This document shows positions 1 through 64,000 of a DNA stretch of 64,000 nt, in pieces. The notes under the pieces were generated by a model. It made no database searches. It worked only from the letters and a program-made list of their open reading frames with translations, and had not been told where the DNA came from. Origin of the DNA: Planctomycetaceae bacterium (GTDB lineage: Bacteria; Planctomycetota; Planctomycetia; Planctomycetales; Planctomycetaceae); NCBI GenBank assembly GCA_021732415.1, contig JAKFVC010000030.1, positions 1-64,000 on the forward strand. The letters run 5' to 3'. Each line of letters starts with the position of its first letter. Position 1 is the stretch's first letter. A program made the translations under genes and the position numbers.

Positions 1-57
1 AGTACCAGGGCGAGGGGAGCGAATGTTTGTCATCAACGTTGCCCTTGTGCAAACTGG

Positions 58-408
58 CTATTGCTCCAACGTGAATCGAAACCAGGTGACACCATCCGTG
101 CCCAACTCCAGCGATGCCCGGCCTTGCAGGCGAGTGCCCTTCAATGTGACTGTGATGCTCCCCTCATCCTCACTGAGTATCTCGTATTGACCCTCATCCC
201 AGCGCTGGACCTGTCCGCGTTGACCGCTTACTGGTCCTTCGTATTCTAAATAAATCAGGCGATGATCGGGCAGCGGTGTGGCCAGAATGGGGGTGACGAG
301 GCTGGGATCATGATCCAACCGCCAGGTGCGTAGAACGCCGTGGGATTCCAGCATGAAGTCCCAGTGCCACGTGGGATGATCGTGAGTCAGCACAACGAAG
401 CGTGGCAT
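58..408 (-). CDS. LigD-type 3'-phosphoesterase domain protein (stand-alone)
   Basis: This 116-residue protein matches the phosphoesterase (PE) domain that sits at the N-terminus of bacterial DNA ligase D, which trims 3'-phosphates and ribonucleotides at breaks during end joining. The metal/catalytic signature is visible: His9, His15 and Asp17 in the motif THDHPTWHWDFMLE correspond to the H..H.D triad of LigD-PE. A later YEGPVSGQRGQVQRWDEG segment follows the family's EG..P.G.YG.G.V..WD.G pattern. No ligase or polymerase domain is attached and none is encoded nearby, so this is the stand-alone form of the domain. It may act in repair or on RNA ends; the substrate is not known from sequence. 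ATG start. Confidence 0.85.
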   Translation of the reverse strand: MPRFVVLTHDHPTWHWDFMLESHGVLRTWRLDHDPSLVTPILATPLPDHRLIYLEYEGPVSGQRGQVQRWDEGQYEILSEDEGSITVTLKGTRLQGRASLELGTDGVTWFRFTLEQ

Positions 409-931
409 GATGGCTTCCCTCGTCAGCGCGTCTTGTTGTCAAGCGTCGCGGATTATGAATTTTTTTCGAGCCGTGTCGATTGACTTCGCTGGTTCACTGA
501 GTAGGCTATGCTCGCGTTGACCTGATCTTCATCATCCAAGACCGGCGGTCAGTGTGGAACTGACAGCGTCTCAATCGAGTCGCCGGCCTGAGAATGATTT
601 CCTACCGCATCATACACGACCGACAATTCAACGGCAGACTTCCGGACAACCGCTGCTTGGGTCAACCAGGATGACCCGCTGGTCCGTCGCTGGCAGCCGT
701 GCTGCACCGCTCGCGCGGGGCGACTGGCACTCCACTGACACGCGGCATAGCGCTTGGCACGGATTGATAGGGGGCGGTGACTCTCCAGGTTTTGATCTGG
801 AGGGTTGTCCGGGAGCGCTGTTGAGTTGATTGTTGATCGTAGGATGGCCGCCTCGGCCGTCTTCTTTTTTGTACGCCCGAACCTTGGTCAGTCGAAGAAT
901 TCGACGGCCGGGGCGGCCATCCTACAGGTCT
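409..931. other. Intergenic stretch without a convincing gene
   Basis: Apart from the REP2 repeat pair near its right end, I see only a short hairpin around 782-806 (CTCTCCAGG / CTGGAGGG arms). Open frames on the plus strand here have no recognisable protein features and no clear ribosome binding site. The part just upstream of the 58-408 gene is relatively AT-rich (around 455-475) and could hold its promoter. Confidence 0.5.
840..924. repeat. REP2 inverted pair
   Basis: Left copy 840-861 begins TAGGATGGCCGCC after a G (GTAG signature); right copy 903-924 is its reverse complement and ends CATCCTA followed by C. Each copy is GTAG plus a GC hairpin with GGCCG/CGGCC arms. The pair sits 7 bp from the stop codon of the 932-1255 gene. 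A third, single right-hand copy is at 1299-1320, and further copies are at 27755, 27871 and 42153. Confidence 0.9.
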
Positions 932-1255
932 CTAAGATGCGGGATTCTGGCCATCCCGTTCGGCTTTTTTCGCCTTCCGGGCTTCTTCTTTTTTTCGCCG
1001 CTCGAGCACGACCTGTTCGATACTCTTCACGATGTCGGGTTGCTGTTGATTGAACCGCTTGAAGTACTGGTCCTCAATGAATTGCGGTAACGGCAGCTTC
1101 CAGCGCTGTTGCTCGCGATCGGCGAACTTGCTGAACTCATCGGGGTCCATGCCGAGTTCGCGGGCCATCTGAATCTGGGCATGCGTCAAACGATATTTCA
1201 GTCGCGCACTGACCCACCGCGCTTCGTTTTTCGGAATGAAATTCTTCTTGGGCAT
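932..1255 (-). CDS. Conserved hypothetical protein, 107 aa
   Basis: I do not recognise the family by name. The protein starts MPKKNFIPKNEARW, is soluble and mostly helical, and ends in a very basic tail rich in Lys/Arg/Glu (ERRKKEEARKAKKAERDG). It has no signal peptide, cysteines or membrane segment. The ordered, well-mixed composition of residues 10-75 and its place between two REP2 copies suggest a real small gene. A role cannot be read from sequence; binding to nucleic acid through the basic tail would be a guess. Confidence 0.65.
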   Translation of the reverse strand: MPKKNFIPKNEARWVSARLKYRLTHAQIQMARELGMDPDEFSKFADREQQRWKLPLPQFIEDQYFKRFNQQQPDIVKSIEQVVLERRKKEEARKAKKAERDGQNPAS

Positions 1256-1298
1256 GGGAGATCGAAGTCGGGTGAACTCGGCTTTTCTTGATGAACAC

Positions 1299-1320
1299 GA
1301 CGGCCGGGGCGGCCATCCTA
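1299..1320 (-). repeat. REP2 single copy
   Basis: A third copy of the 840-924 family in the right-hand orientation, ending CCATCCTA then C. It lies just upstream of the 932-1255 gene (minus strand), so this small gene is bracketed by copies of the same element. Confidence 0.85.
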
Positions 1321-1351
1321 CAAGTCGTTTATAACGACTCCATGAACGCGC

Positions 1352-1390
1352 AAAAACCCCCGGAACGATTCTTACGCATCGTCCCGAGGG
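1352..1390 (-). terminator. Rho-independent terminator of the 1437-1802 gene
   Basis: Read on the minus strand, a 13-bp stem (left arm CCCTCGGGACGAT, right arm ATCGTTCCGGGGG, with two G-U pairs) is followed by TTTTT. It lies 47 bp after the stop codon of the lipoprotein gene. Confidence 0.85.
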
Positions 1391-1436
1391 CCTTTGACGG
1401 TGACTGTGATTTCACCTGTGATCGACAAGCAACTGC

Positions 1437-1802
1437 TTACTGGTGGAAGAAGCAGTCGGGGCCCTTCACCGTGTAGTACGGATATTGGACCACACCCGGC
1501 ATCGCGTTCTGCGGCGGGTAATTCAACCCTTGCGGAACGACGTACTGGAATTTGTAGTGCGTGGGCGGAGCACAGAATTCGTGTCCGCAACCGTCCGGAC
1601 CGCAGATGCCCTGCATCGAGGGATCCATCTGCATGTCGCTATAGTATTGATCGTAGTTCGTGTAGCCGACGCGTTGAATGGCTCCGCCCTGGGCTCGCAT
1701 CCCCTCGGGGGATTGTCCACGTACAATGGGACTGCTCGCACACCCCGACATCAACGTGATCAGCAAACAGGCGGTGGCCGCCCCAATTGACAAGTTCCGC
1801 AT
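1437..1802 (-). CDS. Small putative lipoprotein, Tyr/Pro-rich
   Basis: The 121-residue product has a lipoprotein signal peptide: a basic start (MRN), a hydrophobic run, and the lipobox LMSGC with Cys21 as the probable lipidated residue. The mature part is rich in Gly, Pro, Tyr and Gln, with a Cys-containing patch (ICGPDGCGHEFCAPP) and a FFHQ end. I do not recognise a family; short Tyr/Pro-rich lipoproteins of this kind are common in planctomycetes. It would sit in the outer or inner membrane. A good terminator follows the gene, which supports it being real and transcribed alone. Confidence 0.7.
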   Translation of the reverse strand: MRNLSIGAATACLLITLMSGCASSPIVRGQSPEGMRAQGGAIQRVGYTNYDQYYSDMQMDPSMQGICGPDGCGHEFCAPPTHYKFQYVVPQGLNYPPQNAMPGVVQYPYYTVKGPDCFFHQ

Positions 1803-2172
1803 GGTTCCCCTCCGTGGCCGCGATAACTCCGGTAGCCGTAGGTGGCGTTACAAATCCAATCGCCGCCAGCATTCGGTTGAACCATATATCGGCAGCCATG
1901 TGGCCCAAGCCAGAAAATCCTTACGCGTATTACGACCGATTTTCTGACAACAATCCATTCGTCTTGCAGAGTCTGCCTGATCGCGGTAGATTAACATCCG
2001 ACGGCGGCCACGGATGGGGGCTCGTCATTTCGTTGCAAGTTCTTGTTAAATAAGTGTTTGCAAGTCTCAGCTTGGTCTGGATCACTTGGAGTTTGGGTAA
2101 CTGGGAAGTATTTCCCAAGTGCCGCCAGTGGTCCGCCCGAGAGACCTTACTCCCAGCCAAGGAGTGCCCGGA
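1803..2172. other. Divergent promoter region
   Basis: These 370 bases separate two genes that point away from each other, so both promoters should be here. I cannot assign a reliable -35/-10 pair. No strong inverted repeat or repeat-family copy was seen, which is unusual for this window. Confidence 0.4.
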
Positions 2173-2916
2173 GTGTTTGTTTCTGCTTCTACCCGATGTT
2201 ATTCAGACGTCAGTTTTTGGGATGCGTGTCGCCAGTTGGTGGACCTCGAGTACGACAAAGTCGAGGTCTGGATGGACGAAAACAGCGACCATCTGAAGCC
2301 GTCTGAGATTGCCGCGAACCCCGAAGGGTTTCTGGCTCGCTTCCGCGAAAACACGCGCCTGCAGCCGATTGCCTTCTGTCTGGCGTCTGATGTCACTGAG
2401 GGCACGTTTGCGATCTTATCGAAGATCTCCAAGCAGCTCCGCGTGACACAGATCACGCTGGAAGCGTCGCCCCTGGGAACCCCGTTCAACGCCGAGATCG
2501 ACCGCCTGAAGGGTTTTCTGAAGATCGCCAATCAGGACGGGATTCGAGTCTCAATCACCACGAAGACCGGCAAGATCACTGAAGATCCCCGGACCGCGGT
2601 TGAGCTTTGTCAATCGACGCCGGGACTTGGGTTGACCCTCGATCCCAGCTACTACATGTGCGGCCCGCATCGCGGTGTTTCGTTTGAACCGTTGTTTGCC
2701 TACACGTATCACGTTCATCTGCGCGATACGACACCCGAGCAACTGCAGGTGCGAATTGGCCTGGGCGAAGTCGACTACAGCCGCCTGGTGAGCCAACTGG
2801 AACGGACGGCCTACAAGCGAGCTTTGTCAGTCGAGTTGCTGCCTGAATTGCAGGATCCGGCCCATCGACAGATTGAACTGCGGAAGATGCGGCTGTTGCT
2901 GGAGAGCTTGTTGTAG
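2173..2916 (+). CDS. Sugar phosphate isomerase/epimerase-like TIM barrel
   Basis: The product looks like the xylose-isomerase-like / AP endonuclease 2 TIM-barrel family: a start VFVSASTRCYSD, alternating beta/alpha segments, a central LTLDPSYYMCGPHRG, YHVHLRDT (typical late-barrel His/Asp metal ligands) and a final SVELLPEL strand (Glu ligand). I place the start at GTG 2173 because AAGGAG lies 8 nt upstream (2159-2164) and the protein then begins directly with strand 1. An in-frame ATG at 2119 would add a Pro/Arg-rich tail unlike the family. Such enzymes isomerise or epimerise sugars or related polyols; the substrate is unknown. It is followed by a nested repeat cluster. Confidence 0.75.
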   Translation: MFVSASTRCYSDVSFWDACRQLVDLEYDKVEVWMDENSDHLKPSEIAANPEGFLARFRENTRLQPIAFCLASDVTEGTFAILSKISKQLRVTQITLEASPLGTPFNAEIDRLKGFLKIANQDGIRVSITTKTGKITEDPRTAVELCQSTPGLGLTLDPSYYMCGPHRGVSFEPLFAYTYHVHLRDTTPEQLQVRIGLGEVDYSRLVSQLERTAYKRALSVELLPELQDPAHRQIELRKMRLLLESLL

Positions 2917-2931
2917 TTGAGTGACGCGTAT

Positions 2932-3187
2932 CGTGGGACGGGTCTCCAGGCCCGTCCGTCCCCCGTGCTCACCGGCTCGCATCAATCAATACGGCCTGCA
3001 ATGTCAGTCAAACCTGGAGATTCGGGTGCCACTGGCTATGCCAGTGCATTTGCCGGACAGGGAATCGATTGACTACGAGCACTGGCGGAGCCAGTGGCAC
3101 CCAGATTTGGGTTTATTGAAGCACTCGTGTCAGATTTCCCCGAGTCGACCATGCCGGGGGCGGACGGGCCTGGAGACCCGTCCCACG
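2932..3187. repeat. REP1 pair enclosing a PAL1 pair
   Basis: Outer REP1 copies: 2932-2957 (CGTGGGACGGG...CCCGTCC) and its reverse complement 3162-3187. Inside is an unrelated inverted pair, PAL1: 3024-3047 (GGGTGCCACTGGC...) and 3079-3102. Each copy forms its own hairpin, and the whole 256-bp block could fold into a long nested structure. It lies between convergent genes. Confidence 0.9.
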
Positions 3188-3201
3188 ATACGCTGAACCT
3201 C

Positions 3202-3477
3202 TTATATCGGCGTCAGGGTGTCTTCGCTGAGACACACCATGAGGTGATACAGCCCGCCCTGTTCGCAACGGGTGACGTATTCCGGGGGCATGCGCTGCAG
3301 CGTGTCCGCGTCCCATTCCAAGACGCAGTTGGTTGGCGAGGCCTTGCCCGTCACTTCGCAGACGGTGCCTGTCCAACCAGCCAGAGAGAGGTCGGGAAAC
3401 TCGGGTGACATCACGCCTTCGCGGACTCGTACACGCATTCCCTCTGCAATGCTGCCGATGACTTTCTTCTTGGCCAT
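3202..3477 (-). CDS. Conserved hypothetical protein, 91 aa (small beta-barrel-like)
   Basis: The protein begins MAKKKVIGSIAEGMRVRVREGV and has a pattern of short beta strands (GWTGTVCEV, NCVLEWD) that resembles small SH3/KOW-like barrels acting on nucleic acids or proteins. This is a shape resemblance only; I do not recognise a named family. It has three cysteines spread out and no signal peptide. It is monocistronic, convergent with the TIM-barrel gene, with the repeat cluster between them. Confidence 0.6.
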   Translation of the reverse strand: MAKKKVIGSIAEGMRVRVREGVMSPEFPDLSLAGWTGTVCEVTGKASPTNCVLEWDADTLQRMPPEYVTRCEQGGLYHLMVCLSEDTLTPI

Positions 3478-3622
3478 GCGTTGCGATGCCTCCTGACTGG
3501 CGATGGAAAGTATTGTCCTGGGGTGTCGTTTTCAGGCAGCTAGGTCGTGCCGAGTCGTTATCTGTGGGCCCCGTTGCCCTGTCCGGTTACAACGTCTCAA
3601 CGATTTCATGCCGTGGCCAACT

Positions 3623-4690
3623 TTACCACGGTACTGTTAATTTATGCTTAACCGCGAGGGCCGACAATTCTTCGAGCGGACCGCGATGAAGCGGAATACC
3701 GGTTTGCGACCACTGCGCTACCCGTTCAGCTTCCAGTTCGCCCGGTATCCGCACTTTATCGAATCCCGGCGCCGGTGGGAGGGCTCGGATATCGGCGAGC
3801 GACTGATCCATCTCGGCGTAATAACTTTCCATGTCGGTGAACTTGCTGATGTCGATCGCGTAGAAGAAGTGTTCGGAACAGTCTTCTTCGACGCCACGAG
3901 TCTTGTGAATCGGCATCTTGCTGCCGACCAGGGTGCCCGCCAGAATCGAACTGACGATCGCCAAACCATAACCGCGGGCACCAGCCGCGGGAAGCAGAAT
4001 TTTGGCCGCCGCGGGGTCGGTTGTCGGCTGGCCGTGTTCGTCCAGAGCCCAGCCCCCAGGGATCACGCCACCGTAGAATTTCTCCGCCTGAATTTTGCCC
4101 CACGAGGAAGTCGCGCAGGCCATATCCAGCACAAACGGGTGCCCGGTGCGGACGGGTGCTCCCCAAGCCAGGGCATTATTGGCGGTACCAGCGACCAGGC
4201 TGCCGTAAGCCGCGACGGTCGCGTGTGCGGTGCTCGTCGTGCAGAAGCCGATCATGCCAGCCTCGACGGCCATCATGGCGTAGATTGCGGCCGCGCCGAA
4301 GTGCTGGCTGTTCTTTACTGCGACAGTGCCCGTCCCGACATTCTTCGCCATCTCAATGGCCATCTGCATGGCTTTGGTAGCGGCGACGTGTCCCAATCCC
4401 CGGCCGCCGTCCAGTACCCCAATGGCGGGTGTCGTGGTCAGCTTCAAGATCTGGCCGCGAGGATCGATGTGCCCTTCGTCCATCGCCTTGAGATAACGCG
4501 GCACCATTCGGCAGCCGTGAGATTGGATGCCTCGCAAGTCGGCCTCGACCAGCCGCGCGGCCCCAATCTGGGCTTCGGCTGCGAACATTCCTTTTTTGAC
4601 CAGGAGCTTCGTCAGGAACTCTCGCAGTCCGGCGGCGGGAACCACAACCTCTTGAGCCAGATCGTGAGGATAGTCAGGCGTTTCGGGCAT
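3623..4690 (-). CDS. Malate/L-lactate dehydrogenase family oxidoreductase
   Basis: This 355-residue protein belongs to the Ldh_2 / malate-sulfolactate-ureidoglycolate dehydrogenase family, NAD(P)-dependent enzymes with a fold unlike classic LDH. Family marks are the N-terminal LREFLTKLLVKKGM, the G-I-Q-SHG motif (RGIQSHGCRMVPRYL), VAVKNSQHFGAAAIYAMMA, the STAHATVAAYGS stretch, and GYGLAIVSSILAG near the C-terminus. I chose ATG 4690 because GGAG lies about 7 nt upstream; ATG 4732 would add 14 odd residues. The substrate (malate, sulfolactate, 2,3-diketogulonate or ureidoglycolate) cannot be told. The gene stands alone. Confidence 0.88.
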   Translation of the reverse strand: MPETPDYPHDLAQEVVVPAAGLREFLTKLLVKKGMFAAEAQIGAARLVEADLRGIQSHGCRMVPRYLKAMDEGHIDPRGQILKLTTTPAIGVLDGGRGLGHVAATKAMQMAIEMAKNVGTGTVAVKNSQHFGAAAIYAMMAVEAGMIGFCTTSTAHATVAAYGSLVAGTANNALAWGAPVRTGHPFVLDMACATSSWGKIQAEKFYGGVIPGGWALDEHGQPTTDPAAAKILLPAAGARGYGLAIVSSILAGTLVGSKMPIHKTRGVEEDCSEHFFYAIDISKFTDMESYYAEMDQSLADIRALPPAPGFDKVRIPGELEAERVAQWSQTGIPLHRGPLEELSALAVKHKLTVPW

Positions 4691-5259
4691 TAAAGACTCC
4701 ACGCAAATTGAGCGACGGGTGTGGCGCGGCAACGTGGGGTGAGCCGGGTCTCAATTGAGCCAACTGCTGCCAGAGTAACACGTTGCCTCATCGGATGTTA
4801 ACCGCCCGAAATTGGTTTGCCTACCGTCCGCGAGGGTTTCTCAGCGCTCGGCCCGACTCCCTGTCCATTAGCCGGCACGCGTTAGCGTCCGGTTCTGATA
4901 TTCGCTCGAGTCGGTGGCTGCTCCGAACCGTGGGCTAGCGCCCAGCGGTTGAGTGGACTAACGATATGTTGGAGGCAAGTGTTCTAAGAGGGAAAAAATG
5001 TAAGCAGCCGGGAGAATGCATGCGGTGGGGCAGATACCTCATGCAGCCAACATCCGACTGCTTACGCCATTGAAGGTAGAATATTGTCGAGGTTACCGCA
5101 AGAGAATACTTACAAAATCGTAATAATTCACGAGCCACAATTCGGTACAAACCGGAACTTGTTCGCAGGTTTTGCGAATGTCGCGTTAATTATCAGATTT
5201 TGCCTTAAGCTCTGTAGCCTGACTCACCGCCTCGGGTGCTTCTGAGTCGGGCTACGAGA
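4691..5259. other. Intergenic region with two degenerate inverted pairs
   Basis: It contains the PAL3 pair (4868-4895 / 4925-4950, with TTAGCGTCCGGTTC and GAACCGTGGGCTAGCG) and the REP6 pair (5214-5226 GTAGCCTGACTCA / 5243-5255 TGAGTCGGGCTAC). Between them are TGTAAGCAG near 4998 and its complement CTGCTTAC near 5069. No gene is convincing here; the open frame at 4935-5150 (minus) has no supporting signals. The Ldh gene's promoter should lie near 4700-4800. Confidence 0.6.
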
Positions 5260-6663
5260 TTATCTGACGGCGAGACTATTGAGAAATCGGACGAGTGCGA
5301 TGCGATCTGAGTCATGCAAATGGCGAAAATTCTCTCGTACGGTCTTGGCTTGGCCCGAATGAGCCTGAATGGCGTCGATCAAGGTCGGGGCACTGCCATC
5401 GTGCATGTAGGGTGCAGTCTGAGCGACACCCCACAATGGGGGAGTCTTCCACTCAGAGGGACGCGGATAGTCATCGGGCACGGGGACCTGGGGCTCCAAT
5501 CGATAGCCGCTACTGCCTTGAACATCCGGGTCGGCGACATCATGCAGACAAAAGTCGCTGTAGACACCCTTGGCACTCCCCAGGTCTGGCGTGTGACAGG
5601 CGGCGCACCCGACCGTCGTGAAGACCTCTTCGCCACGTGTGACCAGCGCCTGGTCCCTGGAACTCGCGGGGACGATGAGTTGTGGTGCGGGCAGCTTGGC
5701 CACGTAAGCCACAAGCTGTCGGAATTGCTTGTCGTTGAGATCGGGCTGGGCTTCCGGATCTTCCTTGTGCTGCAGTGGTCGATGTTGTTTGCGCGTCGGA
5801 GTGGTCAGTCCGACTTCCACCGCACAGGCATTCGCGACGAATTCTTCGAGCGTGGCAAATTGAGCCTTCCAGCCAAATTTGCCAATCCGGCCATCAGGCA
5901 AGATGCGGACACGGCCGGGGGAAGGGAGATCAAATTTGAGTTCAAACTCGCGGCCGACGTTGCTCAGCATGCGTTGGGTGTGCTGGGCGCGAATGGCGAC
6001 TTCCGAAATGCGATCGATGTCCCCGGCTCCGAACAGCGTGGGGGTGTTGATCGAATGCTGGATGACCGGGTCGTAGTCACGGACGAGTGGTTGCTGACAC
6101 ACTGCTGTAATGGTCAGGCCGCGCGGGATGATCGGAAAGATCTGACGCATGGTGGCTCGCGACTCCCGCATCCGGGGGTTGAGAGACGCGCTATGAATGA
6201 CTCCGCCAGTCGGTTCCGGATGTCCGGCAGTGGGCATCACTTCAAACGCCGCTACGTTGTGAGCCAAACCGCCGGCACCACCAATGCCTCCTTGAAAGTG
6301 GCACTCGGCGCAGGACCGCGCATTGAACACGGGGCCCAATCCATCGCCTGCAGCACTGAGAGGATCGTTCGCCTCCCACTTGTGAGCGAAGAGTTGTGCT
6401 CCGCTTTTGATGTCATTCACACTGGGAGCTCGAAGCCAGGCGACGGCGACATTGGCGAGCAGTACGGCGCTCAGCACTCCGCCGGTCCCCAGCAGCCAAC
6501 GCTTCCAGTTGATGGGAGCGGGCAGCTTCGAACGCCAGGTTTTGACCTCGCGCTTTCCCCGTTTGTCGGCGTTAGACAGCAGTCGGACCGAGCGAACTTT
6601 GTCCCAGCGACGGGCAATCATTTGCTCGCGTGCATTGGACGGTCGGGAGGGCGGAGTAGCCAT
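5260..6663 (-). CDS. Di-haem c-type cytochrome oxidoreductase (DHOR family)
   Basis: The 467-residue product has a cytoplasmic basic N-terminus, one membrane segment (about residues 51-72, WLLGTGGVLSAVLLANVAVAW) and two haem c sites, CAECH (in RSCAECHFQGG) and CAACH (in GCAACHTPDL). This is the layout of the di-haem oxidoreductase / putative thiol oxidoreductase family, related to di-haem peroxidases and to partner cytochromes of imelysin-type iron proteins. The distal Met-containing APYMHDGSAPTL motif near the C-terminus is typical. It would be anchored facing the periplasm and pass electrons; the substrate is unknown. It stands alone, divergent from UbiD. Confidence 0.85.
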   Translation of the reverse strand: MATPPSRPSNAREQMIARRWDKVRSVRLLSNADKRGKREVKTWRSKLPAPINWKRWLLGTGGVLSAVLLANVAVAWLRAPSVNDIKSGAQLFAHKWEANDPLSAAGDGLGPVFNARSCAECHFQGGIGGAGGLAHNVAAFEVMPTAGHPEPTGGVIHSASLNPRMRESRATMRQIFPIIPRGLTITAVCQQPLVRDYDPVIQHSINTPTLFGAGDIDRISEVAIRAQHTQRMLSNVGREFELKFDLPSPGRVRILPDGRIGKFGWKAQFATLEEFVANACAVEVGLTTPTRKQHRPLQHKEDPEAQPDLNDKQFRQLVAYVAKLPAPQLIVPASSRDQALVTRGEEVFTTVGCAACHTPDLGSAKGVYSDFCLHDVADPDVQGSSGYRLEPQVPVPDDYPRPSEWKTPPLWGVAQTAPYMHDGSAPTLIDAIQAHSGQAKTVRENFRHLHDSDRIALVRFLNSLAVR

Positions 6664-6911
6664 AAACGAACCTCAGAAAGCTGGGAAACGAGGGGCTATC
6701 TGTCAGTAACGTGAGACCACGGTACCTGGATCAAAAAATCGGGATGAATCAATCCGCACGAGAAATGTCTGGGTTATTGATAGGGAAGTCGGGGGAATTT
6801 GTCTGAATGACGGTGGGAATTGCGGAAGGCTACTTTCTTGACCGGCCTGTATAATCTCCAGCCGCACGTGTTATCGCTCGACTCTCGAGAGTCAGACTAC
6901 GAAAGTTGCCA

Positions 6912-8753
6912 ATGGGTTACCGCAATCTGCAAGCTTGTGTTCGCGATCTGGAACGGACCGGCCAACTGATACGGATTGAACAGGAAATCGATCCCTATCT
7001 GGAAGCGGCCGAAATCCAGCGGCGCGTCTATCTGGCGAAGGGTCCGGCGCTGTTGTTCACGCGGGTCAAGAACTGCCGATTTCCGATGGTCAGTAATCTG
7101 TTCGGGACTCTCGAACGGACGCGGTTTCTGTTTCGCGACACGCTGGAAGCAGTCCGGCACCTCGTTGAGTTGAAGATCGATCCGAACCATTTTTTTAAGA
7201 ACCCCTGGCGGTATCGGGATGTTCCGTGGTCACTGTCGCACATGTGGTTGCGGAAGGTGCGACGGGGCCCGATTCTCGATTGTCAAACAACGGTCAGCGA
7301 ACTGCCGCAATTTGTGAGTTGGCCGCGGGACGGTGGGGCCTTCATCACACTACCGCAGGTCTATTCCGAAGACGTCGAGCATCCCGGGCTGGGAAAATCC
7401 AACCTCGGCATGTACCGCGTGCAGTTGTCCGGTGGGCAATACGCGCGCGACCGACAGATCGGATTGCACTATCAAATCCATCGCGGAATCGGCGTGCATC
7501 ACGCGGCGGCGATTAAGAAGGGAGTGCCCTTTCGAGTCAACATCTTCGTGGGTGGGCCCCCTGCCCTGACCCTGTCGGCGGTCATGCCCTTGCCCGAGGG
7601 CTTGTCGGAATTGTTGTTCGCCGGAGCTCTCGGCGGACGAGCCTTACGGTTCGTACAACCCGGCGACGGTTTGCCGATGCCGGCGGAGGCCGATTTCTGT
7701 ATCTCGGGGACCGTCGATCCGCAGCAACTTCTTCCGGAAGGACCGTTTGGAGATCACCTGGGGTATTACAGCCTGGCGCATGATTTTCCGGTCCTGAACG
7801 TGGACCGCGTCTACCATCGCCGCGATGCCATCTGGCCGTTTACCGTGGTGGGGCGACCGCCTCAGGAAGATACGTCATTCGGTGAGATCATTCACGAGAT
7901 CACCGGTCCGATCATCCCGACGGTGATTGCAGGTGTGAAAGCGGTCCACGCGGTCGATGCGGCGGGAGTCCATCCGTTGTTGCTGGCGATCGGCAGCGAA
8001 CGCTATGTGCCGTATGCCAAGCAGCGGATGCCTCAGGAATTGCTCACCCAGGCGAATGCGATCCTCGGTCAGGGGCAATTGTCGCTCGCGAAGTACCTGT
8101 TGATTCTGGCCGAGGAAGATCAGCCGGACCTCCACATTCACGACATCGCAGCCTTCCTGAAGAATCTGCTCGAACGGGTCGACTTCCGGCGTGACCTCCA
8201 TTTTCAAACCCGCACGACGATGGACACACTGGACTACTCGGGCAGCGGTTTGAATCAGGGTTCCAAGGTGGTGATCGCAGCGGCAGGAGCCAAACGGCGA
8301 GAATTGGCGACGGAGATTCCTGGTGATCTGCGGTTGCCAGACGCATTCCGCGATCCGCGGGTCTGTCTGCCGGGAATCCTGGCTGTGCAGGGGCCGGGGT
8401 TTCAGTGCGATGCGGAAGGCCGCGATCTAGCGGCTGAAAAACTCGCGCAATCGCAGGAGCCTGGCGGGGTGTTGGACGGCTTCCCGCTGATTGTGTTCGT
8501 CGACGACAGTGAGTTCACCGCGCGCTCCTTGAACAATTTTCTATGGGTGACCTTCACCCGTTCCAATCCTGCCGCCGACTTGTACGGTATCGGCAGTTTC
8601 ACCGATCAAAAACATTGGGGCTGCCGCGGCTCGCTGATCATTGATGCCCGGATCAAACCGCAGCATGCACCTCCCCTGATCGAGGATCCAGAAGTGACTC
8701 GCCGAGTCGACAGCCTGGCCGCGAACGGCGGGCCGTTGTCGGGTATCTTTTGA
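6912..8753 (+). CDS. ubiD: UbiD family decarboxylase
   Basis: The 613-residue protein belongs to the UbiD family, (de)carboxylases that use prenylated FMN to remove CO2 from aromatic or unsaturated acids. Family stretches include the N-terminal GYRNLQACVRDLERTGQL, GMYRVQLSGG, IHRGIGVHHAAA, FVGGPPAL (cofactor/metal region), PFGDHLGYYS with the catalytic Glu region (EGPFGDHLGYYS), and ITGPIIPTVIAGVKAV. It is longer than E. coli UbiD (about 490), matching the long forms seen in planctomycetes and anaerobes. No ubiX is adjacent. I prefer ATG 6912 over TTG 6906. Whether it acts in quinone synthesis (menaquinone/futalosine route) or aromatic breakdown is open. Confidence 0.9.
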   Translation: MGYRNLQACVRDLERTGQLIRIEQEIDPYLEAAEIQRRVYLAKGPALLFTRVKNCRFPMVSNLFGTLERTRFLFRDTLEAVRHLVELKIDPNHFFKNPWRYRDVPWSLSHMWLRKVRRGPILDCQTTVSELPQFVSWPRDGGAFITLPQVYSEDVEHPGLGKSNLGMYRVQLSGGQYARDRQIGLHYQIHRGIGVHHAAAIKKGVPFRVNIFVGGPPALTLSAVMPLPEGLSELLFAGALGGRALRFVQPGDGLPMPAEADFCISGTVDPQQLLPEGPFGDHLGYYSLAHDFPVLNVDRVYHRRDAIWPFTVVGRPPQEDTSFGEIIHEITGPIIPTVIAGVKAVHAVDAAGVHPLLLAIGSERYVPYAKQRMPQELLTQANAILGQGQLSLAKYLLILAEEDQPDLHIHDIAAFLKNLLERVDFRRDLHFQTRTTMDTLDYSGSGLNQGSKVVIAAAGAKRRELATEIPGDLRLPDAFRDPRVCLPGILAVQGPGFQCDAEGRDLAAEKLAQSQEPGGVLDGFPLIVFVDDSEFTARSLNNFLWVTFTRSNPAADLYGIGSFTDQKHWGCRGSLIIDARIKPQHAPPLIEDPEVTRRVDSLAANGGPLSGIF

Positions 8754-9010
8754 CTCCGATGGTTTTCGAGTCGGCGTCGGTTCGAGCCGCCGGCTGCTCG
8801 ATTTCTTCAGCCTTAGAGCATGCTGCACCAGAACTCTCAGCATTGCGTCTGTTGCACTGGACATCTAAACCCAATCACGGAACCGCAGTGTAGTGGCGAA
8901 TCATTCTCATCGGGTGTAAACTGGATCGATCTAAACGTAACTGGTCAGGATGTGGACAATATTCCATCCGCAGGAACGGTCTACTATTCCTATTCTGGAG
9001 ACGACTCTGC

Positions 9011-9433
9011 ATGTTAGCTGTAACGCGTTCATCGATCATTCGTCGCACGGCAGTGCTGGTGTTGCTGTGCGGGCTCTTCGTCGGTTGCGGGTCCGCCGCC
9101 GGTCCCAGTATCGACAAACTGGGCAATCTGACGGGCAAGGTCAAGTTCAAAGGGCAGCCGGTGAAAGATGGGCAGGTGGTGTTTCAAGATGCGGCTGGCG
9201 GTCCGCCCCAGATCGCCTTTCTGGGGCCTGACGGTGGGTATGTCTTGACCGGTCCGGGTGGTGGCATCAAGCCTGGATCTTACGCGGTTACCGTGACCCC
9301 GATGGCAGCTCCCCCCGGCAAGACCTTGCCTGATCCTGCGTACATACCAGCGAAATATCGCGACAAGGCGACGAGCGGACTGTCTTACGAAATTAAGGAA
9401 GGTACCGCCACTTACGATATCGAGTTGAATTGA
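9011..9433 (+). CDS. Small lipoprotein with carboxypeptidase-regulatory-like domain
   Basis: The 140-residue product has a signal peptide with a lipobox (LFVGCGSAAG, Cys about 26) and then one beta-sandwich of the kind seen in transthyretin-like / carboxypeptidase regulatory domains: GNLTGKVKFKGQPVKDGQVVFQDA, YVLTGPGGGIKPGSYAVTVTP, then YRDKATSGLSYEIKEG and a closing ATYDIEL strand. This small domain is found in great numbers in planctomycetes, usually alone after a lipoprotein signal. GGAG lies 10 nt before the ATG. Function is unknown; exposure at the periplasmic side is inferred. Confidence 0.85.
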   Translation: MLAVTRSSIIRRTAVLVLLCGLFVGCGSAAGPSIDKLGNLTGKVKFKGQPVKDGQVVFQDAAGGPPQIAFLGPDGGYVLTGPGGGIKPGSYAVTVTPMAAPPGKTLPDPAYIPAKYRDKATSGLSYEIKEGTATYDIELN

Positions 9434-9887
9434 GCCGACCCCGTAGTGCGTTATCTCCCTCCGTGAGAGAGTTTGCGAAACGTAAGCTCCGGACTCGACA
9501 GCGTTTTAACAAATCGTTGGTGAGGACTGAAGTGTGAGGGTGCCAGTGTGTGAGGGTAAGAGAGTCCAGAAAAGTCCGACTGAATTCGGACCGCACTCTT
9601 ACTCTGTCACTCTCAGACCCCCATACTCGCTCCATTACGCAAACCCTAACTGAAACTGCTCTAATCAACGCTGCGATTCCAGGTGGTGGATTTTCACATT
9701 GTGAAAATCCACCACCTGTGTTGTTTTGATCGAGTTCCAATCTCATACTCGGCAAAACTTCGAACGCTGCTTCGGTCGGCTCAGGAGGAGCGAATCCGTC
9801 GCTGGCCGCTGCGTCTGAGCACCGCGATCTCCGTTGATCTTCGAATTCCTGTGTCCGTTCCATTTCAGCAAGTGATAGTGCGTGAAG
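9434..9887. other. Intergenic region upstream of hss with a perfect palindrome
   Basis: Around 9530-9655 there is a weak inverted pair (GTGAGGGTGCCAGTG... against ...CACTCTCAGACCC). At 9680-9718 an 18-bp perfect hairpin stands out and is listed separately. I see no gene on the plus strand before hss; the long minus-strand open frame covering 9393-10262 is antisense to hss and is judged a shadow. Confidence 0.5.
9680..9718. promoter_or_regulatory. Perfect 18-bp-arm palindrome upstream of hss
   Basis: Left arm CAGGTGGTGGATTTTCAC and right arm GTGAAAATCCACCACCTG are exactly complementary with only ATT between them. It lies about 170 bp before the hss start. The arms are not related to the other repeat families in the window. 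The tight 3-nt loop and mixed composition fit an operator or a cruciform site better than a terminator, as no T-run follows. Confidence 0.5.
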
Positions 9888-11348
9888 ATGAGTCAGAAGA
9901 TCAATTACAACGGCAGGATTCTGGTCTTGGGCTGCGGGGGAGTCGCGCAATGCTTGTTGCCGGTGCTGCTGCGGCATCTCGAAATGCCCGCCGACCGGAT
10001 CACGGTCATCGACATGGTCGATAACCGTTCCCTGATCAAGTCGGTGCTCGATCAAGGCGTGCATTACGTCCAGGAGCGGATCACTCCGGATCACTATGAC
10101 GAGCAGTTTGCACGCTATCTGAAACCGGGCGACATGCTGATCGATCTGGCCTGGAATCTGGGTTGCATCGACCTGCTGGATTGGTGTCACGACCAGGAAG
10201 TGCTCTACATCAACACGTCGACCGAGCTGTGGGAGCCGTTTTCGAACGCCGATTCCCAGCACACGATCGACCGCACTCTATATGTGCGCTATATGGCAAT
10301 CAGAAAACTCGTGGCTGGCTGGCAGAACCAGAAAGGGACGACCGCCGTCATCGAACATGGTGCCAACCCGGGTCTGGTCTCCCATTTCACCAAGCAGGGG
10401 CTGATTGATATCGCGCGGAAGATCTTGTCCGACAAGCCGCAAGATCCCCGCATCCCGGCGCTGCAGCAGGCACTGGAAGAGCGGCGGTATGATCAACTGG
10501 CGTTTCTGACCGGTGTCAAAGTCATCCACATCAGTGAGCGTGATACGCAGATCACCAGGCAGCCGCGTCGGGTGAATGAATTCGTCAATACCTGGAGCGT
10601 CGAGGGTTTCTATGAAGAGGGGATCGCCCCGGCCGAGATGGGTTGGGGTACGCACGAGCAATCCCTTCCGCGCGGGGCCCGTCTGCATCACTCGGGACCG
10701 CGTAATCAGATCTGCCTGGCGCGGTACGGTATGAATACCTGGGTCCGTTCGTGGGTGCCCTCAGGAGAAATCCTGGGCATGGTGATCCGTCACGGAGAAG
10801 CTTTCAGCATCTCGGACTTCCTGACGCTGGAAGACGATCTGGGCCATGTCGTGTATCGGCCCACGGTCCATTATGCCTACTGCCCCTGCGATGCTGCCAT
10901 CGCCTCGCTGCACGAATTGCGGATGCGCAATTATCAGTTGCAGCAGAAGTGGCGGATCTTGAAAGACGACATCATCAGTGGCAAGGATGAACTCGGCTGC
11001 CTGCTGATGGGGCACGACTATACCGCCTGGTGGACTGGTAGTTTGCTCGACATCGAAGAGGCTCGTCGGATCATTCCCGGCCAGAATGCCACGACGTTGC
11101 AAGTGGCAGCGTCAATTATGGGGGCGATCTGTTGGATGATCAAGAACCCGCGACAGGGAGTCTGCTTGCCCGAGGACCTGCCGCACGAAGAGATCATGGG
11201 ACTGGCCCGGGAGTACCTGGGACCGTATGTGTCGCAGCCCGTCGATTGGATGCCCGGCATGCAGAAGGATATTTCTGCGACGCTGTTTCCGGACTATCCG
11301 CTGAGCGACACAGATCCGTGGCAGTTCAACCGGTTCCTGGTGGTGTAG
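9888..11348 (+). CDS. hss: Homospermidine synthase
   Basis: The 486-residue product matches bacterial homospermidine synthase of the saccharopine dehydrogenase-like family, which joins two putrescines (or putrescine and spermidine) in an NAD-dependent reaction. Visible marks are the dinucleotide site GRILVLGCGGVAQC at the N-terminus, MLIDLAWNLGCIDLLDWC, INTSTELWEPF, EHGANPGLVSHF (active-site region) and NTWSVEGFYEEG. Length fits (about 470-490). I prefer ATG 9888 to GTG 9882. The stop codon TAG (11346-11348) is part of the REP3 repeat that follows. Homospermidine is probably a main polyamine here; this is inferred. Confidence 0.93.
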   Translation: MSQKINYNGRILVLGCGGVAQCLLPVLLRHLEMPADRITVIDMVDNRSLIKSVLDQGVHYVQERITPDHYDEQFARYLKPGDMLIDLAWNLGCIDLLDWCHDQEVLYINTSTELWEPFSNADSQHTIDRTLYVRYMAIRKLVAGWQNQKGTTAVIEHGANPGLVSHFTKQGLIDIARKILSDKPQDPRIPALQQALEERRYDQLAFLTGVKVIHISERDTQITRQPRRVNEFVNTWSVEGFYEEGIAPAEMGWGTHEQSLPRGARLHHSGPRNQICLARYGMNTWVRSWVPSGEILGMVIRHGEAFSISDFLTLEDDLGHVVYRPTVHYAYCPCDAAIASLHELRMRNYQLQQKWRILKDDIISGKDELGCLLMGHDYTAWWTGSLLDIEEARRIIPGQNATTLQVAASIMGAICWMIKNPRQGVCLPEDLPHEEIMGLAREYLGPYVSQPVDWMPGMQKDISATLFPDYPLSDTDPWQFNRFLVV

Positions 11349-11417
11349 CGGAATCTCGTAAGAGTTCCGCCCCGAAAGCGTGGAGACTATCGCGGAACTC
11401 TTACGAGATTCCGCTAC
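11345..11417. repeat. REP3 inverted pair
   Basis: Left copy 11345-11370 (GTAGCGGAATCTCG...) contains the hss stop codon; right copy 11392-11417 is its reverse complement and ends TTCCGCTAC. Each copy is GTAG plus a hairpin (CGGAAtCTC / GAGtTCCG). Other copies: 27038, 27084 and 48075. Confidence 0.92.
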
Positions 11418-11435
11418 AGAGATTCTGGATCAGCT

Positions 11436-13439
11436 CTACCGCACCGTAAACGGCACCGGATACGTTCCCACCTTGCCGCTGAGTTCATCTTCAATGACCA
11501 GCTTCAGCACGTGCGCCCCACGGGCACAGCGGACCGGGATATCCACCACGTAACTGTGGAAATAATCACGACGATGGTTGCGGCAGAAGTCTTCGGTCAC
11601 GGGATAACTCTTCACTTCGACCGGCTCATCGGGTGAGTCCGCGCTGAAGACTTGCAGACTCGATTTCAGACGCGTGCGATAGATCCCCTCGGCCGACAGC
11701 TCGGAGTGAAAATTGCCGATCTCGGCGTAAATCAGAACTCGCTGGCCGGGGGTGAACTCGTCCTTCTGGTACGTGTTGTACTCGCCGTAGCCTTCGATCT
11801 TGTGGCAGAAGGTGACATTCTTCAATTCGAGGGGAGCCCGTTCTTTCAACCGCAGCATGGCCGTGTTGAATTGCGAGATCGTCTGAGCGGCCCGCTCGGC
11901 ATGATCGGGGATCTTGGGCAGGTCGAAGTAATTGTGGATGCCCCACAAGACCTGGGTCCAGAACTCCTGGTCGGCACTGGGGATGTTGGGAATCGGTCGC
12001 AGCGCCCATTCGGTCTGGCCACTCATCAAGTACAGCAACCGCAGGTAAACGTGACGTTCAATGTAGTAATGGAGTTCGGTCGCCGTGGTTCCGGGGACCA
12101 GTTGAGAGACCTCGGCATCGGTGGCCTTGATCAAGAATTGCAGAGCATCCTGAGGAGCTGGCGGTGCCTGTGCCGGAACTGGTTCCGGGGCCACCCACTG
12201 CGGTCGCTCGCGAGTGACCGGCTGCTCGACCGGTGGGCGGCGTGGCGGCAGCGGCGGTACCGAATTCTCGAATCCTGGCAAGGGCTGTCCGGGGGCCAAT
12301 GGGATCTCGGCCCGTCCCTGCCCTGTCGGAATATTTGAGAATCGGGCTTGTTCGACAGGTGCCAGGTCCTGGTCGGTCGCGGTTTGTTCCAGGTGCGAGA
12401 CTTCAAACTGTTGAGGAATCGGCTGGACCTGCGGAGTAATCACTGGCAGCGGACTGCGCCGAGTGGCCAGCGGTCGCTGCGGGGCCGTGTTTTGCCAGTC
12501 GGGCGGGGTGACAATCGGTCGCTGAGGTGCCTCACCGAAGGGGTCAGAATGCCGGCTGACGGACATGCGGGGCGCAGTGGCTCGCGCTGCGGCAGGCCAA
12601 TCGGCAGGCATGTTGGGAGCTGGGCCGCTGTTGATGCGGGGGCCAGTTGCCCCTCCGGGATTGCGATCCCACGGGGGGGGAATCGTGATGCGCTTGCCGG
12701 TGGAGCCGACAGTGGCCGTTGGGGAAATCTCGGGGCCAGCGTCCATCTCCGGGAAGGGAGACGAAAACCCGACCTGCTGATGGCTGACGCGTTTGATCTG
12801 TTGCGATCGTCCAAATGTTTGAGCAGCCGGTTCCTCGGTGGCGACTGAAATACTTTCATCCTGCGGGGTGTAACCGCTCGATCGAGTCGTCTGGTTGCCC
12901 CACGGGCTGCGTTGCCCCAGCCCGGCATTGGCCTGGCCCGAATCGTGTGCCGCCAATTTGATCGACGATTCGAAATCCTCAGCCGTACCTTGTGCCGTCA
13001 CGACGGGACTGGTGGGGCTGGCGAGCGGGGAAATCAGCCCCGCCTTCCAGAGCTGTAGGACCGCTGGCACACTTTCTGAGGGGATGGCTTTCAGTGCGGC
13101 AACCGCTCGTTCGCGATCACCGGGTGCGAACTGGCGCGTTTCTTTTTCAATGAGAGCCAGTGTGGCTGCATCGTGAGAAATCAGGGGCGTTTTCGCGGCC
13201 GAACTGGACGTTAAAGCGACGCTGGAATTGTCCTGACTCTGAGCTCGCAGTAGCGGGACGGGACGGCGTGCCGGGACATCGGTTGCGTCCAGCATTTTCT
13301 CCACCATCAAGACCCGCTCTTGAGCCGCAACATTGACCTTCCCCGGAACCAACGAACGGACCGCCGCCTGCTGCCAGTTGGACTGGGCGCAGCCGGTGAG
13401 CAAAACCAAACCGCAGGTGATGTAGACACCTGATCTCAT
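11436..13439 (-). CDS. Large putative lipoprotein, Pro/Gln-rich with ordered C-terminal domain
   Basis: From ATG 13439 (AAGGA about 10 nt upstream) the 667-residue product begins MRSGVYITCGLVLLTGCAQ, a lipoprotein signal with Cys17. Residues up to about 430 are low-complexity, rich in Pro, Ser, Gln and Arg, and probably disordered or wall-spanning. The last 220 residues are ordered and end in a beta-rich module (ITYAE-like GQRVLIYAEIGNFHSELS, VLKLVIEDELSGKVGTYPVPFTVR). I do not recognise a named family; proteins of this build occur in planctomycetes. An in-frame ATG at 13568 would add 43 residues before the signal and is rejected. Convergent with hss. Confidence 0.75.
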   Translation of the reverse strand: MRSGVYITCGLVLLTGCAQSNWQQAAVRSLVPGKVNVAAQERVLMVEKMLDATDVPARRPVPLLRAQSQDNSSVALTSSSAAKTPLISHDAATLALIEKETRQFAPGDRERAVAALKAIPSESVPAVLQLWKAGLISPLASPTSPVVTAQGTAEDFESSIKLAAHDSGQANAGLGQRSPWGNQTTRSSGYTPQDESISVATEEPAAQTFGRSQQIKRVSHQQVGFSSPFPEMDAGPEISPTATVGSTGKRITIPPPWDRNPGGATGPRINSGPAPNMPADWPAAARATAPRMSVSRHSDPFGEAPQRPIVTPPDWQNTAPQRPLATRRSPLPVITPQVQPIPQQFEVSHLEQTATDQDLAPVEQARFSNIPTGQGRAEIPLAPGQPLPGFENSVPPLPPRRPPVEQPVTRERPQWVAPEPVPAQAPPAPQDALQFLIKATDAEVSQLVPGTTATELHYYIERHVYLRLLYLMSGQTEWALRPIPNIPSADQEFWTQVLWGIHNYFDLPKIPDHAERAAQTISQFNTAMLRLKERAPLELKNVTFCHKIEGYGEYNTYQKDEFTPGQRVLIYAEIGNFHSELSAEGIYRTRLKSSLQVFSADSPDEPVEVKSYPVTEDFCRNHRRDYFHSYVVDIPVRCARGAHVLKLVIEDELSGKVGTYPVPFTVR

Positions 13440-13702
13440 TACGAAATCCTTCACGTAACCGATAGGTACGGAGTGCAATCTGGGTGGTGGATAGGGAGGG
13501 GATGTTTTCAGGGCAGCCCCAGAGGATGGGGTTGGATGGACTTGTGAGGAATCGGTTCTGTATGGCAATCGGCAAATTCGTGCAAGATCATCTGCGGGAT
13601 GATAACCGCCAAAATGCGGCAGATTCTGCAGAAAATTCCAAGACAGATCCCCGGCGCGTTAAAGCGGGCGGCTTGGGGGTGCTGGCGTGCTCGGCAGAAT
13701 TC

Positions 13703-13779
13703 TTATGTCCCTTCGGTCCTTTCCGTCCCTTATGTCCCTTTCTGAAAGGACGGAAAGGACCGAAGGGACATAAAGGACG
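13703..13779. repeat. TRI6 inverted pair
   Basis: Left arm 13703-13742 (pyrimidine-rich) and right arm 13745-13779 (GGACGGAAAGGACCGAAGGG...) are complementary with almost no loop. Each arm is built from 9-nt units of the form NNAAGGACN / NGAAGGGAC. A related single arm is at 48011-48049. It lies between the stop of the M20 gene and the start of the lipoprotein gene, which run in the same direction. Confidence 0.88.
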
Positions 13780-13792
13780 AAAGGCTTCGCGA

Positions 13793-14974
13793 TTACGGAA
13801 CCGCTGCATTCGCACAGAAATCAAAATAGATGTCCGCCGCTTGCCGCAGTTCGGCGATATCAATCCATTCGTCAACTGTATGGGCCTGATAGATCGACCC
13901 CGGACCGAAGACCATCGAGGGCACATTGGTCGCCGACGTCCGCGACGCATTCGTTCCGTACGGGACGCCCATTTTCTTGCGAGGACCGACATGCCGGGTG
14001 ATGACACCCATGAGCTGGTCTGCCCACGGACCGTTGTTGTGGTCCGACAGGCTTTGCCCCACGATCCACGGTGGCAGCATCTTGAAGTCGACGTCCAGGC
14101 GATGCCGCAGGTATTCCTCCACTTGCTGCATCACCTTGATGCCATCTTCGCCCGGCAGGACGCGGCGATCGATCTCGATCGAGCACTCGTCGGGAACCGT
14201 ATTCACGCTGATTCCCCCTTCGATCCGGCCAACACTGAGCGTCGCCGGGCCGCAGAGCGGGTGTTCGGGAACCATGCCGGGCAGCTCGCTGGCGAAATGC
14301 TCCAAGACTTCCAGCACGTCGGCCATCCGGTAGATGGCATTGATCCCTTCGCTCGGCCGTGAGCTGTGGGCCGCCTTGCCGATCGTTTGAATTTTCCAAC
14401 GTGTCGCACCGCGATGAGCCACCACGATGTGCAGATCGGTGGGCTCGGCACAGACCACCAGATCGGGCCGTCCGGGAACCAGCGGGCTGTGACGTTGCGG
14501 GTCAGTCCACAACTTCGCGAGGTCCAGGATGCCCTTGGCGGTACATTCTTCGTCGCAGGTACACGACATGATCACGTTCGCCGCACCGGCCGGCCGCTCG
14601 CGGACCAGTCGGGCAAATGCCGCTATCATCGAGGCCATTCCACCCTTTACGTCGCACGCACCACGGCCATACAGCCGGCCGTCACGGACTTCAGCGGCAA
14701 ACGGGGGGATCGTCATGCCCTCAATGGGGACGGTATCCTGATGCGCATCCAGGACGATGGTCGCCTTCGCACCCGGATTATCAAACCGGGCGATCACATT
14801 CGACCGGCCGGGCATGACTTCGATGGCTTCGTAGGGCACACCCAGATCGCGGAAGAAACCGCACAGGAACTCGGTCAATCGCGTTTCCAGAAATTCCGGC
14901 GCCGGGGTGGTACGCCCCATCGGGTTGACGCTGGGAATCGCAACAAGCTGCTGGAGCAACGGCAATGGATCCAC
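13793..14974 (-). CDS. M20 family metallopeptidase (ArgE/DapE/ACY1-like)
   Basis: A co-catalytic zinc amidohydrolase of the M20 family. Motifs in order: SVNPMG near the N-terminus, DAHQDTVP (zinc His and catalytic Asp), GRGACDVKGGMASMIAA (bridging Asp), CDEECTAKG (catalytic Glu-Glu, here with a flanking Cys), AEPTDLHIVVAHRG, the dimerisation domain with AAHSSRPSEGINAI, and a C-terminal FGPGSIYQAHTVDEWI with the last His ligand. Likely substrates are acetylated amino acids or a dipeptide such as succinyl-diaminopimelate; it cannot be settled. Start is uncertain: GTG 14974 gives a clean family N-terminus (VDPLPLLQQL), GTG 15043 would add 23 residues. Confidence 0.9.
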   Translation of the reverse strand: MDPLPLLQQLVAIPSVNPMGRTTPAPEFLETRLTEFLCGFFRDLGVPYEAIEVMPGRSNVIARFDNPGAKATIVLDAHQDTVPIEGMTIPPFAAEVRDGRLYGRGACDVKGGMASMIAAFARLVRERPAGAANVIMSCTCDEECTAKGILDLAKLWTDPQRHSPLVPGRPDLVVCAEPTDLHIVVAHRGATRWKIQTIGKAAHSSRPSEGINAIYRMADVLEVLEHFASELPGMVPEHPLCGPATLSVGRIEGGISVNTVPDECSIEIDRRVLPGEDGIKVMQQVEEYLRHRLDVDFKMLPPWIVGQSLSDHNNGPWADQLMGVITRHVGPRKKMGVPYGTNASRTSATNVPSMVFGPGSIYQAHTVDEWIDIAELRQAADIYFDFCANAAVP

Positions 14975-15079
14975 AATGGACTCACTTCTGCGAGAAGGCG
15001 GGGAGGACCGAAACAGTGATCCCCATCGTAATGAGAAGCGCACGCTCTGCGTAGTGATCTGACAAAGCGATCCGCCAAA

Positions 15080-15273
15080 TTTGGACCGTGGTGATTCATC
15101 ACGGCTTTCTATTTTTAGTCAAATCGCGAGTGAAACGAGTTTTTCGAATTCCTGAGTCCCCATTCGTGTGATTGGTGTGATTCGTGGTTTCTATTCTACT
15201 CACGGCCATTTGCGATTGTTGTCGGTGAGCTAGTTTTTTTATGACCACGAATCACACAGCTGACACGAATGGG
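15080..15273. repeat. PAL2 single copy and TRI7 inverted pair
   Basis: A lone PAL2 copy (15080-15110, TTTGGACCGTGGTGATTCATC...) is followed by TRI7: left arm from 15158 (CCCATTCGTGTGATTGGTG...), right arm 15241-15273 ending CACGAATGGG. The TRI7 arm contains repeats of the 9-nt unit TGTGATTSG. It lies between two minus-strand genes and no gene is seen in the gap. Confidence 0.75.
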
Positions 15274-15315
15274 CAGAAGGCCAAGATGATTCGTGCATTT
15301 GAGTTGGACCGCTCG

Positions 15316-17154
15316 TTATTCCTGCTCAATGCGTAGCAACTGATCGACTTTGTCGACTTTGACCGCTTGCATCTTGCCATCCGGCCAACGAATTTCCAAA
15401 CCGTCGACCGCCTGGGAAGCACCCAATCCAAACGTGACGGGCAACTCCGACGCCGAGCAATAACTACGGCACGACATCACCACCCGGGTCTGCTGCGTCG
15501 CGCCCGATTTCAATTTGATCACGGCCCCCAGGGCCTCACGGTTCGGTTCATTCCCGACGAGTTTCACTCGTAACCAGTGATGCCCGAGTTTCTGATCATT
15601 CCGCAGCAATCGGGGCGCTCCACCGCTCGATGTCAGGATGGCGTCCAGGTCGCCGTCTCCGTCGATGTCAGCATAGGAGGAACCGCGCCCCACCATCGGC
15701 TTCGAGAAATCCGCGCCACATTTCGCTGGAGGAACCGATACGAACTCGCTCTTGGCCTCGGCACCTGCGTTCCACAAGATGCGTGGCGGTTGCTCGTAAT
15801 GCTGGCTCTTCTGGACCTTGTTGATCTCCTGCTCAAGGTGCCCGTTCGACTCGACCAGATCCAGTCGCCCGTCGAGATCGCAATCGACGAAGAAAATGCC
15901 AAACGTCAGCTCCTGCCGGGTGGGCGGACCAACGCCAGTCGCAATCGCTTCGTCAGTAAACAGCATGCTCTTGGGTTGAGACACATAGAGGGCCGTCATC
16001 TCATTAGCGAAGTTGCCGATCGAGATCCCCAGTGACCCGTCATTCCGGAAATCGGCCGCATCTTCACCCATCGCACCGCGAGCATTCCCCGACGAATCAA
16101 ACGCCAGTCCACAGTGAATTCCGACCTCCTGGAACTTGCCGTCCCGCTGATTCAAGAAGACAAAGTTCTGGACCGTATCATTCGACACGATCAGATCGAG
16201 CCACCCGTCGGCATCAATGTCGATCGGCAAGACCCCCATCGTTTTGGCGACGGGAACATCCCGGTTGGGATTTTTCACTTGGACACCGGACTCGGCGGAA
16301 ATGTCCTTGAACTTGCCGCCTCCTTCGTTGCGGTACATGTAAGGATAGGTGCCGGTAAAGGCGGTCGGTGGCCCATAGGCCCGCGTCTGGCCATCCAGCT
16401 TGAAGCCCTGCACCTTATCGATCTCACGCGACCAGCGAACATAATTCCCAACAAACAGATCCAGATCCCCATCGTTGTCGAAATCGAAGAACGCCGCACT
16501 GGCGCTCCACTCCTGAGAATCCCCGCCCACCTGTGCCTCATCGGTGGTCTCGACGAATTTCCCCTGGTTGTTGCGGAACAGCCGGTTCTTACCAACCGCG
16601 GTGAAAAAGACGTCGGTCCAGCCGTCCCCGTCGTAATCGCCGCAGCAGACTCCCATGCCATAGAACGTCACGCCCAGCCCCGAATCGGCCGTCACATTCG
16701 CAAATTTGCCGTGCCCATCATTCTGGTAGAGTTCCATCGTGGGAGGCGGACCTTTGGGCGGCGTATCCCAGGGCCATGAGCAGGAGTTGACGAACAGCAG
16801 ATCCTGATCCCCGTCATTGTCATAGTCGAGGAACGCGCACCCCGAACCCATGGTTTCGGGCAGCAGCTTCTCACCTGTCGCACCGTTGGTATGTTTGAAA
16901 GTGATGCCCGCAGCTTGGGTGATATCGGTGTAGTGCAGGTCCGGCACCGACGTATTTTCTTCGCGTGCGACCGGTGCCTTGTTAGCCTGTGCGAATTCAG
17001 GACGAGCCCGCTTCTGGCTGGAATAGACCCAGATGCCTCCGCCGATCACAGCGACCACAAGCGTCATCGAAAACAGCGAAATCGACCGCCAAAACATCTG
17101 ACCGATGATGGCATCGTCGCGCTCTGTGATTTCAGGTTCAATACTTGACGGCAC
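15316..17154 (-). CDS. CRTAC1 family protein (FG-GAP/VCBS repeats, ASPIC/UnbV domain)
   Basis: The 612-residue product has a short cytoplasmic start, a membrane segment (SISLFSMTLVVAVIGGGIWVY) and then a large extracytoplasmic beta-propeller. At least six FG-GAP-like calcium loops can be read (FLDYDNDGDQDLLFVN, CGDYDGDGWTDVFFTA, FDFDNDGDLDLFVG, DIDADGWLDLIVSN, DCDLDGRLDLVESN, DIDGDGDLDAILTS). The C-terminus has an ASPIC/UnbV domain (SGATQQTRVVMSCRSYCSASELPVTFGLG). I chose GTG 17154 since GGAGG lies 5 nt upstream; GTG 17187 is the longer option. Such proteins are abundant in planctomycetes; roles in surface adhesion or carbohydrate binding are assumed only. Confidence 0.88.
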   Translation of the reverse strand: MPSSIEPEITERDDAIIGQMFWRSISLFSMTLVVAVIGGGIWVYSSQKRARPEFAQANKAPVAREENTSVPDLHYTDITQAAGITFKHTNGATGEKLLPETMGSGCAFLDYDNDGDQDLLFVNSCSWPWDTPPKGPPPTMELYQNDGHGKFANVTADSGLGVTFYGMGVCCGDYDGDGWTDVFFTAVGKNRLFRNNQGKFVETTDEAQVGGDSQEWSASAAFFDFDNDGDLDLFVGNYVRWSREIDKVQGFKLDGQTRAYGPPTAFTGTYPYMYRNEGGGKFKDISAESGVQVKNPNRDVPVAKTMGVLPIDIDADGWLDLIVSNDTVQNFVFLNQRDGKFQEVGIHCGLAFDSSGNARGAMGEDAADFRNDGSLGISIGNFANEMTALYVSQPKSMLFTDEAIATGVGPPTRQELTFGIFFVDCDLDGRLDLVESNGHLEQEINKVQKSQHYEQPPRILWNAGAEAKSEFVSVPPAKCGADFSKPMVGRGSSYADIDGDGDLDAILTSSGGAPRLLRNDQKLGHHWLRVKLVGNEPNREALGAVIKLKSGATQQTRVVMSCRSYCSASELPVTFGLGASQAVDGLEIRWPDGKMQAVKVDKVDQLLRIEQE

Positions 17155-17250
17155 ACAGACCTCCAGGACCACTCGCGGCTGACACACCCAGTTGGCTCAG
17201 ACTGAATTGATCTCTATTCTGTCCGGTACGCCCAGCGATTTCCAGTAGCC

Positions 17251-17320
17251 GTAGGTCAGGCTGTGCCTGACGTCCTTCTCGCCCACCTTGGCAGAATTCG
17301 TCAGGCACAGCCTGACCTAC
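17251..17320. repeat. REP4 inverted pair
   Basis: Left copy 17251-17272 (GTAGGTCAGGCTGTGCC...) and right copy 17299-17320 (...GCCTGACCTAC) are reverse complements. Each is GTAG plus a hairpin GTCAGGC/GCCTGAC. A second pair is at 32914-32981. The right halves of both pairs share the flank GAATTCGTCAGGC, suggesting a longer ancestral unit. Confidence 0.9.
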
Positions 17321-17330
17321 GTTACGTAGC

Positions 17331-17366
17331 AAAGAAAAGCCCTGGCTTTCCGAAGAAAACCAGGGC
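17331..17366 (-). terminator. Terminator of the EF-G-like gene
   Basis: On the minus strand GCCCTGG and CCAGGGC arms, with an inner TTTC/GAAA extension, are followed by TTTTCTTT. It lies about 25 bp after the stop codon of the 17392-19509 gene. Confidence 0.85.
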
Positions 17367-17391
17367 CTGATCGCCCCACCACTCAATTCGG

Positions 17392-19509
17392 TTACTCGTC
17401 CTCATCCTTCATCTGAGCTGCCGCAATCACCTTCTGCTGTTCGTTCGGCGGCATGATCTCGTAATGGCTCAGTTCCAGGGTAAAGGAACCGCGGCCACCG
17501 GTGATGCTCGACATGCTGCGAGCGTAAGTCATCATTTCTGAGACCGGCACCCGCGCAGTGACGATCTGATAGCCGCCCGCTTCCGAATCCAAACCCTCGA
17601 CCCGGCCGCGACGGCTGTTGAGGTCGCTGGTGATGTCACCCAGTTTGTCACCGGGAACATAGATTTCCGCTCGAGCGATCGGTTCCAGTAACTGCGGACG
17701 GGCTTCTCGGAAGAGGTTGCGGAAACACATGCTGCCCGCGATCCGGAAGGCCGTTTCGTTACTGTCAACGGGGTGATCTTTGCCGAAGAAGATTTCAACA
17801 CAGACATCCTGAATCTGATACCCGGCCGCGACCCCCTTTGTCATGCGTTCGATCACACCCTTCTCGACAGCAGGGATGTACTGATTGGGAACTGATCCAC
17901 CAGAGACGCGATCGACGAACGCAAAGTTCAAGACGGGATCGTAATGGTATTCGCGGAGATGATCGAATCGGTCCTTCGTGAAATATTCCTCGGGGTTGAT
18001 CCCCTGTGGGAGCGCTGAGACTCGCAGGTGGACTTCGGCGAATTGACCCGATCCCCCCGACTGCTTCTTGTGGCGATAGCTCCCCTCTTTCGCCCCGGCG
18101 ACTGTTTCGCGATAAGCGATCTTCGGCTGGTGCGTGACCACATCGACCTTGTCTCGCTTTTGCAGACGGTTCTGCACGATCTGCAGATGCAGTTCGCTCA
18201 TCCCCTGCATCACCATTTCATGCGTCTGCGATTCACGAGTCACCTTGAAGGTGGGGTCCTCTTCTTCGATCTTGTGCAGAGCCCCCGATATCTTCTGCTG
18301 ATCATTCCGGCTCTTGGGCTCGACGGCGAGACCGATCATCGGAGTGGGGAATGTCATCCCCGGGAGGATCACGGTTCCGCGTGTTTGTCCGTTGCCGAAA
18401 CAAATCGTATCACCGGTATGCAGATCTTCGACTTTCGACACGGCCACGATATCGCCCGCGTAGGCTGCGTCGACGGGTTCTTGAGTCCCCCCCTGGACAT
18501 GAAACAGATTGTGGATCTTCAACTGCTTGCCAGTCGTCGGACACAGGATCGTCGAGTCCTTCGTCAATTTCCCGGAGAACAATCGGATGTAGCTCAGCTT
18601 GGAGACGAACGGATCAATCCGCGTCTTGAACACCTGCCCGACGAGCGGCCCGTCGGCATCGGATTGGACATCCACTTCGGTGCCATTCATGTCCTTACCC
18701 ATGCGATGCAACGCATTGGGGGCCGGAGCATACAAGGTCATCGCGTCCATGAATTCATCCACGCCGACACCCGTGCGAGCACTTGCGCAGAACATGGGAA
18801 TCAACGTTCCGGCGATCATTGCTTTCGTGATTCCGGACGCGATCTCTTCGCCGGACAGAGTTTCTCCATTGAAGAACTTCTCCATCAACACGTCATCGGA
18901 TTCGACGATCGCGTCGATGACCTGTTGACCGTATTCGGCAACATTCACCACGCCTTGTCGCGTGCTGGCGCCGGGTAGCGTGCTGACTACACCCTTAAAC
19001 CCGGGACCGATTCCCAGGGGGACGTTCAGCGGCAAGCAGTTGGCACCGAACGTAGCCTGGATGTCTGAGACCACCTGTGAAAACTTGATGTTATCGTGAT
19101 CCAGCTTGTTGAGCAGAATCATGCGCGCCATCCCGTTCTGGGTGGCCTGTTGAAAAACCTTTCGAGTGTTGACTGCGATACCGGAATCGGCCGCAATCAC
19201 GATCACCGCCATTTCGACCCCGCGCAAAGCGCTGATGGTCTGGCCGATGAAGTCCGGATACCCGGGGGTATCGATGATGTTGTTCCAGTGTCCTGAGCGA
19301 TTAAAGTGCGAGATGTGGGAACTGATGGAAAACTTGCGTTCGCGCTCTTCGTCGTCCACGTCGAGCAAACTGGTTCCATCATCGACAGATCCTTGTCGAT
19401 TGGTTACTCCCGCCCGGAACAGCATCAAATCCGAGAGAGTAGTCTTCCCCACGGCCCCGTGTCCCACCAGGGCCACATTTCGGATGCCTTCGACCTGTGT
19501 GATAGCCAT
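17392..19509 (-). CDS. Elongation factor G-like translational GTPase
   Basis: A full-length (705 aa) EF-G homologue with GTPase, domain II, III, IV and V regions. The P-loop is GHGAVGKT (16-23) rather than the GHIDAGKT of canonical EF-G, and switch II is DTPGYPDF (80-87), with Tyr84 where canonical factors have the catalytic His. NKLD for guanine recognition is present, as is the domain IV loop region (SGGSGQFAEVHLRV). These variants mark the EF-G-like (FusA2/EF-G II type) branch. Such paralogues may act in ribosome recycling or poorly coupled translocation; this is inferred. The gene is away from any ribosomal operon and has its own terminator, so it is not the str-operon fusA. Confidence 0.9.
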   Translation of the reverse strand: MAITQVEGIRNVALVGHGAVGKTTLSDLMLFRAGVTNRQGSVDDGTSLLDVDDEERERKFSISSHISHFNRSGHWNNIIDTPGYPDFIGQTISALRGVEMAVIVIAADSGIAVNTRKVFQQATQNGMARMILLNKLDHDNIKFSQVVSDIQATFGANCLPLNVPLGIGPGFKGVVSTLPGASTRQGVVNVAEYGQQVIDAIVESDDVLMEKFFNGETLSGEEIASGITKAMIAGTLIPMFCASARTGVGVDEFMDAMTLYAPAPNALHRMGKDMNGTEVDVQSDADGPLVGQVFKTRIDPFVSKLSYIRLFSGKLTKDSTILCPTTGKQLKIHNLFHVQGGTQEPVDAAYAGDIVAVSKVEDLHTGDTICFGNGQTRGTVILPGMTFPTPMIGLAVEPKSRNDQQKISGALHKIEEEDPTFKVTRESQTHEMVMQGMSELHLQIVQNRLQKRDKVDVVTHQPKIAYRETVAGAKEGSYRHKKQSGGSGQFAEVHLRVSALPQGINPEEYFTKDRFDHLREYHYDPVLNFAFVDRVSGGSVPNQYIPAVEKGVIERMTKGVAAGYQIQDVCVEIFFGKDHPVDSNETAFRIAGSMCFRNLFREARPQLLEPIARAEIYVPGDKLGDITSDLNSRRGRVEGLDSEAGGYQIVTARVPVSEMMTYARSMSSITGGRGSFTLELSHYEIMPPNEQQKVIAAAQMKDEDE

Positions 19510-19780
19510 ACGCGACTTCCTTTACTTCATCGAGAACAATGAGCGGAATCCGCAGACGTGATATGATCTTCATAGTTTACTCACACAGGAGTCGTGGGAG
19601 CAAATAAATTATGCGAAACGATCGAGGGGTAGGTTGGAACTTCAAGATCTCTCGCATGTCCGACATTCGTCTTTGCCACCGGTCTTGTCCCGATTTCAGA
19701 CAAAACCTATCATCCGCCACCTGGAATCGCGCCCCGAGGGCGCGCCTCATAAGTCGGGCTCAAAGGATTGAGCGATCGTT

Positions 19781-20653
19781 ATGAAACCGCATCTGCGCTA
19801 TCTCGAATTCTTCATCCTGATGCTGATTCTCTACGGCATCATCGCGCACCTCCTGGAACTGGAATTTGACGACAGCGATAATGCGGCCATATTCTTCCTG
19901 TGGTCCGAGCGCATCGTCACTCTGCTCTTTACCATTGAGTACTTCGTCCGCTGGATCGCGTCGCGCAGTTGGATCTACCCTTTCCGACTCATGGCGATCA
20001 TTGATCTGCTGGCGATCCTTCCCTTTTATCTCGGCTTCTTGCTTGATCTGCGATCTCTGCGGCTGATTCGCGCGGGGCGTGTCTTGCGGCTGATGAAGCT
20101 CTATCGCTATACCGATGCCTTGCACGGTATTCAGAACGCCTTCATGCAGGTGCGGTATGAATTTGGAATCATCGGGTTTGCGGTATTTACGCTGGGTTGC
20201 CTCTGCTCAGTGGGCATCTATGAATCCGAGAAAACGGTCCAGCCGCAAATGTTCGCGAAGCTGTCCGACGCGGCCTGGTACACGGTGACGACGCTGACCA
20301 CCGTCGGCTACGGCGACAAAGTTCCGGTGACCTTGCCCGGCAGGCTGATTGCCGTCTTCATGATGGTCTGCGGACTCGGGCTGTTCGGAACGTTTGTCAG
20401 CCTGATCGGCAGCGCGTTTCTGGAAGAACTGCGCAAAGCCCCGCGTCAGATTTGGAGCAAAGCCCCACCCGTGGCGATGATCGACGTCCAACAGGGTGCC
20501 GAGTCGCATGAGTCCTTTGATCCCGCGACTGTCCTCCATGACTTGGACAGGGGCGTCTACCTAAAGCACGGCGAGCAAAACCAACAGGAAGTCACCCGCC
20601 TGCTGAGCATTGCCTGTCGGCTGTTGACTGAGAAGAACCCCAAAGCTGCGTAG
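19781..20653 (+). CDS. Voltage-gated potassium channel (Kv-like)
   Basis: The 290-residue product has six membrane segments. The voltage sensor S4 carries regularly spaced arginines (RSLRLIRAGRVLRLMKLYR, about 91-109). The pore loop holds the potassium filter TVGYGD (174-179), preceded by AWYTVTTLT, and S6 follows (LIAVFMMVCGLGLFGTFVSLIG). The cytoplasmic tail is about 75 residues without a recognised regulatory domain. It would conduct K+ across the inner membrane. The stop codon is the TAG (20651-20653) at the edge of a REP1-like copy, so the last codon before it directly joins the repeat. Confidence 0.92.
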   Translation: MKPHLRYLEFFILMLILYGIIAHLLELEFDDSDNAAIFFLWSERIVTLLFTIEYFVRWIASRSWIYPFRLMAIIDLLAILPFYLGFLLDLRSLRLIRAGRVLRLMKLYRYTDALHGIQNAFMQVRYEFGIIGFAVFTLGCLCSVGIYESEKTVQPQMFAKLSDAAWYTVTTLTTVGYGDKVPVTLPGRLIAVFMMVCGLGLFGTFVSLIGSAFLEELRKAPRQIWSKAPPVAMIDVQQGAESHESFDPATVLHDLDRGVYLKHGEQNQQEVTRLLSIACRLLTEKNPKAA

Positions 20654-20938
20654 GACGGGTCTCCTGGCCCGTCCAAGCCAGTAACAATGCGCGGCAAGCT
20701 GTAGGAAGACCTGGTTCATTTTGTATTTCTTTGTGTCCTTCGTGACCTTTTGTTCAAAAGGATTGGAACAGAAGGTCACAAAGGACACGAAGAATTGCGA
20801 AGCCCTGGTCTGGTGGTCCAGGGAACTTGCTGGACCTCAAATATCGATCGAAGTCGTGCGCCGAACGAAGCTCCTGATGGGTTGATTCTTTTTTGACCCA
20901 AATGCTACGGGCTCGGCCGGGCCGGGAGACCCGTCCTA
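20651..20938. repeat. REP1 pair enclosing a TRI1 pair
   Basis: Outer copies: 20651-20674 (TAGGACGGGTCTCC..., preceded by CG, so with the GTAG form) and 20915-20938 (...GGAGACCCGTCCTA). Inside is the TRI1 pair 20727-20755 / 20766-20794 (arm GAACAGAAGGTCACAAAGG...). The outer left edge forms the stop codon of the channel gene. The cluster fills most of the gap before ftsY. Confidence 0.9.
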
Positions 20939-21044
20939 CAGTACATATCGCCTCCAAACCCTCCTTGTTCACGCCCTCCCCAGCCCTTATGATTCCCAAT
21001 TGAAAAGTATTCTCGAGTCCTCGGCATGACATGAGCGTTTGGTT

Positions 21045-21992
<948 letters not shown>

Positions 21993-22490
21993 GTGAATTC
22001 TTAAGGCCTGCGACAAATCAGCCGCTGGGCGCTAGCTGACGGTTCGGATTGACGATCAAATCGATTCAACCGTTAGAACCGGACGCTAGTGCGTTCCGGC
22101 TGATTTACAGTTCGTAAATCGAACTACATACCCAAGCTGCCACGAGAATAAGCAGCTTGCTCGCCAAACAGGCGGATATCTCTGCCGGTGCCTATTTCCG
22201 CAGCACGAAATTGCCCCCCCTAGGCATTTGAGGCCGAAATGCATCGGTCGACGGCACATTCCTGATGCCGTAACGAATTGTCACAACAAGGGTTAGCCGT
22301 TTGCGTCTGACAACTGCCCGACTTGCTGGCACATCAATTGCATTTCGAACAATTGGTGAATGTTGCCGCGAGACCGGTCCCGGGGCAACAGTGCGCTTGC
22401 TGTATTAGATCTCATTCTTGCGGGCGTCAGCGTGTGCACCTGCAACTGAGATTGCCTACCCCACCGATGTATCTGCGGAGTTTTACCACT
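21993..22490. other. Intergenic region between ftsY and amt
   Basis: It holds the PAL3 inverted pair 22017-22048 / 22076-22106 (AATCAGCCGCTGGGCGCTAG... and complement), related to 4868-4950. The remainder (22110-22480) has no repeat-family copy and no gene; the in-frame stretch before the amt start lacks coding character. The amt promoter should be here; I see no certain sigma-54 site. Confidence 0.6.
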
Positions 22491-24020
22491 ATGAGGCGTT
22501 ATTTAGCGCTCGGATTGCTGAGTCTCTTTGCGTTCAACCTGTCCCTTCCTTACCTGTTAGCTCAGGATCCGGCTCCCGCTGCTGCTGCGGCTCCTGCCGA
22601 GGCTGCTGCTCCGGCAGCTCCTGCGGCTGAAGCCCCCAAAGCTCCGCCGACCATTGAAGAACAGATCGCGACACTCAATGCTGCCAATGCTGCGATGACG
22701 GTCAAAATGGACACCGCGTGGGTCATGTTGACCGGCATGCTGGTGTTCTTCATGAACCTCGGATTCGCCACGGTCGAATCGGGCATGTGCCGGGCCAAGA
22801 ACTGCGTGAACATTCTCTCGAAGAATTTCATCGTGTTCGCCGTCACGACACTCTTCTTCTATGCCCTGGGTTGGGGGTTGATGTTCGGTAATGGTGCTGA
22901 GGGGCCATTGAAAGATTACGTTGGTTCGGCCGGATTGTTCTTCGTTTCGGGTGCCGATAATAGCCCCGCGATTCTGGCTGATTACAAGGGAGACTATGCC
23001 GGCTTGAGCTGGGCAGGTGTTCCGCTGTGGGCCAAGTTCTTCTTCCAATTGGTGTTCGCGGGAACTGCTGCGACGATCGTGTCGGGTGCTGTTGCCGAAC
23101 GCATTAAGTACCTTAGCTTCATCCTCTTCAGTGCCGCGATGGCTGTCTTTATCTATCCCGTGGTTGGTCACTGGGTATGGGGTGGCGGCTGGTTGCAGTT
23201 GCGAGGTTTCGCTGACTTCGCCGGTTCGACTCAGGTGCATTCAATCGGCGGTTGGGCCGCCTTGACGGGTGCGATCATCCTCGGGCCGCGTATCGGCAAG
23301 TACAGTGCAGACGGCAAGGTGAACGGTATCCCCGGTCACAGCATGATGGCGGCCACGATTGGCTGCTTGATCCTGTGGTTCGGCTGGTTCGGGTTCAACC
23401 CGGGCAGCACGATGGCTCTCGCTCCGGAAATTATCGCTCGTACCGCTGTCACAACGAACACCGCGGGTGCCGTGGCAACTCTGACCGCCACGATTACGGC
23501 TTGGATTATTCTCGGTAAGCCTGATATCGGTATGACCCTCAACGGTTGCCTGGCCGGACTGGTTGCGATTACTGCTCCTTGTGCATTCGTCACTGTTCCG
23601 CACTCAGCCGTCATCGGTGCGATTGCCGGTGTGCTGGTGGTCTTCGGTGTGCTCGCGTTCGACCGCTTGAAGGTTGACGATCCGGTCGGTGCGACTTCGG
23701 TTCACTTGCTGAACGGTGTGTTCGGTACGCTGTGCGTCGGTATCTTCTCGAAGCCTGAATGGATCGTTGAAGCCACTGCCAATACCGCCTGCAAGGGTGG
23801 ATTGCTGTACGGCGGCGGAATCGATCAGTTGGTGACGCAAGCGATTGGTGTCGGGGCGTGTGCCGGCTATGTGCTGGTCACCTCAGCCGTCACGTGGCTC
23901 GTGTTGAAGTACACGGTCGGTATCCGTGTCTCGGCTGAAGAAGAAGTCGACGGTCTGGATCATGGCGAGCACGGCAACGTCTCCTACCATGGATTCGTCA
24001 TGGCGGCTCCGGGTAACTAA
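22491..24020 (+). CDS. amt: Ammonium transporter (Amt family)
   Basis: From ATG 22491 (GGAG 10 nt upstream) the 509-residue product has a signal peptide (MRRYLALGLLSLFAFNL...) and an unusual Ala/Pro-rich linker of about 45 residues before the 11-segment Amt core. Core marks are MDTAWVMLTGMLVFFMNLGFA, the pore twin-histidine sites in TQVHSIGGWAAL and SVHLLNGVFG, and GFNPGSTMAL. It passes ammonium across the inner membrane. A reading from TTG 22323 would add 56 residues and is rejected. No glnK/PII gene is next to it, which is unusual since amt and glnK are often paired. Confidence 0.93.
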   Translation: MRRYLALGLLSLFAFNLSLPYLLAQDPAPAAAAAPAEAAAPAAPAAEAPKAPPTIEEQIATLNAANAAMTVKMDTAWVMLTGMLVFFMNLGFATVESGMCRAKNCVNILSKNFIVFAVTTLFFYALGWGLMFGNGAEGPLKDYVGSAGLFFVSGADNSPAILADYKGDYAGLSWAGVPLWAKFFFQLVFAGTAATIVSGAVAERIKYLSFILFSAAMAVFIYPVVGHWVWGGGWLQLRGFADFAGSTQVHSIGGWAALTGAIILGPRIGKYSADGKVNGIPGHSMMAATIGCLILWFGWFGFNPGSTMALAPEIIARTAVTTNTAGAVATLTATITAWIILGKPDIGMTLNGCLAGLVAITAPCAFVTVPHSAVIGAIAGVLVVFGVLAFDRLKVDDPVGATSVHLLNGVFGTLCVGIFSKPEWIVEATANTACKGGLLYGGGIDQLVTQAIGVGACAGYVLVTSAVTWLVLKYTVGIRVSAEEEVDGLDHGEHGNVSYHGFVMAAPGN

Positions 24021-24035
24021 TCGTCCTCAAGACTG

Positions 24036-24067
24036 GTTGCCCGGCGGTAATGGGTCCGCCGGGCAAC
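24036..24067 (+). terminator. GC-rich hairpin after amt
   Basis: A perfect 12-bp stem, GTTGCCCGGCGG and CCGCCGGGCAAC with an 8-nt loop, starts 15 bp after the amt stop. There is no clean T-run (ATATTAGTT follows), so it may protect the 3' end or act with the stronger hairpin at 24191. Confidence 0.6.
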
Positions 24068-24190
24068 ATATTAGTTCACCGCCGATGTCCGTGAATGGCT
24101 GGTTCCGGACTCGGTGATTTAGAGATTGCAGCGACCGCTCTCCACCCGCTACCTGACGGTTGCAAGACGCACCTAGTGGGCATGAGATTT

Positions 24191-24231
24191 CCGCCGGAGC
24201 AGTCACGGAATGACTGACCCGGCGGTTTTTT
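24191..24231 (+). terminator. Rho-independent terminator after amt
   Basis: CCGCCGG pairs with CCGGCGG, extended inside by CAGTCA/TGACTG, and a TTTTTT run follows. It is 170 bp after the amt stop, so the amt transcript probably has a long 3' untranslated part with two hairpins. Confidence 0.8.
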
Positions 24232-24254
24232 ATTGCGCCGTCATTTCAAAATGA

Positions 24255-24343
24255 TTAGCCACAGAAGGACACAGAAGAAACACAGAAAAGAAGAATTCGT
24301 TCTCTTCCTATTCTGTGTTTCTTCTGTGTCCTTCTGTGGCTAA
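24255..24343. repeat. TRI2 inverted pair
   Basis: Left arm 24255-24287 (TTAGCCACAGAAGGACACAG...) and right arm 24311-24343 are reverse complements of 33 bp. Each arm has three copies of a CACAGAA unit. A second TRI2 pair lies inside the REP1 pair at 56529-56612. It lies between convergent genes (amt and the M16 pair). Confidence 0.92.
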
Positions 24344-24364
24344 AATTCTTCCCTATCGATGTCG

Positions 24365-25600
24365 CTACTTCCAGGCCACCGTCGCCTTCGGACCAATCGT
24401 CACAGTCGTCGTCTGAGCCAGAGGAAACGCCGCCAGCAGTTCGCGGATCTGGGCCGTCGTCACTGCCCGAATTTGTGCCAGATCTTCGGCCACCGACTGA
24501 TATCGGTTCCGATAGATCCAGTTGTTCCCCAGCGATTCCAGCCGGCCCATCGGCCGCTCGCTTGATAAGACCACGCGTGAGCAAACCTTGCTCTTAGCTT
24601 GAGCCAGTTCCTGTTCGGTCACCCCTTCGCGGTTGATCTTTTCGTAGACTTTTCGGACGCGTCCCAGGTTGGGTTCGGTTTCGTCCGGCTGGCCGTTGAA
24701 GAACGTTCGGAAGACGCCCGCGCCGTGGTATTCCTGATAGGTCAACTCGGCCCCTTCAACGTAGCCCGGATCGACAAGCTCCCAGTACAGCCGGCTGCCG
24801 CTGTCGTCACCCACAATCACCGACAACAATTCGGCGGCAGCCCGTAGCGGGTGCACCGCGTCCGGGGCCGGATCCTGGTGCATGACGTGTTGTTGCTGAG
24901 TCGTCTCGCGCTGAATCAGATACGTCCCGCGGTGTGGCTGATGACCCGTGACCGTGCGCCCCGGTTCGCCAGCAGGCCAGTCGGCACAGTACTTGTTCGC
25001 CAGTTCGAGGACTTCCGACCACTCACAATTTCCGGCGACAGCCAGGATGACATTGCCTGCTAGATAATGATCGTGGTGATAGCCACGCATCTGCTCCGAA
25101 GTCAGCGCTGAGACACTCTCCTTGGTTCCCAGCACGCTGCGTCCCAGCGGATGCCCCTCAAAGTGGGCCTGCATCATCTTCTCATAGGCCACGAACATCG
25201 GCTGGTCGTCATACATCCCGATCTCTTCGAGGATAACGTTCTTTTCCATGTCGAAATCGTCCTGCCGCAATGCCGGACGAATCAACGCTGCCAACAACTC
25301 GGTGGTGCGATCGAGATACTCCGGCAGCACGGCCGCGTAGTACATCGTCAACTCTTCTGCCGTCGCCGCGTTGTACTTGGCGCCGACCTCGTCAAAGATG
25401 CGATTCACGTCGTCTGCGGAAAAGCGATCGTTCCCCTTGAAGGCCATGTGTTCGAGAAAATGGCTGACACCCGAAACCGCATCGGTCTCATCGCGCGAAC
25501 CAGTCTTCACGAAGAAGCCCACGCCGACACTGTACACGCTCTTGGTCAACTCGGCGATCACTTGCAGGCCGTTGTTCAGCCGTGCCTCATGAAACTGCAT
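24365..25600 (-). CDS. M16 zinc peptidase, catalytic-type subunit
   Basis: The 411-residue product is an M16 (pitrilysin/processing peptidase) protein. The inverted zinc motif HFLEH is present (His47, Glu50, His51), with the third ligand region in VILEEIGMYDDQP. The N-terminal LNNGLQVIAELTKSVYSVGVGFFVKTGSRDE is typical. It overlaps by 14 bp the end of the second M16 gene upstream (25587-26834), so the two are one operon and very likely form the usual heterodimer. No signal peptide is seen, so a cytoplasmic place is inferred. The substrate is unknown. Confidence 0.92.
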   Translation of the reverse strand: MQFHEARLNNGLQVIAELTKSVYSVGVGFFVKTGSRDETDAVSGVSHFLEHMAFKGNDRFSADDVNRIFDEVGAKYNAATAEELTMYYAAVLPEYLDRTTELLAALIRPALRQDDFDMEKNVILEEIGMYDDQPMFVAYEKMMQAHFEGHPLGRSVLGTKESVSALTSEQMRGYHHDHYLAGNVILAVAGNCEWSEVLELANKYCADWPAGEPGRTVTGHQPHRGTYLIQRETTQQQHVMHQDPAPDAVHPLRAAAELLSVIVGDDSGSRLYWELVDPGYVEGAELTYQEYHGAGVFRTFFNGQPDETEPNLGRVRKVYEKINREGVTEQELAQAKSKVCSRVVLSSERPMGRLESLGNNWIYRNRYQSVAEDLAQIRAVTTAQIRELLAAFPLAQTTTVTIGPKATVAWK

Positions 25601-26834
25601 TGGGCACCTCCAAGGGCTGAGGCCCCAGTGTCAAAATGGTGAAGTCTTTGGGGGGATATTTTTCGAGGTGTGCGTGTAACCGGTCCACCGTCAGCCCTTC
25701 AATCTGACCGCGGATTTCTGCCAGGGTTACGACCCGGCCCAGATGGAACCAGTCATTGGCGAGCGACGACGCCCGGCCGGAACTCGATTCCTGCTGCATA
25801 ATGAGCGAACTCTTCGCCCGAGCCTTACAGCGGTCGAGCTCTTCGTTCAGGATGCTCCCCTGCAGTCGCCGAATCTCCTGCAGCGTGACGTCCAGCGTCT
25901 CCTGGGCCCGCTCGACGGTCGTGCCGGCGTAGCACAGAACACGGCCGTCATCTTTGGAACTCGTCAGTCCCGCATAGACCGCATAGCACAGGCCGCGACG
26001 TTCGCGGACTTCCGTGAACAACCGCGAACTCGACCCGCCGCTCAACACACCCACCGCTGCCCACGCTGAATAATAATCGGGGTCGCGATAGGGGACGCTG
26101 TCGAAGGCGATGCCGATTTGCGTCTGCGTCGACTCATGTTCGATGTGATCGCGATACGCACCACGCGGGCCGGACAGGTAAACGGGTTCCGGTAGGACCG
26201 CCCAATCCCCAAACACTTCCTCAACCAGCGCTCGAATCTCGACCGGATCAACATTGCCGGCGACACCCAGTATCGACTCATTGGGCCGGAAACAGCGTTG
26301 AAAGTGCTGCTGGACGGTCGGCATCGACAGGTTCGAGAGCCCTTCCAGACTCCCCTCGCTGGGCTTGCCCCACGGAGCCGGATAGCACATCCGCCGCAGC
26401 TCAACCATGATCTTCTGTCGCGGCTCGTCTTCGATCGCCAGCAGGGTTTGCTCACTGCCTGCGACGGCCGCTTCGAACTGGTCTTCGGGCAAATGGGGAC
26501 GGCGGACGATATCAGCATAGAGTCGCAATGCCGCGGGCAGGTTCTCCGCGAGTGTGGCTCCGCTGAACGAGACGTAGCGCCGTTCCGCACTTTCGCCTCG
26601 CTGCAGTCCCAGGTTGTCGAGGGCGTTAGTCAGTTCCTGGCTGTCGAGGTCCCCTGCTCCACGCAGGAGCAACTCGACGAGTACCGAGGCACAACCGGCC
26701 TGATCGGGCGGGTCATAAATGCTGCCGGCGGGGACGAGCAGCGAAAAGGCCGCCGATTGCACATCGGCCATGGGCTCGATGAGCAACGTCAGTCCGTTGG
26801 GCAGTTGAAAAGTCTGAACCTGTTGCCCGGGCAT
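25587..26834 (-). CDS. M16 peptidase-like protein, zinc motif lost
   Basis: The 415-residue product shares the M16 fold (FQLPNGLTLLIEPMADVQSAAFSLLVPAGSIYD), but where the zinc motif HxxEH should be it reads VLVEL (51-55), so it cannot bind zinc there. In two-subunit M16 peptidases one partner keeps the zinc site and the other carries a glycine-rich loop; here GVLSGGSSSRLFTEVRERRGLCYAVYAG is that kind of region. It is the first gene of the pair. ATG 26834 is chosen (AGGAA upstream); a longer frame up to 27032 reads through a REP1 copy, which explains its odd GRTGLETRPT sequence. Confidence 0.9.
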   Translation of the reverse strand: MPGQQVQTFQLPNGLTLLIEPMADVQSAAFSLLVPAGSIYDPPDQAGCASVLVELLLRGAGDLDSQELTNALDNLGLQRGESAERRYVSFSGATLAENLPAALRLYADIVRRPHLPEDQFEAAVAGSEQTLLAIEDEPRQKIMVELRRMCYPAPWGKPSEGSLEGLSNLSMPTVQQHFQRCFRPNESILGVAGNVDPVEIRALVEEVFGDWAVLPEPVYLSGPRGAYRDHIEHESTQTQIGIAFDSVPYRDPDYYSAWAAVGVLSGGSSSRLFTEVRERRGLCYAVYAGLTSSKDDGRVLCYAGTTVERAQETLDVTLQEIRRLQGSILNEELDRCKARAKSSLIMQQESSSGRASSLANDWFHLGRVVTLAEIRGQIEGLTVDRLHAHLEKYPPKDFTILTLGPQPLEVPNAVS

Positions 26835-26966
26835 GTTTTCGATAACTTCCTGGACGATGGATAACGAAGCAAAAAAGCAATGCGAAGTCTGACGACGAAG
26901 TGAGCCACCAGCGTTCCAACCTCTGAATGTAGCGGGAGCTGACCCCAGTGACCAGCGCGGCGGTAC

Positions 26967-27152
26967 CGTGGGACGGGTCTCCAGGCCCGTCCGTCCAAAA
27001 TCGAAGACACATCTATCGGCGAGATTCGACAACCGGCGTAGCGGAATCTCGTAAGAGTTCCGCCTGGGAGTCGGGAGACCACCGCGGAACTCTCACGAGA
27101 TTCCGCTACGGAGATCCTGCTGGACGGACAGGCCGGGAGACCCCTCCCACGG
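26967..27152. repeat. REP1 pair enclosing a REP3 pair
   Basis: Outer REP1: 26967-26992 and a decayed copy 27122-27152. Inside is REP3: 27038-27064 (GTAGCGGAATCTCG...) and 27084-27109. The cluster lies between divergent genes, upstream of both, so it is not simply a terminator element. Confidence 0.9.
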
Positions 27153-27238
27153 ATTCAGCCACACTCAAACAGATGCACTCGCTGGCGCTTCGGGCTAGTA
27201 TTACTCGAAATTCCCGACTCGACCTCTGGCCTAATTCT

Positions 27239-27757
27239 ATGCGTGTCCTGTTATCTGAATCCCAAATTGCCGCGCGCCTCGACGAATTGGGGCACGAACT
27301 CAGCGCCGCCTATCGCGGCCGGCCGTTGACGGTTGTCGGCGTCCTGACGGGCAGCCTGCTGTTCGTGGCCGACCTCATGCGCAAGCTCGATGTGCCGCAT
27401 CAAGTCGGTTTTCTGCAGGCGTCCAGCTATCGCACGGGGACCAAAGCCGGCACGCTAAGCGTCAATCGCGAATACTTCCCCGAGATCACCGACCGCGACG
27501 TCATGCTGATCGACGACATCTTCGATACGGGTTGTACGCTGAGCACCCTCCTGGAGTTGCTCCAGGCTGCTCGTCCCAGAAGTCTCCGGACGGCAGTCTT
27601 GCTGTGGAAAGAGGGAACTCAAAAGGTCGCTCTGCAGCCCGACTACTTCGGCTTCAAGATCCCGAACGAATTCGTCGTGGGCTACGGCCTGGATCACAAC
27701 CAGGATTACCGCCACCTGCCGCACATTGCCGTCCTGGAAGCCAGCGATTTGGCGTAG
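27239..27757 (+). CDS. hpt: Hypoxanthine phosphoribosyltransferase
   Basis: The 172-residue product is a purine salvage phosphoribosyltransferase that makes IMP or GMP from hypoxanthine or guanine and PRPP. The PRPP loop VMLIDDIFDTGCTLS (88-102) is clear. So are GVLTGSLLFVADLMRKL near the N-terminus and FKIPNEFVVGYGLDHNQDYRHLP near the C-terminus, which forms the purine and metal site. ATG 27239 fits the family's usual length; an open frame back to 26948 runs through repeats and is rejected. The stop codon TAG (27755-27757) is the edge of a REP2 copy. Confidence 0.94.
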   Translation: MRVLLSESQIAARLDELGHELSAAYRGRPLTVVGVLTGSLLFVADLMRKLDVPHQVGFLQASSYRTGTKAGTLSVNREYFPEITDRDVMLIDDIFDTGCTLSTLLELLQAARPRSLRTAVLLWKEGTQKVALQPDYFGFKIPNEFVVGYGLDHNQDYRHLPHIAVLEASDLA

Positions 27758-27892
27758 GATGGCCGCCCCGGCCGTCGTATTCTCGGTAGGAGCATCGCCC
27801 TCTCCGCAACTGCGATTCCGATCCCGAATACTGGGTTGCGCAAGTTCGATTGGCACTCGGGCATCAGGAAGACGGCCGGGGCGGCCATCCTA
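27755..27892. repeat. REP2 inverted pair supplying two stop codons
   Basis: Left copy 27755-27776 and right copy 27871-27892. The left TAG is the stop codon of hpt (plus strand); the right CTA is the TAG stop codon, on the minus strand, of the ThiF-like gene. The pair thus fills the whole gap between two convergent genes. Confidence 0.92.
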
Positions 27893-28924
27893 CGAACCCA
27901 CATACCGCGCATAAAGCGACTTGGCCGCCGCAGGATCATTCGTCCCTTTGATGATTGCTCGAGCATCACTGAAGATCGTCAGCTCGTAAGCGCCTCCCTC
28001 CACCACCAGTCGGATCAGGAACGGATTCACCGTGACCTGGCCACTGGCTCGCAGCTTTTCCGCTAACTCAGGCAACGCGATCGCCCGCTTTTCATGCGGC
28101 GAAACCTGCACCGCATTGCGGCCGCACAGGACGGTCGTCTGCGAGGCTCGATCGCCATGCAGCCACGCTCGTTCGCCTTGATGGCAGGCGGGGCAATGTC
28201 CCTGGTCGCGGAGATTCTTCACGCTCATCTTGCGGAGCGTGCCGTCCCAGACGTCGAGGATATGGAGTGAGGCCTCGACTTGATCCTTGTGGCCGGCCAG
28301 GATCTTCAGAGCTTGAACCGCCTGCAACGACGCAATCATGTTGACCGTCGGGCCCAGGATGCCTGCGGTGTCACAGGTTTCCGTTGTGCCGGGGCCGGGC
28401 ACATCTTCCATCAGGCAGCGCAAACAGGCGGTCTCACCGGGGAAAATTGGCAGGACTTGTCCGTGGCTGCCAATGCAACCGCCGTAGACCCAGGGGATTC
28501 CCAATTCCAGCGAGACATCGTTCAACAGGAAGCGGGTCTCGAAGTTGTCGGTGCCGTCCAGAATCAGGTCGACGCCTTTGGCCAGCTCCAGGACATTGCC
28601 CGAGGCCACGTCGGCGACATGCGGTTCAATGATGACCTGGCTGTTGATCAACTTCAGCTTGCGAGTCGCCGCGACCGACTTGGGGAGTTGCTCGGCGAGA
28701 TCCTGTTCGTCGAACAGGACCTGCCGCTGCAAATTGGTGAGCTCCACAAAGTCGCGATCAACGAGCCGGACGAATCCGACACCCGCGCGGACCAGTGTTT
28801 CGGCCAGTACGGTGCCGAGAGCCCCGCAGCCGCACAGCAAGACGCGCGACTGGCTCAGCCGGGTCTGTCCCTCTTCGCCAATGGCGCGGAACAGAATCTG
28901 GCGGTGATAACGAGAAAGGTCCAT
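27890..28924 (-). CDS. ThiF/MoeB/HesA family adenylyltransferase (E1-like)
   Basis: The 344-residue product is an E1-like enzyme that adenylates the C-terminal Gly-Gly of a sulfur-carrier protein (ThiS, MoaD or similar). It shows RYHRQILFRAIGEEGQTRL, the ATP site VLLCGCGALGTVLAETLVRAG, LVDRDFVELTNLQRQVLF, DGTDNFETRFLLND, and two zinc cysteine pairs CLRC and CPAC. After about residue 260 a short C-terminal region replaces the rhodanese domain found in some MoeB proteins. ThiF and MoeB roles cannot be separated by sequence alone. A molybdoenzyme operon is 8 kb away, which makes MoeB function plausible. Start ATG 28924; its stop is part of a REP2 copy. Confidence 0.88.
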   Translation of the reverse strand: MDLSRYHRQILFRAIGEEGQTRLSQSRVLLCGCGALGTVLAETLVRAGVGFVRLVDRDFVELTNLQRQVLFDEQDLAEQLPKSVAATRKLKLINSQVIIEPHVADVASGNVLELAKGVDLILDGTDNFETRFLLNDVSLELGIPWVYGGCIGSHGQVLPIFPGETACLRCLMEDVPGPGTTETCDTAGILGPTVNMIASLQAVQALKILAGHKDQVEASLHILDVWDGTLRKMSVKNLRDQGHCPACHQGERAWLHGDRASQTTVLCGRNAVQVSPHEKRAIALPELAEKLRASGQVTVNPFLIRLVVEGGAYELTIFSDARAIIKGTNDPAAAKSLYARYVGS

Positions 28925-28939
28925 CAGTGATGTCTTCGT

Positions 28940-29136
28940 GGCGAGCGTCCGGCGTAAGCCGGATGGTTTTGACCGACTCTCGACAACCAAACGACTTGAT
29001 CCAAACAGTTGACGTACCGATCCGTTTGCGTGCGCGACCTGGTGATCAACTCCTGCGAGATTACAGATTGTTTGGATCAGCTTGAAGGCTACTTGACATT
29101 CGCCAAAAACCATCCGGCTTACGCCGGACGCTCGCC
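28940..29136. repeat. PAL4 inverted pair
   Basis: Left copy 28940-28970 (GGCGAGCGTCCGGCGTAAGC...) and right copy 29106-29136 are reverse complements, each with a TCCGGC/GCCGGA hairpin. It lies upstream of the ThiF-like gene and downstream of the next minus-strand gene. Confidence 0.88.
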
Positions 29137-29173
29137 TTGCTGAATTCCATTTTCCAAGTCTACAGACAACAAC

Positions 29174-29200
29174 AGCCCGGCTGTTTGAAACAACCGGGCT
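29174..29200 (-). terminator. Hairpin after the disordered-protein gene
   Basis: AGCCCGG and CCGGGCT arms with inner TGTTT/CAA pairing lie 20 bp after the stop of the 29219-31012 gene. The following tract on the minus strand is GTTGTTGTC, a weak T-rich tail. Confidence 0.6.
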
Positions 29201-29218
29201 GAGGGATCATTATCAAAT

Positions 29219-31012
29219 CTAAGCGTCGCGACGAGGTCCTCGGCGAGGCCCACGCGGTCCGCGATCTCCGCCGCCACGGGGGCCGCGGTCGTTGGCGGGA
29301 CCACGGTCGCCGGACGAACCGGCTCGGTCACCACCGCTGCTGCCTGATGCTCCTTCGACCAGCGACGGATTCAACAGGTAGGAAATCGCCTCTTCCCACG
29401 AAGGAACGTCTTCGTAGCTCACCAGAGGTTCCGGCTCGCCGTCATCCTCTTCGTGCTCTTCATCGTCTTCTTCGTCAAGGTGCGTCGCTCGCACTGTCGG
29501 CGTGCGAGACGAGGAACGGCCTCGGCGGCGCGGGCGGGGCGGTTCGTCTTCTTCCACGAACTCACGGTCGCGGTCTTCGAAGAAGGGATCGTCCGCTTCG
29601 AGAACTTCGTCTTCCTCTTCTTCGTCATCGAATTCGGGTTCAGAGCGTGCCGCAGGCGCGGGTGCCGGTGCGGGGCGCTCGGTACGTTCGCCACCACGGC
29701 CACCGCGACGTCGACGACGCGGTCGACGAGCACGACCGGGACGGCTCCCTTCGGCACCTTCCTCGTCACCCGCACCTTCTTCGGTGGAGGCTTCTTCGCC
29801 TTGTTCGTCGTCCTGCTCGGGGGCAAACGAATCGTCTTCCAGTTCCTTGATGTCCTCGTCAGCCGACGATTCGACTCGGGCAGCGGTCGGGCGATCAGGA
29901 CGGCGGCGACGACGGCGGCTGCGACGACGGCGAGGTTGGCCTTCCTCGTCGGTCGATTCGGGAGTTCGTTCTCCAGCCTCGGTGACATCGTCTTCGAAGT
30001 CATCATCCAGATCATCAGCGGCTGCTGACCGCGAACGGGGCTCATCGATTTGCGATGAACGTGGCGTCTCGCGAGCAACCGGTTCAGCGGGCCAGCCGTC
30101 GTCAATGGACTCTTCTGCGGGTTCGCTATCGAACGCAGCTTCGGACGCGGGCTGTGCCGGTGACGAACTGTGGCGACGTGAACGGCGACGGTCCTGGCGA
30201 CGCGACTTCACTTCTGGCGTCGCTTCTTCCTGGCCAATCGGCTCCTGGTCGAGCTGGGGTGCTTCGGCTACCTGATCGACAGGCAGGGCTTCTTCCGTCC
30301 GACTACGATCGCGGTCGGCGGGTGAACGGCGGTGGGCCGAGTGTGGTCGCTCTTCTGCGGCGGGCCGAGCTTCACGCGGTGCCGAAGGAGGTGACCGGCG
30401 TTCGCTGTTGCCAGCACTGCTTGGACTACGACCACGGTCACCGCCGCGCGGGCTCCTTGAGTCGCCACGTCCCGCTTGACGGGGCCGGTCGCGGCTGGAA
30501 TCGCCACGCGGTTTGCCCGAGCGATCGTCTTCCTGCCAATTCCAGTTGGCCAACGCATCCCAGTAGGGATCGTCTTCCGGCGCTACGGCTTCGACTTCAT
30601 CATCCAATTCATCGTCATCAGACGCTTCGTCGAGATCTTCGTCGGTCGCGCTGTCATCGAATCCGAATTCCACTGCGGGAGGCGGATCGATTTTCGTGGC
30701 CTTCACCGGCTCAGTCTCAGGAGCCTTGGCGGCCGGTTTGGCTCGCGGTGCGGGTGGTTTCGGTTTGGCCGGCGCACGACGCGGTGCAACGGGGGCGGAT
30801 TCCACCAAGCCCGCACCGAAATCTCCGAAGTCGTCTTCCTCTAAGGGTTTAGCGACGATCACATCGGACGGTGAAGGAACATCCGGAGCAGGCTCAGAGG
30901 CCACTCGTTCGGCGGCTGTATATTCTTTGCCAACTTCGACGCCGAACAGATCGGCCTCGAGTTGTTCCCAAGAATCGTCACCACCGGAGCTATTTGTAGG
31001 GTTTCGTGTCAT
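29219..31012 (-). CDS. Large intrinsically disordered, charge-block protein with RG-rich end
   Basis: The 597-residue product is almost wholly low-complexity. Acidic tracts (DEDLDEASDDDELDDEVE) alternate with very basic ones (RRRRSRRRRRRP, RRPRRRRRGGRGG), with Pro/Ala linkers, and the C-terminus is rich in RG/RGG-like repeats (GDRGPRGGGDRGPRGPRRGPRR). Two short ordered islands can be seen: SWEQLEADLFGVEVG near the N-terminus and VPSWEEAISYLLNPSLVEG near residue 545. There is no signal peptide. RG-rich and charge-block sequences often bind RNA or drive condensates; that is an inference, not a match to a family. A hairpin follows the gene, and the reading frame is clean for 1.8 kb. Confidence 0.75.
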   Translation of the reverse strand: MTRNPTNSSGGDDSWEQLEADLFGVEVGKEYTAAERVASEPAPDVPSPSDVIVAKPLEEDDFGDFGAGLVESAPVAPRRAPAKPKPPAPRAKPAAKAPETEPVKATKIDPPPAVEFGFDDSATDEDLDEASDDDELDDEVEAVAPEDDPYWDALANWNWQEDDRSGKPRGDSSRDRPRQAGRGDSRSPRGGDRGRSPSSAGNSERRSPPSAPREARPAAEERPHSAHRRSPADRDRSRTEEALPVDQVAEAPQLDQEPIGQEEATPEVKSRRQDRRRSRRHSSSPAQPASEAAFDSEPAEESIDDGWPAEPVARETPRSSQIDEPRSRSAAADDLDDDFEDDVTEAGERTPESTDEEGQPRRRRSRRRRRRPDRPTAARVESSADEDIKELEDDSFAPEQDDEQGEEASTEEGAGDEEGAEGSRPGRARRPRRRRRGGRGGERTERPAPAPAPAARSEPEFDDEEEEDEVLEADDPFFEDRDREFVEEDEPPRPRRRGRSSSRTPTVRATHLDEEDDEEHEEDDGEPEPLVSYEDVPSWEEAISYLLNPSLVEGASGSSGGDRAGSSGDRGPANDRGPRGGGDRGPRGPRRGPRRDA

Positions 31013-31101
31013 ACAACAAAACTACCTATTTTCGATCGAATTTGCAAGGAGGCGGAGGGGACGTAAAGTGCGATGTAAGTTGGGGATATTGGATGGGAAA
31101 T

Positions 31102-31260
31102 GAGGAATGACTAAATCCTAATGACTAATGTCCAAAAGGGAGGGAATCTGCTGCTTCCGCCGGTTGGATGATCCTCCCTGCTGACGAATCGATGGAGTCA
31201 GGGAGCGGTCGGCAAGCAATATCCTTTTAGTCATTAGGCTTTAGACATTGGTCATTCTCC
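31102..31260. repeat. TRI8 inverted pair
   Basis: Left arm 31102-31133 (GAGGAATGACTAAATCC...) and right arm 31224-31260 are near-complementary, each with two or three AATGACTAA units. The pair is AT-richer than the other families and lies between divergent genes. Confidence 0.8.
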
Positions 31261-31367
31261 CTCCATAAACTATGCAAAATAAAGACGTTGTGTAGCCCAC
31301 ATCCGCGACGGTATCATCAAGCCGTCAGTCGTCTGATCGCCTCTCACCTTAGCGAAATCACCCATTC

Positions 31368-31958
31368 ATGTTGGAAGTTACGCAGCAGCCCCGACACTAC
31401 CTGTTGACTTGGACGGGTTGGCGGCTGGAGTTTTCCTGGCAGACAGATCGCTGGCAGCATCAACTGTGGCGTGCCAGTGGTCGAGAATGGACGCTGGCCA
31501 TTTCGTCCGTGGAGGGGACTTCTGAGCAGCCCTGGCCCGGCAGTCCCGCCTTTCAGAACGTCTATTACGAACAAATTGATCCGGATATCGGTGAGGTGCA
31601 GTTACTGGGTCAATCAGGCAAGAACCACTATTCCGGCGCGATTCGCTGTGATTCACGCCAGCAGATGATTGATTTTGATCTGGCGGTCCGTATTCAGGCG
31701 CATCCCGCAGGTCCTTTGCAACTCAGCACTTATGATGTGATGTCCCCCTTGGCGCGCGATGCTGCCGCGCAGGGTTGGGAGCTGACGACCGAATCGTTGT
31801 CGGCGCAACCTGCGCTGGTGACGGCCTGGGATGTCTCGACACTTCCGAAGAAATCGAGCTTCAATTTGCGGATGCTCGATCTGACCGGCGTGAAGATTGA
31901 GAAGCAACGCACGACGCTACGCTGGAAGTATCAGTGGTGGTTGAAACCCGTCGCTTGA
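31368..31958 (+). CDS. Conserved hypothetical protein, 196 aa
   Basis: I do not recognise the family. The protein is Trp-rich (about 11 Trp) and looks like an all-beta fold (HYLLTWTGWRLEFSWQTDRWQHQLW, STYDVMSPLARDAA, LRWKYQWWLKPVA), with no signal peptide or membrane segment. Codon use is like that of its neighbours. It starts with an ATG about 100 bp after the TRI8 repeat and seems to be monocistronic. The repeated W-x-W pattern could mean a ligand-binding beta barrel, but this is only a guess. Confidence 0.65.
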   Translation: MLEVTQQPRHYLLTWTGWRLEFSWQTDRWQHQLWRASGREWTLAISSVEGTSEQPWPGSPAFQNVYYEQIDPDIGEVQLLGQSGKNHYSGAIRCDSRQQMIDFDLAVRIQAHPAGPLQLSTYDVMSPLARDAAAQGWELTTESLSAQPALVTAWDVSTLPKKSSFNLRMLDLTGVKIEKQRTTLRWKYQWWLKPVA

Positions 31959-32130
31959 TTTACCGGTCGCAGACGAACAGAATACAGGTCTGAAATACTG
32001 CTGCAGGCCGCTCGGGCAGAACGGTCCGCTCGGTTCCCGGTTGAGGGGTGCTGATACAAAGCGCTCGCAGCTGAGGTGACGCAGTGTTGAATCGCAATCA
32101 TTTAAAGACGATGTCAGGCGGGAAGTATCA

Positions 32131-32883
32131 ATGTCCTTCGAAACAGTCGAGCGTCTGAAGCGTGAATTCACTGACAAGTGGGTGACAGTTGATGCCGGGA
32201 CTCCGGAATTGAAACGCTTTGTCGGGCTGAGTGGCCACATCAAGACGGTCAACATGAACGGCCGGGCGCTGGTCCAATTTGATAATCCGGTGGATATCAG
32301 TTGGTACGACATTGACCTCTCCTACCTGAAGGTGATCGCCGCCCCGTTGCCGAAAAAGGGGGCTGAAAAGCACGCCGAACCGGCTGCGAAGAAACCCGCT
32401 GCGGCCGCACCCCCTGCTGCAGCCGCCCCGGCCTCGGCAGCAGTTCCCGGTGCCGCGAAAAAGAGCCCGATCGAAATCATGCGTGAGGCCGCTGCAGCGA
32501 AAGCGGCCGCGGCTGCTGGTGGTGCTGCTGCACCCGCCGCGGCGGCTCCCGATGCCCCTAAGAAGACGCCGATCGAGATCATGCGCGAAGCTGCCGCTGC
32601 CAAAGCCGCTGCGGCCGCTGGTGGGGCTGCTGCTCCCGCTCCCGCGACGGACAAGCCGCTATCCAAAATCGAACAGGCCCGTCTGCAGGGAGCCGCAGGC
32701 AAGGCTAAGGCTGAAGTGGCCGCCCCTGCCCCTGCTGCCGAGCCGGTAGTGGCTGCTGAGGCTGCTCCCGCCCCCGCGCCGGCTGCGGCACCCGCCGCGC
32801 AGGTGACGATGGTTGGCGAAGATGGCAAGCCGCTGTCGAAGCTGGAGATGGCTCGCCGTCAGGGTGCCCAGAAGAACAAGTAG
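32131..32883 (+). CDS. Ala-rich repeat protein with N-terminal KOW/SH3-like domain
   Basis: The 250-residue product starts with about 70 ordered residues (VERLKREFTDKWVTV, GLSGHIKTVNMNGRALVQFDNPVDISWYDIDLSYLKVI) that read like a small SH3/KOW-type barrel. The rest is Ala/Pro-rich with two near-identical blocks around IEIMREAAAAKAAAAAGGAA (about 112-175) and a short motif PLSKxExARxQGA that appears twice, the second time at the C-terminus. The repeats may be a flexible tether with conserved docking points. No signal peptide. I do not know its function; similar N-terminal domains occur in other planctomycetes as far as I recall. Confidence 0.7.
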   Translation: MSFETVERLKREFTDKWVTVDAGTPELKRFVGLSGHIKTVNMNGRALVQFDNPVDISWYDIDLSYLKVIAAPLPKKGAEKHAEPAAKKPAAAAPPAAAAPASAAVPGAAKKSPIEIMREAAAAKAAAAAGGAAAPAAAAPDAPKKTPIEIMREAAAAKAAAAAGGAAAPAPATDKPLSKIEQARLQGAAGKAKAEVAAPAPAAEPVVAAEAAPAPAPAAAPAAQVTMVGEDGKPLSKLEMARRQGAQKNK

Positions 32884-32913
32884 GCCGCGGTCCTGGTGTT
32901 TGCCCATTTACGC

Positions 32914-32981
32914 AGTAGGTCAGGCTCTGCCTGACGTCTTTCTCGTGGTCACGTGAATTCGTCAGGCACAGCCTGACCTAC
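32914..32981. repeat. REP4 inverted pair
   Basis: Left 32914-32935 (GTAGGTCAGGCTCTGCC...) and right 32960-32981. The central base of the hairpin differs from the right copy (CTC against TGT), so the two copies have drifted apart slightly. It lies between convergent genes. Confidence 0.9.
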
Positions 32982-33018
32982 TGCGCTGCCGCGCGGAAGA
33001 CCCGACCCCTGATCGATA

Positions 33019-33990
33019 CTATCGCGATCTGTGCTTGGCGACGATCCGCACGCGGGGGCGAACGATATTGCGTGACGCGTTCTTCTCGGCGGGGGCCTCT
33101 GCGGCGTCCTGGTCTTCCCCGGTGTGCTGGTGCGAAATGAGTTCGTTCAGCAAGTTTTCGATCTCGGCGTGAGCCAGCTCATTCTGGCGGATGACCAACA
33201 GTTTGGCGCGGGATGTTTGAATCAGGTTGACTGTGCCCCCTTCACCATCGGCATCCATCCAAGGGGCAAACGGTACACCTCCGGTTGCCGTCTGGACCAT
33301 GTGGATCAGGTTTGCTTCGGGAGTCAGTTTGGCATGGGGGGCCACAGGGCCAGCGTGCAGTGAGCAGACGGTTCCCTCGCTAGTCGCCGCTGGATCGGGT
33401 GTCTTGACGTTCTCGGGAGCCTTCTCAGTTGGCTTAGTAATAGTACCGGCTCCTCCGCCTCCAAACTGAATCTCTTGATGCGGCATATCGGGCCCGGTGA
33501 CTTCCACCTTGGGTGATTCCAGGAGTTCGCCGACGTCATAGATACGCGGAAAAGAGGTGCCAACCTGGTCGGCTTTGGTTGTGATTCGGATGCCGGCGTC
33601 ATCGCAGATCCAACCCAGGCGGGCTTGGCCCAGGATGCGTTTCAGAGCCGCTCGGATCGAAACATGTTTTAAGTCGCACGTCACTTCGATCGTTTCGAGG
33701 CGGATGCTGTCCTCTTTGATCTTCTCGTGATCAAACCAATATTCGAAGTTGCGCTTGCGAAGGATTTCTGCCACGGCATCTTCCAGCGGGACGGCATCCA
33801 GCTTCAGCGTGATCGGTTCGTGCAGGCGCTGTCGCACCTCTTCCGCGATCTGCGCCCCGGGCTGTTCTTCCTGCTGAGCCTCGGCATCGGGCTTGGTTTC
33901 GGGAGTTGTCTCGGGTGTCTGCGCGAACAGACTGCTCCACACAACGCTGGCTGCGACGCAAATACCCAAAATTCCTACGACTCTGCGCAT
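33019..33990 (-). CDS. Secreted protein with secretin/TonB short N-terminal-like domain
   Basis: The 323-residue product has a signal peptide (MRRVVGILGICVAASVVWSSLFAQ). A short region (about 55-145) reads LDAVPLEDAVAEILRKRNFEYWFDHEKIK...VTCDLKHVSIRAALKRILGQARLGWICDDAGIRITT, which fits the STN domain found in secretins and TonB receptors: two small beta-alpha-beta units ending in a strand that detects a partner. The C-terminal part is Pro/Glu-rich, with a long acidic-basic stretch. It is periplasmic or outer-membrane linked by inference. There is no secretin pore domain, so it may be a partner or regulator. Confidence 0.7.
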   Translation of the reverse strand: MRRVVGILGICVAASVVWSSLFAQTPETTPETKPDAEAQQEEQPGAQIAEEVRQRLHEPITLKLDAVPLEDAVAEILRKRNFEYWFDHEKIKEDSIRLETIEVTCDLKHVSIRAALKRILGQARLGWICDDAGIRITTKADQVGTSFPRIYDVGELLESPKVEVTGPDMPHQEIQFGGGGAGTITKPTEKAPENVKTPDPAATSEGTVCSLHAGPVAPHAKLTPEANLIHMVQTATGGVPFAPWMDADGEGGTVNLIQTSRAKLLVIRQNELAHAEIENLLNELISHQHTGEDQDAAEAPAEKNASRNIVRPRVRIVAKHRSR

Positions 33991-34189
33991 AATCCACTCC
34001 TGGACGTGATTTGTCGAAGTCTTTAGATACCGTGCTGTGCCGCGAGAATTCGGGCAGCAGAAGTTTTTCGATTGCGATTTCTATGGGTAAGGCTACTCCT
34101 CAAACCGGCGGTTGGCAATCCGATTGTCGCCCGACTCTCTGACTCGGGTGCATTTATTCACAAAGCAGTGCCGGCTCATGTGAGTCGGA

Positions 34190-34654
34190 TTACCGCTGAT
34201 AGATCACGATGGTCACGCGCAGTTCAGAGGTGATTTGCTCGAGCTCGTCCCGCATGATCTCCTGGCAGCGTTCCATCTTGAAACTGCCCGTCCCTGCGCC
34301 GATCAAGGGAAAGGCAATCGATGTCAACTCCTTTTCTTCAGCGAGTTTCATCGCATTTCGTACTGAATCACGAATGGAGCGTTCCGACGCCCTCCACCAC
34401 ATGCTGATTCCGGCGACATGAATAATGCCCCGGAATGGAAGCCGGCCGGCGGATGTGAAGACGGCTCCACCCAGTGGGATCGGACCGTGTTTGGCGAGTT
34501 CTCGAAAAGGCCCCCAGCCTGCTCGTCGTTTGATGGCCCCCGACACACCTTGCGGCAGCAGCAACCACCACGGGATGATGTTGCGATTCCATGCGTTGAC
34601 GATCACGTCGACTGGCTGGTCGAGCAAGTCACCATTGACGACTTCGATTTGCAT
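34190..34654 (-). CDS. Macro domain protein
   Basis: The 154-residue product is a macro domain, which binds ADP-ribose and related nucleotides and in many cases removes ADP-ribose from proteins or O-acetyl-ADP-ribose. Marks are VVNGDLLDQPVDVIVNAWN at the start (NxxN site in VIVNAWN), GVSGAIKRRAG, the GxAxxT-like GGAVFTSAG, IIHVAGI and the C-terminal IAFPLIGAGTGSFKMERC. The full length matches a lone macro domain. No ADP-ribosyltransferase is next to it, so a toxin link cannot be claimed. A sigma factor gene lies upstream on the same strand. Confidence 0.9.
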   Translation of the reverse strand: MQIEVVNGDLLDQPVDVIVNAWNRNIIPWWLLLPQGVSGAIKRRAGWGPFRELAKHGPIPLGGAVFTSAGRLPFRGIIHVAGISMWWRASERSIRDSVRNAMKLAEEKELTSIAFPLIGAGTGSFKMERCQEIMRDELEQITSELRVTIVIYQR

Positions 34655-34672
34655 GGAAGTGGGCCTTGGTTC

Positions 34673-34833
34673 GTAGCCCGACTGTGTGACGTGGTGAAGG
34701 AGATTTTGACGTCATGGGAGGGTGAGGCTCCTGCCGAACCGCAAGCGTCTATCGACCGTCGCCAGACTATGCGGTTCGGCAGGAGCCTCACCCTCCCATC
34801 AACTCGAATAACAACTCCGCTGGGACGGGCTAC
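34673..34833. repeat. PAL5 inverted pair within an outer REP6-like pair
   Basis: PAL5: 34714-34742 (ATGGGAGGGTGAGGCTCCTG...) and 34771-34799 are exact reverse complements of 29 bp. Outside them are GTAGCCCG (34673-34680) and CGGGCTAC (34826-34833), the REP6 edge. This is another nested arrangement. Confidence 0.85.
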
Positions 34834-34834
34834 G

Positions 34835-35464
34835 TCAATCCAGCATACGAAGTTGCTCTTCGGTGGCTCCGGCCTTGCGAGCTGCCTCTTTCAATTTGCT
34901 GATCGCGGCGAACTTGTGATTGGCGACCGCTTGCTCCGAAATCCCCTGCGATTCAGCCGCCTGCTTGTTCTGCAGCCCGCGTACGAAGAGCAGTTCGATG
35001 CACATCAGGCGTTCCCATTCGCCCCGTTCGCGCCAGCCGTCGATTTGATCGGCGAGCGCTTTGGCCAGCACCTTTTCTTCGATGCCGTGACGTTCGCGAC
35101 TGCGCATCAGGCTGGATGCATGCCGGTAGCGACCGGCCGGTTCGTGCGGCCCTGCTCCGCTGTCGTCCAGGGCCACTGTCGGCCGTCGACCGCTGCGTCG
35201 CAGATGATCGGTCAGCTTATGCGCGGCGATCGCGAACAGAAAACTGTCGATGGGCGTTTGTGGGTCGTAATTGGGCAGGCTGACCAGGAATCCGAAGAAC
35301 GTTTCCTGCACGAGATCCTCGGCCGTGGCCCGGTTTTTGAGACGGCTCTGGATGAAAGCCAGCAGCCGGCCTTCAAAGCGAGCGATCAAATCCGACCAGG
35401 CGCGCTCATCCCCTTCTCGAATAGCTTCGAGCAGCAAGCGATCGGCAGTTTGATCTCGGACCAT
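34835..35464 (-). CDS. RNA polymerase sigma factor, sigma-70 family (ECF-like)
   Basis: The 209-residue protein has sigma region 2 (RLLLEAIREGDERAWSDLIARFEGRLLAFIQSRLKNRATAEDLVQETFFGFLVSLPNY) and region 4 (ERLMCIELLFVRGLQNKQAAESQGISEQAVANHKFAAISKLKEAA), separated by a linker with no region 3. This is the design of ECF-type factors. No anti-sigma factor or sensor is visible next to it, so the signal is unknown. A PAL1 pair lies just upstream. Confidence 0.88.
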   Translation of the reverse strand: MVRDQTADRLLLEAIREGDERAWSDLIARFEGRLLAFIQSRLKNRATAEDLVQETFFGFLVSLPNYDPQTPIDSFLFAIAAHKLTDHLRRSGRRPTVALDDSGAGPHEPAGRYRHASSLMRSRERHGIEEKVLAKALADQIDGWRERGEWERLMCIELLFVRGLQNKQAAESQGISEQAVANHKFAAISKLKEAARKAGATEEQLRMLD

Positions 35465-35500
35465 GGTAATCGTTGGGACGCTTCAATAAATCCATGTCTT

Positions 35501-35574
35501 GGGTGCCACTGGCTGTGCCAGTGCTTTTCAGGACAGTCGGTAGATTCCCAGCACTGGCAGAGCCAGTGGCACCC
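35501..35574. repeat. PAL1 inverted pair
   Basis: Left 35501-35524 (GGGTGCCACTGGCTGTGCC...) and right 35551-35574. It is the same family as the pair inside the REP1 cluster at 3024-3102, here without an outer REP1 pair. Confidence 0.9.
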
Positions 35575-35622
35575 CAAGAAAGATAAAGCGATTCTGCCCT
35601 TTTGTTTAATTGTCCGACTGTT

Positions 35623-36162
35623 TCAAGGAAAACAGTCCAAATCTTGCAGTCGGCGGCCACGCTGATCTTTCCCGGATAACAACGGCTCCGCAACCGGCCA
35701 GGGAATGTTCAAATCGGGGTCATTCCACAGCAGGGTTTGTTCGTATTCTGGAGCATACCCGCTGGTACACTTATAGAATACGTCGGCCGATTCGCTTAAG
35801 ACGCAGAATCCGTGCGCGAAGCCTTCTGGAACATACAACTGCCAGTGATTGGTCTCGTTGAGCGTGACTCCGTACCACTGGCCGAACGTCGGTGAACTGC
35901 GGCGGAGGTCGACCGCGACGTCCCAGATTTCGCCGCGGATCACGAAGATCAGTTTGCCCTGGGGTTGAGGCGACTGAAAGTGCAAACCGCGCAAGGTGCC
36001 TCGCTGAGATCGCGACTGGTTGTCCTGCACGAACGTTGCAGGCAGTCCCGTTTGTTGAAAGCGGGATTGCTGAAAGGTCTCGAGGAAAAAGCCACGCGCA
36101 TCACCGAAAACACGCGGTTCGATCCGCAGCAAGTCGCGTAAAGGCGTTTCGTAGATCTTCAT
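35623..36162 (-). CDS. rfbC: dTDP-4-dehydrorhamnose 3,5-epimerase
   Basis: The 179-residue product matches RmlC/RfbC, which makes dTDP-4-keto-L-rhamnose in dTDP-rhamnose synthesis. Family motifs: LLRIEPRVFGDARGFFLETF, the catalytic His region RGTLRGLHFQSPQPQGKLI, VIRGEIWDVAVDLRRSSPTFG, and YVPEGFAHGFCVLSE (Tyr/His of the active site). ATG 36162 fits the family start MKIYETPLRDLL; a longer frame to 36357 reads Ser/Cys-rich noise. No rfbA, rfbB or rfbD is in the window. It probably feeds surface polysaccharide. Confidence 0.93.
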   Translation of the reverse strand: MKIYETPLRDLLRIEPRVFGDARGFFLETFQQSRFQQTGLPATFVQDNQSRSQRGTLRGLHFQSPQPQGKLIFVIRGEIWDVAVDLRRSSPTFGQWYGVTLNETNHWQLYVPEGFAHGFCVLSESADVFYKCTSGYAPEYEQTLLWNDPDLNIPWPVAEPLLSGKDQRGRRLQDLDCFP

Positions 36163-36326
36163 AACCAGCGAATTTCCTGAGCCCAGAGGCGACTGGGTGG
36201 TAGCACGTTCGGACAGTCCGGACATATTACACAGAAGTCCCTTGTCCGGCATTAGACAGGAAAGGGACGGCAGGCAATTCTGAGGTCCCTTTCTGCAGAG
36301 CCCATTCCACCCACTTTGAGTGTTGA

Positions 36327-36368
36327 GTGCAGACACGGTAGTGTCGCGTGCAGGCACGATCGTGTCGT
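36327..36368. promoter_or_regulatory. Two tandem 21-bp palindromic repeats (candidate operator)
   Basis: Copy 1 at 36327-36347 begins GTGCAGACACGG and copy 2 at 36348-36368 begins GTGCAGGCACGA. Each holds a dyad (ACACggtaGTGT; CACGATCGTG). The two repeats are directly adjacent, so their centres are 21 bp (two helix turns) apart. They lie about 220 bp before the start of the molybdo-oxidoreductase operon and 165 bp before rfbC, in the 420-bp divergent region, where no other repeat family occurs. Confidence 0.5.
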
Positions 36369-36584
36369 CGCAACGTGATTGCTCGGCGGGGTTTGCAACT
36401 TTTTGTCGGCCGGGTACGATACCCCTCTGATAGACCCATGTGTCGCGACTTATCTGTCTGTGATGCGGGGGTCACTGCCGGCTGGGACATGTTCTTGTTC
36501 GCCGCTGGCTGCGCGTCAACTAGGCATGTCTTATCGTCGTCGGACATCGTGGATTCGGACCATCACCTCAGGGAGACCAACCCC

Positions 36585-37211
36585 ATGCGGGACCGAGAAA
36601 CGCAAGAAAGATACGGGCCGGACGTCAGTCGCCGGTCGTTTTTGAAGGGCTCGGGTGTCGCGGTTGCGGCCACAGCCATCGCTACGGCGGCCGAAGAGGC
36701 CCTGGCGCAGGACAAGAAGGCCGCAAGTGCCGCTTCTTCGTCCAAGGCTCAGGATGTCGAACTCACCATTAATGGGGAAGTTCACAAGCTTAAGCTTGAG
36801 CCGCGTGTCACACTGCTCGATGCCATTCGCAACGACTGCCATCTGACCGGTTGCAAAGAAGTTTGCACGACCAAGAACTGTGGCGCCTGCACGGTGATGA
36901 TCGACGGGAAAGCCGTCTACGCGTGTACTCGGCTGGCGATTGCCGAACAGGGCAAGAAGATTACCACCGTTGAAGCGTTGTCCGCGGGTGGCAAGGTCGA
37001 TCCGGTCATCCCCTGCTTCATCAAGCACGATGCGACGCAGTGCGGTTATTGCACACCGGGTTTCGTGGTCGCGACGCGGGCGTTCCTCAACGAACATCCG
37101 AAGGCGACCCTGGAAGAAATCCAAAAGGGACTCGGCGGCAACCTGTGTCGTTGCGGGACCTATGATGGTGTTGCCAAGTGTGCCCTCGAGCTTGCCAAGG
37201 GAGGTGCCTAA
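36585..37211 (+). CDS. Aldehyde/xanthine dehydrogenase-type 2Fe-2S subunit with Tat signal
   Basis: The 208-residue small subunit of a molybdo-flavoenzyme. It has a Tat signal (SRRSFLKGSGVAVAATAIATAA, about 15-36), then the ferredoxin-like [2Fe-2S] domain with Cys94, Cys99, Cys102 and Cys114 (KNCGACTV motif) and the helical second domain with Cys153, Cys156, Cys188 and Cys190 (QCGYCTPG; NLCRCGTYDG). Cys90 is an extra cysteine. As in E. coli PaoA, the Tat signal on this subunit would bring the whole folded complex to the periplasm. It leads the operon; ATG 36585 follows GGGAG by about 10 nt. Confidence 0.93.
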   Translation: MRDRETQERYGPDVSRRSFLKGSGVAVAATAIATAAEEALAQDKKAASAASSSKAQDVELTINGEVHKLKLEPRVTLLDAIRNDCHLTGCKEVCTTKNCGACTVMIDGKAVYACTRLAIAEQGKKITTVEALSAGGKVDPVIPCFIKHDATQCGYCTPGFVVATRAFLNEHPKATLEEIQKGLGGNLCRCGTYDGVAKCALELAKGGA

Positions 37212-37213
37212 CT

Positions 37214-39400
37214 ATGGCTGAAGAACGCAAATTTGGATGGGGGCCGCGAAAGGACAACGTCCTGATCGGCAAGAGTATACAACGTATCGACGGCTTCGAA
37301 AAAGTTTCTGGCAAGGCGCAGTACACGGCAGATATCAATACGCCGGGGACACTGTATGCCAAGCTGCTGACCTGCACTCATGCGCATGCCAAGCTGAAAA
37401 AACTGGATGTCGAACCGGCGAAGAAGATTCCTGGCGTCCGCGCCGTTTACATCTTCCCCGCGGGCGACCTGAAGGCTGAAGGGGCGGGCGAGATTTTTTG
37501 GGACGGCACGCTGATCGCTGCGGTCGCTGCCGATCGACCCGAGATCGCTGAAGATGGTGTCAAAGCCATCATCGCCGAGTACGAAGTGCTCGATCACATC
37601 GTGGATGAAGAGGACCTCAAGGCTGCGGAAGCCAAGGGGGCGACCAAGGCCGTTGGTAAGAATGCCAAGGGCAAGGTTGAGGATGCGCTGAAGACGGCCA
37701 AGCACGTCCATAAGGGCTACTACGGCGTCCACACCATCAGCCATATGTGCCTGGAACCGCATGGCACGCATTGCGAATGGAAGGCGGACGAGGTTCTCGA
37801 TATCCACGCTTCGACGCAGAACGTCTCGGGACTCGCGGGTCAGTTTGCGGGTCCGCTGGGAATCGATGCTGCGAAAGTCCTGGTGACGGCCAACTTCGAA
37901 GGGGGCGGCTTCGGTTCGAAGTTTGCTGCTGACGAATGGGGTATCGCTGCCGCCAAGATGGCCAAGGAGACGGGTAAGCCGGTCAAGCTGATGCTCGATC
38001 GCGCGACCGAACTCAAGGCCGCGGGAACGCGACCTTCAGGATATATCGACGTGACTCTCGGTGCGGATGAAACGGGCAAGATCGTGGCCTGGGACAGCCA
38101 TCACTGGGGTAGCGGCGGGATCTCGGGCGGTTCGATTCCGGTCGGCGGCATTCCGTATGTCTTCGATTTCGAAAATCGCAGCCGGACGGCCACGCAGTTG
38201 AACTGCAATGTCGGACCGACGCGAGCCTGGCGTGCTCCGCCGCATCCGCAACTGTGTATTCTGACGCACTGTGCCATCGACGATCTGGCCATGAAGATGG
38301 GGAAAGACTCGTACGATGTCTTCCTCACCAATCTGGAGCAGACGGCCGGTACGGCGGCGCATCTGCCCGAGACCTACAAGGCTGAGATGGAAATCGCTGC
38401 CAAGTTGATCGGGTGGAAAGAGAAGTGGCATCCGCACGGGAAAGACGCCGGCAAGGGTGCGGTCAAACGCGGCCTGGGCATGGCGTTGCACACGTGGGGT
38501 GGCGGTGCGGGCGGTTGTGCCTGCAACGTCAAGATCCATGCGGACGGTTCTGTGGAATCGTTCGTCGGCAGCCAGGATATTGGTACCGGGACCCGCACCG
38601 TCATCGCCATTACGCTGGCCGAAACGTTCGGTCTGCCGCTGACTGCGATTAAGGTTAACCTGGGATCGAATCAGTATCCGGCCTCGGCGGCGTCCGGTGG
38701 AAGCATCACCGTCGGTGGCGTGTCGGGGGCTCATCGTCGAGCAGCTCAGACGGCCTTGTGGAAGATCTTTGACCTTGTGGCTGCGAAGTACAAGGTAGAC
38801 GCCGGAACGCTGGCTGCCAAAGAGGGCAGTATCGTCTCGGGAGATAAGAAGGTCTGCACCTGGAAGCAAGCCTCGATGTTGCTGGGTCCGATGGGCCTGG
38901 AAACGAAGGGCGAAGGGCCGGCCGAAGATGGTCTGACCAGTTCGCGCGTCGGTGGAGTGCAGATGGCGGATGTCTCGGTCGATTCCGAAACGGGGATCGT
39001 CCGCATCAACAAGTATGTCGCCGTGCAGGATTGCGGATTGATCATCGATGAACTCACCGCCAAGAGTCAGATCTATGGCGCAGTGATCATGGGCATCGCT
39101 TATGCCCTGAGCGAAGAACGCGTGATGGACAAGAAGACCGGCCGGTATATCAATGCCGACCTGCAGAATTACAAGCTGCCGCGGATCGGGGATATCGGCG
39201 AAATCGTCGTCAATATCTACCAGCCCGACAGCGAGTACAGCCGGGGCGTCATCGGTTTGGGTGAGCCGCCGGTTATTTCCCCGGGTGCGGCGATTTCCAA
39301 TGCGGTCGCGAATGCGTTGGGGGTCCGCGTGCCGGTGGTGCCGCTGACTCCGCAACGTGTGTTGGCTGCTCTGAGCAAAAGTAAAGGAGGCGCGGCATGA
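37214..39400 (+). CDS. Molybdopterin-binding large subunit, aldehyde/xanthine dehydrogenase family
   Basis: The 728-residue catalytic subunit follows the small subunit after two bases; a GGGAGG site lies in the end of the previous gene. Length is close to E. coli PaoC. Visible are VSGKAQYTADINTPGTLYAKLLTC, the GGGFGSKF loop of the cofactor site, GSQDIGTGTRTVIA, SGGSITVGGVSGAHRRAA and the C-terminal catalytic Glu in GLGEPPV (Glu684). It holds the molybdenum cofactor and oxidises an aldehyde or N-heterocycle using water; the exact substrate cannot be read. It has no signal peptide of its own, consistent with export on the small subunit. Confidence 0.93.
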   Translation: MAEERKFGWGPRKDNVLIGKSIQRIDGFEKVSGKAQYTADINTPGTLYAKLLTCTHAHAKLKKLDVEPAKKIPGVRAVYIFPAGDLKAEGAGEIFWDGTLIAAVAADRPEIAEDGVKAIIAEYEVLDHIVDEEDLKAAEAKGATKAVGKNAKGKVEDALKTAKHVHKGYYGVHTISHMCLEPHGTHCEWKADEVLDIHASTQNVSGLAGQFAGPLGIDAAKVLVTANFEGGGFGSKFAADEWGIAAAKMAKETGKPVKLMLDRATELKAAGTRPSGYIDVTLGADETGKIVAWDSHHWGSGGISGGSIPVGGIPYVFDFENRSRTATQLNCNVGPTRAWRAPPHPQLCILTHCAIDDLAMKMGKDSYDVFLTNLEQTAGTAAHLPETYKAEMEIAAKLIGWKEKWHPHGKDAGKGAVKRGLGMALHTWGGGAGGCACNVKIHADGSVESFVGSQDIGTGTRTVIAITLAETFGLPLTAIKVNLGSNQYPASAASGGSITVGGVSGAHRRAAQTALWKIFDLVAAKYKVDAGTLAAKEGSIVSGDKKVCTWKQASMLLGPMGLETKGEGPAEDGLTSSRVGGVQMADVSVDSETGIVRINKYVAVQDCGLIIDELTAKSQIYGAVIMGIAYALSEERVMDKKTGRYINADLQNYKLPRIGDIGEIVVNIYQPDSEYSRGVIGLGEPPVISPGAAISNAVANALGVRVPVVPLTPQRVLAALSKSKGGAA

Positions 39401-40395
39401 AGAATTTTGAATTTGCCAGCCCACAAACCGAAGCCGAAGCGGTGGGCCTGTTGCAGGATCATGGAGGCCGCACGGCGGTCCTCGCGGGAGGGACTGATCT
39501 GGTCGGCTTATTGCAAGCCGATCTGGTCGCCCCGGAACGCGTGGTCGATGTGCGTCAGATTCAGTCGATGTCGGGTGTCCGACGTGAAGCCGACGGCCTG
39601 TGGGTCGGGGCCCTCACGACGTTGGACGATGTCCTCGCCAGCCCGCTGTTGAAGCCCTATCTGTCGCTGGTTCAGGTGGCGGATGCCCATCATGCCATTC
39701 AGATCCAGTCCAGCGGGACATTGGGAGGCGACTTGTGTCACCTGCCGAACTGCTGGTACTACCGGAATGGATACGGTCTGCTGGCGATGAAGGATGGCGA
39801 ATCGCTGGTAGAAACGGGCGACAACCGTTACCACGCGATCCTCGGGAATTCGGGACCGGCGAAGTTTGTGAACGCGTCGCGGTTTGCTCCGGCATTGATT
39901 GCCTGGGGAGCCAAGGTGCGGATCATCGGCCCGGCCCCGGAGCAAGTGGAAGTGGTTCCGCTGGAATACTTCTACATCTCGCCGAAATCGGCCAATCAGG
40001 GGAACACGATCCTGAAGCCGGGTCAGTTGATTTCGCACATCTGGCTGCCGGCGATCGAACCGACCCATGTCAGCGCGACGTACGAAGTGCTGCAGATGGA
40101 AGGTCTCGATTGGCCGTTGGCGACGGCGTCGGTGACGTTGGATGTCGAAGGGGGCATCGTGCGGGCGGCTCGCGTGGTGTTGGGGCATGTGGCACCGACA
40201 CCGTGGGTGTCGCAGGAGGCCGCGTCACTGCTGCGGAATCAGATGGTGACCGAAGACTTGGCCAATGCGGTCGGTGCGGCGGCGGTTTCCAAAGCCACAC
40301 CATTGTCCAACAACGAGTACAAGGTGCAGATTGCCAAGACAGCCGTCAAGCGGGCGGTGTTGAAGGCGGTCGGTCAACTGGAAGGAGGGCTGTAA
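39397..40395 (+). CDS. FAD-binding subunit, xanthine dehydrogenase-type
   Basis: The 332-residue FAD subunit overlaps the previous gene by four bases (ATGA) and has AAGGAGG upstream. It shows the FAD site AGGTDLVGLL (30-39), TTLDDVLASPLL and SSGTLGGDLC (105-114). PaoB and 4-hydroxybenzoyl-CoA reductase beta carry an extra [4Fe-4S] cluster in the loop after this point; here the loop has CHLPNCWYYRNGYG with only Cys114 and Cys119, and lacks the two later Cys of PaoB. The cluster may be missing or completed by another protein. It transfers electrons from the iron-sulfur subunit to an acceptor. Confidence 0.92.
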   Translation: MKNFEFASPQTEAEAVGLLQDHGGRTAVLAGGTDLVGLLQADLVAPERVVDVRQIQSMSGVRREADGLWVGALTTLDDVLASPLLKPYLSLVQVADAHHAIQIQSSGTLGGDLCHLPNCWYYRNGYGLLAMKDGESLVETGDNRYHAILGNSGPAKFVNASRFAPALIAWGAKVRIIGPAPEQVEVVPLEYFYISPKSANQGNTILKPGQLISHIWLPAIEPTHVSATYEVLQMEGLDWPLATASVTLDVEGGIVRAARVVLGHVAPTPWVSQEAASLLRNQMVTEDLANAVGAAAVSKATPLSNNEYKVQIAKTAVKRAVLKAVGQLEGGL

Positions 40396-40398
40396 GCC

Positions 40399-40620
40399 AT
40401 GTCTGACGAACTGTCGCAACTCCCCCAGGCGGAGCGTTGTACGAACTTGCTGTGCAAGGGCCTTTATTTGAATGTCGGCCAGCCCCCCGGAAAACGGGTG
40501 ACCGGCGATGGCAACTTCTGGTGCGGCAAGACGCAAACGATCATCGGTCCTGACCGCAACTTCGTCGGTGACGGCGAATGCCGCCACACCGGACGCAGTT
40601 GCTACGAGGGGAATACGTAA
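40399..40620 (+). CDS. Cysteine-rich small protein of the molybdo-oxidoreductase operon
   Basis: A 73-residue protein that starts three bases after the FAD subunit with AAGGAGGG before it, so it is translated as part of the operon. It has five Cys (14, 19, 42, 61, 68) in RCTNLLC, FWCGKT, GECRHT and SCYEG. No signal peptide and no named family seen. The Cys pattern could hold an iron-sulfur cluster or zinc. Its place suggests a partner, assembly factor or electron carrier of the enzyme. A strong terminator follows 32 bp later. Confidence 0.8.
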   Translation: MSDELSQLPQAERCTNLLCKGLYLNVGQPPGKRVTGDGNFWCGKTQTIIGPDRNFVGDGECRHTGRSCYEGNT

Positions 40621-40652
40621 GTCTTTCGATACCAGTCGATTGAGTGAATTTC

Positions 40653-40688
40653 GAGCCCGGTCTTCGAGATGAAGTCCGGGCTCTTTTT
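40653..40688 (+). terminator. Terminator of the molybdo-oxidoreductase operon
   Basis: GAGCCCGG and CCGGGCTC arms with an inner CTTC/GAAG pairing, then TTTTT. It follows the fourth gene at 32 bp and closes the operon. Confidence 0.9.
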
Positions 40689-40755
40689 ATGACCGTTGGA
40701 AATAAGTTGAAATTGACGTACGTCGTTGTTGACGTATTATTGTGGCTGAGCGTAC

Positions 40756-40934
40756 CGTGGGACGGGTCTCCAGGCCCGTCCGTCCAATTTTCGTAATGTC
40801 GCAAGCTCTGATAGACGGCTGGATCTTCAAAACTTCGTGTCCTTTGTGACCTTCTGTTCCAATTCTTTTTAAACAGAAGATCACAAAGGTCACGAAGAAG
40901 GAGGGGACGGACGGGCCTGGAGACCCGTCCCACG
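40756..40934. repeat. REP1 pair enclosing a TRI1 pair
   Basis: Outer copies 40756-40781 and 40909-40934; inner TRI1 40833-40858 / 40871-40896. The layout is the same as at 20651-20938 and 51983-52190, but with different spacer lengths. It lies just before the first STAND ATPase gene. Confidence 0.92.
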
Positions 40935-40973
40935 ATACTTTCGACCTGTTCCACGACAGCACTGGACGGACCT

Positions 40974-42149
40974 ATGAAAGCGAATCCTGGCGGCAGTATT
41001 GACCCGCAGAATGTAGTGGGTCGCGATCGCCTCATTGAACAGATCTGGAACACGCTGGAAGGGCAGAGCGTCATCCTGACTGCTGAGCGACGCATTGGGA
41101 AAACCTCCGTGATCAAGAAGATGCAGGCGGAGCCGCGGGCGGGGTCTCATCCTGTGTTTCAAGATCTGGAAAGTGTCCACTCGCCGGAAGAGTTTGCCCT
41201 GTTGGTTTACGAAAAAGTGCAGAACTTCTTGGGGCTGTGGAAACGGGTGGCGAACAGTGCCCAACGCTTCTTGCAGGAACACCGCATCGAAGCGGCCGGC
41301 GTTGCGCTGGAGGCACACGGCACTCGTCACTGGAAAGGTTTTTTAGAACGATCGATCGAGGACCTGACGAATGCCCGTGGCCAGCAGCAACTCGTGTTCT
41401 TCTGGGACGAGTTCCCCTACATGCTCGACAACATCTGGCAGCGGGAAGGGGCTAAGTCGGTTGGGGAATTGCTCGATACGTTGCGGGCCCTGCGGCAAAG
41501 TCATCCGTCGTTTCGCATGGTGCTGACTGGATCCATCGGCCTGCATCACATCCTGGCGCGGCTCAAGGCCGATGGGTATCGGAATGCACCGTTCAATGAC
41601 ATGCTCAAAATTGAGGTCCCGCCGTTGGACCTGGTGGATGCTCAGCAGTTGGCACAGCGATTGATTGAGGGGGAACAGTTGGTCTGTCCCGACATGGGTC
41701 GTGCGACGGCTGCCATTGCGTTTCTGGTCGATGGGTTTCCCTACTACATTCACCACATCGTCCGCGAACTCAAGAACCGGCGCAGCGTCGTGGACCCGGA
41801 TAAAGTGCTCGCGATCATTGAGCATTTCACTCAGGATGCGAGCGATCCGTGGAATCTGACGCATTATCGCGACCGTATCGGCGACTACTACCCGAACCCC
41901 GAGGATGCGACCGCGGTGCGTTTGATCTTGGACACGGTGGCGTCGCACGCAGGGCCGCTGGAACTCTCGCAGTTGATGGCCGAGTTACAGTCGCAGACCT
42001 CGGTGCTCGGTTCGCGGGACCGTGTGCTGCAGTTGTTGCGGATGCTGGAACTGGATCATTACATCACACATCACGGCGATCGGTCGTATGACTTTCGGTT
42101 TAGTTTGATTGAACGGTGGTGGAGGCATGATCGGGACTTGAGCCCGTAA
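40974..42149 (+). CDS. STAND/archaeal-type AAA ATPase with winged-helix C-terminus
   Basis: The 391-residue product is a P-loop ATPase of the ATPase_2/STAND type. Walker A is AERRIGKTS (37-45), Walker B LVFFWDEF (140-147) with Asp145/Glu146. A sensor-1-like VLTGSIGLHHIL comes after it, and then a lid and winged-helix-like region (LDTVASHAGPLELSQLMAELQSQTSVLGSRDRVLQLLRMLELDHYITHHG). There is no TPR or other sensor repeat and no clear effector domain. STAND ATPases act as switches in signalling and immunity. It is the first gene after the nested repeat cluster; its neighbour is a second ATPase of the same general class. Confidence 0.85.
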   Translation: MKANPGGSIDPQNVVGRDRLIEQIWNTLEGQSVILTAERRIGKTSVIKKMQAEPRAGSHPVFQDLESVHSPEEFALLVYEKVQNFLGLWKRVANSAQRFLQEHRIEAAGVALEAHGTRHWKGFLERSIEDLTNARGQQQLVFFWDEFPYMLDNIWQREGAKSVGELLDTLRALRQSHPSFRMVLTGSIGLHHILARLKADGYRNAPFNDMLKIEVPPLDLVDAQQLAQRLIEGEQLVCPDMGRATAAIAFLVDGFPYYIHHIVRELKNRRSVVDPDKVLAIIEHFTQDASDPWNLTHYRDRIGDYYPNPEDATAVRLILDTVASHAGPLELSQLMAELQSQTSVLGSRDRVLQLLRMLELDHYITHHGDRSYDFRFSLIERWWRHDRDLSP

Positions 42150-42152
42150 TCC

Positions 42153-42374
42153 GTAGGATGGCCGCCCCGGCCGTCGTGTTCTTGGGTTGCGCGGCAAAGT
42201 TACATGTCTCCCACTGCGCGTTTCTTCGTGTCCTTCGTGACCTTCTGTTCCAATTCTTTTTTTACAGAAGGTCACGAAGGACACAAAGGAATGCGCTGCG
42301 TTGTCTATTCTTGTTGTTTGTGGCGGTAAAGAAGTAAGGGTTCGCCCGACTCTGGAGAGTCAGGCTACGAGATC
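42153..42374. repeat. REP2 copy, TRI1 pair and REP6-like copy
   Basis: A single REP2 left copy starts at 42153 (GTAGGATGGCCGCC...). The TRI1 pair follows at about 42223-42290 (TTCGTGTCCTTCGTGACC... and complement). A REP6-like copy GACTCTGGAGAGTCAGGCTAC lies near 42346-42367. Together they fill the gap between the two ATPase genes. Confidence 0.85.
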
Positions 42375-42383
42375 GCAATCCAC

Positions 42384-44945
42384 ATGGCTGAAACACGACA
42401 AATCTGGCGATTCACTCCTAGTCGAACGGAACCTGCCGTTCTGGAGACGATCTTCGTTCAGCGGCAGAATCTGTTGACGGACACGCTGGATCAAATCCGC
42501 GATAGCGCGACGACGGGCGATAAACATCACCTCTTGTTCGTCGGGCCGCGCGGCATCGGGAAGACGCATTTGCTCTCGCTCATTCGGCATCGTGTGAATG
42601 CTGATGCCACCCTGCGAGACCGCCTGCGCGTCGCCTGGTTGAATGAGGATGAAACGAGCACCTCGTTTCTGGAGTTGCTGGTTCGGATCTATCGTGCCCT
42701 GTCGGCGGGATATCCGACACAGTTTTCCGAACAGCATCTGCAAGAGACCTTCAATCGCCAGGCGGCGGACGGGCAGCGATTTCTCGAACAGCAGTTGTTG
42801 CATTGCCTGGGTGACAACACGCTGTTGCTGCTGGTTGAGAATCTCGATGAGTTGTTCAAGGGATTGGGAGATGCGGGGCAGAAGGCGTGGCGAGCTTTCC
42901 TGCAGGAGCATCCGATCGCCTGTCAGATCGCGACGTCGCAAAGTTTGTTCGCCGCGATCTCACGCCGCGCGACGCCGTTTTTTGGATTCTTTTCGGTTCA
43001 TCATCTGCAGCCGCTGACCGTCACCGAGGCCCAGGCGCTCTTATTGAAGATCGCACAGCAGGCAGGGAATGAGACTCTGGTTGCCTATTTGCGGACTCCG
43101 GAAGGCCGTTCGCGTGTGCGGGCCCTGCACCATCTGGCTGGCGGCAATCATCGAGTGTATGTAGTGCTTGCTGAGTTCATCGATCGTGATTCGCTGGATG
43201 AACTGGTGGGACCGTTTGAAGAGATGGTGGATGGTCTCACGCCGTATTATCAGGAACGATTACGTTGGCTGGCGCCCCAGCAGCGGCGCATTATTGAGTT
43301 GCTCTGCACGCAGAAAGAACCGCTGGCGGTGAAGGAGATTTCGCGGCAGTTGTTCTCGAAAGAGCAGACGATTGCCAGCCAGTTGAAGAAGCTGAAGCAG
43401 TTGGGGTATGTGAATTCATCCCCACGTGGTCGCGAGTCTCTCTACGAACTGACCGAGCCGTTGATGCGGTTGTCGTTTGAGGTGAAAGAGAACCAGCGTG
43501 AGCCGTTGCGGTTGATCGTTGACTTTCTACGCGTGTGGTATCGCCCCGAGCAACTGCAGACGAAGCTGGCTCAGGCGATTACTTCTTCAAGCCCCACGCG
43601 ACCGCATTTGCAGGCGGCGGTGTCGCGCGGCGGGCAGTCGGATCTGCGGTTGGAGATGCTCGAGCGGGATATCAGCACGGCTCAGGAAACACAGTCGTGG
43701 GAAGAGATCGTCACCGCAATGGAAGAGCGGGCCCATGTGCGGGGGACGGCGAATGACTGGTTCGAGTTGGGGAACGCTCAGGATGAGATCTTGCGGTTTG
43801 CCGACGCGGTGGCGAGCTATGACAAAGCCCTGGCGATTGATTCCTCGCTGGCGTACGTCTGGAATAATCGTGGGAATTCGCTGGCGGATATGAATCGGCA
43901 GGCAGAGGCGTTGGAGAGTTATGACAAGGCGATTGCCCACATTCAGGATGACGCGTTCTTGTGGAACAATCGGGGCAACCTGTTGTTCAACATGCGGCGT
44001 TATTCGGATGCTCTCGTCAGTTGTGATCGGGCGATTGGGCTTGATCCGAATCTGGAGGCGTCGTGGAACAATCGCGGTAATGCGCTGTATCAGATTGGTC
44101 GCTATACCGAATCGCTGGAAAGCTACGATCGGGCATTGGCGATCACTCCCGAGTTTGCCCTGGCCTGGAACAATCGCGGGAGTGCCCTGGAGAGCTTGGG
44201 GCGTTATGAGGACGCGCTCGAAAGCTACGAAATCTCGCTCACGATCAACCCGGCTGATTCGGATGCCTGGAACAATCGCGGGACGGCGTACTTCAAATTG
44301 AATCGAATTCCGGAAGCCTTGAAGGACTATCAGCAAGCCTTGGAGATCGACCCGCAAAACTGCGGAGCCTGGAACAATCAGGGGGACGCGTTGCTCAATA
44401 CGGGGTATTTCGTGGAGGCCTTGGCGAGTCTCGACAGGGCCATCGCGTTGGATCCGCTGGGTGCCTACCCGCACATGAATCGGGTGGAGGCGCTGTTGGG
44501 ACTGCGGAAATGGGATGCGGCGTTTTCCGCGTTGAAGACCGCCTTGGCTTCGACCTGGCCGAATGCGGAATCACACGCGGGTGATATTGTCGGCATGCTG
44601 AAGGGGGTGCTGGCGGGGAGTGAAGAGGCGGCGGCCCGCAAGGAACGCGTCGTGCGGCTGGTCAATCACTATCGCGATGCGGGGTTGATTTCGTATTTCG
44701 CCGAGGGGCTCGTGCGCAGCCTGAAGTTCTGGAAGAGTTCCATGTTCAACCACAAGGTGCTCGACGAGTGGCGGCTGTTGTGGCTGGAGTTGAAGGACCA
44801 ATATCCCGGATTGGAGCTGGCCATTCGGCTGTTTGATGCGGGGTCGCGGTACTTGATGACGAATGACGAACGCGTGTTGCTGGACTTGATCGCGACTGAA
44901 CGTGAGATCGCGCGGCAGGCGTTGGGGTTGGTTGCGGAACGCTGA
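42384..44945 (+). CDS. STAND ATPase with winged-helix and TPR array
   Basis: An 853-residue protein with three parts. The ATPase has Walker A VGPRGIGKTHLL (53-64) and Walker B LLLVENLDEL (149-158). A winged-helix region (about 305-375: IIELLCTQKEPLAVKEISRQLFSKEQTIASQLKKLKQLGYVNSSP) follows. A run of about eight TPRs (about 455-735) with the repeating WNNRGN motif comes next, then a helical C-terminal domain of about 110 residues that I do not recognise. TPRs usually bind a partner protein. The start MAETRQIW is preceded by a 234-bp repeat-filled gap after the first ATPase gene, so co-transcription is not certain. Confidence 0.88.
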   Translation: MAETRQIWRFTPSRTEPAVLETIFVQRQNLLTDTLDQIRDSATTGDKHHLLFVGPRGIGKTHLLSLIRHRVNADATLRDRLRVAWLNEDETSTSFLELLVRIYRALSAGYPTQFSEQHLQETFNRQAADGQRFLEQQLLHCLGDNTLLLLVENLDELFKGLGDAGQKAWRAFLQEHPIACQIATSQSLFAAISRRATPFFGFFSVHHLQPLTVTEAQALLLKIAQQAGNETLVAYLRTPEGRSRVRALHHLAGGNHRVYVVLAEFIDRDSLDELVGPFEEMVDGLTPYYQERLRWLAPQQRRIIELLCTQKEPLAVKEISRQLFSKEQTIASQLKKLKQLGYVNSSPRGRESLYELTEPLMRLSFEVKENQREPLRLIVDFLRVWYRPEQLQTKLAQAITSSSPTRPHLQAAVSRGGQSDLRLEMLERDISTAQETQSWEEIVTAMEERAHVRGTANDWFELGNAQDEILRFADAVASYDKALAIDSSLAYVWNNRGNSLADMNRQAEALESYDKAIAHIQDDAFLWNNRGNLLFNMRRYSDALVSCDRAIGLDPNLEASWNNRGNALYQIGRYTESLESYDRALAITPEFALAWNNRGSALESLGRYEDALESYEISLTINPADSDAWNNRGTAYFKLNRIPEALKDYQQALEIDPQNCGAWNNQGDALLNTGYFVEALASLDRAIALDPLGAYPHMNRVEALLGLRKWDAAFSALKTALASTWPNAESHAGDIVGMLKGVLAGSEEAAARKERVVRLVNHYRDAGLISYFAEGLVRSLKFWKSSMFNHKVLDEWRLLWLELKDQYPGLELAIRLFDAGSRYLMTNDERVLLDLIATEREIARQALGLVAER

Positions 44946-44950
44946 TCGCA

Positions 44951-45092
44951 TTTGGACTGCGGTGACTCATCACCGCTTTCCAATCTGGTTGACTTTCAAA
45001 TCCTGGCAAGGTGAGTCGCTTGATGGCCTCGCGAGTTGTTTCGGCTATTGGACCTGATATGAGAAAGCGGTGATGAATCACCGCAGTCCAAA
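44951..45092. repeat. PAL2 inverted pair
   Basis: Left 44951-44980 (TTTGGACTGCGGTGACTCATC...) and right 45063-45092. Each copy is a hairpin GCGGTGA/TCACCGC. It follows the ATPase-TPR gene directly. A decayed single copy is at 15080. Confidence 0.9.
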
Positions 45093-45590
45093 TGGTTAGC
45101 TCTCGTGGGCGATTTGGTTCGCATGCGAACGAGATTGGCCACTACGGTCAGTTTTTCAGCCAGCGTGGGGCTTTGATCAAATTTGGGTGAGGCCACTCTG
45201 ATGGTTTCTCGTTTGGCAAATGGATTCTGCGATCCATCCAGAAGAAATCTGGCCTTGGGAAACTTTTTTCCTCAAGTTGACGTCTTAGAGGGAATTGCCG
45301 AATGCAACGACCCCCGTTGCAGAATCGCCTCATGATGCCATGAGGTGTCGCGCAGTCGCAACACCCCCGCGGACGGGCCAACCCCCGCCACATTTTCTAC
45401 GGCCAGCATTTGGCCTGATGTTTTCCAGGCATTTACGTTCACACTCCACTTATGTTTCGCGATCACCGGGCCACTGGTCCGTGATTTGCCTTATCAGGGT
45501 GATACTCGCAGGGGCCATGTTGACTTTGGCCCACGCAGCACTGTTGTTCCCACACCCGTGACACGACACCCTGTTGGATTCGTTCGCACT
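45093..45590. other. Intergenic region without a convincing gene
   Basis: About 500 bases between the PAL2 pair and the STAS gene. Short open frames exist on both strands, but none has a recognisable product. A CTTTTTTCCTC stretch near 45260 and the GTTGC/GCAAC inverted bits near 45303-45320 are the only visible structure. The promoter of the STAS gene should be in the right half. Confidence 0.4.
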
Positions 45591-46010
45591 ATGGCCACCA
45601 TCAAGATCGACACGAGTATTATTGAGACGCTGGCCGACGGCAGCCACGTCATTCATCTCGGAGATATGGAGATCTGGGACGGTGCCGACCTGGCGCTGCT
45701 TCGCGAGACCCTGGTGCATCTCTATCATAAGATGCGTTCGCGACAGTTTGGTGTCGACATGTCCTATGTGAAATACGTGCCGAGCGGCTTCTTTGGAATG
45801 CTGTTCGACTGGCACGAAAAGGGAGTTCAGATTCAATTGTACGCCCCGCAACCGCAAGTGGCCGGCATGCTGTGGTTCCGCCGGTTCTTCCAACCGGTGG
45901 CCGGGACCGCTTACTTGCTGAACTCGTCATTCCATGCGGCTCCGGGTCCGGTGTCGGCTCAGGAAACGCAGGCGGGGGCGACCTCGCCGCAGTATCAGAC
46001 GTCGCATTAA
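45591..46010 (+). CDS. STAS-like (anti-sigma-factor antagonist-like) domain protein
   Basis: The 139-residue product has a fold pattern like the STAS domain of SpoIIAA/RsbV: strand IHLGDMEIWDGADLALLRETLVHLYHKM, then FGVDMSYVKYVPSGFFGMLFDWHEKGVQIQLYAP, where PSGFFGML stands in for the usual D-S-G-L-G/A-L loop and keeps the Ser that kinases phosphorylate. The C-terminus is Ala/Gln-rich and probably disordered. ATG 45591 is chosen because the family N-terminus begins there; an open frame to 45345 is rejected. Such proteins switch partner kinases or sigma factors; its partner is not in the window. Confidence 0.7.
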   Translation: MATIKIDTSIIETLADGSHVIHLGDMEIWDGADLALLRETLVHLYHKMRSRQFGVDMSYVKYVPSGFFGMLFDWHEKGVQIQLYAPQPQVAGMLWFRRFFQPVAGTAYLLNSSFHAAPGPVSAQETQAGATSPQYQTSH

Positions 46011-46028
46011 TTCGTGATTGCGTCGTGT

Positions 46029-46293
46029 CGTGGGACGGGTCTCCAGGCCCGTCAGTCTCCAGGCCCGTCAGTCCCGCGTGATGGCGAGTCATGTTTTGGA
46101 GTCAGTCAGCGAGATTTCAGATTTGAAATTCCAAATTTGAGATTTGAAATTCGGCCAATTCGAATCGCAATCGCAATATCCAAGCCCGACCATTTGGTCG
46201 GGCTTTGTTGTTTTTAGGGATTAACTCAATCACGTTTGATAGTGACTCCCCGCGGGGACGAGGGGACGGACGGGCCTGGAGACCCGTCCCACG
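46029..46293. repeat. REP1 pair with an internal duplication
   Basis: Left copy begins at 46029 (CGTGGGACGGG...) and holds a partial tandem duplication (TCTCCAGGCCCGTCAG appears twice, up to 46075). Right copy 46268-46293. Between them are AT-rich 'AGATTTGAAATTC' direct and inverted repeats (46108-46155) and a terminator. The only REP1 pair with a slipped copy. Confidence 0.88.
46182..46215 (+). terminator. Rho-independent terminator inside the REP1 cluster
   Basis: AAGCCCGACC and GGTCGGGCTT arms with an ATTT... loop, followed by TGTTGTTTTT. It lies about 170 bp after the STAS gene, within the repeat pair. Confidence 0.85.
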
Positions 46294-46760
46294 ACACGCT
46301 TCGGCAATTCTTGCCGGTTCCTCGCAACTTCTTGCGAAATAATCAGTTTCGCCCAGCGTGCCCCTAACCGGGGAATTCGTTACAGGCAATTTCTTCGGAA
46401 CAGCCGGAAAAATTTGTCTCAACGTGCCAATCGGACCGATGAATGAAGGTAGTGGTTCTTTGGCGACATCGTACGCACCCGAATCGGAGCGACCGATGGA
46501 CGCTGGAGAAGCCTCTCCCGCATTGCAGGGTACGGCTGGGTTGAGCACTCGGCGAGCGAATCTGCGTTCAGATTCCTCGTCAGGTAACCGATTCATTCGT
46601 GAGCAGATACCGGCCGGTTATTGCCGGTAAGTCGTAATCGAATTTTCCAGGATGGATTTCGGAGTGGCCCGGTGTTGCTGCCGGGACGATTCGCCTGAGT
46701 TTTGAGGTAAATCGGGTGCGTCGGCTCCAAGGCAGGCACACGGAGGAAGGAGAACAGTTC
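46294..46760. other. Intergenic region upstream of the BON protein
   Basis: It holds short inverted bits (GCAATTCTTGCCGG near 46313; ATACCGGCCGGTTATTGCCGGTA near 46608-46629) but no repeat-family copy. The 90-residue open frame at 46358-46630 has no signal, no homology I recognise and no good ribosome site. The promoter of the BON gene should be near its right end. Confidence 0.45.
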
Positions 46761-47912
46761 ATGCGACGGTATCACTCATGGCTGGCGGCAATCGGTTTCG
46801 CTGCGGCGACTCCCGGATTGGCGTTGGCAGGGCCGTTGTCGCTCTTTTCGGGCGACAGCCAGAAATCAGCGGCGGAGCCCGACGCCAAGACGGCAAACCA
46901 GAAGACAGCCAACGACATCGCGAAAGCGCTGCGGGCAGCTCGTCTGAATGGTTACAACATTGAAGTCGAATACAAGAACGGCGCAGCGACGCTGATTGGT
47001 GATGTCCCGACTGCTCAGCAGCGAGATATGGCCGCTCAGGTGACGCGTCAGGTCCCCGGCGTGAAGTCGGTGATCAACCAGTTAGGGGTCAAGCAAGCGG
47101 ACAAGAAGACTGCGGCACTTCCGGCCACTGCGGCCCCGGCTGCTCGCAAGCCGCAAGCTCCGATTCAGCAGGCTGAATTCGAGAATCCCCGTCCAGCGGC
47201 TGCTCCAGCGGGCGAAGTTGACAACCAGGCGATGGCTGACCAGATTGCCCAGGCTCTGCGGAGCCAGCGGTTCTCAGGCCAGGGCGTGGGAATTGAGTTC
47301 CAGAACGGTGTGGCCCAGATCAGCGGCATGGTCGCTGATCCCGGTCGCCGCAGCCAGGCCACCGCGATTATCAGCCGGGTTCCGGGTGTGAAGCGAGTGG
47401 ACAATCAGCTCGAAGTGATGGCCGCCGCGCCGCAACGCCGGCCGGCTCAGCCGATTCAACGCGTCCAGTACGATCCGTCACAGCAGGGTGTGCCGATGGA
47501 TCAGCAGATGATGGGTCCCCCGATGACCGGCCCGATGGCGGGTGGTCCGATGTCAGGTGCTCCGCAAGGTGGCTACGGGGCTTACCCCGCCGGAGCCATG
47601 ATGCAGGGTGGCCCGCAGCCGATGCAAACGGCGATGGCGATGAACGGCTCGAATCCGGCGATTTATGATCAGCCGAACCTCCCCGAGCACGCCTGGCCAG
47701 CTTATGCGTCTTACCCGAACTACGCCGCCGTCAGCTACCCGAAGCAATATAGTGCCTCGGCCTGGCCGTACATCGGACCGTTCTACCCGTACCCCCAGGT
47801 TCCGCTCGGCTGGCGTAAAGTACAGCTCGAATGGGACGACGGATACTGGCAGTTGAACTTCCGAGCCCGAACCGAACGCTGGTGGTGGTTCATGGATTAC
47901 CGTAACTGGTAA
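46761..47912 (+). CDS. Periplasmic protein with two BON domains and a Pro/Met/Gly-rich tail
   Basis: The 383-residue product has a signal peptide (MRRYHSWLAAIGFAAATPGLALA) and strong GGAGGAAGGAG upstream. Two BON domains of about 60-70 residues follow, one around 45-110 (IAKALRAARLNGYNIEVEYKNGAATLIGDVPTAQQRDMA) and one around 155-225 (IAQALRSQRFSGQGVGIEFQNGVAQISGMVADPG). BON domains bind membrane lipids or stress proteins. The last 150 residues are rich in Pro, Met, Gly and Tyr and end in WWWFMDYRNW, which would suit an extracellular filament or wall tether. Similar tails occur in planctomycete secreted proteins. Confidence 0.88.
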   Translation: MRRYHSWLAAIGFAAATPGLALAGPLSLFSGDSQKSAAEPDAKTANQKTANDIAKALRAARLNGYNIEVEYKNGAATLIGDVPTAQQRDMAAQVTRQVPGVKSVINQLGVKQADKKTAALPATAAPAARKPQAPIQQAEFENPRPAAAPAGEVDNQAMADQIAQALRSQRFSGQGVGIEFQNGVAQISGMVADPGRRSQATAIISRVPGVKRVDNQLEVMAAAPQRRPAQPIQRVQYDPSQQGVPMDQQMMGPPMTGPMAGGPMSGAPQGGYGAYPAGAMMQGGPQPMQTAMAMNGSNPAIYDQPNLPEHAWPAYASYPNYAAVSYPKQYSASAWPYIGPFYPYPQVPLGWRKVQLEWDDGYWQLNFRARTERWWWFMDYRNW

Positions 47913-47966
47913 TCGGGGCAGCCAGTTATGCTGGCGAAGCACGCAGAAATCCATCCTACCTCAAAG

Positions 47967-48002
47967 CTCCGGGAGTGTTATGCACTTCCGGAGTTTTTTG
48001 TT
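47967..48002 (+). terminator. Terminator of the BON gene
   Basis: CTCCGGGAGTG and CACTTCCGGAG arms with a short loop are followed by TTTTTTGTTT, 55 bp after the stop codon. Confidence 0.9.
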
Positions 48003-48010
48003 TGGAGGGA

Positions 48011-48100
48011 GGGAAAGGGACTGAAAGGACGGAAGGGACATAAGGGACGGAAGTACTTGCTGGGTGGCTACTTTGTAGCGGAATCTCGTGAGAGTTCCGC
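48011..48100. repeat. TRI6 arm and REP3 single copy
   Basis: A single TRI6 arm (48011-48049, GGAAAGGGACTGAAAGGACG...) made of 9-nt units is followed by a single REP3 copy at 48075-48100 (GTAGCGGAATCTCGTGAG...). No second arm of either is clear. The rest of the gap to 48361 shows nothing else. Confidence 0.8.
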
Positions 48101-48361
48101 CGCAGTCTGGGGAGTTCAGCGGAGTTTGCGGTCCTTACAGTCAATAAAATCGCTAACGTCGGAATAATTTCACAAGTTGCCCGCCCGGCATAGTCGATAC
48201 ATAACGTGTTCCCATGGATGTTGTCGCATTCGTTGTAGTCCTTACGGTCGTCACATCGCTGACTTTCATCGAATTCCACAGCGAGCGGCAAATCCAAGAA
48301 CAATACCTCGTAGCTTGAGCCCTGCGAGGTCCGGCAATCTTAAATTGCGGAGGTTGAGAAC

Positions 48362-48955
48362 ATGGATGGTCTGGTGAAATTCTTGAAGCGAACACTCCTT
48401 TACACAGGACTGGGCCTGCTGTTGTCGTGCAACAGCGGATGCTCCTACAAAATCCTGCATGGGATGTTCTGGACGCAAACTGTCGACTACGTGAAGTTCT
48501 GGCAGACAACGCCGTTCATTCCCGTCAGTCCCTACTTCAGTCAATTGATTGAAGACACGTACATCGACGAAGAGCGGTACAGCAAGGTACCCGTTCTGGA
48601 TCCGGTGGAAGGGGAGAACGCTCCGCTGTTCTGTATGGATCCCCCGTACCCGGACGAAGTCATGCGAGCCTTGCCGGACGACACCCAGGGTGGTGTGCCG
48701 TTCCTGGCGGAGACTCAGCGTAACAACGTCCGCATCACGACCGAACCGATCGTGGACAAGATGGAAGAGTGCCGGTTCTATCCGCTGGTGGGTCCCGCCC
48801 GGATGCACAAGTGCCACTACAAGTGTACGGTGCATTTCGACAAGATCACCCGCTCGGACTGGCCGATTCCGTTCTACTTCAAAGATCAAACGACAGAAGT
48901 GGTCTATGTGGACCATGACCACCTGATTCGCTGTGCCGGACCGGCCACAGAGTGA
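48362..48955 (+). CDS. Putative secreted/lipoprotein of unknown function, 197 aa
   Basis: The product starts MDGLVKFLKRTLLYTG and has a hydrophobic run followed by SCNSGCSYK (possible lipobox, CNSGC), then a mature part with Cys at FCMD, ECRF, KCHY and RC. A GGAGG site 8 nt upstream supports the ATG. I do not recognise a family. The mature part has a regular strand pattern (ARMHKCHYKCTVHFDKITRSDW) and ends ...VDHDHLIRCAGPATE. It is followed by a strong bidirectional terminator. Confidence 0.75.
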   Translation: MDGLVKFLKRTLLYTGLGLLLSCNSGCSYKILHGMFWTQTVDYVKFWQTTPFIPVSPYFSQLIEDTYIDEERYSKVPVLDPVEGENAPLFCMDPPYPDEVMRALPDDTQGGVPFLAETQRNNVRITTEPIVDKMEECRFYPLVGPARMHKCHYKCTVHFDKITRSDWPIPFYFKDQTTEVVYVDHDHLIRCAGPATE

Positions 48956-49040
48956 TCACCGTCAGGCAACCGACGGTGGACCATCCCCTCGGGAGACCAC
49001 GCTGACTGGTCAGCGTTTTCTCAACCAGGCTCAACCATAA

Positions 49041-49070
49041 GACCCTCGTGGAGCGATCCACGAGGGTCTT
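49041..49070. terminator. Bidirectional terminator between convergent genes
   Basis: GACCCTCGTGGA and TCCACGAGGGTC are exact 12-bp arms with a 4-nt GCGA loop, followed by TTT on the plus strand. It serves 48362-48955 and probably also 49108-50262, which points the other way. Confidence 0.85.
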
Positions 49071-49107
49071 TGGCGTTCTTTGGTTTGGTCGAGGGGTCGG
49101 GTCTGAA

Positions 49108-50262
49108 TTACTTCAGCGGCTTATCGCAGTAGCTGAGCGCCAACAGCGCATACGCGGTGGCCAGATTGGGATCGCCTTCATTCCAACGCGCGGTGGCATT
49201 CACCCAACTTCCGTTTTCCTGCTGTGCCTGGGCGAGCTGTGCCGCCAGTTCGCTACGCCAATCGTGTTTTTTTCCCGATTCATCGGTGAATTCCGCTTGC
49301 CCGACCGCATGCAGCGACTTGGCGAAGGTCTGGTAGTAATAGTAGAGGCCGTTCTGGCCTGCTCCCGGGTTTTCCGTGACGGAGTAATGCTTCTTGAGCC
49401 ACGAGACGGCGGCCTTCACGCGTGGGTCGTCGGGGCCGACGCCGCAATAGATCATGCTCTTCAGACCGGCATAGGTCATGCTGGCGTAAGACCGCAGCCC
49501 GCCGTTGGGAAGTGCTTCGCCTTCGGCCCGGGTGGCGCCGCCGGCCGCGGGGGTGTAGTAGAAGCCGCCGTCATTGACCTTGGCGGCGAACGGTGTCGTG
49601 TTGTGTTCGGACTCCAGATTTTGCGTGCGGGAGACAAAGACCAGGGCTTTCTGGAATGCGGGATCATCCGACTTCGCTCCGGCAGCCTTCAACGCCTCCA
49701 GCAAAAACTGCGTGTTCGACATATCGGGACGAGACGTCGAGCCGTATCCGGCCCCGCCATAATACGGGTCGTCTTTCGATTTCCCTTCTTCTTCATCCCA
49801 CTGCTGCTGGCGCAGATATTTGTCGGCGGCAGCCAGCAACGATTTGTATTTGCCGTCTTTGTTGGCCTCGGTGAAGGCGAGAACCGCAATGCAGGTCTCG
49901 TAGTTGCGATGGTTGCTCTTGATGTAATAGATGCCGCCATCAGGCTGAACGAATCCGGCCAGATACTTCAATCCCGCCGCCGCGACGGGATCATCGGCCG
50001 GAACACCGCTCCGGAGCAGTCCGGTCACGATCAATCCGCTGATGCCCGGTGCGTTGGCGGTGGTCCAACTGCCGTCTTCCTTTTGCGTCGTCTTCAGAAA
50101 GCTGACCGCTTTGGCTCGCGCTGCCTTCAACTTTTCCGCATTCGGGCCGGCCGTAGCCTTCGCATCTTCAGCCAAGACGCCCGGCATCGTAGCCAGCATG
50201 GCGATGGAGACGCCGAGTCCCATCACGAACGATCCGCAGCGGGCAGAGATTCGACTTCTCAT
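49108..50262 (-). CDS. Secreted alpha/alpha-barrel protein of the squalene-cyclase/prenyltransferase repeat type
   Basis: The 384-residue product has a signal peptide ([27 protein letters not shown]) and helical repeats with the QW/prenyltransferase-like pattern: [99 protein letters not shown]. The pattern Q-x3-G-x-W is the squalene-cyclase motif. The catalytic DXDD of hopene cyclase is not seen, so I do not call it a cyclase. Proteins of this kind are common in planctomycetes and may bind protein or lipid. It is periplasmic or secreted by inference. Confidence 0.82.
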
Positions 50263-50574
50263 ATTTCACCTTTAATCGCGGAGCTGACTTGGGATTCACA
50301 GGCAGAGCGACCTGCACCGAAGACAGCACGGAGAAGATAAGCAACAATAGATGGGTGGCGCGGCCACCCGACCGGTGGCTTGGCTGCCTATGACTGAAAT
50401 TCACTCTACTGCGGTTTTGCTCTGTTTGCCAGTCGTAGGGCTCATGGCAAACTCAGGCGGGAATGGGAATTTCGTGCAGCGCGGGATGCTTGACGAGATC
50501 GCCGGATCCAGTAGAATGGGATTTCCGAGCCACTTCCCACGGTGAGCAATTGCTGTGGATTTGAATCGTGGTAC
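50263..50574. other. Intergenic region before tRNA-Asp
   Basis: About 310 bases between the squalene-cyclase-like gene (divergent) and the tRNA. A GGGTGGC/GCCACCC palindrome lies at 50352-50368. No repeat-family copy and no gene are seen. The tRNA promoter should be close to its right end. Confidence 0.45.
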
Positions 50575-50648
50575 GGACGCGTAGCTCAATTGGTTAGAGC
50601 ACCGGCCTGTCACGCCGGAGGTTACGGGTTCGAGCCCCGCCGCGTTCG
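50575..50648 (+). tRNA. tRNA-Asp (GTC)
   Basis: The full cloverleaf can be drawn: acceptor GGACGCG with CGCGTTC and G73, D arm GCTCAATTGGTTAGAGC, anticodon arm CCGGC-CTGTCAC-GCCGG with anticodon GTC at 50609-50611, variable region, and T arm with GGTTCGAGCC. The G-rich discriminator suits tRNA-Asp. The CCA end is not encoded (GCT follows). A terminator follows six bases later, so it is a single-gene transcript. Confidence 0.95.
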
Positions 50649-50653
50649 CTGAA

Positions 50654-50681
50654 GCCACCCCCATTGGGGGTGGCTTTTTTT
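50654..50681 (+). terminator. Terminator of tRNA-Asp
   Basis: GCCACCCCCA and TGGGGGTGGC arms are followed by TTTTTTT. Confidence 0.92.
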
Positions 50682-50705
50682 ATGCGCGTCGCCCACGTCG
50701 TTTTG

Positions 50706-50799
50706 ATGGGACTTATGGGACACATGGGACTTATGGGACGGATGGGATTGGATTTTTCCCATTGGTCCCATCCGTCCCATTGGTCCCATTAGTCCCATC
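50706..50799. repeat. TRI5 inverted pair
   Basis: Left arm 50706-50745 (ATGGGACTTATGGGACAC...) and right arm 50758-50799 are complementary. Each is built from the 9-nt unit GGGACNNAT. Other TRI5 pairs are at 60463-60547 and 62509-62583. It sits between the tRNA terminator and rodA. Confidence 0.92.
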
Positions 50800-50851
50800 G
50801 CTGCTTTAAAAGCCATTGGCGCGTTTTCGCGATGCGGATATACCATCGCGC

Positions 50852-51979
50852 ATGACTGCATCCCGCTGGCGACTGGTCCCGTGGCTCATCCTGTTGAGCA
50901 TCGCAGCCTTGATTGGATTGGGGCTGTCGGGGATTGCGCGCGGTGACGAACTGGCTGGCAGCTCGAAGTTCTATGCGAAGCAACTGATCTGGGTGGGAGT
51001 CGCCGGCTGCGTGCTGCTGGTGGTCAATCTGTTTAACTACCGCATCCTGGCCCGGTTCAGTCTGCCGATCTTTTGCGTGGCCGTGATCCTGTTGTGCGTG
51101 GTGTTCGCCTTTCGTCCAATCAATGGGGCCCGCCGCTGGATTCCGCTCGGTTTTATGAGTTTTCAGCCGTCGGAAGTAACCAAGCTGGCCTACATCATTG
51201 CCCTGGCCAGTTATCTGCGGTTCCGCGAGAACTATCGTCGGATGTCGGGCCTGGCCGCACCGTTTGCGATGACCCTTTTGCCCATGGCGCTGATCTATAA
51301 AGAGCCGAATCTCGGGACGTGCTTGCTGTTTCTCCCGGTCTTGTTCGCGATGTTGTTCACGGCCGGCGCTCGGCCGCGGCATTTGATTGCGGTGATTCTG
51401 CTGGGGACTTGCCTGACTCCTGTGTTGTGGTTGGGCATGAGCCGCGAGCAACAGTCCCGTGTGCTGGCGATGATCCTGCAACGCGATGACGGAGGCGCCG
51501 TTCACGACGACGGTGAGCATCTGATGCGTGCCAAGCGAGTCATTGCTTTGGGCGGAACCAGGGGCAGTCAGATTGACGAGCCGCTGGTGAATGATCCTGC
51601 GGCGTATTACGTCCCCGAGGCTCGGACCGACTTCATATTCTGCATGATCGTCGAGCGCTGGGGATTTGTCGGCTGCTGCCTGACATTGGCGCTGTATGCC
51701 GGCTTATACGGCCAGGGCCTGCTCATTGCGGCCGCGACTCGCGATCCGTTTGGGCGATTGCTGGCCGTGGGAATTGTCACGTTATTCGCCACACAGACCA
51801 TTATCAATACGGCGATGACCGTGGGGCTCATGCCCATTACCGGAATCACTTTGCCGTTATTGAGTTACGGCGGATCGAGTCTCGCCACGACCTGTCTGGC
51901 GCTGGGGCTGGTGATCAATGTCGGCCTGCATCAAGGGTATGAACTCCGCGGCCAGCCATTCCGGTTCGCGGCAGGATGA
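50852..51979 (+). CDS. rodA: Rod shape-determining SEDS glycosyltransferase RodA
   Basis: The 375-residue product belongs to the SEDS family (FtsW/RodA/SpoVE) of polytopic lipid II polymerases. Marks are INGARRWIPLGFMSFQPSEVTKLAYI in the first third, YKEPNLGT, ARTDFIFCMIVERWGFVG and the C-terminal signature TAMTVGLMPITGITLPLLSYGGSSL. Nine to ten membrane segments can be counted. ATG 50852 is preferred; a TTG at 50816 is in frame. No penicillin-binding protein, mreB or mreC gene is adjacent, which is unusual for rodA. RodA against FtsW cannot be fully separated. Confidence 0.9.
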   Translation: MTASRWRLVPWLILLSIAALIGLGLSGIARGDELAGSSKFYAKQLIWVGVAGCVLLVVNLFNYRILARFSLPIFCVAVILLCVVFAFRPINGARRWIPLGFMSFQPSEVTKLAYIIALASYLRFRENYRRMSGLAAPFAMTLLPMALIYKEPNLGTCLLFLPVLFAMLFTAGARPRHLIAVILLGTCLTPVLWLGMSREQQSRVLAMILQRDDGGAVHDDGEHLMRAKRVIALGGTRGSQIDEPLVNDPAAYYVPEARTDFIFCMIVERWGFVGCCLTLALYAGLYGQGLLIAAATRDPFGRLLAVGIVTLFATQTIINTAMTVGLMPITGITLPLLSYGGSSLATTCLALGLVINVGLHQGYELRGQPFRFAAG

Positions 51980-51982
51980 ATT

Positions 51983-52190
51983 CGTGGGACGGGTCTCCAG
52001 GCCCGTCCGTCCAGCCTCCATGAAGCAGAAGACGGCGGTACTCAGAACAGAAGATTGGCGCGAAGTGCATTGAATTACCTTGCTTCGTGTCCTTTGTGAC
52101 CTTCTGTTAAAAAGAATTGGAACAGAAGGTCACAAAGGGCACGAAGAAATACGAAGACGGGGACGGACGGGCCGGGAGACCCGTCCCACG
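51983..52190. repeat. REP1 pair enclosing a TRI1 pair
   Basis: Outer REP1: 51983-52008 and 52165-52190; inner TRI1: 52081-52108 / 52121-52146. The left REP1 begins five bases after the rodA stop codon. Confidence 0.92.
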
Positions 52191-52326
52191 ACACTTGGCC
52201 TCGTCAAATCCCGCTTGACACAAATGGCCACATCACGATCATTCCCACCTCCCAATAATCCACCCGAGCGCCCCGGGTGAACTGAATGAAAAAACTCTCG
52301 TTTGCGGAAAAGGATGTCGCGCGACG

Positions 52327-53892
52327 ATGTCGTGGTATCATCGACCTTTCATACTGGTGATGTTGTTCGGACTGCTGGCCGTCCTCAGGGTGACGGCTCC
52401 CACCGATCTGCTGGAAGGCGATCAGGTGAAGCAGGTGGGCTACGTCATGGACATTCTGCACCATGGCGACTGGCTGGTGCAGTACGAGATCAACGGCGAT
52501 GTCTCGACGAAGCCGCCGGTTTACAACTGGCTGGCGGCCGGCTTCTGCCTGGTATTCGACACGCATGCTGAATGGGCGATCAAGTTGCCGTCGCTGTTGG
52601 CGGCAGGCGGGTTGCTGGTCTGTTTGTACGTCTTGGGCTGCTACTTCTTCGATGAACGAGTCGCCTTCTACGCCTGCTTGACGTGTATTGCGTCACACCA
52701 TTTTTCCAAGCTGATGTGGTTCGCGCGGACCGACATGCTGCTGGCGAGTTTGGTGTTGCTAGCCATCACGCTGCTGGTGCGATTGAAGTGGACGTGGTGG
52801 AAATCGCCGCTGATTGGTTGCATTGTCGCGCTGGCGGCGCTCACCAAGGGGCCCATCGGCCCGGCGTTGTTTGGACTGTTCCTGCTGGCATGGGGCTGGC
52901 ATCACGATGCCTTGCGCAGCCGAGTCGGCTGGCGACGTTTCCTGCCTGGTTTGGCGACCTGCGTCGTGCTGTGCGGAGTCTGGCTGGTGGTGGCCTGTCA
53001 AATGCCTCGTTTCGAGCACACGGCGATCCATTGGCAGCTTGGCGAGCGAATGGCTGATCCCGAGAAGGCCCGGCCGTTTTACTACTATGTCGGACATCTC
53101 TTCACTCGCATTTTCCCGTGGCCTATCGTCGCGGTGATGGGCCTGTGGATGGCACGTCGACGCAACGAATGGACCAACGCGCACTTTGTTTTCACCTGGT
53201 TCGTGTTGAGCTTCGTGTTACTGAGCGCGATTCCCATCAAGCGGCACGATCACTTGCTCCCCATCTATCCGGCGGTGTTCCTGCTGGCGGGGTTGGGATT
53301 GCGATATCTTGTCGAACCCGTCCTGACGACGCAGGCCTTCTGGGTGATGTATCCGCTGAGCGCCGCGCTGGTGGCTTCGCCGGTGCTGTTTCCCTGGGCG
53401 ACGGCGACTCCGGTGATTGCCATGATTTCCGGCGGCTTCATTTGCGGAGCCGCCTCGAGCTGGTGCTTCTTGAAACGACAGCGAATCTCACTGGCCGTCA
53501 TCGCGGCCGGCTTGATCTGCATGCACGGTGTGTATCACCATTGGCTCCATCGCAGTGGCCGGGCGGACTACGGTCAGCTCCTGGCATTCGTCAGTCAGGT
53601 GCGCCAGCAAGTCCCGCCGGGTGAGAAGGTGGTGATCTTCTACGCCCATCCGCTGATTGCCTATGAACTCAATCAGCACGTGCGCCTGCAGGATCCTGAA
53701 GAGTTGCTGGCAGCTCAGCCCCAGTGGGTGATCATGCCTGATTACTTCCGCGAACGGATCACGGAAGAAAACCATTGGCAGCTCACTCCCCGAGTCAACA
53801 TGACGATCCTGCCGCGCGAGGACCGGGCGACGCTCTTCAAAATTGAACCACCGGCCCAGCTATCTTCGCACCCCGAGCGGTCGGTACGATGA
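52327..53892 (+). CDS. GT39/ArnT-like membrane glycosyltransferase
   Basis: The 521-residue product is a polytopic GT-C type glycosyltransferase of the PMT/ArnT (dolichyl-phosphate-mannose or undecaprenyl-linked sugar transferase) class. The first periplasmic loop carries the acidic DLLEGDQVKQVGYVMDILHHGDWLVQ with E/D in the DxE position and STKPPVYNWLAA. About 11 hydrophobic segments follow, with a soluble C-terminal part of about 100 residues. It would transfer a sugar from a polyprenyl phosphate to lipid A-like, protein or wall acceptors; the target is unknown. Start ATG. Confidence 0.85.
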   Translation: MSWYHRPFILVMLFGLLAVLRVTAPTDLLEGDQVKQVGYVMDILHHGDWLVQYEINGDVSTKPPVYNWLAAGFCLVFDTHAEWAIKLPSLLAAGGLLVCLYVLGCYFFDERVAFYACLTCIASHHFSKLMWFARTDMLLASLVLLAITLLVRLKWTWWKSPLIGCIVALAALTKGPIGPALFGLFLLAWGWHHDALRSRVGWRRFLPGLATCVVLCGVWLVVACQMPRFEHTAIHWQLGERMADPEKARPFYYYVGHLFTRIFPWPIVAVMGLWMARRRNEWTNAHFVFTWFVLSFVLLSAIPIKRHDHLLPIYPAVFLLAGLGLRYLVEPVLTTQAFWVMYPLSAALVASPVLFPWATATPVIAMISGGFICGAASSWCFLKRQRISLAVIAAGLICMHGVYHHWLHRSGRADYGQLLAFVSQVRQQVPPGEKVVIFYAHPLIAYELNQHVRLQDPEELLAAQPQWVIMPDYFRERITEENHWQLTPRVNMTILPREDRATLFKIEPPAQLSSHPERSVR

Positions 53893-53895
53893 TAC

Positions 53896-54098
53896 CGTGG
53901 GACGGGTCTCCAGGCCCGTCCGTCCCGCCGCCGTAAACTCGAAAACGGTGGTACTCATAAGTAGTGCAACGAAGTCACAGGCACGAAGTGCATAGAATAG
54001 TCTTACTTCGGGACCTTACTCTTAGAACTGATGTGTGAGCAGAAGGACACAAGGAAATACAGAAGACCGGACGGACGGGCCTGGAGACCCGTCCCACG
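53896..54098. repeat. REP1 pair with a decayed TRI1 pair
   Basis: Outer REP1: 53896-53921 and 54073-54098. The inside has remnants of a TRI1-like arm (GAGCAGAAGGACACAAGG near 54038) and a weak complement near 54005. It separates the glycosyltransferase and the methyltransferase. Confidence 0.85.
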
Positions 54099-54127
54099 AT
54101 GCGTCATCATCCCACGGGCCACACTCA

Positions 54128-54859
54128 ATGACGGAACGAACCGGGGAATATGCCACGCGGGGTGACTATCACCGGCACCTGGACAAGCGTTGGGCCTATT
54201 ATCCCCTGTACGTCGAAAAGCAGCGAGTCGTCCGCCGGTTCTTAGACGCCCTGCCCCCCGGAACTCGCATCTTAGATGTCGGTTGCGGCGAGGGCCTGCT
54301 GGTCGAAGAATACCGGGCACGGGGCGCCAATATCATCGGCCTCGATCTGCACTATGAATCGGCAGCCGTCCGTCGCGGCGACATCACCGAGTTGCCCTTT
54401 GAGGCCGGTTCATTCGATGTCGTGCTGGCCCTGGATGTCATTGAGCACCTGAATTTCCAGGATCAACCCCGGGCCATCATCGAGATCGAACGGGTTCTGG
54501 CTCCTCGCGGCCAGTTTCTGGTGACAGTTCCGAACCTCGCCCATTTCTCCAGTCGGCTGGCGTTTCTCTTCACCGGCCGGTTGTTGAGAACGTCGTCGAT
54601 CGACCGCCACCCGGGAGATCGTCCGTACGCCGAGTACCGCCAGTTATTCGGAAAACATTTTGACCTGGAACGCGTCCGGGGATTGTTCCCGACCTTCCCT
54701 ATCTCGTCTCTGCTGACCTTGGCCGCCCCTGCGGGCATGCTGTGGTGGCATCGCATTCTCAATCGCGTCGCCGCCTGGCCGAGCTGGTGCTTCTTGAATG
54801 TCTTCTGGTGCCGCAAGCGAGACGTTGCGAACAAAGAGCACTTATCAGAACGTGATTAG
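54128..54859 (+). CDS. Class I SAM-dependent methyltransferase
   Basis: The 243-residue product has the seven-strand methyltransferase core: ILDVGCGEGLLVEEYRARG (motif I), IIGLDLHYESA, FDVVLALDVIEHL (motif IV/V region), and IIEIERVLAPRGQFLVTVPN. ATG 54128 is chosen; the longer frame from 54035 reads REP1 sequence. The C-terminus has a hydrophobic stretch (about 200-235) but no clear membrane segment. It is placed after a surface glycosyltransferase, so a lipid, quinone or polysaccharide substrate is possible, though not shown. Confidence 0.86.
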   Translation: MTERTGEYATRGDYHRHLDKRWAYYPLYVEKQRVVRRFLDALPPGTRILDVGCGEGLLVEEYRARGANIIGLDLHYESAAVRRGDITELPFEAGSFDVVLALDVIEHLNFQDQPRAIIEIERVLAPRGQFLVTVPNLAHFSSRLAFLFTGRLLRTSSIDRHPGDRPYAEYRQLFGKHFDLERVRGLFPTFPISSLLTLAAPAGMLWWHRILNRVAAWPSWCFLNVFWCRKRDVANKEHLSERD

Positions 54860-54866
54860 GAAGGAA

Positions 54867-54947
54867 TTTGAAACACAGAGGCACAGAGATCACAGAGCTC
54901 CGTTGATCGAGGTTTTCTCTGTGATCTCTGTGCCTCTGTGTTTCAAA
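54867..54947. repeat. TRI3 inverted pair
   Basis: Left arm 54867-54897 and right arm 54917-54947 are exact reverse complements (arm start TTTGAAACACAGAGGC, units CACAGAGG). It begins eight bases after the methyltransferase stop codon. Confidence 0.92.
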
Positions 54948-55108
54948 CTTCTTGCACAAGCCTCACGGAATTCGTGGTTTTGTACCTCAGGTTGGCAACA
55001 ATTGAGTTGGCTTATCATCTCGTAGCTCGCTAACATCATTAACTGCGCCCGCCATTGTTGCTCGCCCCATTGACGCTCTCCGATTTCCACGGCTTCTTCA
55101 CTCCGAAC

Positions 55109-56416
55109 ATGGATTCCACCATGCGATTGTTGTTGACTGGCTTATTGTGTTGCGGTTTGTTGACATCGGCTGTCATGGGCGAGGAATGGCGCCAGTTCCG
55201 TGGTCCGAACGGCCAGGGCAACCTGGAAGCGAAAAACTTGCCGACGACGTGGAGCGAGACGGAAAACGTCATCTGGAAGACACCGGTTCCCGGTCGGGCC
55301 TGGTCGTCACCCGTGTTTGCCGACGGCGTGATCTGGCTGACCAACGCCGTCGAAATTCCCGTCGATGACAAGAACGCGGAAGGCAAGGATAAGAAGAAGT
55401 CGCACGTCCCCGGCGCGGTCACCTTTCGAGTGGTCAGTATCGACGCTGCCACGGGGAAGTTGCTCAGCGATACGGAACTGTGGACCTCACCGAAGCCTCC
55501 CGAGATTCACTCGCTGAACAGCTACGCGTCGCCCACTCCGGTCCTGGATGGAAATCTGCTGCTGTGCCATTTCGGGGAACTCGGCACGGCCGCGTTCGAT
55601 ATCCAGACGAAGAAAGTCCTCTGGAAGGTTGTCCTACCGGCGGCGCTGGCGGTGGGAGCTGGCAGCACTCCTGTCCTGTATGGCGAGTTGATGCTGGTGG
55701 TCTCCGACGGAATGGATCAGCAATATGTGGTCGGATTGAATAAATTCACCGGTGAGCAGATCTGGAAAACGAACCGGCCGAAGATGACCGGCACGAACGG
55801 AGACTCGCACAAGGCGTTCGCGTCCCCCTTGCTGGTTAAGGCTGGTGGCCGTGACCAGTTGGTCGCCCCGACTGCCCAGTGGATTGCGTCGTACGATCCG
55901 GCGACTGGCAAGGAACTGTGGCGAGTCCGTCACGGCGACGGTTTTTCCAACGCACCAGCTCCCGTTGTGATTGGTGATCTCGTCTGCGTCTGCACCGGTT
56001 TCTTCAAGCCGGAAATCTTCGCCATCCGCCTGGATGGTGAAGGTGACATTACCGAGAGTCACGTCGCCTGGAAGATTTCCAAGCAAGTCCCGACGATGCC
56101 GTCTCCGGTCATCGCGGGTGACGCCATCTACTTCATCAACGACACGGGGGTTGCCAGTTGCGCGAAGGGCTCCGATGGCACGGTACTGTGGACGAAGCGG
56201 ATTTCCGGCAACTATGCCTCGTCCCCGATGTATGCCGACGGCAAGATCTACTTCAGCAGCCAGGAAGGCAAGACAACCGTCCTGCGGCATGGGGACAAGT
56301 ACGACGAGATCGCCGTCAATTCCCTCGATGGCCAGTTGATGGCGTCACCGGCGATTATTGGGGAATCGCTGCTGTTGCGGACCAATTCGAATCTCTATCG
56401 GATTGGGAAAAAGTAG
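55109..56416 (+). CDS. PQQ-like beta-propeller repeat protein, secreted
   Basis: The 435-residue product has a signal peptide (MRLLLTGLLCCGLLTSAVMG) and then an eight-bladed WD/PQQ propeller of the BamB-like type common in planctomycetes. Blade motifs include EEWRQFRGPNGQGN, ENVIWKTPVPG, KLLSDTELWTSPKPPE, KVLWKVVLPA, EQIWKTNRPKM, KELWRVRHGDG and TVLWTKRISG. Structural Trp in each blade fits. It is a scaffold; no PQQ dehydrogenase active site is seen, so it is not called an enzyme. ATG 55109 or 55121 are both possible starts. Confidence 0.85.
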   Translation: MDSTMRLLLTGLLCCGLLTSAVMGEEWRQFRGPNGQGNLEAKNLPTTWSETENVIWKTPVPGRAWSSPVFADGVIWLTNAVEIPVDDKNAEGKDKKKSHVPGAVTFRVVSIDAATGKLLSDTELWTSPKPPEIHSLNSYASPTPVLDGNLLLCHFGELGTAAFDIQTKKVLWKVVLPAALAVGAGSTPVLYGELMLVVSDGMDQQYVVGLNKFTGEQIWKTNRPKMTGTNGDSHKAFASPLLVKAGGRDQLVAPTAQWIASYDPATGKELWRVRHGDGFSNAPAPVVIGDLVCVCTGFFKPEIFAIRLDGEGDITESHVAWKISKQVPTMPSPVIAGDAIYFINDTGVASCAKGSDGTVLWTKRISGNYASSPMYADGKIYFSSQEGKTTVLRHGDKYDEIAVNSLDGQLMASPAIIGESLLLRTNSNLYRIGKK

Positions 56417-56426
56417 GCGCAAGTAT

Positions 56427-56685
56427 CGTGGGACGGGTCTCCAGGCCCGTCAGTCCAGCAACTCGACGTCAAAGGTATTTTACCCCTGCGACGTCGTGCG
56501 GTTCACAGCTGTCAACAGAGCATTTTGAGCCACAGAAGGACACAGAAGAAACACAGAAATCGGAACAGAATTTCTCTTCTGATTCTGTGTTTCTTCTGTG
56601 TCCTTCTGTGGCAAAACTCCCTCTTCTTAAATCTCAGTGGTCTCCCGGGTTGCGGGCTCGGACGGGCCTGGAGACCCGTCCTACG
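56427..56685. repeat. REP1 pair enclosing a TRI2 pair
   Basis: Outer REP1: 56427-56452 and 56660-56685 (the right copy ends CCCGTCCTACG, the GTAG form). Inside is TRI2: 56529-56560 / 56581-56612, the same family as 24255-24343. Confidence 0.9.
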
Positions 56686-56784
56686 CGGCCTGAGTGGTCT
56701 TTGCAGGCTTTCATGCCTCCTGGTCTCACCATATAACTAGGGCTGCGTTCCTCGGCCGATTTCGTTCTTAGAAAAAGACTTGCT

Positions 56785-57831
56785 TTGCTCACTCCTGAAC
56801 TTCACAACTGTCGTTTCCTGAAGGCTGCACGCCGCGAACCGGTGGATACCACCCCTGTCTGGATCATGCGACAGGCGGGCCGTTACCTGCCCGAATACAT
56901 GGCGGTTCGCAATAAGGTCACGTTCATTGAACTCTGCAAACGTCCCGAGCTCGCCGCCGAAGTGACCCTGACTGCTCGCGAACGCTTGGGGGTCGACGCG
57001 GCCATCCTGTTCGCTGACCTGTTGCCCATTCTCGAACCGATGGGACTCGATCTGGAGTACCTCAAGGGAGAAGGCCCGGTCATCCACAACCCGCTGCTGA
57101 CACCGTCGCACATCGACCGGTTTCATGAAGTGGAAGACGTGGGTTGCCTGGACTATGTGTTTGCCGCGGTCAAATTGATCCGTAAGCAATTGCCGGCCAA
57201 CATTCCGCTGCTGGGATTCGCCGGAGCACCCTTCACGCTGGCCTCGTACGCGATCGAAGGGGGCGGCTCGAAGAATTACGCGAAGACAAAGACCTGGATG
57301 TATACCGATTCAGGAGCGTGGCAGGCGTTGATGGAGACACTGGCCCGCAGCCTGATTCGTTATCTGCGAGCCCAGATCGATGCCGGTTGCCAGGCAGTGC
57401 AAATCTTCGACAGTTGGGCCGGGTGTCTCTCTCCAGATGATTATCGCGAGTATGTTTTGCCCTACACGCGAATGGTGATCGAAGGGCTGCCGGCGGACGT
57501 TCCGGTGATCAATTTCCTGACGGGGAACCCTGCCCTGCTGGCGCTGCAACGACAAGCGGGCGGTCAAATCATGGGCGTCGATTGGCGAGTCAATCTCCGC
57601 GATGCGTGGTCAACCTTCGGTCACGACGTGGCCATCCAGGGCAACCTGGATCCGGTGACCCTGTACGCCGACCTGCCCACGATTCGGAAACGAGCGAAAG
57701 CGGTGCTTGATGCCGCGGAAGGTCGGCCCGGGCACATCTTTAACCTCGGCCACGGAGTATTCCCTGACTTGAAACCGGAGAACGTGATTGGCCTGGTCGA
57801 GATGGTCCACGAGATGGGGCAGAAGAAATAA
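56785..57831 (+). CDS. hemE: Uroporphyrinogen decarboxylase
   Basis: The 348-residue product is HemE, which removes four carboxylates from uroporphyrinogen III to give coproporphyrinogen III. The signature WIMRQAGRYLPEYMAVR is present, as are FADLLPILEPMGLDLEYL, LGFAGAPFTLASYAIEGGGSKNYAKTK, IFDSWAGCLSPDDYREYVLPY and VDWRVNLRDAW, and the C-terminal FNLGHGVFPDLKPENV. The start is TTG (56785), preceded by AGAAAAAGAC. hemD begins about 6.6 kb downstream. Confidence 0.93.
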   Translation: MLTPELHNCRFLKAARREPVDTTPVWIMRQAGRYLPEYMAVRNKVTFIELCKRPELAAEVTLTARERLGVDAAILFADLLPILEPMGLDLEYLKGEGPVIHNPLLTPSHIDRFHEVEDVGCLDYVFAAVKLIRKQLPANIPLLGFAGAPFTLASYAIEGGGSKNYAKTKTWMYTDSGAWQALMETLARSLIRYLRAQIDAGCQAVQIFDSWAGCLSPDDYREYVLPYTRMVIEGLPADVPVINFLTGNPALLALQRQAGGQIMGVDWRVNLRDAWSTFGHDVAIQGNLDPVTLYADLPTIRKRAKAVLDAAEGRPGHIFNLGHGVFPDLKPENVIGLVEMVHEMGQKK

Positions 57832-57940
57832 GGAAAGAAAAATCTCACGCAAAGGCGCCAAGGCGCAAAGAAGAAGTTCAGAAACGCATTAGCGGAATAG
57901 CGTGAGATCGCCAATTTGAACTTATCCCGGAGGGATTAAA

Positions 57941-58108
57941 GAGGGTAGCCGGTGGTTGAGCGCAGCGACACCACCGGTTAGTTGGCGTTCCGTGTTTGCC
58001 GACCCTGGAGGGGTCGCAGAGCAAGGTTTCTGCGACCCCTCCAGGGTCGGAATCCCTTCATCAAACTCTTTCCGGTGGTGTCGCTGCGCTCAACCACCGG
58101 CTACTCTC
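57941..58108. repeat. REP5 pair enclosing a further inverted pair
   Basis: Outer REP5: 57941-57977 (GGGTAGCCGGTGGTTGAGC...) and 58072-58108 (complement, ending ACCACCGGCTACTCTC). Each is GTAG plus CCGGTGGT/ACCACCGG. Inside: 57999-58020 (CCGACCCTGGAGGGGTCGC...) and 58029-58050, another hairpin family. A further CCCCTCCGGGG stretch follows at 58113. Confidence 0.9.
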
Positions 58109-58144
58109 TGTGACCCCTCCGGGGTCAACGAATGTCATATGTTG

Positions 58145-59077
58145 CTAACGCAAATGCTTCGCGAACACGTCCTTCGCCCGGCGCCACATTTCGTCTGAGA
58201 GAACGTGGCCGATGCCCGGTTCGATGAAGTAGGAGAACTTGTTGTCCGCGTGAATGGCCGAATAGGCGTTGGCGATGATTTTCAGGCCGTTCTTCACTTC
58301 GTCGATCGGGCTGCCGCCGTCGGTTTCTCCGAAGTTCATATGCAGGGCTCGCGGAGCAATCAGCGCCACAATGTCGGGCGTGTCGCCGTACTGAAATATC
58401 CCCGGGACGAAGTTCGGGAAGCAGTGCAGCATGTGCTCGCGGTGGATGGCTTTGTACGTCGGCAGGCAGCAGTTGCATACGATTACCTTCAGCCGCTCCT
58501 CCCACGGGCCGACCATGTAGGAATGGGTGGAACCCATCGAATGTCCGTAGCAGCCCAGCGCGTTGGCCTTCACCTCGGGCCGCGTGACGAGATAGTCGAT
58601 CGTCCGCCGCATATCAAGGATGTCCTTCCAAGCCAGACATTTTCCGGCGACCAGGTAGCGGAGGAACTCGAAGCGTTCGTAGTTGCCTCCCTGCTGCCTT
58701 TTAGTCGGATCCTGCCGTTCGCCGAAGGTCAGCGAATCAGGGCAGATCACGACATATCCCAGCTTGGCCAGCGCGACGCCGGTGTGATGCATGGGGCTGC
58801 CGCCCAAGCCGGCAGGTTCCACCTTGCCAACGGTATAGGCACCGGCATGCTGATGCCACACTGCCACGGCGGGAGCGGGATTCGCGGCATTGACGCCATC
58901 GGGAATCAGCACATAGGCCGGGATGGCGTCGCCCGGTTCGACTTCGTATGTCACCTTCTCGAGCCGATAGCCATCCTTCTGAACCGATTCGACAGTCTTC
59001 GGTTTCAGGTCACCACCAGCAGGCCACGGACCGCCCAAACCCTTCAACAACTGTTCCTTGAAGTCGACTGACGCCAT
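58145..59077 (-). CDS. Alpha/beta hydrolase, dienelactone/acetyl-esterase-like
   Basis: The 310-residue product has the alpha/beta hydrolase fold with the nucleophile elbow GCYGHSMGSTHS (Ser180 in GHSMG, 178-182). Upstream are VAVWHQHAGAYTVG and VVICPDSLTFGERQDP, and the C-terminus has GDTPDIVALIAPR with the acid, and ...EPGIGHVLSDEM with the His. No signal peptide is seen. Members of this group hydrolyse esters such as cephalosporin-type acetyl groups or dienelactones; the substrate is unknown. It is preceded (upstream, minus strand) by TRI4 and the Mrp gene. Confidence 0.83.
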   Translation of the reverse strand: MASVDFKEQLLKGLGGPWPAGGDLKPKTVESVQKDGYRLEKVTYEVEPGDAIPAYVLIPDGVNAANPAPAVAVWHQHAGAYTVGKVEPAGLGGSPMHHTGVALAKLGYVVICPDSLTFGERQDPTKRQQGGNYERFEFLRYLVAGKCLAWKDILDMRRTIDYLVTRPEVKANALGCYGHSMGSTHSYMVGPWEERLKVIVCNCCLPTYKAIHREHMLHCFPNFVPGIFQYGDTPDIVALIAPRALHMNFGETDGGSPIDEVKNGLKIIANAYSAIHADNKFSYFIEPGIGHVLSDEMWRRAKDVFAKHLR

Positions 59078-59147
59078 GGTGAGGAACCTTTCTCAAGGGG
59101 ACTTGTTGAGACGTGAATGTGTTCCGCTATCGCAGAGAAATTCATTG

Positions 59148-59211
59148 CACCACGGACACACGGAGAACACGGAGTTTTTGAATTCTCTGTGTTCTCCGTG
59201 TCTCCGTGGTG
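59148..59211. repeat. TRI4 inverted pair
   Basis: Left 59148-59174 (CACCACGGACACACGGAG...) and right 59185-59211, 27-bp arms with units CACGGAG. It lies between the Mrp and hydrolase genes on the same strand. Confidence 0.92.
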
Positions 59212-59224
59212 AATTCTTTCATAT

Positions 59225-60301
59225 TTAAAGGATTTCCAATGTCGGCATGGCCGGTCCCGAGGCCAACTCGCGAACCACTTGCATCGCCACATTCTCGCAA
59301 ATACTGAGCAACGCCGCTCGGGCGGGGCTACCCTCCGCGAAGTTATCCTTGATGCGGCCGGCGTCGCCGTTCACGCACAGGCTGCCGTCGATCGGCACTT
59401 CGCCGAGGAACGGCAGGCCCATTTCCGTCGCCTTGCGCTGCGCTCCGCCACGGCCGAAGATTTCTCCCGACATGTTTTCGACGATCCCGAGGACCGGGAT
59501 CTTCACCGTGCGGAACATGCTGATCGCCTTCACGGCATCCAGCAGTGCGACTTGCTGCGGCGTACAGACCACGACGGCTCCGGCCAAGCCCAGCAGCTGC
59601 GACAACGTCAATGAGACGTCACCCGTGCCGGGGGGCATGTCGATGATCATGTAGTCGAGCTCACCCCATTCGGTGTCCTTGAGGAACTGCGTCAGGGCCT
59701 GATGCAGCATCGGACCGCGCCAGACGACGGCCTGTTCCGGCGGGACCAGGAAGCCCATCGACATGATCTTCAAGCCGTCTTTTTCGATCGGTTGAATGCG
59801 ATTGATCTTCTGGCCGTTGGAGCCGACCTTCTCCTGGATCTCGGGCCGCTGATTGACACCCATCATGTGGGGGATGCTGGGGCCGTAAACGTCCGCGTCC
59901 AGCAGGCCGACCTTGGCTCCCAAGAGAGTCAAACCATAGGCGATCGAGGCCGCGATGGTACTCTTGCCGACGCCACCCTTACCACTGCCCACGGCGATGA
60001 CATTCTTGACATGCAGCCCGAGTGCTCCGCCCGAGTCTTTGCCTTTTGTCTTGATGGAGAACTCGACGTTGACCGTCTGAGCTTCCGGCAGCTTGGATTG
60101 CACGGCCTGGCGGATGGTCTCGGCCAACTTTTCACGACGGGGGTAGGCGTGCGTGGGGAGGTCGATCTTCACCGTCACCGTGCCGGGGGGCGCGATGCGG
60201 ATCTGGTCGATCATCCTCAAATCGGCGAGGCTCTTGCCCAGTTCCGGATCTTGAACGGACTTCAATGCGGCCGAAACGGCCCCTTCATTCAACATGCTCA
60301 T
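59225..60301 (-). CDS. apbC: Mrp/NBP35-type iron-sulfur carrier ATPase (ApbC)
   Basis: The 358-residue product has an N-terminal MIP18-like domain (about 1-80, VSAALKSVQDPELGKSLADLRMI) and the ParA-like P-loop ATPase with GSGKGGVGKST (106-116), LLDADVYGPSIPHM, MPPGTGDVSL and STPQQVALLDAVKA-like CTPQQVALLDAVKAI. Canonical Mrp has a CxxC pair after VENMS; here the region reads VENMSGEIFGRGGAQ and the pair is missing, as in a known subset. It helps mature iron-sulfur proteins by inference. ATG 60301 or 60295 are the likely starts. Confidence 0.9.
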   Translation of the reverse strand: MSMLNEGAVSAALKSVQDPELGKSLADLRMIDQIRIAPPGTVTVKIDLPTHAYPRREKLAETIRQAVQSKLPEAQTVNVEFSIKTKGKDSGGALGLHVKNVIAVGSGKGGVGKSTIAASIAYGLTLLGAKVGLLDADVYGPSIPHMMGVNQRPEIQEKVGSNGQKINRIQPIEKDGLKIMSMGFLVPPEQAVVWRGPMLHQALTQFLKDTEWGELDYMIIDMPPGTGDVSLTLSQLLGLAGAVVVCTPQQVALLDAVKAISMFRTVKIPVLGIVENMSGEIFGRGGAQRKATEMGLPFLGEVPIDGSLCVNGDAGRIKDNFAEGSPARAALLSICENVAMQVVRELASGPAMPTLEIL

Positions 60302-60462
60302 ACGGGATCTCGTCACAATTTTCGTCAGATTGGCGGTCCATGGGACTCGCCAGACCGCACAATGAGTAGGCCACAAACCGAACCGAAATGGCTCGGCGCT
60401 AAGCGGCCTATCTTAGTCGGTCATCCGGACAAAGTCCGCTCTGGCGAGAGAAATCTGTGGGT

Positions 60463-60547
60463 TCCCATAAGTCCCATTGGTCCCATCCGTCCCATGCACT
60501 ATTGATGGGACTTATGGGACGGATGGGACTTATGAGACAAATGGGAC
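60463..60547. repeat. TRI5 inverted pair
   Basis: Left arm 60463-60495 (CCCATAAGTCCCATTGG...) and right arm 60505-60547 (GGGACTTATGGGACGG...), 9-nt unit GGGACNNAT. It lies downstream of the sigma gene terminator and upstream of the Mrp gene. Confidence 0.9.
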
Positions 60548-60597
60548 TCATCGGCGAGAGATATTTAATGCAATACTCCAGGGGACCCTCGGCCGCA

Positions 60598-60640
60598 AAA
60601 TGAAAGTAGGCGGACCAGGCACAAGGCCTAATCCGCCTAC
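60598..60640 (-). terminator. Terminator of the ECF sigma gene
   Basis: On the minus strand a stem GTAGGCGGA / TCCGCCTAC with an inner AGGC/GCCT pairing is followed by TTTCATTTT. It lies 34 bp after the stop codon of the 60674-61228 gene. Confidence 0.82.
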
Positions 60641-60673
60641 CAAAATGACGTTTTCGTTCAATCACCGCCGGCG

Positions 60674-61228
60674 TCAGCCGACAGTCTGCAAGCCCGCCAA
60701 CTCGTCCCGCAAGCGGTTCCGAGCGGTGTGCAGACGTCGCTTGATGGTGCCGATGGGGCAGGTGAACTCGTCGCTCATCTGCTTCAACGACTGACCTTCA
60801 ATGTAGAAGGCCACCAGGGTCCGGCGGTCCAGATCACGCAAGCGGTCGAGACCTTCTCGCAACTGGCCGACTTCTTCGGTTCGCAACAGGCTGTCCAACG
60901 GGTTGTTGGGAGTTCCAGTCACACCAGAGAAAGTGTCGGGGCTTTGAGTCGTCTCGTTGGGGCGCCGCACAGCGCGGTTGATGGCCATCCGTACGGCGAT
61001 CTGCTTCAACCAGCCCGAGAAGCGTTCCACTTCTCGCAGCTGCGGCAACTTGCGCATCACCTGGATGAAAACGTCCTGGGTCACTTCGCAAGCCTCGGCC
61101 CGGTTTCGCAACCGGCGGAGCACGATGGCAAACACCACCGGCTCGAACTGAGTGATCAATTCGCCAAACGCAGACCGGTCGCCACACTGAGCCAACCGCA
61201 CCAACTCAATCAACTGAAATTCTTCCAT
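60674..61228 (-). CDS. RNA polymerase sigma factor, ECF type
   Basis: The 184-residue product has sigma region 2 (RLAQCGDRSAFGELITQFEPVVFAIVLRRLRNRAEACEVTQDVFIQVMRKLPQLREVERFSGWLKQIAVRMAINRAVRRP) and region 4 (LRDLDRRTLVAFYIEGQSLKQMSDEFTCPIGTIKRRLHTARNRLRDELAG). GGGGGAG lies before the ATG. It has no visible anti-sigma gene next to it. In its leader, on the minus strand, a stem GCCCCCTCA/CCGGGGGC near 61291-61322 could affect its translation. Confidence 0.92.
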   Translation of the reverse strand: MEEFQLIELVRLAQCGDRSAFGELITQFEPVVFAIVLRRLRNRAEACEVTQDVFIQVMRKLPQLREVERFSGWLKQIAVRMAINRAVRRPNETTQSPDTFSGVTGTPNNPLDSLLRTEEVGQLREGLDRLRDLDRRTLVAFYIEGQSLKQMSDEFTCPIGTIKRRLHTARNRLRDELAGLQTVG

Positions 61229-61564
61229 GGTTATGATTTACTCCCCCGGTACAACCCGGGCTGTATAGATAAATCACGGTCTGTGGAAGCCCCCGGAGTT
61301 TTCCTTTATGAGGGGGCTGCAAAACCCGTGAAATTGTCAGGGAATGGGCGACCAGGTTTTCCAGGTGTGGACGGGTGACGGCATCAACGCCGCTGACCGT
61401 AAACGCACGGAATAGCCGGGAAGCACGCACGATTCTCTACGAGGTCAGTCATAGAGCAGCAGGGAGGGCTGTGGCTGTCAGCACCAGGGAAACATTCCCC
61501 AGCACGCTGGCGGTCATCCGGCCTTCGAACCTGCTGTAGCGAACCAGTTAACTCAGACTGAACA
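61229..61564. other. Intergenic leader and promoter region of the sigma gene
   Basis: On the minus strand, AGCCCCC and GGGGGCT arms around 61292-61319 form a hairpin some 60-90 bp before the sigma start codon, with AAAACTCCG in the loop. No repeat-family copy was seen. The rest shows no gene. Confidence 0.45.
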
Positions 61565-61963
61565 TTACCCTCGTAATGCACGCTGAATTGCGAATGCTGC
61601 CAGTGCCGGGGCCGGAATCCTGAGCGTCTGAATGTCCATAATTTGCGGACACATCTGACGTTCACGTTCCGACTGATAGCGACACATCCGGGACATCGAG
61701 GCTGATTGGGACAGTCTCGACGAATAACCCGATATGCCGCCGGTACCCGGGCCTGTTACTACCTGCCGTACTACCATTACCGGTGAGGGTACTGGCGTCG
61801 GGGTCGGTGTAGGCAGCCACGTACTGGTTAGCCGTTTCCCATACAGGCGATGCTTCGAACCAAATGGGAGGTGTGCGCGACCGGCTACCAAGGCGACGTT
61901 ATCAAGATTCCGACGAGCGGCGATCTGGACTGAAGCGACTTGATTTTGGCGGTTTTGCAACAT
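61565..61963 (-). CDS. Small hypothetical protein with a strong ribosome binding site
   Basis: The 132-residue reading frame begins ATGTTGCAAAAC and is preceded by a near-perfect AGGAGG seven nt upstream (61971-61976), which is the main reason to accept it. The product has a PTPTPTPVPSP linker in the middle and Arg/Ser/Gln-rich flanks, no signal peptide, and no recognised family. It lies 336 bp upstream of the ECF sigma gene on the same strand, so it might be a regulatory partner. Codon composition is less biased than that of neighbours, so this may be a decayed or very young gene. Confidence 0.5.
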   Translation of the reverse strand: MLQNRQNQVASVQIAARRNLDNVALVAGRAHLPFGSKHRLYGKRLTSTWLPTPTPTPVPSPVMVVRQVVTGPGTGGISGYSSRLSQSASMSRMCRYQSERERQMCPQIMDIQTLRIPAPALAAFAIQRALRG

Positions 61964-62508
61964 GACAGCACCTCCTGCGAAGCTCGCAGAGCGAATGAAA
62001 CGGTTGGCCCCGATTAAAAAGAAAGGGAGTCCGGGGCAGAACTCGTAACCGAACTAAGGTGGACCGAACAAAAAGTGACAAACAACGGGTGAATTCAAGT
62101 GCTCACCCAAAACACGCCTGATCCGAGAAGTGTTTCACGATGTCAGACGATACCGAACCGTCCTCACGCAATGGCGACTTCCCATTTCAGGTTGGTCTTC
62201 GCACGTCCGGTTATGAACCGGGTAATTGATACGAGACCTGCACATTATTACCCGCGAAGACGCAAAAGTGGTCGACGAGGTTCACGGGTTTTAAGAAAAA
62301 ATCGGAATTTTTTCGAGATCAACTGCAGCTTGTTTGGCCGCAGAGGTGGCCAAAACAGGACTTAAGAAAGGTATGGCCGATGTAAGATATTGCGGCGAAA
62401 TCATTTGGGATTATTGATAAAGCGACCATAGGAATGTGTCGCTAAGACCGCAATTTCTGATTGGCGACCCGTGACCGGGCGAACCACAGGAATTTCATTA
62501 GTCACAAC

Positions 62509-62583
62509 TCCCATCCGTCCTATAAGTCCTATGCATTTCTGATGGGACAAATGGGACTTATGAGACGGATGGGACTTATGGGA
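62509..62583. repeat. TRI5 inverted pair
   Basis: Left arm 62509-62534 and right arm 62541-62583 (GATGGGACAAATGGGAC...), third member of the family with the 9-nt unit GGGACNNAT. Confidence 0.88.
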
Positions 62584-63055
62584 TCGCTGCCGCAGAGATC
62601 ATCAGATCTGATTGCGGGGCGACTATTCGGCATCCCCCGGACATTCTCCTTGCTTAGGCGGGCGAGTAGTGCCTAAGCAAGGAGTGTCCAAGTGACCGAG
62701 TGCACGATGGTGGGTGTTTTGCCGAATCGGGGTTTGGCATCGAATTAGATTTGGCACGGTCGGCCGATCCAATCCCATACCATTGCTCACTCTCTGAGCA
62801 GGTTTCAGGCACCGTTTGCCCGATCCCTATGCTCAAAAACGTGGCTGGCAACACCCTTCTGGTTGGTGATATTTTTTCTATAACCAATTACATCAATGGG
62901 TTATGGAAGAAATACCAACTTGCTTTCACTTCCCGGCACAGCCCTTGCTATTACCCCTTACATCAAACGCAACGACGAGTTGAGGCCCAAACAGGCCGTA
63001 ACAAGTTGCAGCGAATGATTCGAACTGCTTCACTGGTTTTGCTTCACCAAGGGTA

Positions 63056-63135
63056 GTTCGGCTGGGGGTGTAGCCGGAGACGACTGTGAGTCCGATCCGG
63101 GCGAGCGCCTACACTTCCGGCCGACTACTCTTTTT
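63056..63135 (+). ncRNA. Candidate structured RNA or compound terminator
   Basis: An outer stem (AGT.CGGC / GCCGACT), a middle stem (GTGTAG / CTACAC) and an inner stem-loop (CCGGA...GAC / GTC...CCGG) can be nested in one fold of about 75 nt, and the end runs into TTTTTT. The same layout is typical of a small RNA with its own terminator. No family match (6S, SRP, RNase P, tmRNA) was found by eye. It lies about 235 bp upstream of hemD. Low certainty. Confidence 0.35.
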
Positions 63136-63369
63136 TCATTCTTTGTTGTTAAACTGGTAGTGATACTAATCAATAACGGCCGCTGTGAACAGTAAAGACT
63201 CACTCGTTCGCAATTTTTGCGACGAATTTTCGAGTTTGGCCCAGTTTAACCCTTGCACAGGGACTGTTTTACTTCTTGTCTTCGGGTTTCCACAGACCTG
63301 AGGCAATCAGTCTCCCCCAACGCGTCGAATTTTCAATATTCGCCGGCAAATGATGGAAATACTTCTGAT

Positions 63370-64000
63370 ATGGATTCGCCGTCGAATTCCCTGCGTGTCT
63401 GCGCCTTTGAAAGCCGGCGCGGCGACGATATCCGCTCGCTGATCGAACGCCAGGGGGGCATTGCGACGATTGCTCCCTCGATGCGCGAAATCGCACTCGA
63501 TGAGAACCCTCAGGCGTTCGCATTTGCGGAAGAGCTGCTGCAGGATCGATTTGCCGTCGTCGTATTTCTCACCGGCGTCGGAGCCCGCGGATTGCTCGAG
63601 GTTCTGGAGACTCGGTATTCGCGCGATGCGTTGTTCGTCGCGTTGGCGAAAACGACCCTCATTGTGCGCGGCCCCAAGCCCGCCGCGGTCTTGCGCGAAT
63701 GGCAGCTCAAGTTCGACCACCAAGTCCGCGAACCCAATACCTGGCGCGAGTTGCTCGAACTGCTCGATACGCAGGTCCCCGTCGCGGGGAAGCGGATCGC
63801 AATCCAAGAGTACGGCCAGCCGAATCCGGAACTCTATGCCGGGTTGCGGGAACGCCAGGCCGAGGTCACCGCAGTCCCTGTCTATCGCTGGGACTTGCCC
63901 GAGGACACCAAACCCTTAGAAGCCGCTATCCGCGGCACGATTGCAGGCGAATTTGACATCCTGATGTGGACCAGCTCGTTTCAACTGACGAGCGTGCTCA
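63370..64000 (+). CDS. hemD: Uroporphyrinogen-III synthase, cut by the window end
   Basis: This reading frame is open to the last base, so only the first 210 residues are present. It begins MDSPSNSLRVCAFESRRGDDIRSLIERQGG and shows the HemD-type alternate domains: VVVFLTGVGARGLLEVLE (the T-G-V-G/N-G motif of domain 1), VALAKTTLIVRGPKPAAVLREW, KRIAIQEYGQPNPELYAGLRERQAEVTAVPVYRWDLPED and FDILMWTSSFQLTSVL, the TS(s)S-like motif of the second half. HemD cyclises hydroxymethylbilane to uroporphyrinogen III, the substrate of HemE at 56785. ATG 63370 has only a weak ribosome site. Confidence 0.82.
   Translation, partial: MDSPSNSLRVCAFESRRGDDIRSLIERQGGIATIAPSMREIALDENPQAFAFAEELLQDRFAVVVFLTGVGARGLLEVLETRYSRDALFVALAKTTLIVRGPKPAAVLREWQLKFDHQVREPNTWRELLELLDTQVPVAGKRIAIQEYGQPNPELYAGLRERQAEVTAVPVYRWDLPEDTKPLEAAIRGTIAGEFDILMWTSSFQLTSVL

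Follow-up and report, generated by a model that had tools for sequence, protein, structure and literature searches.

Stand-alone gene and features of its product

The window, that is, the whole 64,000-nucleotide stretch of a Planctomycetaceae bacterium contig (JAKFVC010000030.1) analysed here, carries on its minus strand an ATG-initiated open reading frame (ORF) whose translation gives a 597-aa protein and which occupies exactly positions 29219-31012 (Table 1). A genome search identified one copy in the 9.87-Mb genome of this organism. A frame broken in close strains had been named in the preliminary description as grounds for abandoning its proposal; in all three congeners compared (G001, G002, and G003) it is open and intact. 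Differences at the first, second, and third codon positions numbered 35/21/177 between the window and G003 (148 synonymous and 57 non-synonymous codons) and 83/45/277 between the window and G002, and the stand-alone gene is therefore a real gene under purifying selection. Since these differences are concentrated at codon position 3, the minus-strand frame is the one under selection, and the plus-strand ORFs overlapping it are most likely shadows. Among named genomes, matches were found in a Planctomycetaceae MAG (88% identity, best segment) and in a MAG filed as Planctomicrobium piriforme (75%).

Table 1. Coordinates of the stand-alone gene and of the features of its product (positions in the window; residues of the protein).
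Feature	Position	Strand	Basis or remark
Stand-alone charge-block protein, 597 aa	29219..31012, including stop codon	-	ORF; single copy; frame kept in three congeners
M1, N-terminal W island, residues 11-28, GDDSWEQLEADLFGVEVG (= DSWEQLEADLFGVEV)	30929..30982	-	Predicted helix 14-23
M3, residues 58-71, EEDDFGDFGAGLVE (= DDFGDFGAGLVE; FGAGLVE)	30800..30841	-	Core F[GAS]xG[LIV]..[DE]; position counted from translation
M2, residues 147-160, DDPYWDALANWNWQ (YWDALANWNW)	30533..30574	-	Predicted helix 149-155
Arginine tract 1, residues 360-372	29897..29935	-	Sequence
Arginine tract 2, residues 429-441	29690..29728	-	Sequence
Arginine-rich tract 3, residues 491-503	29504..29542	-	Sequence
M5, C-terminal W island, residues 531-548, VSYEDVPSWEEAISYLLN (= VPSWEEAISYLL)	29369..29422	-	Predicted helices 539-547, 549-552
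RG-rich basic C-terminal tail, residues 567-597	29222..29314	-	Translation

The protein contains 26.0% D/E, 13.6% R, and 1.8% K, and its charged residues are arranged in 12 alternating blocks, where 2000 shuffled sequences average 2.8, with a standard deviation of the 15-residue net charge of 0.300 (shuffle mean 0.161, shuffle maximum 0.215), a pattern far beyond what composition gives. Acidic and basic stretches, with the arginine tracts among them, fill the interval between M2 and M5. In addition, 13 RG dipeptides were counted, 4 of them within RGG, and 6 of the 13 lie in the last 30 residues. RGG-box RNA-binding proteins, by comparison, have clustered RGG repeats, and RGG tails are clearer in members from families f9, f11, and f16 (families are labelled f1-f21, f1 being that of the window) than in the window protein. 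The charge-block, RG-tailed protein initially described at this locus is thus borne out.

An AlphaFold2 model built from a 12-sequence alignment gave a pLDDT below 50 in 485 of the 597 residues (mean 45), and the protein is predicted to be almost wholly disordered. Helices of at least 4 residues were predicted only at 14-23, 149-155, 539-547, and 549-552, which correspond to three islands, in agreement with the earlier idea of conserved, docking-type islands within an otherwise disordered protein. Of the two ordered islands first proposed, both are present as written, but the helical islands number three and are accompanied by a fourth motif, M3; neither M2 nor M3 was on the initial list. Searches returned no Pfam family for the window protein at E ≤ 0.1, no PDB sequence at E ≤ 0.01, and no Pfam match for four other family members at E ≤ 0.01.

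Family conservation and distribution in the class

Across 12 aligned species, identity to the window protein was 62% in the columns of M1, M2, and M5 and 26% in all other columns, so that the islands are kept in orthologues, as had been anticipated. Invariant columns among 12 f1 members, including the window protein, comprise W15, L18, D21, L22, G24, W151, L154, P537, W539, and I543. A DNA pattern of M1 alone, too strict to recover every member, matched in 15 of 101 family genomes (reversed control, 0). Of the 84 f1 genomes, 70 were shown to carry the gene by a match at E ≤ 0.01 to a profile built from M1, M2, and M5 (A2); a second profile (A4), built from the longer M5 that other families have, detected it in f5, f7, and f9-f21. 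In members from these latter families, one or two W motifs are found at the N-terminus (e.g., NHWQSLADQLGA and GDWDALAGELGV), R tracts are present in most cases, and at the C-terminus a motif resembling HRNIPTWxxAIxxIVxxNMEARxxxP precedes an RG-rich tail.

Of the 297 class genomes searched, 165 belong to families with a short RNase E, and the stand-alone gene was detected at E ≤ 0.01 in 143 of these (f1, 73/84; f5, 24/35; f7 plus f9-f21, 46/46). Among the genomes left over, 11 each from f1 and f5, a reading of weak matches showed the gene to be present in 9 and 4, respectively, bringing the total to 156 of 165, and 7 of the 35 f5 genomes had neither the gene nor an RNase E insert by the searches used. 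The search was loosened to E ≤ 2 for 13 genomes (the 11 f1 negatives, G013, and G029), and the loosest threshold for the insert-bearing families f2, f3, f4, and f8 was E ≤ 0.05. In these four families the raw count at E ≤ 0.01 was 1 of 131 (G122), and all six matches considered, G122 with an E value of 0.0075 and five others with 0.018-0.043, proved on reading to be unrelated frames, leaving the gene in 0 of 131 genomes. Furthermore, a phylum sample of 294 genomes, class members included, gave 21 matches, of which the 4 outside the class (G341, G463, G575, and G606) were unrelated frames with 4-7% D+E. Judged by these profile searches, the stand-alone protein forms a family at the level of the class, to which no Pfam or NCBIfam model corresponds.

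RNase E architecture

The organism encodes its own RNase E separately, as a frame of 545 aa on a different contig (C132). RNase E/G (PF10150) was detected in 38 of 40 relatives and in 283 of 297 class genomes, and the idea that RNase E is missing and replaced by the stand-alone protein was consequently rejected. Four genomes carry the stand-alone gene with no PF10150 match (G012 and G045 from f1, G263 from f18, and G323 from f15); because 10 of the 131 insert-family genomes also lack a match, these cases are perhaps assembly gaps, or else a real loss of RNase E. The supposition that genomes without RNase E would also be without the stand-alone gene was discarded, since G045 and G012 both have it.

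The RNase E open frame spans 525-649 aa in f1 (23 of 84 genomes listed), has a median of 1128 aa in f2 (37 listed) and 924 aa in f3 (42 listed), and spans 956-998 aa in f4 (3 listed) and 656-930 aa in f8 (5 listed), the longest among those listed being 1476 aa. For the insert families, frames are listed for 85 of the 131 genomes and 77 of them reach at least 730 aa, while some others end at contig ends; for the other families, with 42 of 82 frames listed, only G130 and G153 reach this length. These two and G118 were considered as exceptions and set aside, as their S1 inserts are only 63-77 aa and the extra length, where traced, lies before the protein start.

In f2, f3, f4, and f8, the extra length is a disordered insert inside the S1 domain, after GFLH, of about 170-820 residues (loci L051-L060, L147-L151, and L215-L234). 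Its size was measured as the S1 gap from GFLH to GPTLST, and insert status, measured on sampled proteins, was assumed for their whole family. The gap was 187-658 aa in 14 of 14 measured proteins of these families (the region covered for a fifteenth, from G030, ending too early) and 267-824 aa in 19 of 20 further f2 and f3 proteins, with none found in the twentieth. It was 51-116 aa in 22 of 22 measured proteins of other families, and 63-78 aa, by a slightly different measure, in three more. In the RNase E of G027, the S1 model match ends at position 38 of 74, where the insert starts, and AlphaFold2 assigns the insert a pLDDT of 30-42 nearly throughout; in this model of an f4 RNase E the insert stays unordered, and there is no sign of M3 docking in cis.

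The sole f6 genome (G029) had no stand-alone match at E ≤ 2 and no long insert. Its RNase E (L061:2053-4197) combines a short S1 loop with a 312-residue tail, against 103-147 residues elsewhere. The tail, after the catalytic core, is rich in S, R, T, and A.

Over the 297 genomes, the stand-alone gene and the RNase E S1 insert are mutually exclusive across families. On a tree computed from the catalytic parts of 37 RNase E proteins, two changes are required to account for the insert label, and f2, f3, f4, and f8, with f6 inside, stand on one branch (support 93/88). The switch between separate gene and insert is thus nearly a single evolutionary event and not many independent tests, so that a P value over genomes would be meaningless.

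Motifs in common with RNase E inserts

The M3 core is common to the window protein and to the RNase E S1 inserts of f2, f3, and f4. Specifically, it was identified in 11 of 12 f1 stand-alone proteins (11 copies; local-shuffle mean 0.20), in 12 of 12 f2 inserts (21 copies; 0.21), in 3 of 3 f4 inserts (6 copies; 0.09), and in 6 of 13 f3 inserts (15 copies; 0.17), and it was found in none of 21 short S1 loops and none of 4 f8 inserts. The sets comprised 12 f2, 13 f3, 4 f8, and 3 f4 inserts, leaving out G030 and G125 (f2) and G274 (f8), for which the pattern gave no S1 gap. Only 1 of 13 stand-alone proteins from outside f1 has the core, these being drawn from 29 non-f1 loci and representing f5, f7, f9, and f20, with f11, f13, f14, and f16 left out; by eye, one more M3-like sequence was seen in f11 (L122). 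The core had been loosened after the f2 inserts were read, and its presence in 12 of 12 of them is to some extent a post hoc result, even though the shuffled controls were scored with the identical pattern. A stricter, acid-preceded form occurs in 12 of 12 f1 proteins, in 3 of 3 inserts each of f3 and f4, and in 3 of 10 further f3 inserts, and it misses the RFGEGL motif of f2 (0 of 3 inserts, then 4 of 9). A strict M3 DNA pattern matched at 7 places in the organism's own genome (reversed control, 1), none of them inside a comparable protein.

Tracts of six or more arginines are present in 12 of 12 f1 and 10 of 13 other stand-alone proteins, as well as in 11 of 12 f2 and 2 of 3 f4 inserts; they were found in 0 of 13 f3 inserts and are not shared with f8 inserts either. 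M1, M2, and M5 are not recognisable in the RNase E inserts. A W-x-E-L pattern resembling M1 occurs in 4 of 12 f2 inserts (shuffle mean 0.36), which may reflect homology or convergence with M1. With M3 in common and a distribution that mirrors the absence of the RNase E insert, the likeness to RNase E tails suggested in the preliminary description proves to be more than an analogy.

As a separate observation, f2 inserts repeat a conserved RFGEGL..DE and present a RAGEPGY(V/I)PRRER motif just before the R tract.

Gene neighbourhood

The stand-alone gene does not adjoin rne, which in the organism's own genome is on another contig. In the genus of the window it adjoins a ThiF/MoeB-type gene. By a hand tally of the 51 f1 genomes with scanned flanks, many of them short, a thioredoxin-fold gene lies upstream in 25 and a UPF0004/radical-SAM gene downstream in 9. 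Neighbours vary between lineages, and the neighbourhood was therefore rejected as a functional clue.

Other genes of the window were also recorded. Divergent from the stand-alone gene, a 196-aa protein (31368-31958, plus strand) without Pfam matches is kept in G002 and G003 at 85-88% identity. The region at 32131-32883 (plus strand) encodes a 250-aa protein with an ordered N-terminal stretch and a long Ala/Pro-rich tail containing the repeats KKSPIEIMREAAAAKAAAAAGG and KPLSKIEQARLQGA; it has no Pfam match, and G002, G003, and G060 likewise encode relatives of it close to the stand-alone gene. Further along, an 853-aa protein (42384-44945, plus strand) with AAA-like and ArsR-like HTH segments and many TPR matches is, by its layout, probably a STAND-like regulator, and is preceded by a frame with a weak AAA match (40974-42149, plus strand).

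Discussion

RNase E scaffolds combine long disorder, arginine-rich alternating charge blocks, and conserved short motifs within the RNase E polypeptide itself, and they bind RNA, PNPase, a helicase, or other decay enzymes. The window protein presents the first three, with disorder by prediction and M1, M2, M3, and M5 as motifs; any such binding would be a prediction from the shared motif and the distribution. As the organism's own RNase E is a distinct polypeptide that does not include it, the window protein cannot strictly be called a scaffold domain of RNase E. Its design is nevertheless scaffold-like and its presence mirrors the absence of the insert, and we therefore propose a trans-acting degradosome scaffold. 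Whether the stand-alone protein is indeed a disordered degradosome or RNA-condensate scaffold, doing in trans what the RNase E arm does in cis, we judge to be evenly balanced. In the mechanism that we infer, the arginine tracts and the RG tail would gather RNA, the acidic and basic blocks would let the scaffold self-associate, with or without phase separation, and the helical islands M1, M2, and M5, together with M3 (FGxGL), would dock partner enzymes of RNA turnover, the partner being most likely RNase E itself and/or an associate such as PNPase. In planctomycetes with a short RNase E S1 loop, the separate gene would provide this scaffold; one clade no longer has the separate gene, and there the disordered S1 insert of RNase E would do the job in cis, as a functional equivalent or a homologue of the trans form.

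In the Caulobacter RNase E tail, arginine-rich charge blocks are described as driving RNA-stimulated condensation (PMC10412687), and the composition of the window protein is compatible with RNA-stimulated phase separation. Like the C-terminal scaffolds of RNase E in Caulobacter BR-bodies and in the Pseudomonas and E. coli degradosomes, the protein has predicted disorder, arginine-rich charge blocks, and short docking-type motifs (PMC10412687, PMC11964227). Unlike them, it is encoded by a separate gene and bears other motifs, and docking is here putative; moreover, the disordered RNase E arm of related planctomycetes interrupts the S1 domain, whereas the known RNase E scaffolds are C-terminal. 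In cyanobacteria, the Arg-rich C4 region at the very end of RNase E is reported to bind PNPase (PMC10989914). By analogy, the arginine-rich sequence of the window protein could be a PNPase dock, although C4 belongs to RNase E and the window protein does not. A separate, lineage-specific RNase E partner has a parallel in RebA, a protein that binds cyanobacterial RNase E (PMC10783494); the resemblance, drawn by description, is to a candidate partner in our case, and RebA, unlike the proposed scaffold, is described as an RNase E inhibitor.

Several observations count against a degradosome scaffold in trans. The switch is nearly a single transition on the RNase E tree, M3 is missing from most stand-alone proteins outside f1 and from f8 inserts, the gene is unlinked to rne, and the four gene-bearing genomes noted above are without a PF10150 match. 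All these would suit an RNA-gathering scaffold of another process, such as ribosome assembly, translation, or transcription termination, in which case the loss of the gene in the insert clade would be coincidental and FGxGL a generic sticker that arose repeatedly. The seven f5 genomes with neither gene nor insert, the f3 inserts devoid of R tracts, the lack of recognisable M1, M2, and M5 in inserts, the loosening of the M3 core, and the f4 insert left unordered by AlphaFold2 weigh further against our proposal. However, M3 is present in 12 of 12 f2 inserts, 3 of 3 f4 inserts, and 11 of 12 f1 proteins, at no less than 50 times the shuffled rate, and f6, the family without both gene and insert, bears a long RNase E tail; both points argue for a link with RNase E, and a scaffold of another process seems to us unlikely, though not far-fetched.

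A binder of the nucleoid, polyphosphate, or another polyanion, whose R tracts and tail would coat DNA or polyphosphate, with binding kept in check by the acidic blocks and a structural partner recruited by the islands, is quite improbable: arginine tracts and a basic tail would suit any polyanion, but no Pfam family, and so no DNA-binding domain, was detected, acidic residues exceed basic ones (26.0% D/E against 15.4% R+K), and the distribution mirrors RNase E architecture. Finally, neither a polar organiser of the PopZ kind nor a low-complexity frame devoid of function can readily be entertained. The NCBIfam PopZ model (NF052660, E 0.05), rejected as an identity, matched residues 443-546, which are mostly acidic linker, with a score of 14.9 bits where the cut-off is 125, and a functionless frame is excluded by motif conservation and codon-position bias.

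A further step may be considered, to which we give somewhat less than even credence: a two-gene planctomycete degradosome, with a free disordered hub that in one clade was lost and rebuilt as, or moved into, a giant disordered loop in the S1 domain of RNase E. In such a system, nature would have exchanged a condensate scaffold between cis and trans, and this in a phylum formerly scored as lacking a degradosome-forming RNase E. In this context, a 2011 survey gives planctomycete RNase E homologues of 509-588 aa with no degradosome potential (PMC3071783); against this, we found that the RNase E frame reaches up to 1476 aa in some families and that others have a conserved, separately encoded candidate scaffold. 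A literature search limited to titles and the beginnings of abstracts returned no description of the stand-alone protein or of the planctomycete RNase E insert; the insert is not claimed to be unpublished, and the likeliest place for it is the classification of RNase E homologues that Ait-Bara and Carpousis published in 2015.

In brief, a class-wide family without a matching Pfam or NCBIfam model gains testable motifs. If the proposed role is true, planctomycetes would organise RNA decay via a detachable scaffold, which would offer a natural comparison of cis and trans condensate hubs and would make it possible to test cleanly whether tethering to the nuclease is essential for a degradosome scaffold.

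Follow-up and report, generated by a model that had tools for sequence, protein, structure and literature searches.

A 73-residue protein with four invariant cysteines is encoded by the last gene of a four-gene, PaoABC-like operon in the window, by which we mean the whole 64,000-nucleotide stretch of DNA analysed, and wherever this small gene was recovered it lay behind a gene for a PaoB-like FAD subunit. We propose, tentatively and at a probability of roughly 0.4, that the protein serves a Tat-exported, PaoABC-like molybdenum oxidoreductase of Planctomycetota as a dedicated fourth component, whose metal site, probably an Fe-S cluster, would act as a relay. The enzyme kind is a known one; the accessory family is uncharacterised, and a search of the open-licence literature turned up no account of a cysteine-based fourth component in enzymes of this family.

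Results

The small gene closes a conserved operon

An earlier note on this DNA had described a small gene that starts 3 bp behind the FAD gene, has a ribosome site of its own and is closed by a terminator 32 bp downstream, and each of these features was found (Table 1). The FAD gene stops at TAA (40393–40395), and GCC then separates it from the ATG at 40399; AGGAGG lies 10 nt 5′ of this ATG, within the 3′ end of the FAD gene; and the hairpin, made up of a GC-rich 8-bp stem plus 4 bp followed by TTTTT, begins 32 bp past the small-gene stop. A simple terminator scan did not have this hairpin among its results. The gene order is FeS-Mo-FAD-small, with the small gene last before the hairpin.

Table 1 Features of the operon and of the surrounding window
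Feature	Position	Strand	Evidence
FeS subunit, PaoA-like, 2x[2Fe-2S], Tat signal SRRSFLKGSG	36585..37211	+	Pfam Fer2_2, Fer2, TAT_signal
Molybdenum cofactor subunit, PaoC-like	37214..39400	+	Pfam MoCoBD_1, MoCoBD_2, Ald_Xan_dh_C
PaoB-like FAD subunit with only the first of four [4Fe-4S] ligand Cys	39397..40395	+	Pfam FAD_binding_5, CO_deh_flav_C; 5Y6Q_B alignment
Former cluster loop of the FAD subunit, CHLPNCWYYR ... GDNRYHAILGNSGPAKFV; Cys119 retained, three ligands gone	39736..39891	+	Alignment
Ribosome binding site AGGAGG of the small gene	40383..40388	+	Sequence
Small four-invariant-Cys protein, operon gene 4	40399..40620	+	83/83 places; 87-sequence alignment; purifying selection (codon comparison)
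Intrinsic-terminator-like hairpin with T run	40653..40689	+	RNA fold, z = -3.0
GACGGGTCTCCAGGCCCGTCC pairs	2937-3182, 20654-20935, 26972-27146, 40752-40938, 46034-46288, 51988-52185, 53901-54093, 56432-56680

The 73-aa product (translation MSDELSQLPQAERCTNLLCKGLYLNVGQPPGKRVTGDGNFWCGKTQTIIGPDRNFVGDGECRHTGRSCYEGNT) is encoded by a gene that is single-copy in its own genome. When the window gene was compared with that of a near relative (L035), differences fell at the three codon positions as 6/1/25, with dN 0.04 and dS 0.87 (dN/dS ~0.05), and judged from this codon comparison the small gene is under purifying selection. This codon-position pattern, together with conservation across 87 distinct homologues, rules out a chance open reading frame.

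The small gene is restricted to one operon type and, so far, one phylum

A scan of genome contigs recovered 14 true relatives, all of them in Planctomycetota and all behind an equivalent operon. Single-sequence searching placed the small gene in 32 of 294 sampled Planctomycetota genomes, and a 39-row profile raised this to 82 of 294, at 83 places. At every one of the 83 it lay directly downstream of a PaoB-like FAD gene (82 places were matched to a FAD-subunit search of the same genomes, and the last, G229, was confirmed by reading the locus), with a median of ~38 bp between the edges of the FAD and small-gene matches (82 places). The four-gene arrangement put forward in the earlier note is thus upheld, and copies away from the operon, which we looked for, were not found. 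In the reverse direction, 79 of the 88 FAD genes with E ≤ 1e-30 in Planctomycetota genomes carry the small gene. It is missing behind the other nine, all of this broad group, two of which lie near a contig edge or are cut (the L051 contig stops at the FAD gene); an enzyme of this type therefore does not require the small protein.

Searches were run over genomes of Planctomycetota, over 99 genomes from a single further phylum and over plasmids. No convincing relative was found in the 99 genomes, to which a match at L048 had led; that match proved to be a chance one of 26 residues. One weak match outside Planctomycetota (L133) was also set aside: it is without Lys20 and the GPD motif, and no FAD match lies within its 3-kb stretch. 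Single-sequence tblastn found no small gene on plasmids, though 474 plasmid records have relatives of the FAD subunit, and a profile search of four FAD-bearing plasmid operons did not find it either. Within that scope the family appears, so far, to be specific to Planctomycetota.

The neighbourhood of the operon was also considered. No natural fusion of the small protein that would reveal a partner was present in the loci read, and genes 3′ of the operon vary by locus, with no conserved redox partner such as a cytochrome c and no CXXCH motif among the downstream genes listed. A further FAD_binding_5 gene, the only other one in the window's own genome, lies on a different contig.

Four cysteines are invariant in the small protein

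The earlier note had called this a five-cysteine protein, and Cys14, Cys19, Cys42, Cys61 and Cys68 are indeed all present; Cys19, however, is Ser, Thr or another residue in most relatives, leaving four that are invariant. Cys14, Cys42, Cys61 and Cys68 were found, together with Arg66, in all 87 distinct sequences, Lys20 and Gly50 each in 86, and Thr45, Pro51 and Asp52 in more than 90%, giving the pattern C-x5-K ... WC-x2-T-x4-GPD ... C ... R-x-C-[YF]. The spacing between the invariant cysteines (x27, x18, x6) is without CxxC and matched no known Fe-S motif. At least one further Cys, at varying positions, occurs in 86 of the 87 proteins.

No Pfam or NCBIfam family matched the small protein. Sequence and profile comparison with the PDB gave no relative (a single chance match, E 0.64), and its AlphaFold2 model, which is compact and mostly loop (pLDDT 80.6, pTM 0.64), had no fold match there. 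The known small Fe-S families (ferredoxin, HiPIP, rubredoxin) likewise gave no Pfam, PDB-profile or fold match. An origin from the cluster loop of the FAD subunit was unsupported (hhalign probability 2%).

The four invariant cysteines argue for a metal site, and their pattern would fit zinc or disulfides as well. A small subunit without redox function, braced by zinc or by disulfides and serving to stabilise the complex or to cap its cluster loop, would suit both the four cysteines and the compact, loop-rich model as well as an Fe-S protein does. We nevertheless regard such a structural subunit as doubtful: typical zinc-finger spacing is absent, and the invariant Lys, Thr and Arg and the restriction to this operon, though compatible with it, would go unexplained.

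The FAD subunit of the window has lost three of its four cluster ligands

The positions of ligand cysteines in FAD subunits were read from an alignment to 5Y6Q chain B. As the earlier note had recorded, the window subunit keeps CHLPNCWYYR and is without the three later ligand cysteines; what remains is the first ligand, Cys119 (in CWYYR; codon 39751–39753). We take the loop aligned here to be the holder of the [4Fe-4S] cluster in 1RM6 and 5G5G. The full set of four cluster cysteines is absent from the window subunit and present in most of its relatives.

The small protein is paired with 85 distinct FAD subunits, of which 55 have four ligand cysteines, 9 have three and 21 only the first, while FAD genes without the small gene comprise 17 with four ligands, 2 with three and none with one. 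The cluster-less subunits, all 21 of which are accompanied by the small gene, form a single clade (100/100, one change) in a tree of 105 FAD subunits whose root is for drawing only and many of whose deep forks are weak. Their sister group has both the cluster and the small gene (95/91), and because of this the simplest order would be that a single loss of the cluster followed the arrival of the small gene. The pairing of the small gene with a defective FAD subunit therefore reflects the window's clade. Cys119 is retained in every cluster-less FAD subunit read, and their emptied loop is strongly conserved (GYGLLA ... GDNRYHAILGN.GPAKFV) and probably still does something.

The nine three-ligand subunits, which have Ser or Thr at the position of the fourth ligand (L014, L022, L025, L031, L032, L086, L089, L097, L099), form a clade of their own (100/98), which perhaps has a Ser-ligated or [3Fe-4S] cluster.

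These data bear on the suggestion in the earlier note that the small protein supplies the missing ligands. Were it to give the FAD subunit its cluster ligands in trans, one could account for the small gene beside 21/21 cluster-less subunits, for the retention of Cys119 in all of them and for an additional, fifth Cys in region 15–19 or 50–60 in 23/23 small proteins of that clade. The same regions, however, hold an extra Cys in 33 of 55 small proteins whose FAD cluster is intact (and in 1 of 9 in the three-ligand group), counts that are not independent observations and from which we draw no mechanism. Moreover, the loss of the cluster was single, so the correlation amounts to one event, and the four invariant cysteines are the same whether the FAD subunit keeps or has lost its cluster. 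Co-occurrence with cluster-less subunits, which the earlier note had proposed to look for, extends to 21 of the 85 distinct partners. We reject the missing-ligand role, which we consider highly improbable, because most FAD partners (55/85) still have all their cluster ligands; since the small gene accompanies intact clusters, it must have a function of its own.

Folding of a FAD-small read-through (TAA read as Q) gave pLDDT 89.5 and pTM 0.81, scores that say nothing firm on contact between the two; the FAD part of the model matched 5Y6Q_B best (Foldseek E 9.7e-26) and also 5G5G_B.

The operon encodes a PaoABC-like enzyme with a Tat signal

The XO-family FeS, FAD and Mo subunits are all encoded within one operon, and the four-gene order recurs in relatives. 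The FeS and Mo subunits scored 162 bits against the NCBIfam PaoA model (cut-off 322) and 302 bits against the PaoC model (cut-off 1180), well under both cut-offs, so the operon is PaoABC-like and not PaoABC proper. The Pfam TAT_signal match on the window FeS subunit is at 6.9e-07, and all four-gene operons with a readable start have a Tat motif on their FeS subunit. The small protein has no apparent signal peptide.

The main rival to a fourth component is that the small protein serves as a dedicated cytoplasmic factor for assembly or quality control, helping to insert a cofactor (Fe-S or MCD) or holding the enzyme until it is fit for Tat export, and stays outside the final enzyme. We think this somewhat unlikely. 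The operon-final position, shared with PaoD, the last gene of paoABCD (PMC2997495), speaks for it, as do the placing of the Tat signal on the FeS subunit, the lack of an apparent signal peptide on the small protein and the precedent of NapF, a cytosolic Cys-rich protein that matures a Tat-exported molybdoenzyme (PMC10609526). It is weakened by the XdhC-type chaperones encoded elsewhere in the window's own genome and in most small-gene genomes, by which Moco insertion is already served, and by Tat-signalled FeS-Mo-FAD operons that do without the small gene (L049, L052, L054–L056). With XdhC so distributed, the small protein is also unlikely to be a replacement for that chaperone, and XdhC/PaoD chaperone models in Pfam and NCBIfam did not match it.

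At L053–L057 (genus g111), FeS-Mo-FAD operons have no small gene and instead, immediately 3′ of the FAD gene, a short conserved ORF of ~115 aa (MDVRFADPDQVSLLSHIFASILRRGLADAGVARKVAGLGRIG...) that is not Cys-rich.

Repeats and neighbouring genes in the window

Eight paired copies of GACGGGTCTCCAGGCCCGTCC (16 arms, chance expectation 0) were found, with arms facing and 150–280 bp apart, forming a dense, MITE-like family of small inverted repeats within the 64-kb window. A 65-bp palindromic element (CTTCGTGTCCTTTGTGACCTTCTGTTCC...) has copies at 40833–40897 and 42224–42288, which are 89% identical and 1.4 kb apart, and related matches at 20755 and 52109; three of these four matches fall inside GACGGGTCTCCAGGCCCGTCC elements. 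Adjacent genes at 40974–42149 and 42384–44945 both match AAA-type ATPases, and the second also encodes a long TPR array (Pfam); similar genes lie 3′ of the operon in a near relative (L034).

Discussion

A proposed fourth component on the FAD side

In the mechanism that we favour, the four invariant cysteines would ligate a single metal site, most probably an Fe-S cluster, and the small protein, placed on the FAD side of the complex, would link the flavin/[4Fe-4S] port to an external acceptor as an electron relay. That the protein carries the electrons on, as the earlier note had also suggested, is plausible. Its constant place behind the FAD gene is a hint, and no more than a hint, that small protein and FAD subunit work together. 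It may leave the cytoplasm by hitchhiking with the complex: the pairing is strict, the FeS subunit has a Tat signal, and in E. coli PaoB and PaoC, which have no signal of their own, are carried out by PaoA in piggyback fashion (PMC4273604), so that a co-exported fourth component is a reasonable reading. Where the FAD cluster has been lost, as in the window's clade, electrons might pass from FAD to the small-protein site directly.

A more far-reaching version, which we hold to be unlikely, is that this is a previously undescribed single-cluster family that serves exported XO-family enzymes throughout Planctomycetota as a true fourth subunit, and that in one clade it took over the electron port from the FAD [4Fe-4S] cluster, with FAD Cys119 and the shifting fifth Cys as part of the interface.

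The cluster-less clade, which keeps its small partner and one ligand Cys, offers a natural experiment on the role of the PaoB [4Fe-4S] cluster, and the four invariant cysteines, Lys20 and Arg66 are targets for mutation.

Comparison with known systems

In 4-hydroxybenzoyl-CoA reductase (HCR, 1RM6), an extra loop of the FAD subunit puts a [4Fe-4S] cluster at the electron port. Unlike the window operon, HCR-type operons of Planctomycetota have no Tat signal, and the small gene was absent from all ten that were read. The closest solved full-length relative with the loop is the Methylobacillus aldehyde oxidase 5Y6Q, the best structural match of the FAD subunit; in contrast to the window enzyme, its aligned sequence shows the complete set of four loop cysteines, and it is a three-subunit enzyme. 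NapF, a maturation protein of periplasmic nitrate reductase, resembles the small protein as a Cys-rich accessory encoded with a Tat-exported molybdoenzyme (PMC10609526); it has, however, four tetra-Cys motifs, whereas the small protein has four invariant cysteines in total and no Pfam match. From the E. coli system the window differs in that three of the four cluster ligands of its FAD subunit are lost, in that its fourth gene is unrelated to PaoD/XdhC, and in its gene order, FeS-Mo-FAD-small as against FeS-FAD-Mo in the non-planctomycete operons annotated. Like E. coli PaoABC, a periplasmic aldehyde oxidoreductase, it combines a Tat-signalled 2x[2Fe-2S] subunit, a FAD subunit that has the cluster-loop insertion and a fold like that of 5G5G_B, and a Mo subunit, and, as in paoABCD with its PaoD chaperone, a fourth gene stands at the end of the operon.
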